From Candidatus Omnitrophota bacterium (GTDB lineage Bacteria > Omnitrophota > Gorgyraeia > Gygaellales > Profunditerraquicolaceae): a DNA stretch of 38,940 bases. Where the stretch lies: assembly GCA_028715415.1 (NCBI GenBank), contig JAQURX010000017.1, forward strand, positions 1-38,940, given 5' to 3'. The notes under the pieces were generated by a model. The model was given only the letters and a program-made list of their open reading frames with translations. It was not told where the DNA came from and made no database searches. Each line of letters opens with the position of its first letter. Positions within the stretch are counted from its first letter, which is position 1. A program made the position numbers and the translations under genes. Below, in pieces: positions 1 to 38,940 of this stretch.

Positions 1-142
1 TCCGATGAAAGAAGAAGTTGGGCCTGAAGCTGTTGAAGGTGAAGCTAAGCAGGAACCGGAAGTTATTAAAGAGAAGAAAGAAGACCCTGCTGAAGGCGGC
101 GAAGAGAAGAAATCTGAAGAAAAGAAGGAAGAAAAGAAATAA
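1..142 (+). CDS. rplY: C-terminal acidic tail of a probable 50S ribosomal protein L25/Ctc (partial)
   Basis: An open frame enters from the left edge (first full codon at base 2) and stops with TAA at 140-142, leaving 46 residues. They are almost entirely Glu, Lys, Pro and Ala, for example EEKKSEEKKEEKK at the end. CTC-type L25 proteins carry low-complexity acidic tails like this and their gene commonly sits directly before pth, as here with a 3-bp gap. The RNA-binding domain lies outside the window, so the assignment rests on composition and position only. Confidence 0.5.
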   Translation, partial: PMKEEVGPEAVEGEAKQEPEVIKEKKEDPAEGGEEKKSEEKKEEKK

Positions 143-145
143 GGA

Positions 146-727
146 ATGAAATTAATTGTAGGCTTAGGCAACCCTGGAGATAAATACGCCGATTCAAGGC
201 ACAATATCGGGTTTTCCGCAATCAAGTCTTTGGCAAAAGCTTATAAAATATCCTTAAAAAAAGATTTTTTCATTTCTTCAATAAGCGGAAAAGGTAGGAT
301 ACATGGAGAGTTTGTAGCGTTAGCAATGCCGTTAACATTCATGAATTTATCCGGCAATGCTGTTAAACCTCTTCTTAAGAAATACAAAGCTGATATAAGC
401 GATCTTTTGATAATTTGTGATGATATGGATTTGGATATTGGCAGGATTAAGGCCAGGCCAAGCGGCACATCAGGAGGCCAGAGAGGGATGGAATCAATTA
501 TCAAATCTCTTTCTACCGATGAATTTGCGCGTTTACGTATCGGCATCGGCAGGCCGCCAAGACAAATTGATCCAAGCGATTATGTATTGTCTAGATTTCA
601 GGCAAAAGAAAAAGAGTTAATAAGTGAGGCGCTTGAGCAAGCCTCTCAATGCTGCCTTGTTTGGGTTACTAAGGGCATAACAGAAGCAATGAATAATTTT
701 AACAAGAGGAGTAAACAGAATGAATAA
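146..727 (+). CDS. pth: Peptidyl-tRNA hydrolase (Pth)
   Basis: Cytosolic enzyme that releases peptides from peptidyl-tRNAs dropped by the ribosome. 193 residues, normal family length. The N-terminal GLGNPG motif (Asn9), the catalytic His19 in SRHNIGF, FMNLSG near residue 65 and Asp92 in CDDMDL are all present. The motif that is GGHNG in E. coli reads GGQRG here (residues 110-114), so the His-Asn pair that helps hold the tRNA 3' end is Gln-Arg. The stop overlaps the start of rpsF by 8 bp, implying translational coupling in the pth-rpsF-ssb-rpsR-rplI-dnaB run. Confidence 0.95.
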   Translation: MKLIVGLGNPGDKYADSRHNIGFSAIKSLAKAYKISLKKDFFISSISGKGRIHGEFVALAMPLTFMNLSGNAVKPLLKKYKADISDLLIICDDMDLDIGRIKARPSGTSGGQRGMESIIKSLSTDEFARLRIGIGRPPRQIDPSDYVLSRFQAKEKELISEALEQASQCCLVWVTKGITEAMNNFNKRSKQNE

Positions 728-1004
728 GTACGAAGCGATGTTTATTATTAAGCCGGATTTATCGGAAGAAGAAAGAAAAACTTTATTTAATCAGATCGGA
801 GAATCCATAACTAAAAATAGCGGCGTTGTTACTCAGGCTGCCGTTTGGGCGGAGAGGAAAAAACTTTACTTTCCGATCAAGAAATTCCAGGAAGGATTGT
901 ATTATCTGGTTAATTTTGATCTTCCTGCTCCGGGCGTCAAAGAAATAAGGCAGGCCTATAGGATTAATGAGAGTATTTTGCGTGTTCTCGTATCCAGGCT
1001 TTAG
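720..1004 (+). CDS. rpsF: 30S ribosomal protein S6
   Basis: Primary ribosomal protein of the small-subunit platform, where it pairs with S18. 94 residues with the characteristic MNKYEAMFIIKP start and a single ferredoxin-like fold; it ends soon after the last beta strand (ILRVLVSRL) without the long acidic C-terminal extension some species have. The ATG lies inside the end of pth. The order rpsF-ssb-rpsR-rplI is the classic bacterial arrangement and supports every member of the set. Confidence 0.95.
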   Translation: MNKYEAMFIIKPDLSEEERKTLFNQIGESITKNSGVVTQAAVWAERKKLYFPIKKFQEGLYYLVNFDLPAPGVKEIRQAYRINESILRVLVSRL

Positions 1005-1035
1005 TTAGTTTTAAGTAAATAGGAGGTTTGTGGCA

Positions 1036-1473
1036 ATGGCTAGTTACAATAAAGTTTTATTGATGGGTAACCTTACAAAAGATCCCGAGCTGCGTTATAC
1101 TCCTCAGGGAGTTGCTGTTGCAAACTTGCGGCTTGCGGTGAATCGTAAATACAAGAATAAGAACCAAGAGATGAAGGAAGAGGTATGTTTTATCACGGCT
1201 GTAGTTTGGAGTAAGCAAGCAGAGACTTGCAATCAATATTTACATAAAGGAAGCGCTGTTTTTGTTGAGGGCATACTTCAATCGCGCTCTTGGGAAGATA
1301 ACGCCGGCCAAAAACGCAGTGTTATTGAGGTCAGGGCAGAACGAGTGCAGTTTTTAGGCTCGCCAAGCTCGTCAAGGGGCTCGGCAAGTGTCCCTTCCGG
1401 AGAGGTTGGACAGGGCGAATCAACTGAATCAGCATGGTTAGAAGAAAGCGAGGATATATCTAATGAGAGTTAA
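1036..1473 (+). CDS. ssb: Single-stranded DNA-binding protein (SSB)
   Basis: Binds single-stranded DNA in replication, recombination and repair. The OB fold occupies residues 1 to about 105 (ASYNKVLLMGNLTKDPELRY at the start), followed by a short Ser/Gly/Glu-rich linker. I chose the ATG at 1036 over the in-frame GTG at 1030 because AGGAGG at 1021-1026 is 9 nt from the ATG but only 3 nt from the GTG. The protein ends EESEDISNES: the acidic tip normally ending in D-I-P-F, which docks partner proteins, is not recognisable. The end overlaps rpsR by 11 bp, which may constrain it. Confidence 0.93.
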   Translation: MASYNKVLLMGNLTKDPELRYTPQGVAVANLRLAVNRKYKNKNQEMKEEVCFITAVVWSKQAETCNQYLHKGSAVFVEGILQSRSWEDNAGQKRSVIEVRAERVQFLGSPSSSRGSASVPSGEVGQGESTESAWLEESEDISNES

Positions 1474-1735
1474 AACATTTGGTAAGGGTAAAACAAAGTT
1501 AGCAGGTAAGAAAAAATTTGATACTCATGTAATGAGAAAGAAATTTTGCCGTTTCTGCGCGGATAAAGTAAAAGTAATTGATTATAAAGATGCCAAGAGA
1601 TTGGAATCTTTTATTACCGAAAGAGGCAAGATTGTTTCAACGCGTGTTTCGGGAAACTGCGCTAAGCATCAAAGGGTTCTTGCGGACGCGATGAGAAAAG
1701 CACGTTTTGTTTCAATTGTTCCTTACGTTCGTTAA
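1463..1735 (+). CDS. rpsR: 30S ribosomal protein S18
   Basis: Small-subunit protein that binds next to S6. 90 residues. The family core is clear: a basic N-terminus, FCRFCADK near residues 28-35, DYKDAKRLESFITERGKI, and GNCAKHQR near residues 64-71. The Cys-x2-Cys plus Cys/His residues are those of a zinc-carrying (C+) S18. Translation starts at an ATG overlapping the ssb stop. Confidence 0.95.
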   Translation: MRVKTFGKGKTKLAGKKKFDTHVMRKKFCRFCADKVKVIDYKDAKRLESFITERGKIVSTRVSGNCAKHQRVLADAMRKARFVSIVPYVR

Positions 1736-1759
1736 TTTAGTTTCAAAGAGGGAGGACCC

Positions 1760-2203
1760 ATGGAAGTAATATTAAAACAAGATGTTGATAAAATCGGTAA
1801 AATTGGCGCTGTTGTTAAAGTAAAAGACGGGTTTGCGCGTAATTTTCTTTTTCCAAATAAATTAGCTATCCCTTTAAATTCGGCTAACCTTAAAGTTCTG
1901 GAACAGGAAAAAGAAAAGAAATCGGTAGCATTAGAAAAAGCCCTTAAGGAATCAGAGATAATCAAAGAAAAGCTTTCCGGAATTTCGTTGACAATTCAAT
2001 CTTTGGTTAAAGAGGAAGATAAATTGTACGGTAGTATTACTTCGCACGATATTTCATTGGCTCTTAAAGAAGAAGGCTTGGATATAGACAAGAATATTAT
2101 TTTGTTAGATGAGCCTATTAAGGCGCTTGGAATTTATGAAGTGCCTGTTAAGCTGCATCCGGAAGTAAGTGCAAAAGTCAAAGTCTGGATTGTAAAGAAG
2201 TAG
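1760..2203 (+). CDS. rplI: 50S ribosomal protein L9
   Basis: Large-subunit protein bound at the base of the L1 stalk that influences frame maintenance. 147 residues, the usual length: N-terminal domain with MEVILKQDVDKIGKIGAVV and the diagnostic GFARNFLFPNKLA (residues about 27-39), a long helical connector rich in Glu and Lys, and a C-terminal domain ending ALGIYEVPVKLHPEVSAKVK. A strong ribosome site (GGGAGGA) sits before the ATG. Confidence 0.96.
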   Translation: MEVILKQDVDKIGKIGAVVKVKDGFARNFLFPNKLAIPLNSANLKVLEQEKEKKSVALEKALKESEIIKEKLSGISLTIQSLVKEEDKLYGSITSHDISLALKEEGLDIDKNIILLDEPIKALGIYEVPVKLHPEVSAKVKVWIVKK

Positions 2204-2208
2204 AATTT

Positions 2209-3558
2209 GTGTTTTCAAACATGCCAAACGAAGCAACTTTAGAAAAAGTCCCTCCGCAAAATTTAGACGCCGAGATGGCAGTTTTAGGTTCAATGCTGCT
2301 AGCTGAGGAAGCGATAGCTGTTTCTATTGAATTCTTAAATAGTAACTATTTTTATAAGGATGCCCATAGAAAAATCTTTGACGCGATTCTTAATCTCTAC
2401 AATGTTAACAAGGCAATTGATTTAATTACCCTGACTGATGAATTAAAAAGAAGCAATCAGCTTGAAGATGTCGGAGGGGTGAGTTTCTTAACAGGGCTTG
2501 TTAATTCAGTTCCTACTGCAGCTAATATCAATCATTACGTAAGAATAGTAAAAGAAAAGAATATTTTACGTACTTTGATAAATAACGCCACAAAAATAGT
2601 TTCTTTATGCTATGAAAGCGATGGCAATGTTGATGAGGTTGTTGATAATGCGGAAAGGTTTATTTTTGAAGTTACAGATAAAAAAGTCCAGGGGTCATAC
2701 CTGCATTTAAAAGAAATTGTCAAAGATAGCATAGAGACTATTGACCAGCTTTACCAGAATAAAGCCCATGTTACCGGAGTTCCTACCGGTTATATTGATT
2801 TTGATTTAAAAACAGCCGGGCTTCAGCCTTCGGATTTAATTATTATTGCGGGCCGGCCTTCTATGGGTAAGAGTGCTTTTGCGTTAGGGATTGCAGAATA
2901 CGCAGGGGTAATAGAAAAAGTCCCAACTGCAATATTTAGCCTTGAAATGTCCAAGGAACAGCTTGCCCAAAGAATGCTTTGTTCACATGCAAAAGTAGAT
3001 GCACATAAAGTAAGGACTGGTTATCTTGCAACTTCTGACTGGCCGCGCTTAACAGCTGCTGCGGGGAAATTATCAGAAGCGCCAATTTTTATTGATGATA
3101 CTCCGGCAATTTCCGTAATGGAATTGCGTGCCAAAGCACGCCGCCTTAAATCGCAGCATGATATTAAATTAATTATTTTAGACTATATGCAGCTTATGCG
3201 TGGCTCAAGCGGAATAGAGAGCAGGCAGCAGGAGATTTCAGAAATTTCCCGTTCTCTAAAAGCCTTAGCTCGTGAATTGCGTGTGCCGTTAATAGCAATC
3301 AGCCAGCTTTCCCGTGCGGTTGAATCGCGAACTGACCATAGGCCTCAACTTTCTGATTTAAGAGAGTCGGGTGCTATAGAGCAGGATGCGGATGTGGTTG
3401 TTCTTATTTTAAGGGAAGAGTATTATAACCCTACGTCCGAGAACCAGGGTATTGCCGATGCGATTATCGCAAAGCAGCGTAATGGCCCGGTTGGTTCCGT
3501 AAAATTAGCATTTATCAAAGAGTACACCAGATTTGATAATCTTGCTAGGACTGAATAA
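2209..3558 (+). CDS. dnaB: Replicative DNA helicase DnaB
   Basis: Hexameric ATP-driven helicase that unwinds DNA at the fork. 449 residues, full length. The N-terminal domain starts with PPQNLDAEMAVLGSML. The RecA-like ATPase has Walker A GRPSMGKS near residue 215, Walker B LIILDYMQLM and the DLRESGAIEQDADVV region, ending in the typical RFDNLA. No intein is present. The start is either the GTG at 2209, with a weak GAAG upstream, or the ATG at 2221 with no clear ribosome site; the protein would differ by four residues. Confidence 0.96.
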   Translation: MFSNMPNEATLEKVPPQNLDAEMAVLGSMLLAEEAIAVSIEFLNSNYFYKDAHRKIFDAILNLYNVNKAIDLITLTDELKRSNQLEDVGGVSFLTGLVNSVPTAANINHYVRIVKEKNILRTLINNATKIVSLCYESDGNVDEVVDNAERFIFEVTDKKVQGSYLHLKEIVKDSIETIDQLYQNKAHVTGVPTGYIDFDLKTAGLQPSDLIIIAGRPSMGKSAFALGIAEYAGVIEKVPTAIFSLEMSKEQLAQRMLCSHAKVDAHKVRTGYLATSDWPRLTAAAGKLSEAPIFIDDTPAISVMELRAKARRLKSQHDIKLIILDYMQLMRGSSGIESRQQEISEISRSLKALARELRVPLIAISQLSRAVESRTDHRPQLSDLRESGAIEQDADVVVLILREEYYNPTSENQGIADAIIAKQRNGPVGSVKLAFIKEYTRFDNLARTE

Positions 3559-3563
3559 TTTTA

Positions 3564-3592
3564 TTGATTTAAACCATTAATTTATATATAAT
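3564..3592 (+). promoter_or_regulatory. Sigma-70-type promoter for bamA, nearly leaderless
   Basis: TTGATT at 3564-3569 and TATAAT at 3587-3592 are separated by 17 bp. A start about 7 nt after the -10 box would be at 3599-3600, only 2-3 nt before the bamA ATG at 3602, and no Shine-Dalgarno is present in that space. Confidence 0.6.
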
Positions 3593-3601
3593 ATTTCAAT
3601 A

Positions 3602-6022
3602 ATGCGACGAACATTCCTTGTTTTTTCCTTCATTTTTTCTTTTTCACTGCTAAGCAACTCTTGTTCTCTTTTTGCTCAAGAAGAAAACAAAGCGCAGAAA
3701 GTTTCCTCTATTGAGCAATCCCAGGAAAAGGCAGTTAATCCAACTTCCCCTGTCCAAGAAAGCGCAAAAATTGTTAATTTAATTGAAGTAAGAGGCAACA
3801 AAGCGATAAGCACTAATACTATAATCTCAAAAATGAAAACAAGGGTGGGAAGCCCTTACCTTGATACAGCTATAAGCGATGATTTAAAACGGCTTTATCT
3901 TTTAGGTTTCTTTGACGAAGGCACAAAGATTGATTCAGAGCCTTATAAAGACGGAGTTAAGGTTATTGTAACGGTTGTTGAAAGGCCTTTAATTGAAAAA
4001 ATTAATTTTGCGGGGATTACGCACGCTTCGCTTAAGGACGAGAAACTTAAGCCGCAACTAAAATCTAAAGAAGGCCAGTATTTGGACTATGCTAATCTGA
4101 CCGAAGATATCCGCATCCTTAAAAAGCTGTATGAAAAGATTGGTTTTAGCCAGGTGCAGATTGATTATAATGTCTCTCTTGACAAGGAAACAAATAAAGC
4201 TAAAGTCCTGTTTAATGTTGTGGAAGGCAAGAAAGTAAGGATCCAGGAGATTATTATTTCAGGAAACAAATCTTTTAAATCCGCGCGTATTCTAAGGCTC
4301 TTAAAAACCAAGAGAGCGTGGTTTTTTAATGCCGGTGTTTTAAAAGACGATGTAATCAAAGAAGACATGGAGCGTTTGAAAACCTTTTACCGCGATAATG
4401 GATTTTCGGACGTAACTTTGAGCTATGAAGTAAAACCTGATCTTAAGAAATCTTATCTTTTGAATGTTTATATTAATATAGTTGAAGGAAAAAAGTATTC
4501 AATCGGAAATGTTGTTATCTCTGGCAATAAATATATTAAAGAGAAAGAGATAATCGGAGCTTTGAAAGATTGCCTCCCCGGTAAAGTATTCAGCCAGGAC
4601 CGGATGAGAAATGACGCTAGCAATATTCAAAGTTTATATTTTGACCGCGGTTATATTAGTTGCCGGGTTATGGAAGGCTCTGCCGTAAATGCGCAGACAG
4701 GAAGAGTTGATATCACCTACAATATAGATGAAAATGATGTTGCTTATGTCAGCAAGATTAAAGTAAGGGGCAATGTTAAAACAAAAGATGCTGTAATTCG
4801 AAGAGAATTAAGGATTTATCCCGGAGATAAATTTGATGGAGCGAAGTTAAATCGCAGCAAAGAGAGGCTAAAGAATTTAGGATACTTTGAAGAGGTTAGT
4901 TATGATACTGAGGATACCCAGGTTCCAGATAAAAAAGATTTGATTGTTGATGTTAAAGAGACAAAAACCGGTTCGTTTAGTTTCGGCGGAGGTTACAGCA
5001 CGGTTGATGATTTTGTGGGGTTTGCGGAGATTGAGCAGAAGAATTTTGATTGGTTAAACTGGCCGTACTTTACTGGAGGAGGACAAGATTTAAAATTCAG
5101 AGGTTCCTTTGGTACGGTAAGCAATAGTTTTGAATTAAGTTTTACTAATCCTTGGGTTTTTGATTATCCGTTTTCTTTCGGATTTGATCTTTACAAGCGC
5201 GACCATAAAAGGGATGAAGATGTCGGTTATGGTTACGATCAGAAAGTCATGGGTGGTGATTTACGTTTAGGTAAGGAGCTTACTGAATATATTAATGGTA
5301 ATTTAACATTTAGGCACGATAAAATTCAAATTAAAAATATTTCTGGAGACGCCACTGTTGACTTAAAGAAAGAAGATGGTTCAAATATAATTAACAGTTT
5401 AACTCCCAGTTTAAGCTTTGATACACGCGATAATGTTTTTGAAACAAGAAAAGGCGAGCTTGTGACTGGTATGATGCAGTATGCTGGAGGGTTCCTGGGA
5501 GGAGATAAATATTTCTGGAAATTTTATGGCCGTGCTTCCCATTATGTCCCTTTACCTTTTAAATCCGTGTTGGAGCTAAAAGGAAGAGTGGGTGTTGGGG
5601 ATTCTTTCGGCAATACGGACGATATCCCAATATATGAAAGATTTTTTGCCGGTGGCGCTGACACGATAAGAGGTTATGAAGAAAGAAAAGTCGGGCCAAC
5701 GGATCCTGTTTCAAAAGACCCCTTGGGTGGGCAGTCGATGCTTGTAGGAAATATTGAATACACCTATCCTTTATTAAATTTTCTAAAGGTGGCAGGTTTT
5801 TATGATGTAGGTAATGTTTGGTCAAGGTTGGGAGATATTGGTACAAAGAGGGATACTTCTACTAATACGGGTGGTTTTAAATCAGGCATAGGATTAGGTA
5901 TCAGAGTAAAGACTCCGCTTGGCCCCATGAGGCTTGATTACGGTATTCCTATGGCAAAAGCTCCAGGTGAAGATAAGAAGAGTAACGGAAGGTTCCATTT
6001 TAGCGCAAGCCACGATTTTTAA
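3602..6022 (+). CDS. bamA: Outer membrane protein assembly factor BamA
   Basis: Omp85-family core of the machinery that folds beta-barrel proteins into the outer membrane. 806 residues: a Sec signal peptide (hydrophobic to about residue 25, FAQEEN after it), a short linker, five POTRA repeats from about residue 57 to 455 and a C-terminal 16-strand barrel. The conserved lid-loop motif appears as IRGYEE near residue 690 and the protein ends in Phe (SASHDF), as outer-membrane barrels do. It precedes skp and the lipid A genes, a common diderm arrangement. There is no ribosome site; see the promoter entry for a possible leaderless mRNA. Confidence 0.95.
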   Translation: MRRTFLVFSFIFSFSLLSNSCSLFAQEENKAQKVSSIEQSQEKAVNPTSPVQESAKIVNLIEVRGNKAISTNTIISKMKTRVGSPYLDTAISDDLKRLYLLGFFDEGTKIDSEPYKDGVKVIVTVVERPLIEKINFAGITHASLKDEKLKPQLKSKEGQYLDYANLTEDIRILKKLYEKIGFSQVQIDYNVSLDKETNKAKVLFNVVEGKKVRIQEIIISGNKSFKSARILRLLKTKRAWFFNAGVLKDDVIKEDMERLKTFYRDNGFSDVTLSYEVKPDLKKSYLLNVYINIVEGKKYSIGNVVISGNKYIKEKEIIGALKDCLPGKVFSQDRMRNDASNIQSLYFDRGYISCRVMEGSAVNAQTGRVDITYNIDENDVAYVSKIKVRGNVKTKDAVIRRELRIYPGDKFDGAKLNRSKERLKNLGYFEEVSYDTEDTQVPDKKDLIVDVKETKTGSFSFGGGYSTVDDFVGFAEIEQKNFDWLNWPYFTGGGQDLKFRGSFGTVSNSFELSFTNPWVFDYPFSFGFDLYKRDHKRDEDVGYGYDQKVMGGDLRLGKELTEYINGNLTFRHDKIQIKNISGDATVDLKKEDGSNIINSLTPSLSFDTRDNVFETRKGELVTGMMQYAGGFLGGDKYFWKFYGRASHYVPLPFKSVLELKGRVGVGDSFGNTDDIPIYERFFAGGADTIRGYEERKVGPTDPVSKDPLGGQSMLVGNIEYTYPLLNFLKVAGFYDVGNVWSRLGDIGTKRDTSTNTGGFKSGIGLGIRVKTPLGPMRLDYGIPMAKAPGEDKKSNGRFHFSASHDF

Positions 6023-6056
6023 AAAAAGCAACTAACAAACAGGAGGGATGGTCAAG

Positions 6057-6566
6057 ATGGGAAGGAAAGCAGTTGTATTATTTGGAGCAATTTTGGGTTT
6101 AGGCCTTTTGGTTGGAACAGCACAAGCAGCGGATAAATTTGCTTATGTTGATTTAAGCAGGCTCTTTAGCGAATACAATAAAACTAAAGATTTTGATAAA
6201 GTTTTAAGCGAAAAAGAAAATGTTTATACTGCTGAAAGAGAAAAGAAAGTCAATGAAATTAAGTCGGTTCAGGATAAGCTAAGCCTTTTAAGCGACAAAG
6301 AAAAAGAAAACAAAAAAGGTGATTTGGAAAGCAAGGTTAAAGTTTTAAAAGAATATGACAGGCAGAAGCAAACTGATTTACGTAAAGATCAGGATGAGAA
6401 AATGAAAGAGATCCTGAAGAATATACAAGACACGGTAAAGAATTATGCTGAAAAGGAAGGCTATACGATGGTATTTAATGACCGTGTCCTGGTTTATCAG
6501 GTAAAGAGTATGGACATTACTGATAAAATATTAGAGTTATTGAATAAGGGCTATTCGAAGAAATAA
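6057..6566 (+). CDS. skp: Periplasmic chaperone Skp/OmpH family
   Basis: Periplasmic holdase for unfolded outer-membrane proteins, delivering them to BamA. 169 residues: signal peptide with cleavage expected after AQA, then FAYVDLSRLFSEYNKTKD, a long Lys/Glu coiled-coil arm (about residues 50-125) and a closing strand (GYTMVFNDRVLVYQ). The ATG at 6057 is 10 nt from AGGAGG (6041-6046), whereas the in-frame ATG at 6048 is 1 nt from it, so I take 6057. Confidence 0.88.
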   Translation: MGRKAVVLFGAILGLGLLVGTAQAADKFAYVDLSRLFSEYNKTKDFDKVLSEKENVYTAEREKKVNEIKSVQDKLSLLSDKEKENKKGDLESKVKVLKEYDRQKQTDLRKDQDEKMKEILKNIQDTVKNYAEKEGYTMVFNDRVLVYQVKSMDITDKILELLNKGYSKK

Positions 6567-6601
6567 GTGAATTTGTTTTAAAGTTTAATTACGCTTGATA
6601 A

Positions 6602-6655
6602 ACCCCCACACCAAATTTTATATAGCAGCTGATATAGCTAATTTGGTGTGGGGGT
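6602..6655 (+). promoter_or_regulatory. Perfect 16-bp hairpin between skp and lpxD
   Basis: Bases 6602-6617 are the exact reverse complement of 6640-6655 (arm core CCCCCACACC / GGTGTGGGGG), with a 22-nt loop. No T-run follows, so it is not a classic intrinsic terminator. The G-rich 3' arm ends 9 nt before the lpxD ATG and is the only ribosome-site-like sequence there, so the hairpin could control lpxD translation or mark an mRNA processing point. Confidence 0.65.
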
Positions 6656-6664
6656 AAATTTAAA

Positions 6665-7696
6665 ATGCAGAAGACTCTTAAAGATATTGCAAAGATTGTT
6701 GGCGGGAAGATAATTGGGGACGGTAATGTTGTAATTACCGGAGTTTCCGGGATCAAAGAAGCTAATAAAGGGGATATTACTTTCTTAGCGAATCCTAAAT
6801 ATTTTCCGCTTGCTGATAAAACAAATGCTTCGGCAATTGTAGTGCCAGAGGATTTTAAAGGCGCAAGTAAGCCTTTAATATTAACAGAAAATCCTTCTTT
6901 GGCTTTTACAAAGATTATTTCTTCCTTTGCGCCTGTTGAGGCAAGTAAGCCTAAAGGAATACATCCGACTGCATTGTTAGGTAAGGATGTAAAAATAGGC
7001 AAGGATGTTGCAATAGGGCCTTATGTGGTTATCGAAGACGCAGTAGTGGTCGGGGATAATACGCTTATTTATTCCGGCTGTTTTATCGGGCATGGTACAA
7101 AGATAGGTAAAGACACCCTTATTTATTCAAATGTTTCTATTCGTGAGCGGATATCCATTGGAGACAGGGTAATTATTCATAGCGGAGCTGTAATTGGCGC
7201 TGACGGATTTGGTTTTATAACAATAAAAGGGCTTCATCATAAAATTCCTCAAATTGGTACGGTTGAAATTGAGGATGATGTTGAAATTGGCGCAAATACT
7301 GCAATTGACCGGGCGCGTTTTGATAAAACTATTATTCATCGCGGCACAAAAATAGATAACCTTGTGCATATAGCACACAATGTCGTAGTAGGCGATGATT
7401 CTTTAATTGTTGCACAAGCAGGTATTTCAGGAAGCACTGTAATCGGCAAGGGTGTTACTATCGCAGGCCAAGCAGGGCTCGTAGGGCATATTACTATCGG
7501 AGACGGAGCTATATTAGCGGCTCAAGCAGGGATAACCAAATCTGTTCCAGCAAACACTATGGTTTCCGGTTATCCGGCAAGAGCGCATGATAAAGCCATA
7601 AAAGTAAATGCCTGCGTGCAGAATTTGCCTAAATTATACGAAACTATCAACGAACTTAAAAAGAAGGTTGAGGAATTAGAAAAAAGAATAAAATGA
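6665..7696 (+). CDS. lpxD: UDP-3-O-acylglucosamine N-acyltransferase LpxD
   Basis: Adds the N-linked 3-hydroxyacyl chain in the third step of lipid A synthesis, in the cytosol. 343 residues: an N-terminal uridine-binding domain (residues 1-100), a left-handed parallel beta helix of hexapeptide repeats (about 105-300, for example [20 protein letters not shown]) and a C-terminal helical coiled region. The acyl-transfer His lies in the [11 protein letters not shown] segment. Its last codons overlap the lpxC-fabZ ATG (ATGA), indicating coupling. Confidence 0.95.
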
Positions 7697-9018
7697 TTAA
7701 TCAAAAGACAATTATTAAAGAAGTGTCCATTAGTGGAGCAGGCTTACATACTGCAAATAAGGTTAATCTTAAGTTTAAACCGGCAGATATTGATTCTGGG
7801 ATAAATTTTATCCGCGTTGACATGCCGGAAAAGACAGTGATAAAAGCAAATACGGATTCATTGATTGTTTCTTCACGTGCGCATCGTAGGACTTCTATAG
7901 GAAATAGCACTGTTGAGGTGCATACCATAGAGCATCTTATGGCTTCATTATTTGCTCTTGGGATTGATAATATTAACATTGAAATAGACAGCAACGAAGT
8001 CCCGGGATTAGATGGAAGCAGCCAGGTTTTTGTTGAAACATTAAAGGGCGCCGGGATTAAAGAGCAGGATAAAGAGAAACACGGCTTTAGTTTAAGAGAG
8101 CCGATTTTTATTGAAGAAGGCGGTTCGTCAATTATAGCGCTCCCGAGTGAAGATTTCCGGATTTCTTATACTTTGAATTATGATCATCCTATGTTAAAGT
8201 CCGGATTCCTGGAATTAATTGTAACCCCGGAGAGTTTTTCAAGTGAAATTGCTCCTGCAAGGACGTTTTGCCTTGAAGAAGAGGCAAAGGAACTGCAGCG
8301 TAATAATGTTGGACTTGGTGCAAATTATGAGAACACCCTTGTTGTCGGAGCGACAGGAGTAATTGGCAACAAGCTGCGTTTTGATAATGAATTTGTGCGC
8401 CATAAGATTTTGGATTTGATTGGAGATTTAAGTATTCTTGCCCAGCCCATAAAGGCGCATATTATTGCAATAAAAAGCGGGCATTCTTTAAACCTAAAAT
8501 TAGCAAAAAGTATTGACCAGCAGAGAAAGAAATATTCAACTGGCACAGGGAAAAAGGCCTTAGATATTCAGGACGGAGAAGTTTTGGATTGTGAAACAAT
8601 AATGAAGATACTCCCTCATCGCGATCCGTTTCTTTTTGTGGATAGGGTTACCAAATTGGAAAAAGGCAAGCACGCAGTAGGAATCAAGAATGTAACTATT
8701 AATGATTATTTTTTTAGAGGGCATTTCCCGGGCAGGCCTGTTATGCCGGGAGTCCTTATTGTTGAAGCAATGGCTCAGGTGGGTGGTGTTATGATGCTTG
8801 CTTTGGAAGAAAATAGGGGGAAGTTAGCTTTTTTTATGATGATTGATAATGTTAAATTTAGAAAGACCGTTGTTCCGGGAGACCAGCTTGTGTTTGATGT
8901 AGTTGCTGGGAAAATGAAATCTAAGACAGGGCAGGTCCATGGAAAAGCATATGTAGACGGTAAGGTTGTTGCGGAAGCAGACCTTATGTTTTCAATTGTT
9001 GATTCTCCGGAGAGCTAA
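7693..9018 (+). CDS. lpxC-fabZ: Bifunctional LpxC deacetylase / FabZ dehydratase
   Basis: A fusion of two lipid enzymes in 441 residues. Residues 1 to about 285 are the zinc-dependent UDP-3-O-acyl-GlcNAc deacetylase LpxC, the committed step of lipid A synthesis, with [20 protein letters not shown] and the His in [10 protein letters not shown]. Residues from about 300 are the 3-hydroxyacyl-ACP dehydratase FabZ, with [14 protein letters not shown] and the catalytic [20 protein letters not shown]. The fusion is known in Bacteroidetes and several PVC lineages and supports a diderm outside the Proteobacteria. Confidence 0.95.
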
Positions 9019-9022
9019 AACT

Positions 9023-9808
9023 ATGGAAATTCATCCAACAGCGATTGTATCAAAAAAAGCAAAATTATCGGATAACGTTATAGTAGGGCCTTATTCTATT
9101 ATTTCAGATAATGCAGTGATAGGGGAGGGGACAAAGATTGGCGCGCACTGCGTTATTGAAGGCAATACTACTATCGGAAAGAATTGTGAGATATTTACCG
9201 GAGCCGTCATTGGTTCAAAGCCTCAGGATTTAAAGTTTAAAGGTGAAAAGGTTTTTCTTGAGATTGGCGATGGAAATATGATTCGTGAATATTGCACTTT
9301 CAATCCGGGTACAGGAGAAGGCGGGAAAACAACAGTAGGCAATGGCAATCTTTTTATGGCTTATTCCCATGTTGCCCATGATTGTATAGTTGGAAATAAT
9401 TGTGTTATTGCAAATGTCGGGACGCTTGCCGGGCACGTAACTATTGAAGATATGGCTGTAATAGGAGGTTTAGTTGCCATACATCAATTTGTAAAAATCG
9501 GTAAACTTTCAATTATAGGTGGCTGTTCCAAGGTTGTGCAGGACATTCCTCCGTTTTCAACCTGCGACGGGCATCCTGCCCGCGTATTTGGATTAAATCT
9601 TATCGGTTTAAGGCGGCATAACATTTCAAAAGATTCAATGCATGCTTTAAGCAGATGTTACAAGATACTTTTCTCCGAAGGACTCTCTCCGAAACATGCT
9701 CTGGAAAAGATTGAGAAAGAAGTTAAACTAACAACCGAGGCATCTTATTTGGTTAACTTCGTAAAAACTTCTGAAAGAGGCATTGTTCGTTCCTGCCGCA
9801 AAGAATAA
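9023..9808 (+). CDS. lpxA: UDP-N-acetylglucosamine acyltransferase LpxA
   Basis: Transfers a 3-hydroxyacyl chain from ACP to UDP-GlcNAc, the first step of lipid A synthesis. 261 residues, the usual length, starting MEIHPTAIVSKKAKL. Hexapeptide-repeat beta helix to about residue 190, with the catalytic His in the VAHDCIVGNN stretch, then the helical C-terminal domain (GLNLIGLRRHNI onward). An upstream in-frame extension back to 8966 lies inside lpxC-fabZ and is not family-like; GGAGA at 9009-9013 serves the ATG at 9023. Confidence 0.95.
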   Translation: MEIHPTAIVSKKAKLSDNVIVGPYSIISDNAVIGEGTKIGAHCVIEGNTTIGKNCEIFTGAVIGSKPQDLKFKGEKVFLEIGDGNMIREYCTFNPGTGEGGKTTVGNGNLFMAYSHVAHDCIVGNNCVIANVGTLAGHVTIEDMAVIGGLVAIHQFVKIGKLSIIGGCSKVVQDIPPFSTCDGHPARVFGLNLIGLRRHNISKDSMHALSRCYKILFSEGLSPKHALEKIEKEVKLTTEASYLVNFVKTSERGIVRSCRKE

Positions 9809-9809
9809 T

Positions 9810-10613
9810 ATGGAAAAAATTGGCTTAATAGCCGGTAACAGAAAATTTCCTTTTGTTTTTGCCCAAGCTGCGAAGAAAAGAAATTTTAGTATTGTGGCCG
9901 TGGCAATCAAGGGTGATACATCCTCAAGGCTTAAAAAATATGTTGATAAGATTTATTGGCTTGGGCTCGGGGAATTTAGCTCAATGTTTAAGATTTTTAA
10001 AGCCGAAGGGATTAATAAAATTATTATGGCAGGACAAATTTCCCCGCGCAGGCTTTTTAGTAAAGAAATAAATAAAGACCCTGTTTTAAAAAGTTTATTA
10101 TCCGGCATTGTTGATAAAAGGGCAGATACAATATTCGGGGCTATCGCTGATAAGTTAAAAGAAGAAGGTTTTGAGCTAATTGATTCAACAACATTTATAG
10201 AAGAGCTCCTTCCTAAGAAAGGCACCCTTACAAAACACGAGCCGGACTTTTCAACCTGGGAAGATGTGTATTTTGGTTTAGAATTAGCCAAAGCAGTAGC
10301 CTTTCTTGACATAGGCCAGACGGTTGCGGTTAAACACAAGGCGATTGTCGCGGTGGAAGCGCTTGAAGGAACTGATAATTTGATCAGGCGGGCAGGAAGG
10401 ATAAGCCGGGGGGGAGCAGTAGTCGTCAAAGTAAGTAAACCAAAGCAGGACAAGCGGTTTGATATTCCGGTAGTTGGCCTTAATACGATTAAGGTTTTAA
10501 CAAGGGCGAAAGCGTCATGCCTTGCCATAGAAGCTGACAAAACACTTTTTATAGATAAAGAAGAAAGCGTCAAGCTTGCCGACAAAAAAGGCTTAGCGAT
10601 TGTTGCGGTGTAA
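9810..10613 (+). CDS. lpxI: UDP-2,3-diacylglucosamine pyrophosphatase LpxI
   Basis: Hydrolyses UDP-2,3-diacylglucosamine to lipid X. LpxI (DUF1009) replaces LpxH in many non-gammaproteobacterial diderms. 267 residues from the ATG at 9810, one base after the lpxA stop. Family hallmarks include an N-terminal EKIGLIAGNRKFP, the AGQISPRRLF region, GQTVAVKHKAIVAVEALEGTDN near residue 170 and the C-terminal FDIPVVGLNTIKVL. There is no ribosome site of its own, so translation probably couples to lpxA. Confidence 0.93.
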   Translation: MEKIGLIAGNRKFPFVFAQAAKKRNFSIVAVAIKGDTSSRLKKYVDKIYWLGLGEFSSMFKIFKAEGINKIIMAGQISPRRLFSKEINKDPVLKSLLSGIVDKRADTIFGAIADKLKEEGFELIDSTTFIEELLPKKGTLTKHEPDFSTWEDVYFGLELAKAVAFLDIGQTVAVKHKAIVAVEALEGTDNLIRRAGRISRGGAVVVKVSKPKQDKRFDIPVVGLNTIKVLTRAKASCLAIEADKTLFIDKEESVKLADKKGLAIVAV

Positions 10614-10619
10614 AAACGC

Positions 10620-10648
10620 TTGACAGTCTTAGCGTTAAAGTGTATAAA
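10620..10648 (+). promoter_or_regulatory. Strong sigma-70-type promoter for the CBM48 gene
   Basis: TTGACA (10620-10625), 17-bp spacer, TATAAA (10643-10648). It starts just after the lpxI stop and is followed by AGGAGG at 10661-10666 and the ATG at 10672. Confidence 0.8.
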
Positions 10649-10671
10649 TAATACATAACAAGGAGGCTGTT

Positions 10672-10944
10672 ATGGCAGTGGTCAAGGCGAAATCAAAAGA
10701 ATTCAAGCTTTATGCTCCTCAAGCAAAAAGAGTTACGCTCGCAGGCAGTTTTAACAACTGGGATACAAAAAAACTTACCGCGAAAAAAGATACAAAAGGA
10801 AATTGGGCAGTTAAGGTTAGCCTAAAGCCCGGTAAGCATGAGTATAAGTTCTTTGTTGATGGTTCTTGGATTAATGATCCACGCTGTAATTCTTGTGTTT
10901 GCAATTCTTTCGGTACCCAGAATTGTGTAGTAGAAGTTAGATAA
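10672..10944 (+). CDS. Stand-alone glycogen-binding (CBM48) domain protein
   Basis: 90 residues that form essentially a single CBM48 / AMPK-beta-type glycogen-binding module: KEFKLYAPQAKRVTLAGSFN, then NW, then KPGKHEYKFFVDGSW with the aromatic carbohydrate-binding residues in place. No catalytic domain is attached. The Cys cluster RCNSCVCNSFGTQNC near the C-terminus is unusual and could bind a metal or form disulfides. No signal peptide, so probably cytosolic. It is a monocistronic unit with its own strong promoter and a terminator downstream. A role in targeting or regulating glycogen metabolism is an inference. Confidence 0.8.
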   Translation: MAVVKAKSKEFKLYAPQAKRVTLAGSFNNWDTKKLTAKKDTKGNWAVKVSLKPGKHEYKFFVDGSWINDPRCNSCVCNSFGTQNCVVEVR

Positions 10945-10965
10945 AATAGTTAAATTAAATATTGC

Positions 10966-11016
10966 TCCCCACCTTTTTTGAGGTTATGGTTACTTTAAGA
11001 AGGTGGGGATTTTTTT
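10966..11016 (+). terminator. Intrinsic terminator after the CBM48 gene
   Basis: TCCCCACCTT (10966-10975) pairs with AAGGTGGGGA (11000-11009) and seven T residues follow (11010-11016). The next ATG is at 11020, so the 3' arm AAGGTGGGG is also the only ribosome-site-like sequence for the radical SAM gene. Confidence 0.85.
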
Positions 11017-11019
11017 AAG

Positions 11020-11739
11020 ATGAAATATATATACGGACCGATAAAATCCCGCAGATTAGGCTTATCCTTAGGTGTTAGTTTAACTCCCTATAAAATATGC
11101 GATTTTGACTGCATCTATTGCCAGTTAGGCAGGGCTAATGTTATTTCTTCGGAAAGAAAAGAATATGTAAATAAGGCTCAAGTCCTTGATGAATTAAGGG
11201 TTTGGCTGCAAAGCAATCCGGAAGAAGCAAAGAGCCTGGAGTTTATTACTTTCTCAGGAGCAGGAGAGCCGACTCTTAATACAAAAATCGGGGAAATTAT
11301 TGATGAGATAAAGCGGACTTTGCCTTATCGAGTTTGCGTTATCACCAATGCTTCTTTGCTGGGGGATAAAGAGGTGCGCAATAGTTTATTAAATGCAGAT
11401 TTGATCGTGCCTTCATTGGATGCGGTTTCTTCGGAAGCATTTAAAAGAATTGACAGGCCCACGCAAGGCATTGAAATTGAGAATATAATTGATGGCTTAA
11501 TAAATTTACGCAAGGAATTCCGTGGAAAGATTTGGTTGGAGATTATGCTTGTGCGCGGGGTGAATGACGATTTAAGGCATATTAAAAAAATGAAAGAAGT
11601 GATAGATAGGATTAATCCTGATAAAATTCAACTAAATTCACCTGTGCGTTCAACCGCGGAAAACCACGTTTTATCCGTCGGAAAATATAAATTAATTAAA
11701 ATTAAGAAAATATTTGGCGATAAATGTGAGGTTATTTAG
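11020..11739 (+). CDS. Radical SAM protein (COG0731-like Fe-S oxidoreductase)
   Basis: 239 residues. The radical SAM cluster motif is CDFDCIYC (Cys-x3-Cys-x2-Cys, residues about 27-34), followed by FSGAGEPTLN, the SAM-binding GGE-like motif, and a TIM-barrel pattern with VITNASLL and LDAVSSEAFKRIDRP. The opening YGPIKSRRLGLSLGV is typical of COG0731-like proteins, which resemble wyosine-type tRNA modification enzymes, but the substrate of the bacterial members is not established. It is followed directly by tRNA-Arg, and its start sits on the 3' arm of a terminator hairpin. Confidence 0.8.
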   Translation: MKYIYGPIKSRRLGLSLGVSLTPYKICDFDCIYCQLGRANVISSERKEYVNKAQVLDELRVWLQSNPEEAKSLEFITFSGAGEPTLNTKIGEIIDEIKRTLPYRVCVITNASLLGDKEVRNSLLNADLIVPSLDAVSSEAFKRIDRPTQGIEIENIIDGLINLRKEFRGKIWLEIMLVRGVNDDLRHIKKMKEVIDRINPDKIQLNSPVRSTAENHVLSVGKYKLIKIKKIFGDKCEVI

Positions 11740-11759
11740 CGCAAGTGCGCATTTACTAT

Positions 11760-11832
11760 GCGCTCGTAGCTCAATGGATAGAGCGCTAGCCTTCGGAGCT
11801 AGGCGTTGCGAGTTCGACTCTCGCCGAGCGCG
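11760..11832 (+). tRNA. tRNA-Arg (anticodon UCG)
   Basis: Acceptor GCGCTCG (11760-11766) pairs with CGAGCGC (11825-11831). The anticodon loop CTTCGGA is closed by CTAGC/GCTAG and the T-loop is TTCGACT. 73 nt with discriminator G at 11832; the CCA end is not encoded. Confidence 0.95.
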
Positions 11833-11852
11833 TTATAAAGATTGAAGGTTAA

Positions 11853-12092
11853 ATGAACGAAGAACATAAAGATAAACAAAAATGGTATTTTAAGACGTCA
11901 TTTTTGGTGGTTGCTTTTTTAGCTGTCGGGCCATTAGCACTCCCTTTGCTTTGGTTTAATCCACATCTTAGTATTAAACTGAAAGTAATAATTACCGTTG
12001 TTATCGCGATCTTGACTGTTTTGCTATGGCATTTAACAGCTAATTCGCTTAAAACTATAGATATTTATATTAAAATGATGCCTCAGTTTTAA
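11853..12092 (+). CDS. Small two-TM membrane protein, unknown function
   Basis: 79 residues beginning MNEEHKDKQKWYFKTS, with a weak GAAGG ribosome site. Two hydrophobic segments are visible (about residues 16-34 and 42-62) separated by a short positively charged turn, then a hydrophilic tail. I do not recognise a named family. It lies alone between tRNA-Arg and tRNA-Lys and may be expressed as a continuation of the radical SAM/tRNA-Arg transcript. Confidence 0.6.
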   Translation: MNEEHKDKQKWYFKTSFLVVAFLAVGPLALPLLWFNPHLSIKLKVIITVVIAILTVLLWHLTANSLKTIDIYIKMMPQF

Positions 12093-12094
12093 GA

Positions 12095-12123
12095 TTGACT
12101 TCCCGCCTGATTTAGGTTAAAAT
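12095..12123 (+). promoter_or_regulatory. Promoter for tRNA-Lys and probably archease-rtcB
   Basis: TTGACT (12095-12100), 17-bp spacer, TAAAAT (12118-12123). Transcription would begin near 12130, about 17 nt before the tRNA. No other promoter-like sequence is evident before the archease gene. Confidence 0.7.
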
Positions 12124-12146
12124 AATACCCTTAATAATTAGATTTC

Positions 12147-12219
12147 GGGCCATTAGCTCAATTGGTGGAGCAGGACACTCTTAATGTCAAGGTCGTTGGT
12201 TCGACTCCAACATGGCCCA
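12147..12219 (+). tRNA. tRNA-Lys (anticodon CUU)
   Basis: Acceptor GGGCCAT (12147-12153) pairs with ATGGCCC (12212-12218). Anticodon loop CTCTTAA gives CUU, and the T-arm is GTTGG-TTCGACT-CCAAC. The first anticodon-stem pair (12173/12189) is G-A, a mismatch. CCA is not encoded; discriminator A at 12219. The archease start codon follows 20 nt later. Confidence 0.93.
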
Positions 12220-12239
12220 CTAAATTTCCCGGGTGTTTA

Positions 12240-12662
12240 GTGGTTGAGAAGGATTTTGAATTAATTGAGCATACCGCAGATGTAGGCATCAGGGTAAAAG
12301 CTAAAGATTTAGTAGGCCTTTTTAGTAAATCAGGACTTGCCTTATTTCAAATCTCTGCAGAGAAACTTCCCGCAAAAGATAAAGAAAAACACAAAATAAT
12401 CGTCGCGCTTAAAGCAAATAATATTGAAGAGTTATTTATTAATTGGCTTAATGAATTATTGTCTTTATCAGCTGTTGAATGTTTAATTTTTGAAGGTTTT
12501 GAGATTAGTAAGGTTGATGAAAATTGTATTGAAGTAGTTGCAATTGGTGTTGATATAAAGAATTATAAAGTAAATACTGAAATTAAAGCTGCGACTTATC
12601 ACGAATTAAAGGTAGAAAAAACGGGTTCAGGTTGGGTAGCTGAGGTTATATTTGATGTCTAG
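12240..12662 (+). CDS. Archease, RtcB cofactor
   Basis: Small metal-binding protein that accelerates guanylylation of the RNA ligase RtcB and allows multiple turnover. 140 residues from GTG at 12240, preceded by GGGTG at 12231-12235. The family signature EHTADVGIRVKAKDL is near the N-terminus, followed by EELFINWLNELL and a C-terminal AATYHELKVEKT. The open frame runs back into tRNA-Lys, but those residues are tRNA sequence. It overlaps rtcB by 8 bp, the usual partnership. Confidence 0.9.
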   Translation: MVEKDFELIEHTADVGIRVKAKDLVGLFSKSGLALFQISAEKLPAKDKEKHKIIVALKANNIEELFINWLNELLSLSAVECLIFEGFEISKVDENCIEVVAIGVDIKNYKVNTEIKAATYHELKVEKTGSGWVAEVIFDV

Positions 12663-14103
12663 TATACAATTAGAAAAGATTGATGATTTCCGATGGCGGA
12701 TTCCGAAAAGTTATAAGCCCGGGATGCGCGTACCGGGGATTATTTATGCCGATGAAAAATTGCTCAAGGATATCTATCAGGATAAAGCGCTTGAGCAGGT
12801 GGCTAATGTAGCGTTCTTGCCGGGGATTGTGAATGCGTCTTTGGCAATGCCGGATATCCACTGGGGTTATGGATTCCCGATTGGTGGGGTTGCGGCAACT
12901 GATATTGAAGAAGGTGGAGTAGTTTCTCCCGGGGGAGTTGGTTTTGATATAAATTGCGGAGTGCGTTTACTTAGGACTAACCTGCAATTTGAAGATATAA
13001 AAGATAAGATTAAAGATTTGGTTTATACTTTGTTTTCAGATGTGCCTGCTGGAGTTGGTTCAAAGGGCGATATAAGAGTAGGCAATAAAGAAGAAAAAGA
13101 AATTTTAGTAAAAGGCTCTAAATGGGCGGTTGCAAAGGGTTACGGAACTCAAGATGATTTGGAATGTACCGAGGAGAATGGCGCAATTACTGGTGCTGAT
13201 CCTGATGCTGTATCTGACAGAGCGTATGAGAGAGGTAAGGCGCAATCGGGAACGCTTGGCTCGGGAAATCATTTTTTAGAGGTTCAAGTAATTGATCAGC
13301 TTTATGACGCAAAGATTTGCGATGAGTTTGGCCTTAATTTAGGACAGGTTATGGTAATGATTCATTCCGGCTCGCGCGGATTAGGTTATCAGGTTTGTGA
13401 AGATTCATTGCGCACGATGGTTAATTGTCTGCATAAATATAATATAAATGTTCCAGATCGCCAGCTAGCCTGTGCGCCGGTAAATTCTCCGGAAGCGCAA
13501 AATTATTTAAACGCAATGCGATGCGCGGCAAATTATGCCTGGGCAAACAGACAGTGTCTCATGCATTTGACTCGTCTTGCTTTTGAAAAAGTCTTCTGTA
13601 TGGGTTGGGAAAAGTTAGGAATGTCTTTAATTTATGATGTGGCACATAATATCGCAAAGATTGAAACTTATAATATAAACGGAAAAGAAAAAAAGCTCTG
13701 CGTTCATCGTAAAGGAGCCACCCGCGCATTTCCTCCGGGGCATCCGGCGTTACCCGATAGGTATAAAAGAACAGGACAGCCTGTAATTATTCCCGGGGAC
13801 ATGGGACGTAATTCATATCTGCTTGTCGGGACAGAAAAAGCAGTAGAAACATTTTATTCTACCTGTCATGGTGCTGGACGCGTTAAATCCCGCACTGCAG
13901 CGACTAAGTCCATAAATTTGAATACACTCTTGAAGGAATTGGAATCTAAGGGTATAATAGTCAAAGCTTCGGGCCGAGGAACAATAGTAGAAGAGGCTCC
14001 GCAGGCATATAAAGATGTAAATGACGTGGTTAACGTGGTGCATAATGCGGGAATTTCCAAGCGCGTCTGCAGAATGCGGCCGGTTGGTGTAATTAAAGGA
14101 TAA
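12655..14103 (+). CDS. rtcB: RNA-splicing ligase RtcB
   Basis: GTP- and manganese-dependent ligase that joins 2',3'-cyclic phosphate or 3'-phosphate ends to 5'-OH ends in RNA repair or tRNA splicing. 482 residues, full length. Metal and catalytic motifs: [15 protein letters not shown] near residue 95, [46 protein letters not shown] and the C-terminal CHGAGR. The ATG at 12655 is preferred to the TTG at 12652. serS follows after 16 bp, so the run archease-rtcB-serS is probably one transcript starting with tRNA-Lys. Confidence 0.95.
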
Positions 14104-14119
14104 AAACTTAAGGAGTTCA

Positions 14120-15397
14120 ATGCTCGATATAAGATTTATTCGTGAAAACGTTGATTTGGTAAAGAAATCATTGCAAGATCGTAATTTAAAAATTGATCTG
14201 GACGGTTTGGTAAGCCTTTATGATTCCAAGCGCCAAGTTTTAGCTGAGCTTGAAGATTTAAGAGCAAAAAGAAATAAGGCAAATGATGAAATAAGTGTTT
14301 TGCTTAAAACAAAGCAGGATGCCAAGCCTAAAATTGAATCAATGAAGGAAATCTCTAGCAAGATTGGTGAATTAGAGAATAAAATTAAAGAAATTGATGT
14401 TGAATTAGGCAGCCAAGTTTTAACTATTCCTAATATCCCACATGCGTCAATTCCCCGTGGAGATCCGACTTGTAACAAGATTGTGCGTTCATGGGGTGAG
14501 CCGCCTAAACTTGGATTTAAGCCTTTAACACATATTGAAATAGCACAGAATTTAGACATTATTGATTTGCCGCGCGCAACAAAAATTACCGGCTCTAACT
14601 GGATATTATATAAGGGCTGGGGTGCGAAATTAGAAAGAGCATTAATTAATTTTATGCTTGATTTTCATACCAGAAAGCACGGGTATACCGAAATCTTCCC
14701 GCCTTTTTTAGTTAATCGTGCTTCCATGACCGGGACAGGGCAGCTTCCAAAATTAGAAGAAGACATGTATCGTTTAAAGGATGACGATTTATTCTTAATT
14801 CCTACAGCTGAAGTTCCGGTAACCAATATTTTCCGCGATGAAGTATTGGAAGAAGAGAAGCTGCCGATTTATTACACTGCCTATACAGCATGTTTTAGAA
14901 GAGAGGCGGGTTCTTACGGCAAAGACACAAAAGGCTTAACCCGTGTGCATCAATTTGATAAAGTTGAGATGGTGAAGTTTGTTAAACCGGAAACTTCTTA
15001 TGATGAATTAGAAAAACTATTAGGAGACGCTGAGGAAATTTTGCAAGCACTCGGGCTTCCTTATCGCGTGCTTATGCTGGCAACACAGGATTTAAGTTTC
15101 TCGGCTAGCAAATGTTATGATTTAGAAGCGTATGCTGCAGGAGTTGATAAATGGCTTGAGGTTTCAAGCTGCAGTAATTTTGAAAGTTTTCAGGCAAGGC
15201 GCGCAAATATAAGATTTAGAAGAAAGGCTGAAGACGGGAAAAAAGTTACCGAATATCTTCATACATTAAATGGTTCAGGAGTAGCTTTAGCGCGCACAGT
15301 GATTGCGATATTAGAAAATTATCAGCAAAAGGACGGCACAATATTAATACCTGAGGTATTAAGGCCGTATATGGATGGCAAGGAAAGAATTTCCTGA
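14120..15397 (+). CDS. serS: Seryl-tRNA synthetase
   Basis: Class II synthetase charging tRNA-Ser. 425 residues: the N-terminal coiled-coil arm that grips the long variable arm of tRNA-Ser (about 28-105), then the catalytic core with motif 2 [20 protein letters not shown] and motif 3 [19 protein letters not shown], ending [17 protein letters not shown] precedes the ATG. Three tRNA-Ser genes follow within 5 kb, an unusual concentration of enzyme and substrates. The last 23 bp overlap the next gene. Confidence 0.96.
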
Positions 15398-16106
15398 GAT
15401 AAAAGGGGACTTTGGCCCGAAGTTTAAGGGCGGAGATTTTGATTTTAAGGATACTAGTTTTAAAGATAAAGTATCTGATAAAGTATCTGAGAAGGTTTCT
15501 ATTTTTTCAAATAAATTCTTCCAGGTTGTCAAATTCCTTTTAGGGATTTGTTTTTTGCCTTTTGTGTATTCATCCACATTAGCATTCTTAAAAGAATTTG
15601 GCCTTATCCAGCATTCGCTTCAGGTTTTGTTTTGGAATGGAGTTATTGCTTTCTTGTTGATTTATCTGTTTATCTGGGAGCCGGCGCAAATTTACACAAG
15701 AGGGCATAAGATAATGGAGCTTTTATTTAACTTCTTTAAGCCGCTGGTTAGGATAGCGCCTAATCTTCTGCCGATTTATTCGTTGTTAGTTTTCTTTTTC
15801 TATACGCTTTTATTTCTAATATATAAAGACCCGAGGATTGTTAATTATTCTGTTTTTCTTTTCGGCTTTACTATTACTTTGCATCTTGTATTTGCTGCTA
15901 AGTCACTTCGCACTAGAAAGGGCGATTTTTTAAAAGGCAATTATATCTTCGGATTTTCATTTATCTGGCTTATTAATTTAATCTTGCTAAGTTTATTCTT
16001 AAATGTTATGTTTAAAGAGTTTTCTTTTATCAATTTCTTTGATAGCGCTTACCTAAAAGCCAGCGGAATTATTTACGCAGTATTTAAGCAGCTTTTCTTA
16101 GGATAA
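15375..16106 (+). CDS. Multi-pass membrane protein, unknown function
   Basis: 243 residues. A charged, Asp/Lys/Phe-rich N-terminus (about 50 residues, with the heptad-like [10 protein letters not shown]) precedes about five hydrophobic segments, from [18 protein letters not shown] to the C-terminal region. I do not recognise a family. The ATG lies inside the serS 3' end and has no clear ribosome site, so translation probably depends on serS. tRNA-Ser(UGA) follows 4 bp after the stop. Confidence 0.7.
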
Positions 16107-16110
16107 ATTT

Positions 16111-16200
16111 GGTGGGGTGGCAGAGCGGTCGAATGCGGCAGTCTTGAAAACTGTTTTGGGCGTAAGCCCAACGTGAGTTCGAATCCCACCCCCACCGCCA
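16111..16200 (+). tRNA. tRNA-Ser (anticodon UGA)
   Basis: 90 nt with acceptor GGTGGGG (16111-16117) / CCCCACC (16190-16196), anticodon loop CTTGAAA, and the long variable arm typical of tRNA-Ser (TTGGGCGTAAGCCCAA). CCA is encoded at 16198-16200. It lies directly upstream of queC. Confidence 0.97.
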
Positions 16201-16215
16201 TTCTTCAAACTTAAT

Positions 16216-16878
16216 ATGAAAAAAGCAGTGATTATCGCCTCCGGAGGCATGGACAGCACAACCTTGCTATACGATATTTTAGATCAAGGTTATGAAGTTT
16301 ATGCTTTAAGTGTCAATTACAGCCAGAGGCATGTTAAAGAATTAAAATTTATTAAGAAAACTTGTGCCAAATTAAAAGTTCCGCATAAGATAATCGATTT
16401 GGCTAAGGTAGGCAAAGAAATTTTGAGCGCAAGTGCACTTACTTCTAAAAACATATTAGTTCCTGAAGGTAATTACAATGGAGAGAATATGAAGCTTACC
16501 ATTGTTCCTAACAGGAATATGATTCTTTTGTCTTTAGCTGTTGGTTACGCGATAACTATCGGTGCAAAAAAAGTTTTTTATGGCGCTCATGCCGGAGACC
16601 ATACGATTTATCCTGATTGCAGAAAAGAATTTGTAGAAGCGATGAAGCGCCCTATCGCTTTGGCAGATTGGGATGTGGTTGAATTAGAGGCGCCTTATTT
16701 GGATTTTGATAAGGGAGATATTGCAATAAAAGGCAAGAGTTTAGGTGTTGATTATTCCCTTACATGGACTTGTTACAAAGGTGGGGCGTTAGCTTGTGGA
16801 AAATGCGGAGCCTGTCAGGAAAGGCTTGAGGCATTCCGCAAGGCAGAAATAATAGATCCAATTAAATATCAGGATTAG
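16216..16878 (+). CDS. queC: 7-cyano-7-deazaguanine synthase QueC
   Basis: Converts 7-carboxy-7-deazaguanine to preQ0, the queuosine precursor, using ATP and ammonia. 220 residues: an ATP-pyrophosphatase P-loop SGGMDSTTLLYDIL near residue 10, the FYGAHAGDHTIYPDCR active-site segment and a C-terminal zinc site with Cys in TCYKG and in CGKCGACQER. No other queuosine gene is nearby. It begins 15 bp after the CCA end of tRNA-Ser(UGA) with no ribosome site, suggesting a shared tRNA-mRNA transcript. Confidence 0.96.
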   Translation: MKKAVIIASGGMDSTTLLYDILDQGYEVYALSVNYSQRHVKELKFIKKTCAKLKVPHKIIDLAKVGKEILSASALTSKNILVPEGNYNGENMKLTIVPNRNMILLSLAVGYAITIGAKKVFYGAHAGDHTIYPDCRKEFVEAMKRPIALADWDVVELEAPYLDFDKGDIAIKGKSLGVDYSLTWTCYKGGALACGKCGACQERLEAFRKAEIIDPIKYQD

Positions 16879-16886
16879 TATTTATT

Positions 16887-16974
16887 GGAGAGTTGGCAGA
16901 GTGGTCGAATGCGGCGGTCTCGAAAACCGTTATCCTGCAAGGGATCGGAGGTTCAAATCCTCCACTCTCCGCCA
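16887..16974 (+). tRNA. tRNA-Ser (anticodon CGA)
   Basis: 88 nt: acceptor GGAGAGT (16887-16893) / ACTCTCC (16964-16970), anticodon loop CTCGAAA closed by GCGGT/ACCGT, long variable arm, T-loop TTCAAAT, and an encoded CCA at 16972-16974. It starts 8 bp after the queC stop. Confidence 0.97.
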
Positions 16975-17046
16975 TGTTTATATACATTGATCAACTAGGT
17001 AGTGTCTCGTGTTTACAAAAGAGAAATTTCGAATATAAAAAACTAA

Positions 17047-17084
17047 AGCCTTCGTTGGCAAAAAGTATGCCGGCGAAGGTTTTA
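17047..17084 (+). terminator. Intrinsic terminator after tRNA-Ser(CGA)
   Basis: CCTTCGTTGGC (17049-17059) pairs with GCCGGCGAAGG (17069-17079) over 11 bp including two G-T pairs. TTTTATTTATT follows, and an eight-T run ends the region near 17100. The A-rich left flank would give a T-tract on the other strand, so it could work in both directions. Confidence 0.8.
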
Positions 17085-17117
17085 TTTATTAATTTTTTTT
17101 AGTATAAGGGGTGGGAT

Positions 17118-17870
17118 ATGGATGGAATAAAAGTTTTGCGCAGCACCCAGATAATTATTCTGGGAATTTGTTTTGTAGTAGCGACAATTACTTCAACTGT
17201 GATTCTCTCGAAAGGGATATTGCAGATGAAGAAATTCTCAGAGCAGGTGATTAAAGTCACCGGTTCAGCTGAGAAGAATATAATCTCTGATGCTATTGTC
17301 TGGAGGCTAAATTTTTCCCGCAGAGAAGTAAAAATGGTGGTTGCTTTTGATTTGTTGAAGGAAGATCTTGAGATAGTAAAAAAATATTTATTTGATAAAG
17401 GCGTTAAAGAAAGCGAGATTATTGTTGCCCCGGTTACGACAACTGTATTATACAAGAAGAATGATAAGGGTAATGATACTAATGTAATAGAAGCTTATAT
17501 TTTAGCCCAAGAGGTAGAAGTTCGGTCAAGTGATGTTTTAAGGATAGCTGAAATTTCTCGGCAGGCAACTGAGCTTATAGAAAATGGGCTTGAGATTATA
17601 TCTCAATCGCCTGAATATTTCTATACTAAGCTTCCCGAACTTAAATTAGAGATGCTTTCTGAGGCATCTGAAAATGCCAAGAAGCGCGCTGAATCAATGG
17701 CTAAGGCTTCCGGCAATAAAATCGGCCGAATACGATCTGCACGCATGGGGGTGTTTCAGATTACACCGGTTAATTCCTTTGATGTTTCAGACTGGGGTTT
17801 AAATGACACGACTTCTTATGAGAAGAAAGTTAATGCTGTGGTAAATGTGGAGTTTGCGATAAGCGATTAA
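17118..17870 (+). CDS. SIMPL (DUF541) domain protein, membrane-anchored
   Basis: 250 residues: an N-terminal membrane segment (about residues 10-33, IIILGICFVVATITSTVIL) then an extracytoplasmic SIMPL domain beginning QVIKVTGSAEKNIISDAIVWRL. Later parts match the family layout (KKRAESMAKASGNKIGRIRS, then KKVNAVVNVEFAI at the end). Family members such as BP26 form ring-like periplasmic oligomers; their cellular function is poorly defined. An AGGGGTGGG ribosome site precedes the ATG. Confidence 0.85.
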   Translation: MDGIKVLRSTQIIILGICFVVATITSTVILSKGILQMKKFSEQVIKVTGSAEKNIISDAIVWRLNFSRREVKMVVAFDLLKEDLEIVKKYLFDKGVKESEIIVAPVTTTVLYKKNDKGNDTNVIEAYILAQEVEVRSSDVLRIAEISRQATELIENGLEIISQSPEYFYTKLPELKLEMLSEASENAKKRAESMAKASGNKIGRIRSARMGVFQITPVNSFDVSDWGLNDTTSYEKKVNAVVNVEFAISD

Positions 17871-17914
17871 GCAGTGGAATTCTTGAATTCCTTGTTATCA
17901 TTTTGGTCAAATTT

Positions 17915-17923
17915 TGTTATAAT
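17915..17923 (+). promoter_or_regulatory. Extended -10 promoter for the Cache-domain gene
   Basis: TGTTATAAT at 17915-17923 is a perfect extended -10 (TG-n-TATAAT) with no good -35. It is followed by AAAGGAGG about 20 nt later and the ATG at 17954. Confidence 0.6.
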
Positions 17924-17953
17924 GTAGAGCGAATAAATTAAAAGGAGGAAGGC

Positions 17954-18805
17954 ATGAAGAAACTGGTTGTGTTAGTTTTAGGAATCATGGTGTTCACTGC
18001 CTCAAATGTATTTGCCGCCGCTGACATTGGTAATATTATGCCGGTTCTTGAAAACGTTAAGCAGTCCATTAATTCTACTTTTGTGGAAATAGACCAAGAT
18101 CTAAGTGCTGCAGCAAAAGATTTGTCTGCTACTGATTTAAAAGGAGACGCCGCGCGAAAGATTTTAAATAATTTGCGTAAATTCCGTCCATATGTCGTTG
18201 ATTGTTCTATTGTTGATGTAAATGGTATAAAAATTACCGTTGAACCCGCAGAATACAAGAAATATGAGGGCACTGATAGAAGCGATTTGCCTTCAGTTAT
18301 TTCTCTTTTAAAGGCAAAGAAACCTGAAATGAGCGATGTCTATCATGCCTCTGAAGGTATGCATGCAATAAATATAGGATACCCGATATTTTCTGAGAAG
18401 AACGGCGAATTATTAGGTGCGGTAAGGATGTTAATAAGATATGAAGATTTTTTAAAACCGCTTGTTGAGGACCAACCTTGCAAGATATGGGTAATGCAGA
18501 AGAATGGACTTCTTGTATACGATGCAGATCCCGAAGAAATCGGGAAGAATATATTTTCTGATAGTATGTTTAAGCCTTTTGAAGATTTGGTTGAGTTTTC
18601 CAAGACCGTTGCCTTGAAGAAGGATGGCGCCGGTTCGTATGATTTTTACGCTGATGGGCTCAAAGACAAAGCTCTTGTTCAAAAAATTGCGGCTTGGGAT
18701 ACTGTTTCACTATATGGGACAGAGTGGCGCGTGGTAGCGATGGAGATAGGAAGGACGCTTGCACAGCCTAAGGCTTCGGAGGCAGTTCCGGCGGCAGAGA
18801 AATAA
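17954..18805 (+). CDS. Secreted Cache-domain protein
   Basis: 283 residues with a Sec signal peptide (cleavage after FAA, about residue 23). The mature part looks like a ligand-binding Cache sensor domain: a long N-terminal helix (VKQSINSTFVEIDQDLSAAAKDLS), the VVDCSIVDVNGIKI strand region, INIGYPIFSEKNGELLGAVRMLI, then CKIWVMQKNGLLVYDADPEE as in membrane-distal Cache modules. Unlike chemoreceptors it has no C-terminal transmembrane or signalling segment, ending in an Ala/Pro tail, so it is probably a free periplasmic binding protein. The ligand is unknown. Confidence 0.7.
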   Translation: MKKLVVLVLGIMVFTASNVFAAADIGNIMPVLENVKQSINSTFVEIDQDLSAAAKDLSATDLKGDAARKILNNLRKFRPYVVDCSIVDVNGIKITVEPAEYKKYEGTDRSDLPSVISLLKAKKPEMSDVYHASEGMHAINIGYPIFSEKNGELLGAVRMLIRYEDFLKPLVEDQPCKIWVMQKNGLLVYDADPEEIGKNIFSDSMFKPFEDLVEFSKTVALKKDGAGSYDFYADGLKDKALVQKIAAWDTVSLYGTEWRVVAMEIGRTLAQPKASEAVPAAEK

Positions 18806-18833
18806 TAGCACTAAGGCATAGGCGTTTTTAAGT

Positions 18834-18862
18834 TTGTCTATTTTAAGGCGATGTGTTATACT
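18834..18862 (+). promoter_or_regulatory. Promoter for tRNA-Ser(GGA)
   Basis: TTGTCT (18834-18839), 17-bp spacer, TATACT (18857-18862). It lies upstream of the partial tRNA copy, so the transcript would include that copy before the intact tRNA at 18991. Confidence 0.55.
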
Positions 18863-18876
18863 TATTCGTTTTGAGT

Positions 18877-18981
18877 ATAAATTTTGGAGAGGTGCCGGAG
18901 CGACCGAGCGAAGCTCTGCGGAGCGAGGAAGTCCCTGGAGCGAGCGGATGCGAGCGAAAGGGACGGTCGAACGGTTAATAC
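18877..18981 (+). repeat. Tandem partial duplication of the tRNA-Ser 5' end, disrupted by a palindrome
   Basis: Bases 18877-18902 are identical to 18982-19007 (26 bp: the flank ATAAATTTT plus the first tRNA bases). The first copy is interrupted after GCCGGAGC by about 63 bp (18902-18964) and resumes with GGTCGAACGG at 18965-18974, the same ten bases as tRNA positions 19007-19016. It is therefore a 26-nt tRNA 5' fragment split by an insertion and sitting between promoter and tRNA. Confidence 0.85.
18901..18969. repeat. GC-rich palindromic element inside the tRNA fragment
   Basis: CGACCG (18901-18906) pairs with CGGTCG (18964-18969). Inside are a GCTC-TGCG-GAGC hairpin (18913-18924) and TCCCT (18932-18936) paired with AGGGA (18959-18963). 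The segment could fold as a three-way junction and is much more GC-rich than its surroundings, resembling a small non-coding palindromic insertion. Confidence 0.7.
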
Positions 18982-18990
18982 ATAAATTTT

Positions 18991-19075
18991 GGAGAGGTGC
19001 CGGAGCGGTCGAACGGGCATGTCTGGAGAACATGTGAGCCGCAAGGTTCCCAGGGTTCGAATCCCTGCCTCTCCG
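18991..19075 (+). tRNA. tRNA-Ser (anticodon GGA)
   Basis: 85 nt: acceptor GGAGAGG (18991-18997) / CCTCTCC (19068-19074), anticodon loop CTGGAGA, long variable arm and T-loop TTCGAAT. CCA is not encoded, unlike the other two tRNA-Ser genes; a T-run follows directly. Confidence 0.96.
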
Positions 19076-19101
19076 TTTTTAATAATTAGTAATGGAGTCT
19101 T

Positions 19102-19431
19102 ATGCATTGGATTTATTTGATTACCGCAATATTGGGTGAAGTAGTTGCAACCTCTTCTCTAAAGCTATCCGAGGGATTCACAAAATTAGTCCCATCGACT
19201 ATTGTCGTTGTTGGGTATGGTATTGCTTTTTACTTCCTATCACTTGCTTTAAAATATATTCCACTAGGTATAGCTTATGCTATTTGGTGTGGGATTGGGA
19301 TTGTCCTTATCGCTCTTGTTGGGTTATTTTTTTACAAGCAGGCTATGGATATTCCAGCTATAATAGGAATAGCGCTTATATTTGCAGGTGTCTTAGTCAT
19401 AAATCTCTTTTCAAAGAGCGTCATTCATTAA
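19102..19431 (+). CDS. Small multidrug resistance (SMR) family transporter
   Basis: 109 residues and four transmembrane helices, the SMR size. The essential membrane-embedded Glu is in ILGEVVATSSLKLSEGF near residue 13, and the family motif YAIWCGIGIVLIALVG is in helix 3. These proton-coupled antiporters export quaternary cations or guanidinium; this one looks more EmrE/QacE-like than SugE-like, but substrate cannot be assigned. It starts 27 bp after tRNA-Ser(GGA), a position where acquired genes are common. Confidence 0.88.
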   Translation: MHWIYLITAILGEVVATSSLKLSEGFTKLVPSTIVVVGYGIAFYFLSLALKYIPLGIAYAIWCGIGIVLIALVGLFFYKQAMDIPAIIGIALIFAGVLVINLFSKSVIH

Positions 19432-19454
19432 TAAATATAGAAAGTTGTTTTATA

Positions 19455-19841
19455 ATGAAGATAATCCAAATTATTTTAGTAATCACCTTTGCAATTTTCT
19501 CGAGCGTATTTGCAGACCGCCCTATGCCGAAAGATGTATCACCCATCATTCATGATGAAATCAAATATGTTGTTTCTCATTGGGATACTTCCGGTAATCG
19601 ATTTCAAAATGGAGGATATATTGAAGCGTGGGATAATAAAACAAATAAGCTTTTGTGGGTACTTAAGATTTATACTATAGAATATGACAATAAGATAGAA
19701 CGTGATGTGCAGGATATTTTTATTACTAAAGTTGAAGTTAAAGATGGTAAATTGATAATACTTAATGAAGCAAATGACGAGTTTACACTTGATTTAAAAA
19801 CAAAAGAAATCAGCCCGGAAAATAAAATATATAAAAAGTAA
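19455..19841 (+). CDS. Small secreted protein with a PQQ-repeat-like blade, unknown function
   Basis: 128 residues from the ATG at 19455; the longer open frame upstream is a shadow of the SMR gene. A Sec signal peptide (hydrophobic, cleavage after FA near residue 20) precedes a short beta-rich domain. The stretch GYIEAWDNKTNKLLWVLKI followed by DGKLIILNEANDEFTLDLKT resembles a single beta-propeller (PQQ-like) blade. I do not recognise a named family. Probably periplasmic. Confidence 0.65.
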   Translation: MKIIQIILVITFAIFSSVFADRPMPKDVSPIIHDEIKYVVSHWDTSGNRFQNGGYIEAWDNKTNKLLWVLKIYTIEYDNKIERDVQDIFITKVEVKDGKLIILNEANDEFTLDLKTKEISPENKIYKK

Positions 19842-19860
19842 TTTTAGTGGTTCATTAAGT

Positions 19861-19892
19861 CCCTTGTGATAGAATATGTCTCAAAGGGTTTT
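19861..19892 (+). promoter_or_regulatory. Hairpin element A (copy 1 of a repeated promoter/terminator-like motif)
   Basis: CCCTT (19861-19865) pairs with AAGGG (19884-19888) and TTTT follows. The loop contains TGTGATAGAATAT, shared exactly with element B at 20485-20518. TGATAGAAT also fits an extended -10 box, so it may be a promoter, a terminator or both. Confidence 0.45.
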
Positions 19893-19934
19893 GACTGTTA
19901 TCTTAAGTTGGAGAAATAACGGGAGGATATTGTT

Positions 19935-20348
19935 ATGAAGATAGGAAAAGTAGTTCTCGCAGGAGTGGCAGTAACTGTTTTTAACGCAATCTTGGGCATG
20001 GTAACATGCGGCGGTATTTTTAGCTGGGTGTATAAATTGGAACCGACTAACGTATGGAAGCCGATGGAAGGAGCGCCTGGTGCAAAGTACATGATAGGCA
20101 GCCTTGTTTTGAGCATCCTTCTTGCTGTTGTTTATGCTTTGATACAAAAAGGTCTTCCGGGCAAGAATAAGCTTGTAAAAGGCGCTGTTTTCGGGTTATG
20201 TGTATGGGCAGTTGGAATGCTGCCGGGTATGTTTGCTACATATACGTTTATGACAGTTGCAACTACCGTTACTATCTACTGGACAATTCTTGGGTTGATT
20301 AAGTCTCCTTTGGAAGGGATGATAATCGCCGCTATATACGGCAAATAG
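19935..20348 (+). CDS. Four-TM membrane protein, unknown function
   Basis: 137 residues with a good GGGAGGA ribosome site. Four hydrophobic segments: about residues 5-30, 53-70, 83-103 and 107-130. Gly-rich helices (MVTCGGIFSWVYKLEP, GAVFGLCVWAVGMLPG) suggest tight helix packing. I do not recognise a family with confidence; a DUF1761-like relationship is possible but unproven. The 35-residue ORF follows 7 bp downstream. Confidence 0.65.
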   Translation: MKIGKVVLAGVAVTVFNAILGMVTCGGIFSWVYKLEPTNVWKPMEGAPGAKYMIGSLVLSILLAVVYALIQKGLPGKNKLVKGAVFGLCVWAVGMLPGMFATYTFMTVATTVTIYWTILGLIKSPLEGMIIAAIYGK

Positions 20349-20355
20349 AGGTAAA

Positions 20356-20463
20356 ATGTTTGAACGTATAATAAAGCATAAATATTTCTTCCATATTGCA
20401 ATAATCCTAGTTATTTTAACAGTAGCTATTCTATTTATTGTTTTTAGCGGAACTTCAAATTGA
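20356..20463 (+). CDS. Possible 35-residue single-TM microprotein
   Basis: ATG at 20356, preceded by AGAGG at 20347-20351, opens a 35-codon frame ending in TGA (20461-20463). The product starts MFERIIKHKYFFHIA, then has one hydrophobic helix (AIILVILTVAILFIVF) and ends SGTSN. The positive N-terminus and clean helix look like a real membrane microprotein, and it follows the previous membrane gene at operon distance. It is too short to assign to a family. Confidence 0.45.
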   Translation: MFERIIKHKYFFHIAIILVILTVAILFIVFSGTSN

Positions 20464-20484
20464 AATTTTTGGTTTAACAATTGA

Positions 20485-20518
20485 CCCTCTGTGATAGAAT
20501 ATATCGCAGAGGGTTTTT
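20485..20518 (+). terminator. Hairpin element B, probable intrinsic terminator
   Basis: CCCTCTGTG (20485-20493) pairs with CGCAGAGGG (20505-20513) with one G-T pair, then TTTTT (20514-20518). The loop holds the same ATAGAATAT core as element A. Confidence 0.6.
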
Positions 20519-20533
20519 AAATTTGGAGGCAAG

Positions 20534-21763
20534 ATGAAGAAAGTATATGTTTTTATCATAGGTGTTATTATTACGGCTCTGTTTTTTAGCGGATGCAGCC
20601 CTTGTTGTAAATCCAGTTTCACAAAGCAAGAGCTTTCAAAGATTTTAGAATCTGAATGGCTTAAATATAAAAGCGGCAAGAATAATTTTGACGGCGGCCT
20701 TGCCATGCAAATACTCTCTCCCAAGGGTGATTATTTTATTTCAACAGGAATGGGCGATATTACTAATGCTGTTCATTTTCGCATTGCAAGCGTAACCAAA
20801 ACATTTACTGCTGCAGGGATTATGCTTTTGGAGCAAAGAGGATTGCTAAAGATTGACGATAAGATTACAGATAATATCCCCGGCAAAAACATTCCTTATT
20901 TGCCCGATACCCCTGACTACAGCATTCCTTATAAAAAAGATATTACTATTAAAATGCTTCTAATGCATCGCGCAGGTATATTTGATGTTTCTAATAATGC
21001 AATTCCCGATAATAAATTCTCACATGGCAAGCCGTATGTGGGCCAGAATTATGAAGAATATATGATGAATGTAAATGGCAAAGAGTATAATTTTACATTG
21101 GACGAATTAGTCGGTGTTGTTGCCCAGAATCAGTTATCATTTTTTGTGCCGGGTTCAGCTTATCATTATTCCGATACAGGATATTCAATGCTCGGCAAGA
21201 TTATTGAGAGAGTTTCCGGGAAATCATACGCTGATTTTATTAAAGATGAATTATTAGTGCCGAATAATCTTCTTGAAACGAGCCTTCCGTATAAAGGCTC
21301 AGATCAAACTATACCGGAGCCTTTTGTAAAAGGGAGTGTTTGGGTGGATAACGCTCTTCAGGATGTTACTAAGTCAAACATGTCGCCTCAAGTTGCCGAA
21401 GGAAATATAACTTCAACGCCAATTGACCTTGCTAACTGGGGGAAGAAGTTATTAACCGGCCAAGCAGGGCTTACCAAAGAAACCGTTGAAAAGATGAAGT
21501 TAGGGATGAATAGAGGAGATAAAACAGAATCCACCTATGGCCTCGGTCTTGTGTATTCTCCGGAAAGCGGTTATGGCCACAGCGGTGCCCATGAAGGATA
21601 TTTAACGCTTATGTCCTATAATCCAAAGACAGATATTACTTACGTTATGTTTACTAATACCTGGGATTGCCAAACTTGCGCAAAGGGGCTTGATTCAATA
21701 ATGAGGGAATTAAAATTTATGTCAGAGACTTCCAATAAAATTTTAAAAAAGATGGGGTATTGA
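20534..21763 (+). CDS. Serine hydrolase lipoprotein, class C beta-lactamase / PBP4*-like family
   Basis: 409 residues. Lipoprotein signal peptide with lipobox FFSGC (Cys near residue 21). The beta-lactamase fold carries the Ser-x-x-Lys motif in ASVTKTFTAAG, the Tyr motif in HYSDTGYSMLGK and the third motif as HSGAHEGY. In this broad family (Pfam beta-lactamase, PF00144) members are esterases, D-aminopeptidases or DD-peptidases as often as true beta-lactamases, so an antibiotic role should not be assumed. TTGGAGG is the ribosome site. The stop overlaps the next start (TGATG). Confidence 0.88.
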   Translation: MKKVYVFIIGVIITALFFSGCSPCCKSSFTKQELSKILESEWLKYKSGKNNFDGGLAMQILSPKGDYFISTGMGDITNAVHFRIASVTKTFTAAGIMLLEQRGLLKIDDKITDNIPGKNIPYLPDTPDYSIPYKKDITIKMLLMHRAGIFDVSNNAIPDNKFSHGKPYVGQNYEEYMMNVNGKEYNFTLDELVGVVAQNQLSFFVPGSAYHYSDTGYSMLGKIIERVSGKSYADFIKDELLVPNNLLETSLPYKGSDQTIPEPFVKGSVWVDNALQDVTKSNMSPQVAEGNITSTPIDLANWGKKLLTGQAGLTKETVEKMKLGMNRGDKTESTYGLGLVYSPESGYGHSGAHEGYLTLMSYNPKTDITYVMFTNTWDCQTCAKGLDSIMRELKFMSETSNKILKKMGY

Positions 21764-22587
21764 TGATTACTATTACAGTTGACAAGAAAACATGTAAAGG
21801 CGATGGAAAGTGCGTTGAGATTTGCCCTATACAGATATTAAAGATGAATGAGAAAGAGCGCGTGCCGGAGTTTATTCCGGGTGGCGGGGAGATATGTATT
21901 AACTGCGGACATTGTTTTTCATTCTGCCCTATGGGTTCAATTAAGCTTTCTACAATGGACGTTAAAGATTCTCTGCGGCTGGATCACTCCAAATTGCCAA
22001 ACGTAGAGCAGGTTGAACTGTTCCTAAAAGGGCGGCGTTCAATTAGAACATATAAAGATGAGCCTGTAACAAATGAATCAATAGAAAAACTTTTGGATAT
22101 TGCAAGGTATGCTCCGTCTGGAATTAATCGCCAGCCGGTTGATTGGGTAGTTATAATGGAAAAAAATAGAGTCCATGATTTAGGAGGATTGGTAATTAAA
22201 TGGATGGAGGAGCTTTTAGAGGCAAGGTTTCCAATGGCAGAGGCACTAAGTTTTGATCGTTTGGTTGAGCCTTGGAAGAAGGGTGAGGATAGGATTTGCC
22301 GAGGGGCTCCTTGCATTGTTATTGCCTATGGGGTTAAAGATGACCCATTGGTCCCGCAGTCATGCGCAATCTCGGCTACATACCTTGAACTTGCCGCATT
22401 CGGCCTTGGCCTTGGCGCATGCTGGGCAGGGTATGTGAATATGGCGATTAACATGTCGGAAGATGTAAGAAAGTTTGTCGGTTTGTCTTCGCGCGCAACA
22501 GCAGGGGCAGTTATGATGATTGGCCACCCAAAATACCGTTTTAGCCGGATTCCTTCAAGAAACCCTGCTAAGATTATTTGGAAATAG
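21763..22587 (+). CDS. Ferredoxin-nitroreductase fusion protein
   Basis: 274 residues. Residues 1 to about 70 hold two 4Fe-4S clusters (CKGDGKCVEICP and CINCGHCFSFCP); residues from about 85 form an FMN-dependent nitroreductase domain beginning RRSIRTYKDEPVT, with ARYAPSGINRQPVDW and GLGLGACWAGYVNMA. Such fusions are common in anaerobes and reduce unknown substrates with ferredoxin electrons. The ATG at 21763 is preferred to the in-frame TTG at 21760. Its final 60 bp are duplicated 1,658 bp downstream. Confidence 0.92.
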   Translation: MITITVDKKTCKGDGKCVEICPIQILKMNEKERVPEFIPGGGEICINCGHCFSFCPMGSIKLSTMDVKDSLRLDHSKLPNVEQVELFLKGRRSIRTYKDEPVTNESIEKLLDIARYAPSGINRQPVDWVVIMEKNRVHDLGGLVIKWMEELLEARFPMAEALSFDRLVEPWKKGEDRICRGAPCIVIAYGVKDDPLVPQSCAISATYLELAAFGLGLGACWAGYVNMAINMSEDVRKFVGLSSRATAGAVMMIGHPKYRFSRIPSRNPAKIIWK

Positions 22588-22590
22588 GAG
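22528..22590 (+). repeat. 63-bp direct repeat, copy 1 (functional 3' end of the nitroreductase gene)
   Basis: Matches 24186-24248 at 62 of 63 positions; the difference is T at 22578 versus C at 24236. This copy includes the last 20 codons, the TAG stop and the following ribosome-site bases. Confidence 0.95.
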
Positions 22591-22594
22591 AGTC

Positions 22595-22999
22595 GTGGAG
22601 AAGAAAAGATCATTCGGGATAACAATAATTAGCAGATTAGAAATGGTGTTTGGATTATTAGGGTTGTTTATTGTATTCCCTTGTTTATTGATATTCTTGT
22701 TCGGTTCTGAATCAGATGGAAGAGTGGATGCTTTAGCCATTGCTTTAACTTGGGGTATTCCATCTTTCACATTATTGATAATGTCAGAACTTACCTTTCG
22801 TTTAAAGCCTGCGGGCAGGATAATGCATTTAGTGATCCCAATTATTCTAATAATTTTATTCAGTCTGCAATTTTCTGGAAGTATTTATTCTCTTTTGTTA
22901 CCCGATTTTGATAAATTACCATTTGTTGTAGCTATTTGTCTGTTGTTATTCTTGATTTATTTTTTCACTCGCCCTAAAGTGAAAGAGCAGTTTAAATAA
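22595..22999 (+). CDS. Four-TM membrane protein, unknown function
   Basis: 134 residues from GTG at 22595, served by AGGAGA at 22587-22592. The longer frame upstream overlaps the nitroreductase end and is not real. A basic N-terminus (VEKKRSFGITIISRLEM) precedes four hydrophobic helices: about 17-37, 48-65, 78-95 and 107-126. I do not recognise a family. It lies inside the segment bounded by the 63-bp direct repeats, so it may have arrived with the TPR gene. Confidence 0.6.
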   Translation: MEKKRSFGITIISRLEMVFGLLGLFIVFPCLLIFLFGSESDGRVDALAIALTWGIPSFTLLIMSELTFRLKPAGRIMHLVIPIILIILFSLQFSGSIYSLLLPDFDKLPFVVAICLLLFLIYFFTRPKVKEQFK

Positions 23000-23040
23000 T
23001 ATTGATTTTGAGCACAAATAAATTTAAATCCGTTAATACC

Positions 23041-24147
23041 ATGAGAAGCACGGTGATAAAAATAGTTTTAATTATTTTGTTGCTAATCTCCGGATTATAT
23101 TTTCCTTCGTTATCTTTTTCGGAAACGATTGTACTTAAATCTGGTAAAACAGTAGAAGGTAAGCTTGTAGAGAAAACGGGTAAGTATATTAAATTAGAAA
23201 TCCATGGAGTAGTTGTACCTTATTTTAAAAATGAGATAGCTGATGTTGGCGAAAAAGCAAAAAAACAAGATGATAAGGTAAGTAAGGAGTGCCTTGTTAA
23301 AGTTAAATCAGATAAAGAGACTCTTGATGAGGCTGCTGGTTATCACTTGCAGAAGAGATACGATGAAGAAATTGACGCACTTAATAAGGCTATAAAAATT
23401 AATCCACGATTTGCCGAGGCTTACTATAATCGCGCAATTGCTTATTCTTGTTTAAATAAATTTGCTGAAGCACGTGAAGATGCATATATAGCAGAGCTAG
23501 AAGGGGAAAAAGTCAGCCGTTCATTTATTATAGAAATAAATGAAGAATTTAATAAAGATAAGAATTATTTTGATGATAGTAAGGATATGGAAATTTCATT
23601 CGAAAAAGAGGGGTTAGGAATTAAGGATTTCAATGTTGTTGCCCAGCATTATTATGAAAATCCTCAACCCGATAAGTTAATCCTTGTTGTAAAAGCGTTA
23701 TTATCGTTAGATTGGTTTATCTCTGATGTGAGTGGCTTTAATCCCTTTGCTCATTTAGTAGCTACAGTAGCATATAATAATCAAAATTTTCTTAATGATT
23801 TAAAAAGATTGGATGTAAGTTTTACAGGAAAGCAGAAAGTTGCTCTAGAAAAAATTATTTATGAGGCAGAGCATTATAGATCGCGGGAACCAAATTCACC
23901 GCAAGGTTTAGATTACTTATGGTCCGAGTTTTTCGCAACAGGGTCAGATGAACCCGTTAAGAAAATAATAGGTATTTTAGATGATGAAAAATTAGAGTTA
24001 TCTGATTCTCAGCTTATTCGACCTATGGCTGTGTGGTCTCTTAAAGCAAATGCTAAACAAGACAAAAGAGTTTATCAAATTATTAAAAAGCAACTAGCTT
24101 CTGCATCAGGGAAACTCAGAGAGCGTTTAAAGGAAGTGCTAAAATGA
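23041..24147 (+). CDS. Secreted TPR-repeat protein
   Basis: 368 residues from ATG at 23041 (an upstream TTG at 23002 would add 13). A signal peptide or membrane anchor (about 5-27) is followed by a small beta domain (ETIVLKSGKTVEGKLVEKTG, then KYIKLEIHGVVVPYF) and tetratricopeptide repeats near residues 100-150 (EIDALNKAIKINPRFAEAYY). The C-terminal half is alpha-helical without a recognised domain. Likely a periplasmic scaffold. Second gene of the repeat-bounded cassette; its stop overlaps a short remnant ORF by 4 bp. Confidence 0.75.
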   Translation: MRSTVIKIVLIILLLISGLYFPSLSFSETIVLKSGKTVEGKLVEKTGKYIKLEIHGVVVPYFKNEIADVGEKAKKQDDKVSKECLVKVKSDKETLDEAAGYHLQKRYDEEIDALNKAIKINPRFAEAYYNRAIAYSCLNKFAEAREDAYIAELEGEKVSRSFIIEINEEFNKDKNYFDDSKDMEISFEKEGLGIKDFNVVAQHYYENPQPDKLILVVKALLSLDWFISDVSGFNPFAHLVATVAYNNQNFLNDLKRLDVSFTGKQKVALEKIIYEAEHYRSREPNSPQGLDYLWSEFFATGSDEPVKKIIGILDDEKLELSDSQLIRPMAVWSLKANAKQDKRVYQIIKKQLASASGKLRERLKEVLK

Positions 24148-24245
24148 TTGATTTGTTTTTTGTAAAAATAATTGGGTGTTGTTATCCAAAATACCGTTTT
24201 AGCCGGATTCCTTCAAGAAACCCTGCTAAGATTATCTGGAAATAG
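24144..24245 (+). pseudogene. Remnant ORF carrying a duplicated nitroreductase C-terminus
   Basis: ATG at 24144 (overlapping the TPR stop as ATGA) opens a 33-codon frame ending at TAG 24243-24245. Its last 20 residues, from PKYRFSRIPSRN on, are identical to the end of the ferredoxin-nitroreductase and in the same frame. The first 14 residues are unrelated. Probably a duplication footprint rather than a functional gene. Confidence 0.7.
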
Positions 24246-24248
24246 GAG
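24186..24248 (+). repeat. 63-bp direct repeat, copy 2
   Basis: Second copy of 22528-22590 with one mismatch. It ends with AATAGGAG, which together with the following GA provides the ribosome site of the PEP-CTERM gene at 24254. Confidence 0.95.
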
Positions 24249-24253
24249 GAAGT

Positions 24254-25507
24254 ATGTTTAAGAATCATTTAAGAAATGTTTGTTTTGGTATTATTTTAAG
24301 TTTTTGTTTTGCAAGTTCTGTATTAGCTTATGATCCAAGTAGCGATATTAAATTAGAAGCAGATTATATTCTTTCTTGTCAATTTAATAATTCAAGTAAT
24401 GATGCATACGGAGCAATAAACAATGTTTTTGGAAATCCTACTTGGGTTGTCCCGGGAGAAAATGCTGTTGCAATAATGGGATTAAGCACAGCTTCTAAGG
24501 TTTTAAATGACCCGGTTTATGTTAATAAAGCTAATTTGGCTGCAGATTATTTAGTGCGTGTGCAGGATAATGATGGGGCTTGGTTTGATCAATATGATTA
24601 TGCAAATTCTGTGAGCGGTGCGGGTAAATCTTTGCGGCATACTGCAGAAGTTGTGATGGCATTTGACAAATTAGGCTTTAATGCGGCAAGGTATGATTCA
24701 ATAAAAAAAGCTTCGCAATTTATAATTGACTGTCAAAACCCAATCAATAAAGGTGGAATTGATGATGGTTTAGTTGGAGGAGGCAAAGAGGCTGATGGGA
24801 GTTATCGCTCTTGGCGCTGGACGTCAGATAATGCCTATGCTTACCAAGCCTTAAAAACAGCAGCTAATTGGGCCCAGCAGAGCGGGGACCATGCTGATGC
24901 AGCTAATTTTAATAATGCTGCAAGCAGAGTTTTAGACGGTATAAATAATAAATTGGCTGCTTCTGGTAATCATTGGGTAAGAGTTGTGGATTCTTCAGGA
25001 AATGTTGTTTCGTCGGAAGATAGGAGCGATTGGATTAGCTATGCGCCTTTAATGTTAGATTTGCCAGTGCAAGGAGTGAATCCTTCAGATGCAGGTGATT
25101 GGATTCATAATAATTTACAAAAACTTGATGGTGCAGTGGTTTGGGATGATGCAAGCTTTTCAGAAAGAAAATCTCCCGGGTATTCATTTCAGGCAATGCT
25201 TGTTTGGTTAGATACAGCACAGTCTGGCTATTCGGATGTAGCTCTTAATTGGGCGGAGAATAGTGGTTTATGGCAGAAAGTTGTTGATTCTAACGGAGTA
25301 GTAGGCGGTTGGGTTGATTGGGTTGAGCAAGGAAATAAACCCGATGATTGGCAGAGGTTTATTGATACAAGCGCTTATTATATTATGGTAAAAAATGGCG
25401 GATATGATTTTAAGCCAACTGTTACACCCGAGCCAGTATCAATGTTCCTGTTTGGCATCGGGGGCCTAGCAATGGCAGTATTAAAGATAAAGAATAAAAA
25501 GGTGTAG
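24254..25507 (+). CDS. PEP-CTERM surface protein with an alpha/alpha-toroid-like domain
   Basis: 417 residues: Sec signal peptide (cleavage after VLA near residue 25), then a helical repeat domain with Trp- and Gly-rich turns (DGAWFDQYDYANSV, SYRSWRWTSDNAYAYQAL) resembling six-barrel toroids of glycoside hydrolases, lyases and terpenoid cyclases. The C-terminal sorting signal is PEPVSMFLFGIGG plus a hydrophobic helix and KIKNKKV. PEP-CTERM tails are cut by an exosortase, tying the protein to exopolysaccharide or the cell surface; no exosortase lies in this window. Polysaccharide degradation is possible but unproven. Confidence 0.85.
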   Translation: MFKNHLRNVCFGIILSFCFASSVLAYDPSSDIKLEADYILSCQFNNSSNDAYGAINNVFGNPTWVVPGENAVAIMGLSTASKVLNDPVYVNKANLAADYLVRVQDNDGAWFDQYDYANSVSGAGKSLRHTAEVVMAFDKLGFNAARYDSIKKASQFIIDCQNPINKGGIDDGLVGGGKEADGSYRSWRWTSDNAYAYQALKTAANWAQQSGDHADAANFNNAASRVLDGINNKLAASGNHWVRVVDSSGNVVSSEDRSDWISYAPLMLDLPVQGVNPSDAGDWIHNNLQKLDGAVVWDDASFSERKSPGYSFQAMLVWLDTAQSGYSDVALNWAENSGLWQKVVDSNGVVGGWVDWVEQGNKPDDWQRFIDTSAYYIMVKNGGYDFKPTVTPEPVSMFLFGIGGLAMAVLKIKNKKV

Positions 25508-25539
25508 ATAAATCAGTAAGGTTTAAGGGGAAGATATTT

Positions 25540-26322
25540 ATGTGGTTTGGATTAGAAAGTTTGATGCAAATTGATACGAAACTGCCTGATTGGATTTTGC
25601 TTTTAGGGATATTAATCAGCTTGATGTTTGCTTTGATGATGATTTATTTTGCCAGAAAGTCATCTTCTCGCGCAAAGAGCCTCGATGCATCATTTATTTA
25701 TATAGTTTATGCTTTAGCAAGAGCAGTAGAAGCAAAAGAAGAAGAGACTGGTAACCATATTCTTAGGGTTGGGGAGTTTTGTGCTTTGATTGCGCAGAAT
25801 CTCGGTATGCCTAAGCAATTTGTAAATGATATCCGCATCCAGTCGGTTTTGCACGATATAGGGAAAATTCACATTCCTAATCACATTTTAAGAAAACCGC
25901 AAGCATTGACACCCGATGAATGGGAATTAATGAAGAAACACACTGCTTACGGTGCTGTGATAATAGGAAATCATCAGAGGCTGAAGATTGGGAAAAACAT
26001 AGCGCTTACTCATCATGAAAAATGGGATGGCAGCGGATATCCTTGCGGTTTAAAAGGAGAAGCAATACCTCTTGAAGGACAGATAATCGGCATAGCTGAT
26101 ATTTATGATGCCCTTAGGAGCCCCAGGCCTTATAAACCTGGCTATGACCATAAAACAGCTTTTAAAATAATTACTGAGGGTGATGACAGGATAAAGCCAA
26201 CGCATTTTTCTCCACGAGTGCTAAATGCCTTTAAAGAAGTTGAGGCTAGCTTTGAAGAAACATATGATAAAATGAAGGATATTGACGCGGCTAAAGAGTT
26301 TGAAAAAAACCTTTGCCTTTAA
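25540..26322 (+). CDS. Membrane-anchored HD-GYP domain protein
   Basis: 260 residues: one N-terminal membrane helix (about 17-37), a short linker and an HD-GYP domain. The metal-binding His-Asp pair is VLHDIGKIHIP (His105-Asp106), GNH precedes it at residues 71-73, HHEKWDGSGYPCGLKGE carries the GYP motif and ADIYDALRSPRPYK follows. HD-GYP enzymes hydrolyse cyclic di-GMP; all listed motifs are intact, so activity is likely. It begins a run of genes with 18-bp or shorter gaps or overlaps (two glycosyltransferases, TerC and SGNH-like). Confidence 0.92.
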   Translation: MWFGLESLMQIDTKLPDWILLLGILISLMFALMMIYFARKSSSRAKSLDASFIYIVYALARAVEAKEEETGNHILRVGEFCALIAQNLGMPKQFVNDIRIQSVLHDIGKIHIPNHILRKPQALTPDEWELMKKHTAYGAVIIGNHQRLKIGKNIALTHHEKWDGSGYPCGLKGEAIPLEGQIIGIADIYDALRSPRPYKPGYDHKTAFKIITEGDDRIKPTHFSPRVLNAFKEVEASFEETYDKMKDIDAAKEFEKNLCL

Positions 26323-26340
26323 CCAATAAGAGATTTTGAA

Positions 26341-27048
26341 ATGATTAGTATTATTATTCCAACTTACAACGAGGCAAAGAATATTAAAGAATTAGTTTTC
26401 CGGATAAAAAATTGTTTATCCAGGGAATATGAATTGATAATTGTTGATGACGCTTCTCCGGATGGCACAGGTAAGATTGCAGAGGAGCTTTCAAATAATC
26501 ATCCGATAAAAGTAATTCATAGAAAGGCAAGGTTAGGTTTAGCGTCAGCGGTTTTAGATGGATTTAAAGAGGTTTCTGGAGACTTGTTAGGAGTTATTGA
26601 TTCCGACTTAAGCCATCCTCCGGAAATTATCCCGCTTCTCGTTGAAAACTTGGAAAAACAAAACGCGGATATAATTATCGGCTCAAGGTTTATAAAAGAT
26701 AGCGGAATAGAGAATTGGCCAAAGAAAAGATTGCTGGCAACTAATCTTGCAACTTTAGTAGTAAGGCCGCTTACCAATATTAGTGACCCGATGGCAGGTT
26801 TTTTTATTCTTAGAAGAAGCGTTATTCATAATGTAGGCCTTGTGCCGAGAGGGTATAAGATACTTCTTGAGATTTTAGTTAAAGGAAGATATAAAAAGGC
26901 GGTAGAGTTCCCGATTGTGTTTAAAGATAGGATTAATGGAAGCAGTAAGCTTAATTTAAAAATTTATCTGGAATTTATAGTTCAATTAGGCACGCTGTAT
27001 TTTTATAAAATCAGGAAATCGCTAAGAAAGACAAATGCGAATTCATAA
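26341..27048 (+). CDS. Family 2 glycosyltransferase, dolichyl/polyprenyl-phosphate mannose synthase-like
   Basis: 235 residues, a soluble GT-A enzyme: ISIIIPTYNEAKNIKELV at the start, the DDASPDGTGKIAEEL nucleotide-binding motif, DSDLSHPPEIIP (metal-binding DxD region) and SDPMAGFFILRR. The pattern is that of DPM1-type enzymes, which load a sugar from a nucleotide donor onto a polyprenyl phosphate carrier. It lacks the C-terminal membrane helices of larger relatives. The next gene, a GT87-like integral membrane protein using such lipid-linked donors, is a sensible partner and overlaps it by 14 bp. Confidence 0.88.
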   Translation: MISIIIPTYNEAKNIKELVFRIKNCLSREYELIIVDDASPDGTGKIAEELSNNHPIKVIHRKARLGLASAVLDGFKEVSGDLLGVIDSDLSHPPEIIPLLVENLEKQNADIIIGSRFIKDSGIENWPKKRLLATNLATLVVRPLTNISDPMAGFFILRRSVIHNVGLVPRGYKILLEILVKGRYKKAVEFPIVFKDRINGSSKLNLKIYLEFIVQLGTLYFYKIRKSLRKTNANS

Positions 27049-28297
27049 ATTTCAGTTAAACCTTATTAGTTTGCTTTTTGTTTTTTTTGCCATCGCGATA
27101 GCGATTAACCTTATTTGTTCGGTTTCTCTCAAGCATACTTCGGGAGACTTTGATGTATATTATATTACTTGGCAGAATTATCTCTCTAGAGCTCCTATAT
27201 ATATTGCCCATTCAGGCATAGAGGAGTTTAAATATTCCCCGCTTTTTGCGCTTATTTTTTCACCCTTAGCAATGGTAAATAAGGTTTCAGCTCTTTATAT
27301 CTGGAGCATCTTAAATATTATTTCGCTTTATTTAATCTTCTATCTATTCTACAAGCTAAGTTTATTTTCCTTTACCCGCGTTAAAGATTTTCTGGTATTT
27401 TTTTGTTTGTTTGCTTTGACTGTGCGTTATATTTTTGCAAATATTAAGATCGGCCAGGTAAATTTTCTTCTTTGCCTTTTAATGGTTTTAACGATGTATT
27501 TTGAAATCAGGAAAAAGGACTTTTGGGCGGCATTTTTTCTAGCTCTTAGCGTAATGATTAAATTTTTTCCGCTTCTTTTCTTAATTTATTTTATCTTAAG
27601 GCGGCGATTTAAAATAGTTGGGTTTACTATCCTGTTGGTTGGTATTTTTCTGATCTTGCCCGGCATATTCTCCGGTTTTAGCCTTAATCTTAGGTATATC
27701 CAGGAATGGTTTAATTTATTAAAATATACTCCTGCCCATATGCTTTATTCAGTAAAGAATTATTCGCTGCTTTCATTTTTTTCTTGGTTTTTTATCGCAA
27801 GGCACGAACCGTATTCTATCTTTGAGTATACCATGATTACCAAAGGGATAACGCCTGTAGTGTATCATTTTTGGGCAGTTACTTGCTTTAGCTTATTCAG
27901 TTTTTGTTTTTTAGATATATTTTTTAGGAAAGACAGGGATATTAATACAATATGCCTCGACTATGGCTGCCTTTTTGTGTGCGGGCTTTTATTTAATCCA
28001 TTTTCCTATTTAAATGCCCTAGTTTTCTTAATTGTGCCTTATTTTTTTATTTTACGCTCTTTGTTTTATACAAAGCTAAACAGAAACTGGATTATTGTTA
28101 TTGGAGCGCTAATTTTACTTTGTTTTATTTCTACAATTTCTTATAGTAAGATTTACTTTAAAGATGTCCAAAGCTTTTACCGGTTCTTAGAATATAGATC
28201 GCTTATGTGGACTATGATTCTGGTTTATTTTATTTTATGCTTGCTTAAGTTGCCATCGTGGGCAGCTTTTAGGAATAGGAAGGGAAGTTCAGCATGA
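27035..28297 (+). CDS. GT87/DUF2029-like polyprenyl-phosphate-sugar transferase
   Basis: 420 residues with about ten transmembrane segments. The first extracytoplasmic loop holds the family pattern SGDFDVYYITWQNYL and FKYSPLFALIFSPLA, as in DUF2029 mannosyltransferases, where the Asp is catalytic. These GT-C enzymes move sugars from polyprenyl-phosphate donors onto glycans or lipids outside the membrane. The donor is probably made by the upstream GT2 enzyme; the acceptor is unknown. The stop overlaps the TerC start by 4 bp (ATGA). Confidence 0.8.
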   Translation: MRIHKFQLNLISLLFVFFAIAIAINLICSVSLKHTSGDFDVYYITWQNYLSRAPIYIAHSGIEEFKYSPLFALIFSPLAMVNKVSALYIWSILNIISLYLIFYLFYKLSLFSFTRVKDFLVFFCLFALTVRYIFANIKIGQVNFLLCLLMVLTMYFEIRKKDFWAAFFLALSVMIKFFPLLFLIYFILRRRFKIVGFTILLVGIFLILPGIFSGFSLNLRYIQEWFNLLKYTPAHMLYSVKNYSLLSFFSWFFIARHEPYSIFEYTMITKGITPVVYHFWAVTCFSLFSFCFLDIFFRKDRDINTICLDYGCLFVCGLLFNPFSYLNALVFLIVPYFFILRSLFYTKLNRNWIIVIGALILLCFISTISYSKIYFKDVQSFYRFLEYRSLMWTMILVYFILCLLKLPSWAAFRNRKGSSA

Positions 28298-29217
28298 TTC
28301 CATTCGCTGGATGGGTAGGATTTATTATATTTGTTATAGCAATGCTTATGCTTGATCTTTTCGTTTTTAACCGCAAGGCGCATGAGATCAAGCTGCGTGA
28401 GGCTTTGCTCTGGAGCCTGATGTGGATAGTATTAGCGCTTTTATTCAATGTTGGGGTGTATTTTTGGTTTGGAAGGCAGCAGGCGCTTGAATTCTTGACC
28501 GGGTATGTGCTTGAGAAATCTCTTAGCATAGATAATTTATTTGTTTTTTTAATAATTTTTTCATATTTTAAGATCCCGGGGAAATATCAGCATGGTGTTT
28601 TATTCTGGGGGATATTGGGAGCGCTTATTATGCGTGCTATTTTTATAGCAGGAGGGATTACGCTTCTTAAATATTTCCATTGGATTATATATATATTTGG
28701 TATTTTTCTTGTGATTACCGGCATAAAGATGGCGATTGAAAAAGACAAAGAGATCCATCCTGAGAATAGCCCGGTCCTTCGTTTATTCAACCGTGTTATC
28801 CGGGTGACCCCGGGGTTTGAGGAAGGGAAGTTTTTTGTGCGCAGAGAACAGGTGTTGTTTGCTACGCCGCTGTTTGTAGTCTTGGTCCTTATTGAGACGA
28901 CCGATGTTATTTTTGCTACTGATTCTATCCCCGCAGTCCTTGCTATTACTCAGAAGCCGTTTATCGTGTATACTTCTAATGTCTTTGCGATCCTCGGGCT
29001 GCGCGCCTTGTATTTTGCGCTTTCCGGTATCATGCAATTATTCCATCATTTGCACTATGGTTTGTCTGCGATTCTTGTGTTTGTGGGCATAAAGATGCTT
29101 GTTGCCGATATTTTTAAGATTCCAGTCGGTGTGTCGCTTTCGGTAATTGTGGCCATACTTGCTATTTCAATCGCTGCTTCATTGCGTTGGCCGAAGCAAG
29201 GGAAGCTTTTTAATTAA
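28294..29217 (+). CDS. TerC/Alx-family integral membrane protein
   Basis: 307 residues with about nine membrane helices. Family marks: EKSLSIDNLFVFLIIF near residue 75, whose acidic residue sits in the membrane, and ETTDVIFATDSIPAVLAITQ near residue 205. Close relatives such as E. coli Alx export manganese and respond to alkaline pH; others are tellurite-associated by name only. A manganese-efflux role is the best guess. Placement in a glycosyltransferase operon may relate to metal supply for exported enzymes. Confidence 0.9.
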   Translation: MIPFAGWVGFIIFVIAMLMLDLFVFNRKAHEIKLREALLWSLMWIVLALLFNVGVYFWFGRQQALEFLTGYVLEKSLSIDNLFVFLIIFSYFKIPGKYQHGVLFWGILGALIMRAIFIAGGITLLKYFHWIIYIFGIFLVITGIKMAIEKDKEIHPENSPVLRLFNRVIRVTPGFEEGKFFVRREQVLFATPLFVVLVLIETTDVIFATDSIPAVLAITQKPFIVYTSNVFAILGLRALYFALSGIMQLFHHLHYGLSAILVFVGIKMLVADIFKIPVGVSLSVIVAILAISIAASLRWPKQGKLFN

Positions 29218-29235
29218 AACGGAAAGTTTTATTTT

Positions 29236-30945
29236 ATGAGAAAATTAACTTACGTTTCATTATACTTAATTTATTTACTGCTAGCTATAGTTTTAGTTGA
29301 TTATTTTCTTTACCGCATTTACCTTCATAAATTAAATAAAGATGCGCCTTGCGTGAGTTTGCTTTCCGCCATAAAAAACGTTGATGGCCTTACAAAGTCA
29401 AGGTTAGGATTTATTTCAACAGATAAAAAAAGCTCTTTTGTAAATTTCAATGAAAAGAAAGAAAGGGGTATTATACGGATAGGCTGTTTCGGTGATTCAT
29501 TTACACATGGCGATGAAGTTGGCTCCGATCAGGATTACCCAAGTATTTTGCAGGATATTTTTATCAAGGCCGGAAAAAATAATGTTGAAGTAATCAATTT
29601 TGGAACCCAGTGGTATGGCTTTAGCCAGTCATTTATGATGTGGAAATATGTTGGTATAAAATATGGCCTGGATTACATTTTATTAGGGCCCGGGATGTTT
29701 GATGATATTGAGAGAGAAACATCATTTAACCATACGATGAATACTAAAGCGCAAAATATTTATTACCAGCACGCCAGGTTTGTGCTGGAAAATGGTAACA
29801 TTAGGTTAGTTGATGTGTATGGAGGTAATTGCAAAGAACGTATGGAAAATTATTTTAGATTCTTTCCCTTGATAAGGTATTTAAGGTTTGATATAAATCC
29901 TCCGGCGTTTTTATCCTGTTTAATTCCAGAAGGCCGTAAATTGAACAATCCATTTTATTACAATAAGGGCAGTTTAACGATGGAAGCAGCCGAGATTGAC
30001 AAACTTCTTATTCTAGAAATGCTTAATAGCGGGAGTAAGGTAATTGCCGGGAATTATTATCCGACTGTTGTCCGTATAGCTAGTACCCTTAAATTTAAAA
30101 ATTTTAACTTTGTTAAATTTTATCATCCTGAACATTTTCCGTATCTCATGATGTTAGGGCATAATAGCCCGCTTGGGAACCAAATTGTCGCTAAACAGAT
30201 GTTTGATCTTATCGCTGGAGAAAAAACCAGCCAGTTTGGTGTGATTGATACTGTTGATATTGATAAAGATATGCTGGCAAAGGCTCAAATTGAACAAAGA
30301 AAGTTATCTGAATACGCTGATATGAAAATTGAACTAAATGGGTCCGAATGGGGTTCTTTTGTCAAAACACGCAGCAATTACTCTCAGAAAAACGAACAGC
30401 CTAATATTAAGGAAAGCACGATTGAATCATTTTTGGCTATTAAGCGTAAAAGCAGTAGCATCCTTGATGCTGTTTTTGTTCCCTTGGGCTTCAAATTAGC
30501 AGAAAATTCATCTTTAAAGATCTATATTAATTCTAAGAATCAGAAAAAAAACCTTTATATAGGTAACGTTAGATTATTGAATCCGGGTTTGGGAATTGGG
30601 GTGGTTGATCTGGAAGGGATAAGGATTACCAAGCGAAGCATAATTCAGTGCGAGTGTACAGAAAGATTATTAAGGAATGCTTCCGAAGTTAGCATACTTT
30701 TAAATGATAAAGAGATATTGCGAGGAGTAAGGAAGAATCAGGAAAATAATTTAGTAGAGCTATGGCCAGTTAGAAATAATCTTATAGTTATTCAGCCAAA
30801 GCCCGATAGCCTTATTGATGTGGAAGGGTTAGAGGGGGAAGGCGTTATTTACTTATCGCTTTATACTAAAGATGGTAAAAAACAGGAAATACCTTTTGCC
30901 AGATGGATTAAAAATCAGAAGATCGTATCTTTCTGTGATAAGTAA
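29236..30945 (+). CDS. Membrane-anchored SGNH/GDSL-like protein
   Basis: 569 residues: an N-terminal membrane helix (about 5-27), then an SGNH-hydrolase-like domain. Block I is IGCFGDSFTHGDEVGSD with the candidate nucleophile Ser; the NFGTQWYGFSQS region fits block II, and GHNSPLGNQIVAKQMFDLI supplies a plausible catalytic His. In cell-surface polymer loci such domains commonly add or remove O-acetyl groups. The C-terminal 200 residues are beta-rich and unrecognised. The gene ends the HD-GYP/GT run. Confidence 0.7.
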   Translation: MRKLTYVSLYLIYLLLAIVLVDYFLYRIYLHKLNKDAPCVSLLSAIKNVDGLTKSRLGFISTDKKSSFVNFNEKKERGIIRIGCFGDSFTHGDEVGSDQDYPSILQDIFIKAGKNNVEVINFGTQWYGFSQSFMMWKYVGIKYGLDYILLGPGMFDDIERETSFNHTMNTKAQNIYYQHARFVLENGNIRLVDVYGGNCKERMENYFRFFPLIRYLRFDINPPAFLSCLIPEGRKLNNPFYYNKGSLTMEAAEIDKLLILEMLNSGSKVIAGNYYPTVVRIASTLKFKNFNFVKFYHPEHFPYLMMLGHNSPLGNQIVAKQMFDLIAGEKTSQFGVIDTVDIDKDMLAKAQIEQRKLSEYADMKIELNGSEWGSFVKTRSNYSQKNEQPNIKESTIESFLAIKRKSSSILDAVFVPLGFKLAENSSLKIYINSKNQKKNLYIGNVRLLNPGLGIGVVDLEGIRITKRSIIQCECTERLLRNASEVSILLNDKEILRGVRKNQENNLVELWPVRNNLIVIQPKPDSLIDVEGLEGEGVIYLSLYTKDGKKQEIPFARWIKNQKIVSFCDK

Positions 30946-31004
30946 TTCTCTAGAATATTTTTTATTGAAGTTTTTATAATACTAGTTTAGAATAAAACAA
31001 ATAA

Positions 31005-31146
31005 GTTTACGGGGAGGCCGTAGAAACGGCCTGAGAGTTCTCCGCCACAAATCGTGGCGGACCCGCCAACGTATCAGTGGCGGGTGCGAAATAAGCAGAT
31101 TACCCGATGCACCTGATCTGGATAATGCCAGCGTAGGGAAAAGTTA
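31005..31146 (+). promoter_or_regulatory. TPP riboswitch (THI element) with an expanded peripheral stem
   Basis: The conserved THI sequences are in order: GGGGAGGCC (31011), CTGAGAG (31031-31037), ACCCG (31102-31106) and CCTGATCTGGATAATGCCAG ending at 31130, then CGTAGGGAA. Between CTGAGAG and ACCCG, usually close together or joined by one stem, there are about 64 nt forming two GC-rich hairpins. A TATAAT at 30975-30980 may be the -10 box. The thi4 gene follows after a terminator. Confidence 0.93.
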
Positions 31147-31155
31147 GTGTAATGT

Positions 31156-31191
31156 ATCCCTTGTGCATGTGGCATAGGGGATATTTTTTTT
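31156..31191 (+). terminator. Riboswitch-controlled intrinsic terminator
   Basis: ATCCCTTGTGC (31156-31166) pairs with GCATAGGGGAT (31172-31182) over 11 bp including two G-T pairs, then eight T residues (31184-31191). It lies just downstream of the TPP aptamer, so TPP binding most likely promotes premature termination before thi4. Confidence 0.85.
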
Positions 31192-31230
31192 GGAGAGGTT
31201 TTTGAGGGACAACTACTAAGGAGGCTTTAA

Positions 31231-32016
31231 ATGGCGTTAGATGAAATAAAGATTTCCCGGGCGATTATCGAGTCTTATAGTAAAAAGCTTGTTAAAGCTT
31301 TGGATGTTGATGTGGCGATAGTAGGAGGAGGGCCGGCGGGTATGGTTTGCGGGTATTATTTGGCACAAGCCGGGAAAAGCGTTGTTTTATTTGAAAGAAA
31401 ACTTTCAATTGGCGGCGGAATGTGGGGCGGCGGAATAATGTTTAATGAAATAGTTGTCCAGGAATCTGCTAAGAAAATACTAGATGTATTTGAAATTAAG
31501 ACAAAGAAGTATGAAGAAAATTATTATTTAGCGGATTCTATAGAAACAGTTTCTACAATTTGTTCAAAGGCAGTTAAAGCAGGATTAAAGATTTTTAATT
31601 TGTTAAGCGCCGAGGATGTGATGATCCGGGGGAAAAAAGTTTGCGGGTTAGTCTTGAATTGGACTTCTGTTGAAATGGCTAATTTGCATGTTGATCCGAT
31701 TACAATGCGCTCAAAATTCGTAGTGGATGCAACAGGACACCCTGCTGAAGTAGCGAGGATTATTGAGAGAAAATCTGGAATCCGCCTTAAAACAAAAACA
31801 GGAAAACTTATGGGAGAGCAGTCAATGTGGGCGGAAGTCGGCGAAGAGACAATCGTAAAGAATTCAAAAGAAGTCTGCCCGGGTTTTTATGTTTGTGGAA
31901 TGTGTGCTAACGCTGTCTTTGGAGGCCCGCGAATGGGGCCGATTTTTGGCGGGATGTTGTTATCCGGAGAAAAAGTTGCGAAAGAGCTGCTCAAGCAAAT
32001 AGTTCATTCTAGATAA
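31231..32016 (+). CDS. thi4: Thiazole synthase Thi4 (sulfide-dependent type)
   Basis: Makes the thiazole phosphate half of thiamine from NAD and glycine. 261 residues: FAD/NAD-binding VGGGPAG at residues 32-37, [12 protein letters not shown], and the C-terminal [20 protein letters not shown]. In yeast Thi4 the sulfur comes from an active-site Cys; here the equivalent segment is ANLHVDPIT with His153, as in methanogen Thi4 enzymes that use free sulfide catalytically. That fits an anoxic, sulfide-containing habitat. AAGGAGG precedes the ATG; expression is under the TPP riboswitch. Confidence 0.93.
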
Positions 32017-32149
32017 AAAGAGAAGATACTAAATTATTTGTAAAAGTGATTATTAAATAGTTTATAAAGTGGTTTATCGACGAGCAGAGGTCCTATATTT
32101 ATGCTCAAATTTAGATAGTAAAGTTCTTAAAAAAGTCCGAAAATTTATC

Positions 32150-32178
32150 TTGACAAGAATAGTTGTCTATCCTATAAT
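32150..32178 (+). promoter_or_regulatory. Consensus promoter P1 upstream of the PEP-CTERM gene
   Basis: TTGACA (32150-32155), 17-bp spacer, TATAAT (32173-32178): both hexamers match the sigma-70 consensus perfectly. The ORF begins 274 nt downstream. The bases before it (32017-32149) contain no gene or obvious terminator. Confidence 0.85.
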
Positions 32179-32270
32179 TGGTCAGTAAGTCAGTTTAGCT
32201 CTTTGTGGAGGAAGTAGCTGTTCTGTCCGCACTTTGAAAAATCGTAATTCCGTGATCATCAAATAATTCG

Positions 32271-32298
32271 TTGACATCCTTTGTAATACCTATATAAT
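32271..32298 (+). promoter_or_regulatory. Consensus promoter P2 upstream of the PEP-CTERM gene
   Basis: TTGACA (32271-32276), 16-bp spacer, TATAAT (32293-32298). A start near 32305 would give a leader of about 147 nt that contains the nested stems at 32321-32392. Confidence 0.8.
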
Positions 32299-32320
32299 AT
32301 CTGAATTCGTAACTTGATTT

Positions 32321-32392
32321 CGGTATGTGTATTTCTGCTGGAAGAGGCAAACCCTACCGGTTTTTCTCATTATGAAGCAGACAGTAGTACCG
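32321..32392 (+). promoter_or_regulatory. Nested-stem structured leader before the PEP-CTERM gene
   Basis: CGGTA (32321-32325) pairs with TACCG (32388-32392), TCTGCT (32334-32339) with AGCAGA (32376-32381), GAG (32344-32346) with CTC (32366-32368) and AAACC (32349-32353) with GGTTT (32359-32363). A second TACCG at 32355-32359 could compete for CGGTA, giving an alternative fold. It matches no riboswitch class I know. Confidence 0.4.
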
Positions 32393-32451
32393 TTTTAAAT
32401 AAATAAGAAGAATATTATGGAAAAAGGCGTTTTTAACAGGAGGAAAGCAAA

Positions 32452-33267
32452 ATGAAGAAATTGTTTGGTTTGGTAGCCTTATTGGCTATGGTTTTAAGTT
32501 TTTCAAGTGTTTATGCAGATGTTGACTTGTGGGGGGATTACACAGGTCCAGTAACACTAAAGTTTTCAGGATTTACAAATGGGACTATCTATAGCCCAAC
32601 TTCTGCTCCTAATTTTGATACAATAGAAGATGGCTGGGGTGTTGGTCGCGTAACTAGTGTTTCCGAAGGATTCTCGGGTTCTGGAAATCCTTTATGGGCT
32701 TTTGGTCCAACCAGTACATCCGAAGTCACTTATTACTATCATGATATTGTTGATTATGCTGTTGGTGATTTACCGGGTCAGATTCTTTCAAAAGGCGGTG
32801 TTTTTGATTTTTATTTGAATCCGGCTGGTAGCTTTAATAATATTAATGCTGCTGATCGTGCAACAGGTTTTACTCAAATTACCGGCGGAACTCCTCTTAT
32901 GAGAGCTTTCTTAGTACCTGGTATTCTTTTTCCTGATGATACTACAACTACTATTGAGCAAAGCTTGTTTCCTGTTAATGGAGGCGGTGTAATGGGTAAT
33001 GGAACCGCACTTGCTGCAATTGATCTTACAGGTGTTTGGGATACTGCTTTAGCAAGAGCAATTAACAGCAATGTATTTGCGAATAATGCTGATTTAAGAC
33101 TTGGTTTTACTATTAGTCCTAACACTGCAGATAATGGTTTTATGCTTGTTCATAATGATCCTGCGAATGCTGTTGTTACTCCCGAACCAATTAGCTCTGC
33201 TTTATTCTTATTAGGCGGCGCTGCATTAGTTGGTGGTAGATTAAAAAAGAAAAATCGTAAGGCATAA
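32452..33267 (+). CDS. PEP-CTERM surface protein, beta-rich, probably highly expressed
   Basis: 271 residues: signal peptide cleaved after VYA (about residue 22), a Gly/Asn/Thr/Ser-rich beta domain (about 23-240) without a recognised fold, and a C-terminal sorting signal PEPISSALFLLGGAALVGG followed by RLKKKNRKA. Exosortase processing and surface or exopolysaccharide association are expected from the tail. Two near-perfect promoters, a good AGGAGG and a strong terminator make an abundant product likely. It may be a structural surface protein; the sequence does not say which. Confidence 0.85.
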   Translation: MKKLFGLVALLAMVLSFSSVYADVDLWGDYTGPVTLKFSGFTNGTIYSPTSAPNFDTIEDGWGVGRVTSVSEGFSGSGNPLWAFGPTSTSEVTYYYHDIVDYAVGDLPGQILSKGGVFDFYLNPAGSFNNINAADRATGFTQITGGTPLMRAFLVPGILFPDDTTTTIEQSLFPVNGGGVMGNGTALAAIDLTGVWDTALARAINSNVFANNADLRLGFTISPNTADNGFMLVHNDPANAVVTPEPISSALFLLGGAALVGGRLKKKNRKA

Positions 33268-33286
33268 GTAGTTAGTTAAAAAATAC

Positions 33287-33326
33287 AATTAGGGACAGCC
33301 CTTAAAAGCTGTCCCTAATTTTTTTG
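33287..33326. terminator. Bidirectional intrinsic terminator between convergent genes
   Basis: AATTAGGGACAGC (33287-33299) pairs with GCTGTCCCTAATT (33308-33320), 13 bp, followed by T residues on the + strand. On the - strand the hairpin is followed by TGTATTTTTT, so it can also end the operon coming from the right. Confidence 0.88.
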
Positions 33327-33337
33327 TCTAAATTAAT

Positions 33338-34501
33338 TTAGAAGTAGAGTTTGGCTTGAGTATAGAAGAGGTTCTGGTAGTCTCCAAATTCACTTTGCTG
33401 GCTCCCCCAGAAGATTTGCGCGCCTATACATAAATCAAGATTGGTTGTTGCGTTGCAGCGTATTTCAGGGTTATAAAAACCGCTCCCTTTTTCCAAATCA
33501 AAGATAAAATAATTCGCTATCTTTGTAATTCCGGTAAGTTCATATTCCGCTCCGACAGATAAAAGATTCTTAAACATGCTTAATACTTGTTCTGAATAAA
33601 CAAATGAACTAAAGAATTGTTCAGGGTTATCCTGCGCCCCGCCATTATAAAAATATTCAGCAACAGTATAAAGTTTTGGATTAAAGTTGTGGTCTATTCC
33701 TAAGTTTACCCGGGCAAAATCTCTTTGTGTATCATCGCGTGTTGCAGTAATCTCTCCGCGAAATCCTGCTTGTTTAAGGTTTCCGTCAAAGTAAACCCCG
33801 AAAGTCCTTTCTTTTCTGTATTCTGCGGCAATAAATCCTAAGTCGTAATCCTTAATCCTTTCAGAAATTTTTACTCCCCAGCCGTTTCTGCTTCGGTTTT
33901 TGTAAGGCACATAAAGTAAATTTATAGAAGGTAGGCCTGCAGGAAAAAATTCTGTATTAAGCGCATCAACTCCGACTTGTTCATCCTTTTCTATATCAAG
34001 CGGAGAGACAGGATTAAAGATATCAAGGGTATGGTAAAAACGCATGCGCGACCAGTCAATTGCCTGCTTACCGGCGGTTACATGCATTTTATCACTCGTG
34101 TATTTTACGTATCCTCTGTAAAGCAGATGTTCCCAGTAGAAATGATCTTTGTCGCTTATTACTCTGTCTGCATCTAAGAAAGCAAGATTCTTCTGGTTCT
34201 TTTGCCTGATTAAATCAAAATCCGGGGTTTTTGAGAAATCGTTAAAGATCATGTTGTTATCATAAATAAAATGAAAGAGCAGGTTATCGCTGGGTTTGTA
34301 TTTTGCATCCAAGCGTAGGCGGTTAGTGTCAGAATAGTAACCTTGTTTTGTGTCTAAAGTTTTGGAAGTTGTGAAGATGTTTTTGTAGTATCCGCCCAAA
34401 GAGAATTCTTTTGTTTCAAAAAGTGAGGCTTGCGCAATATTGCAGCTTAAGAAGAGAAAAACTAGAAGGGAAAGGTAAGTTTTATTGAATTTTGCCATCA
34501 T
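33338..34501 (-). CDS. Outer-membrane beta-barrel protein, porin-like
   Basis: 387 residues: signal peptide (about 1-25, AQA then SLF) and alternating amphipathic strands throughout (for example LLFHFIYDNNMIF), ending in Phe (AKLYF), the outer-membrane barrel signature. The layout resembles DUF1302-type or alginate-export-type barrels, though I cannot name the family. It starts 20 bp inside the ATPase gene; an alternative ATG is one codon later. As the last gene of the LolA/ABC operon it could be the outer-membrane exit or the recipient of the transported substrate. Confidence 0.75.
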   Translation of the reverse strand: MMAKFNKTYLSLLVFLFLSCNIAQASLFETKEFSLGGYYKNIFTTSKTLDTKQGYYSDTNRLRLDAKYKPSDNLLFHFIYDNNMIFNDFSKTPDFDLIRQKNQKNLAFLDADRVISDKDHFYWEHLLYRGYVKYTSDKMHVTAGKQAIDWSRMRFYHTLDIFNPVSPLDIEKDEQVGVDALNTEFFPAGLPSINLLYVPYKNRSRNGWGVKISERIKDYDLGFIAAEYRKERTFGVYFDGNLKQAGFRGEITATRDDTQRDFARVNLGIDHNFNPKLYTVAEYFYNGGAQDNPEQFFSSFVYSEQVLSMFKNLLSVGAEYELTGITKIANYFIFDLEKGSGFYNPEIRCNATTNLDLCIGAQIFWGSQQSEFGDYQNLFYTQAKLYF

Positions 34502-35156
34502 GCAGATGATAGACTGTGTCAGCTTTATCCATTACAAGCTGGTCGTGAGTTGAGAAGAGGAATGTGATTTTGTGTTCACGATTAAGCCGGTGCATAAGTT
34601 CAATAAGCTCTCCGGCAGTAACGGAGTCAAGGTTTGCCGTTGGCTCATCAGCTAAAATCAGAGAGGGGGTAGTAGCAAGTGCGCGGGCAACTGCAACACG
34701 CTGTTGCTGTCCTCCGCTAAGTTGATTGGGATGTTTGTGCCGTAAGTCAGCAATATTTAATTCGGAAAGCAGGCTGATTGCTTTTGCCTGCCTTACTTTT
34801 GGTGAAACTCCTTGAAGCAATAATACATATTCAATATTTTCTTGTGCAGTAAGCTGATGAAAGAGATTATAGGCCTGAAAAACAAAGCCTATTTCTTTAA
34901 GGCGGAACTGGTAGAGTTTTTTAAGTGGGATATTGGTGATTTCAGTTCCATTAAAAATAATCGATCCGCTGGTTGGTGCGTCGAGGGCTCCGATTAGATT
35001 AAGCAAAGTAGTTTTTCCTGAGCCGGAAGGGCCTGCCAAGGTAGCAAAGTCGCCTTTTTTAAGCGTTAAATCAATTCCGCGCAAAGCCTCGGTAGTTACG
35101 CCTGTTTTTTCAACGTAATGTTTTGTTAGGGATTTAACTTCAACTAAATTTTGCAT
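34482..35156 (-). CDS. ABC transporter ATPase, LolD/MacB type
   Basis: 224 residues: Walker A GPSGSGKTTLLNLIG near residue 40, Q-loop FVFQAYNLFHQLTAQENI, signature LSGGQQQRVAVARAL near residue 143, Walker B LILADEPTANLD and the H-loop in FSTHDQ. This is the LolD/FtsE/MacB subgroup, which drives mechanotransmission permeases rather than classic substrate translocation. The partner permease gene ends 2 bp upstream. Confidence 0.93.
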   Translation of the reverse strand: MQNLVEVKSLTKHYVEKTGVTTEALRGIDLTLKKGDFATLAGPSGSGKTTLLNLIGALDAPTSGSIIFNGTEITNIPLKKLYQFRLKEIGFVFQAYNLFHQLTAQENIEYVLLLQGVSPKVRQAKAISLLSELNIADLRHKHPNQLSGGQQQRVAVARALATTPSLILADEPTANLDSVTAGELIELMHRLNREHKITFLFSTHDQLVMDKADTVYHLHDGKIQ

Positions 35157-35158
35157 AA

Positions 35159-36379
35159 TTATATGTGGTAAATTGCTTCTACCGGTTTTAAATTTGCAGC
35201 TCTGTATGCCGGATAAATGGAAACAATTATACTTGTTATTAATACTGTTGCGCCGTATTGCAGTAAGAATCCGGGCGCTAAGCGGGTATAAATAATTGAG
35301 CCGGTGTAATAGCTGTTAAGCGCAGTTGAAAACATAGATAAATCAATTCCGCGTGAGCCAAAATATATTATAGAAATAATCCCGATAAAATATCCGGTTG
35401 CAACCCCAATTAAGCCTAAGAGAAGGGACTCAAGGCCTACCATTTGCATTATTAAATTTGGTTTTGTCCCTAACGCAAGCATAATACCGAATTCGCGCGT
35501 GCGTTCAAGAATACCCATAAGAAGTGTATTTAAAATTCCCGCTGCTACTACTAAAAGCACGATAAGAAGGATAATATTAATGAAGGCAACATCAAATTCA
35601 ACCCATTGAATTACAATTGGGGAGATTTCCTGCCAAGGGAGGACTTCAAGTTCGTTATTATTAAGGTTTGTTTTGATTGTATTTGCAATTTCTTTGGCTT
35701 TCTCAACGTTATTTAAGCGAAGAGCAATTTCTGAAATGCGGCCGTCCATTACAAAAAGCTCTTGGGCTGCCTTAAGGGTGATAAGCGCAAAGCCCTTATC
35801 AATTTCATCGGCTCCAGTATCAAGAAACCCGCTGATACGATAAACCCCGCTGGCAAGGCTTCCGTCAAATCCCTGCCCCATAATTACAATCTTATCGTTA
35901 AGTTGGGCTTTAAGAATTGCTGCTAAGGATTTTCCAATAACAATTTCATTATCATTCGTGAGAAATTTTCCTGTTTTGATTCGTGTATTTAGTTTGGTAA
36001 CTTTAGGTTCGTTTTGCGGGTCAACTCCTATAAGCAGGGCTCCTGTTGAGCCTTCTGTTGAACTTAAAAGGACTGATTCTTTGATACGCGAGGAGGTTGT
36101 GATTACTCCTGTGGTATTTTTCAGAGTTTCGCTTAAGGAATTGTCTTGAGCTAAATTTTTTACAAGGCTCATATTAGCATGAAAACCTTTTTTATGGATT
36201 TGAATGTGCCCGCTTGCAAGGTCAGTATAATTTTCAATCATCTGGTAATGTGAGCCATCTACAAAAGCACGGACAAAGAGGAGGCTGGCAAAGCCAATTG
36301 CAATGGCAGAGATTGTGATGAATGAGCGGTATTTATTGCGGGTAATATTACGCCAAGCTATTGTGAAGAGTAATGGCAT
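35159..36379 (-). CDS. ABC permease, LolC/LolE-FtsX family
   Basis: 406 residues with the family plan: one N-terminal helix (RSFITISAIAIGFASLLFVRA), a large periplasmic domain (about 45-265) and three C-terminal helices (IILLIVLLVVAAGIL, the GLIGVATGYFIGI region and the ATVLITSIIVSIYPA region), with the FtsX-type segment LERTREFGIMLALGTKP between them. Members extract lipoproteins or move hydrophobic molecules from the inner membrane. Its start overlaps the LolA-like stop by one base. Only one permease gene is present, so a homodimer is likely. Confidence 0.9.
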   Translation of the reverse strand: MPLLFTIAWRNITRNKYRSFITISAIAIGFASLLFVRAFVDGSHYQMIENYTDLASGHIQIHKKGFHANMSLVKNLAQDNSLSETLKNTTGVITTSSRIKESVLLSSTEGSTGALLIGVDPQNEPKVTKLNTRIKTGKFLTNDNEIVIGKSLAAILKAQLNDKIVIMGQGFDGSLASGVYRISGFLDTGADEIDKGFALITLKAAQELFVMDGRISEIALRLNNVEKAKEIANTIKTNLNNNELEVLPWQEISPIVIQWVEFDVAFINIILLIVLLVVAAGILNTLLMGILERTREFGIMLALGTKPNLIMQMVGLESLLLGLIGVATGYFIGIISIIYFGSRGIDLSMFSTALNSYYTGSIIYTRLAPGFLLQYGATVLITSIIVSIYPAYRAANLKPVEAIYHI

Positions 36380-37146
36380 TATCGTTTTAAGTTGGCTAAA
36401 CTGAAAACTTCTTCTTTTACAGGTTTATTGTAAGTTACATCTATTACTTCAATTACTGTGGAGTTATTCTCTTTTACTAAAGAACGCATGGTCCAGGTTG
36501 TTGGAATTACGCGGTCAGACATTTTTTTCGGGTTTGTGTATTCTAATGTTTTAATGAGTTTACCGCGTTCATCATAAAACTCTTCTCTAAGCGGCATAAA
36601 ACCGTCTTTTTTTACCCAGAAAATAAGCATTCCCCACGTAACTGCAGCTTCCGGTTTGGGGGTAAGTTTAATCTTATAAGCAGGCTCGTTGTTAATTGTT
36701 TCTTCGTTTATGATTTCGTGAGTATAATCGTTTACGACGCTGCTTTCTTTGACTAAATCATCGTTAGTAAAGTCGCTTCCCATCCATGATTGCAGCATCA
36801 TTGAGGGAGGGATTTTGATCGTGCGTTCAACTTTTGGCAGGTAATTCCACATATTGCTGTCAATGCGCAAAGTTGTAATTCCTGCTTCTTTAACTGGAGA
36901 TTTGATGCGGATGAAAGATTTATTCCTGTCTTTTGAGATTGCATCAAGCTCTAAGACTCTGGTCCAGTTGGCAGTCGTGACAGTCATTTTATAACTGCCG
37001 CTAGAAGTATCCCCTCGCAAAAGGTCATCTCCTTGTTTAATCATATCTTTAGCAGAAGTTTCTGCAAAGCATACGGAGGCAGAGAGGAGGAGGAAAGATA
37101 AGAATAAACTTAAAGCTGACTTAGGCGTAGCTAAATTTTCTTTCAT
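36379..37146 (-). CDS. LolA-like outer-membrane lipoprotein-sorting family protein
   Basis: 255 residues from ATG (complement of 37144-37146); the TTG two codons earlier is less likely. A signal peptide (about 10-30, SVCFAETS) precedes a half-barrel LolA/LolB-like domain of the COG2834 / LolA_like type: FIRIKSPVKEAGITTLRID, NMWNYLPKVERTIKIPPSMM, WMGSDFTNDDLV. Such proteins carry a hydrophobic ligand across the periplasm. In an operon with LolC/E- and LolD-type subunits and an adenylate-forming ligase, it is probably a dedicated shuttle rather than housekeeping LolA. It overlaps the ligase gene by 26 bp. Confidence 0.85.
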   Translation of the reverse strand: MKENLATPKSALSLFLSFLLLSASVCFAETSAKDMIKQGDDLLRGDTSSGSYKMTVTTANWTRVLELDAISKDRNKSFIRIKSPVKEAGITTLRIDSNMWNYLPKVERTIKIPPSMMLQSWMGSDFTNDDLVKESSVVNDYTHEIINEETINNEPAYKIKLTPKPEAAVTWGMLIFWVKKDGFMPLREEFYDERGKLIKTLEYTNPKKMSDRVIPTTWTMRSLVKENNSTVIEVIDVTYNKPVKEEVFSLANLKR

Positions 37147-38554
37147 AATCAACTTCCATAAAATAAGGAAAAGTGTTGTAAGTGTAAAAGATAATATTTA
37201 GAGGTGCTTCGGAGTAGCGGCGCATTGCCACAGCCATTTTTTCTTTAACAATATCATTTAGTTGTTTCCCTTTCCTCAGTTGGATAAAAATATTTATGTG
37301 TGAATCTTGAGGAATAAGCTTGAAGGCTCCGGTAACTTGTGAGGCAAGTTCAAAATCAGAATAAATTGCCTCTTTTACTTCTTCAGGGAAAAGTGAGATG
37401 CCACCAACTTTGACATTTTGTCCACGGCCAAAGATAGAAATAAGGGGGAGCTTTAATTCAGGCATTAAGGCTTGTAGTCCAAGAGAGGAGAGGATTGATT
37501 TAAGTTTGTTGTAAGGAATAATTTTTCCCAAGTCCCCGGTTTTGTAACGCAACAACGGAATTTTCATTTGTTTGCTGAGCATTGAAATAACGATGTGATT
37601 TTGGCCAAACTCGGCAGGTATTTCTTCAATATAGGTGCGATGTGGGTAATAAACAAAAAGCATAGGGCAGACTAAAGTGCCTTTGCCGAAAAGCGCTTCG
37701 CGGAATTGCTGGTTAGTGTGAGCTAACCTGCGCAGTGCCATTGTGTTTTTTGTTTCATGAAAGATATTTAAGTCAAGTTCGGCAACCCCCATTGAAGAGC
37801 CGATAATCCCCGGGCTTTGCGGGTTATTCAAGTCTATGCCCATAAGATGCGCGATATAATTACGGTAATTTTCCGCAATTCCTTCTTCTCCGGTAATAAG
37901 GCTAAAACAGCCTTTCTTCCAGTTAATTCCTTGGTAATCCGCGCCGTCTTCAATAATTTTTTTAAGAAAGGAGCCTTCGCCGACAAGAACTGTTTGTTCA
38001 AAAAGATGAGAGAATTTCTTGATTACTGCCCAGACCATGTCTTCTCGGGTGCTGGTTTCCGCAATGGTAAGGCTGGTATTTACTTTTACCCCCATAGGCA
38101 GGCAGTTTATCAGTAAAGATTTTTTTTTGTCTATGTTAAAGGTGTAATTAAGCCCAAAGTCAATTGATTTGCTTGAAGTTTTAAGGTTTTCATTTGTGTT
38201 AACCCCGAATGAGAATATTCCTGAGTGTCCGGAACTCGTTAGCAGAGACTTAACGTTATTAAAATTCCCATCAAGGCATAAGTCAAGAATCTCATTTTCC
38301 TGAAAAGTGTTTACTTTGTCTAAGAAAGGGGCGTTTGCGATAAAACTTTTAATATCTTTGATGGAGGCTGGGTTAATTTGTTTTACGGCAAGTAATTTGC
38401 TATATGCAGGGGAGCGAATTGCTGCTCTTTGGAAGGTTGCAAGAACGTTTTTTTCGCTAAATCTTAAAAGTGATTCAGGGTCAGTTGATTTAAGAAGGTT
38501 TATAAGTTTCTTTCTTTTGTATTTTTCCAATTGCGTGGATAAATAACTAAGCAT
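37121..38554 (-). CDS. PaaK-like adenylate-forming ligase
   Basis: 477 residues from ATG (complement of 38552-38554). An upstream TTG at 38599 would lie before the promoter, so I exclude it. ANL-superfamily motifs: the phosphate loop LLTSSGHSGIFSFG near residue 105, RYKTGDLGKI and the hinge/C-terminal GRGQNVKVGGISLFPEEV. It resembles phenylacetate-CoA ligase (PaaK) and LuxE-like acyl-protein synthetases, so it activates a carboxylic acid as an AMP ester; substrate and acceptor (CoA or a carrier) are unknown. It is the first gene of the LolA/ABC/barrel operon. Confidence 0.8.
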   Translation of the reverse strand: MLSYLSTQLEKYKRKKLINLLKSTDPESLLRFSEKNVLATFQRAAIRSPAYSKLLAVKQINPASIKDIKSFIANAPFLDKVNTFQENEILDLCLDGNFNNVKSLLTSSGHSGIFSFGVNTNENLKTSSKSIDFGLNYTFNIDKKKSLLINCLPMGVKVNTSLTIAETSTREDMVWAVIKKFSHLFEQTVLVGEGSFLKKIIEDGADYQGINWKKGCFSLITGEEGIAENYRNYIAHLMGIDLNNPQSPGIIGSSMGVAELDLNIFHETKNTMALRRLAHTNQQFREALFGKGTLVCPMLFVYYPHRTYIEEIPAEFGQNHIVISMLSKQMKIPLLRYKTGDLGKIIPYNKLKSILSSLGLQALMPELKLPLISIFGRGQNVKVGGISLFPEEVKEAIYSDFELASQVTGAFKLIPQDSHINIFIQLRKGKQLNDIVKEKMAVAMRRYSEAPLNIIFYTYNTFPYFMEVDYERKFSYA

Positions 38555-38560
38555 AGGCTT

Positions 38561-38589
38561 ATTATAAAGGTATAATTTGATTCCGTCAA
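38561..38589 (-). promoter_or_regulatory. Consensus promoter of the - strand operon, leaderless geometry
   Basis: On the - strand TTGACG (38589-38584), 17-bp spacer, TATAAT (38566-38561). The ATG at 38554-38552 lies 6 nt after the -10 box, exactly where transcription should begin, and there is no ribosome site. Confidence 0.75.
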
Positions 38590-38634
38590 GAATTAGCAAT
38601 CAGATTGCATGTATTCTTCTTGCTGTGAGCCTTC

Positions 38635-38871
38635 TAAATGAATCTGCCGTCTTTTCTCGCTCAAGGTAGATTTTGCCCCTTCGGGGCCGCCAAAGGTTTT
38701 TCGCATTTCGGTGGCTGCTGAACTCGCGCCTCGTGTTCTCACTCGGCGCTCGAACAGCATCGCCATCCCGATATTGCCGCGCCCTATCGGTCGCGGCATC
38801 GGGATTCCCTCAATGCTCAAGCTGCTTTGGCTAAAATCTACATTCGCTCGAAAAGCCGACAGATTCATTTA
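38635..38871. repeat. Long imperfect inverted repeat with internal hairpins
   Basis: Bases 38635-38677 match the reverse complement of 38829-38871 at most positions (shared cores TAAATGAATCTG and GTAGATTTT). Inside are GCCCC-TTC-GGGGC (38675-38687) and ATCCCGAT...GCCGCG (38765-38781) paired with CGCGGC-ATCGGGAT (38792-38805). It is clearly more GC-rich than the flanks. A 91-codon frame on the - strand (38868-38593) spans it, but its ends are the two repeat arms, so I treat it as non-coding. The 38600-38634 stretch holds nothing I can identify. Confidence 0.7.
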
Positions 38872-38940
38872 ATAGTAAGTGTTTCAGCGGATGCCTTGGC
38901 TTGGTTCGCAGCAGGGCTTCCGGAAATTCGAGCGGGCATG
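38872..38940 (+). rRNA. Possible 5' end of 23S rRNA (partial, divergent after the first 35 bases)
   Basis: AGTAAGTGTTTCAGC followed by GGATGCCTTGGC (38889-38900) matches the start of bacterial 23S rRNA, where TAAG lies about 10 nt before GGATGCCTTGGC. The conserved GATGAAGGACG expected about 12 nt later is absent in the remaining 40 bases. Either an intervening sequence is inserted or this is a 23S fragment. No 16S rRNA or tRNA precedes it. Confidence 0.35.

Follow-up and report, generated by a model that had tools for sequence, protein, structure and literature searches.

Organization of the locus

The window (the whole stretch of 38,940 nucleotides analysed here) belongs to a contig, C17, whose end on the upstream side of the ligase falls within a dispersed repeat, approximately 390 bp from the ligase start described below. 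Five minus-strand genes fill positions 33338-38554 and encode, in order of transcription, a ligase, a LolA-like carrier, a permease, an ATPase and an outer-membrane barrel. These genes, their flanking signals and the PEP-CTERM genes of the window are as follows.

38561-38589, minus strand: sigma-70-like promoter, TTGACG-17-TATAAT, 11 of 12 matches
37121-38554, minus strand: PaaK-family adenylate-forming ligase, 477 aa (profile against the PDB, AlphaFold2, foldseek, motifs)
36379-37146, minus strand: LolA-like periplasmic carrier, 255 aa (PF17131, 5e-59)
35159-36379, minus strand: LolC/E-like permease of the MacB/FtsX superfamily, 406 aa, the single permease gene (PF02687, FtsX; PF12704, MacB_PCD)
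34482-35156, minus strand: LolD/DevA-like ABC ATPase, 224 aa (PF00005, ABC_tran, 1.4e-35)
33338-34501, minus strand: outer-membrane beta-barrel, 387 aa, with an N-terminal signal-like segment (AlphaFold2 barrel; weak PF13505 match under the cut-off)
33287-33320, minus strand: terminator-like hairpin, 15 pairs and a T tail, T-rich on both strands
32452-33267, plus strand: PEP-CTERM protein, 271 aa, convergent neighbour, C-terminus TPEPISSALFLLGGAALVGGRLKKKNRKA
24254-25507: second PEP-CTERM gene of the window (17 bits, cut-off 16)

Successive genes are joined by a 26-bp overlap (37146 on 37121), a 1-bp overlap at 36379, a 2-bp gap and a 20-bp overlap. The first-pass annotation had described such a five-gene operon behind a consensus promoter and ahead of a terminator, and all of these elements were recovered; the hairpin is strong and separates the operon from the convergent PEP-CTERM gene. 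ATG 38554 is the best start for the ligase: the frame's first TTG (38599) falls upstream of the promoter-like site, and the starts of homologues align at this ATG. As the -10 box ends only 6 nt ahead of it, the spacing suggests that the operon may be transcribed as a leaderless message.

The ligase

While the ligase had no match in Pfam, a profile built from 21 of its homologues recovered PaaK (4r1l, 2e-14) and LuxE (9e-4) from the PDB. Its AlphaFold2 model (pLDDT 90) adopts the PaaK fold over its full length, aligning in foldseek with ATP-bound PaaK1 (2y27) at a TM-score of 0.70 by query and 0.78 by target (E 1e-19). The adenylation motifs are present, comprising the P-loop SSG..G, RY.T.D and the C-terminal lysine: across the 21 homologues SSG (107-109), RY (336-337) and K473 are invariant, with G112 and D341 nearly so. 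TIGR02155, the curated model for phenylacetate-CoA ligases, assigned it 15 bits against a cut-off of 646. By these sequence measures the enzyme is a distant relative of the phenylacetate-CoA ligases.

The family, counted at E below 1e-45, was detected in 19 of 384 genomes of the phylum and in none of 57 close-relative genomes. A ligase tree places the window's sequence among genomes from two other families (95/97), as could result from either horizontal transfer or patchy loss. A pattern scan of GTDB contigs for close relatives yielded nothing useful, and matches from a plasmid collection in Gemmatirosa and Nonomuraea (25% identity) had no adjoining N-acyl-amino-acid synthase, an enzyme introduced below.

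The export genes

The carrier exceeded the gathering score of PF17131 (LolA_like) with 199 bits against a cut-off of 30, and its profile matched 3buu, the "LolA superfamily protein NE2245" of Nitrosomonas europaea, at 1.6e-53. This organism is listed among those with PEP-CTERM proteins and EpsH (PMC1569441). The permease scored about 150 bits against the LolC/E equivalog model TIGR02212, under the cut-off of 362, and its profile recovered LolF/LolE from the PDB at about 6e-21 to 1e-18. Both TIGR02982 and TIGR02211 gave the ATPase about 207 bits, each under its respective cut-off. The barrel was modelled confidently by AlphaFold2 (pLDDT 87) and had no sequence relatives in the PDB; the best foldseek matches were generic porins and the alginate exporter AlgE (TM 0.45-0.59).

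Association with an N-acyl-amino-acid synthase

The ligase is associated with the exosortase-associated N-acyl-amino-acid synthase (NAS; TIGR03694, cut-off 112 bits), which exceeded its cut-off in 19 of the 384 genomes. Eighteen genomes contained both families, one the ligase only, one NAS only and 364 neither (Fisher 1e-28); the 18 span eight families, and, the genomes being related, this test is not tree-aware. One exception (G109) pairs the ligase with a weak synthase match; the other is G236. Around the ligase, neighbourhoods typically contained the five genes, one or two copies of an acyltransferase of about 240 aa and a protein of about 900 aa combining an AMP-binding ligase, a carrier domain and a PlsC-type acyltransferase. 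In 11 loci the complete set of five families adjoins NAS and these AMP-binding/ACP/PlsC proteins. A further locus (L082) carries the five genes and an exosortase at a contig end, and another (L086) is truncated by the end of its contig. The EISRL motif of NAS, the DSL motif of the ACP and the catalytic motifs of the ligase are conserved.

The first-pass annotation correctly stated that the window contains neither carrier protein nor synthase, and its suggestion to look for them beside homologous operons is answered by these 11 loci. It overlooked the synthase itself, the link to exosortase and PEP-CTERM proteins, and the modularity of the locus. On contig C11, the window's genome encodes a synthase (178 bits) as part of a fusion protein, read in a single frame, that also contains an AMP-ligase and a carrier domain; PlsC is absent from this fusion. 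Since both are fused to NAS, the acyl ligase likely loads the carrier for the synthase. Synthase and operon, adjacent in relatives, lie on different contigs in this assembly. Joining C17 to C11 was considered and rejected: the two contigs have just 45 bp in common, part of a dispersed repeat that matches at about 20 places in the genome, and C11 carries a tmk-like gene upstream of its synthase gene, so that we claim no junction.

A similar pairing is found in ornithine-lipid synthesis by OlsB and OlsA (PMC11631085), where a PF13444 N-acyltransferase is accompanied by a PlsC-type PF01553 acyltransferase, as in most of the homologous loci. Here, however, the synthase is of the TIGR03694 rather than the OlsB type, and PlsC is fused to the AMP-ligase/ACP protein, or missing, as in the fusion of the window's genome.

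Linkage of the five families, seen in the 11 loci beside NAS and in L082, is not universal: in four others (L078, L080, L084 and L087), ligase and NAS lack nearby Lol genes. Conversely, Lol genes without the ligase occur in L125, L033, Vibrio campbellii (L129) and Persicobacter (L130). As each part is found without the other, the five genes are two joined modules. The Vibrio and Persicobacter loci present the same export module in the same order, except that they have two permease genes, and have no ligase, NAS or exosortase nearby.

Exchangeable components and the role of the ligase

Ten loci pairing PF17131 with an exosortase lacked TIGR03694. Most of these featured a FeeM-type synthase (PF21926) alongside PF17131 and a barrel, often with an AMP-ligase/ACP/PlsC protein, and an exporter of either the RND or the ABC type. 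The position of the ligase in FeeM-type loci is filled by a ThiF-family enzyme or a B12-type radical SAM protein. L125, the sole locus in which TIGR03694 and the Lol module occur without the ligase, has a ThiF gene adjoining its barrel gene. Exporter and carboxylate enzyme are, then, interchangeable parts. A flavin-dependent oxidase of the nitroreductase superfamily, a component of the acyl-oxazolone pathways discussed next, accompanied ThiF only in L136-L138, and had no match beside loci with the ligase. A search of the window's genome with one ThiF query and no positive control found none.

ThiF-type enzymes offer a precedent for the function of the ligase. In the tyzABC, oxzAB and trzAS clusters for acyl-oxazolones (tyrazolone, tryptazolone), ThiF enzymes such as TyzB and TrzS use ATP to activate the carboxylate of an N-acyl-amino acid, which is then cyclised (PMC10404671, PMC12856293). 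These clusters have in common with the present loci a NAS and an ATP-dependent carboxylate-activating enzyme, which is ThiF in the former and the PaaK-like ligase in the clade of the window. The tyz cluster also adjoins an MmpL-type transporter gene, mmpL9, for which an exporter role is only suspected (PMC10404671), and this neighbour fits the RND versions of the loci described here. Because ThiF homologues activate N-acyl-tyrosine carboxylates and ThiF takes the ligase slot in L125, the PaaK-like ligase is, by analogy, probably an alternative activator of the N-acyl-amino-acid carboxylate. Two loci (L070 and L076) contain both enzymes, and the two need not be strict equivalents.

PaaK and LuxE relatives act on aryl and fatty acids. 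The main competing explanation, which we regard as rather unlikely, holds that the substrate of the ligase is a fatty or aromatic acid destined for the synthase, and not the carboxylate of the finished N-acyl-amino acid. Its nearest fold, that of PaaK, would suit such a supply role. The protein partnering NAS, however, already provides an AMP-ligase and ACP of its own, fused to NAS in the window's genome, and the enzyme filling the ligase slot in L125 is one that acts on N-acyl-amino-acid carboxylates.

Relationship to lipoprotein sorting

With a permease and an ATPase closest to LolF/LolE and LolD/DevA, the operon could also be a second, or the main, Lol system for lipoprotein sorting, with the ligase an incidental passenger. 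A search of the window's genome recovered no canonical LolA (PF03548), and the operon carrier matches PF17131 only, so that this protein could be the sole LolA. Several observations nevertheless make this explanation improbable. A second LolC/E homologue, on contig C8, scored 355 bits, as opposed to about 150 for the operon permease, and adjoins a gene for a LolD-like ATPase; PF17131 is absent from 39 of 58 close-relative genomes and is therefore not needed for general lipoprotein sorting; and the module tracks NAS and exosortase rather than lipoproteins. We accordingly reject the operon as the housekeeping lolCDE. The original proposal of a dedicated route for an acylated product, rather than for lipoproteins in general, gains support from this separate LolC/E, which also bears on the question it had raised of a canonical lolCDE elsewhere in the genome.

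The permease, ATPase and periplasmic carrier nonetheless derive from the same superfamilies as those of the LolCDE-LolA system, with which the operon, by analogy, probably shares the mechanics of lifting a substrate and handing it over. It differs in carrying PF17131 rather than PF03548, a single permease far under the LolC/E cut-off, a barrel in place of LolB, and the additional ligase.

That the Lol-type genes form an importer or a MacB-like antimicrobial efflux pump, linked to exosortase merely through a shared location at the cell surface, is very improbable: the permease does belong to the MacB/FtsX superfamily, and the Vibrio and Persicobacter module does stand without NAS or exosortase, but the locus lacks MacA and TolC homologues, and carrier and barrel are kept beside NAS or FeeM where an RND exporter replaces the ABC pair.

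Export of aryl-polyene or flexirubin pigments combines an AMP ligase with LolA and an exporter. This candidate, raised by a weak FlxY match, was rejected, the subset of neighbours scanned having no ketosynthases, dehydratases or pigment genes.

Association with exosortase and PEP-CTERM proteins

The convergent 271-aa protein scored slightly under the cut-off of TIGR02595 (15.1 bits, cut-off 16) and also under that of PF07589 (13.9 bits, cut-off 20.7); from its sequence, it is likely an exosortase substrate. The exosortase of the window's genome (TIGR02602, 133 bits, cut-off 105.6) is encoded on contig C5 with four PEP-CTERM genes nearby, and further PEP-CTERM genes occur on C3. PEP-CTERM genes also flank homologous operons, and in seven ligase loci exosortase and PEP-CTERM genes lie within about 15 kb. 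Exosortase was not detected in 4 of the 18 genomes with both ligase and NAS.

Across genomes, PF17131 fell less than 20 kb from an exosortase in 17 (1.6 expected), ten of them being the loci without TIGR03694, and 0.3-7.8 kb from a synthase of either type, TIGR03694 or FeeM, in 28 (about 0.9 expected); these expected values were derived for randomly placed genes in genomes of average size, and are meaningful only to an order of magnitude.

A link between NAS and exosortase is already known (Craig et al. 2011, as cited in PMC11072679 and PMC7293339). Exosortase-linked NAS loci (TIGR03694) share with the present ones the synthase family and the exosortase/PEP-CTERM neighbourhood, while the loci described here add an envelope-export arm (ABC or RND exporter, LolA-like carrier, barrel) and the PaaK-like ligase. 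We found no paper in the literature searched that brings exosortase together with LolA-like carriers or this export module. In the methanotroph Methylomonas sp. LW13, which has both exosortase and NAS, a NAS mutant fails to form its polysaccharide band (PMC11072679), which indicates that these synthases matter for surface assembly.

A proposed pathway

Taken together, these associations favour, with somewhat better than even confidence, a dedicated pathway for the synthesis and export of an acyl-amino-acid lipid, tied to exosortase, of which the five genes would be the activation and export arm. What the analysis establishes is which genes are present, how they co-occur and are linked, and their folds and motifs; the chemistry and structure of the product, the direction of transport, its transfer to carrier and barrel, its use at the cell surface and any contact with PEP-CTERM proteins are what we infer. 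Weighing against this best explanation are the location of synthase and operon on separate contigs in the window's genome, the four ligase-plus-NAS genomes in which no exosortase was detected, the four loci that lack nearby Lol genes, and the joint presence of ligase and ThiF in L070 and L076. In the first step, the acyl ligase would place a fatty acid on the carrier domain, and the NAS domain would move it to an amino acid; in the window's genome, these three domains would act within the one C11 protein. The PaaK-like ligase would then adenylate the free carboxylate of the N-acyl-amino acid, leading to an ester, an amide or a cyclic product. Permease and ATPase would extract this product from the inner membrane and pass it to the LolA-like carrier for delivery to the barrel and the outer membrane. 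The pathway as a whole would serve exosortase-dependent surface assembly.

The attachment partner of PEP-CTERM proteins after exosortase action, as well as their route to the surface, has been an open question since 2006 (PMC1569441), and attachment is still given as inferred (PMC11980579). It is conceivable, if doubtful, that the acyl-amino-acid lipid is itself the acceptor or anchor to which exosortase attaches PEP-CTERM proteins through their newly formed C-terminus, with carrier, ABC or RND exporter and barrel moving the lipid or lipidated protein to the outer membrane. This extension is weakened by the detection of a synthase of either type in only 41 of 125 exosortase genomes.

NAS genes were known to occur near exosortases, but neither what they do nor what becomes of their products had been explained. 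The pathway proposed here names a concrete set of partners, namely a carboxylate-activating enzyme, an inner-membrane exporter, a LolA-like carrier and an outer-membrane barrel, and makes a specific functional prediction about a ligase family not yet characterised. Were the lipid indeed the anchor of PEP-CTERM proteins, the system would parallel the Lol pathway for lipoproteins, but with the lipid at the C-terminus.

Other features of the window

24254-25507, second PEP-CTERM protein of the window (17 bits, cut-off 16)
31231-32016, gene for a Thi4-family sulfide-dependent ADP-thiazole synthase (TIGR00292, 321 bits)

The second PEP-CTERM gene is preceded by a TPR gene and followed by HD-domain and glycosyltransferase genes; the Thi4-family gene apparently stands as a single gene. 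Between 11759 and 19076, five tRNA genes (Arg, Lys and three Ser isoacceptors) are interspersed with protein genes over 7 kb. The end of the window (38608-38940) is a dispersed repeat, with approximately seven long copies (79-97% identity) and some 12 fragments elsewhere in the genome, as well as a 45-bp piece on contig C11, upstream of the N-acyl-amino-acid synthase gene.

Related loci in other genomes

L129:8926-14173, Vibrio campbellii, five-gene module (LolA-like, two permeases, ATPase, barrel)
L130:8965-14085, Persicobacter, five-gene module (LolA-like, two permeases, ATPase, barrel)

The ligase is absent from both of these modules. At three further loci (L033, L035, L139), a B12-type radical SAM protein of approximately 600 aa is encoded immediately 5' of the ABC genes, and the surroundings are of the exosortase/PEP-CTERM type. 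Six exosortase loci (L131, L132, L133, L134, L135, L140) combine a FeeM-type synthase and/or ThiF with a LolA-like carrier and a barrel, and all but one of them feature an RND exporter. Within this group, PilZ-domain genes adjoin the FeeM synthase genes, which suggests c-di-GMP control at FeeM-type exosortase loci.
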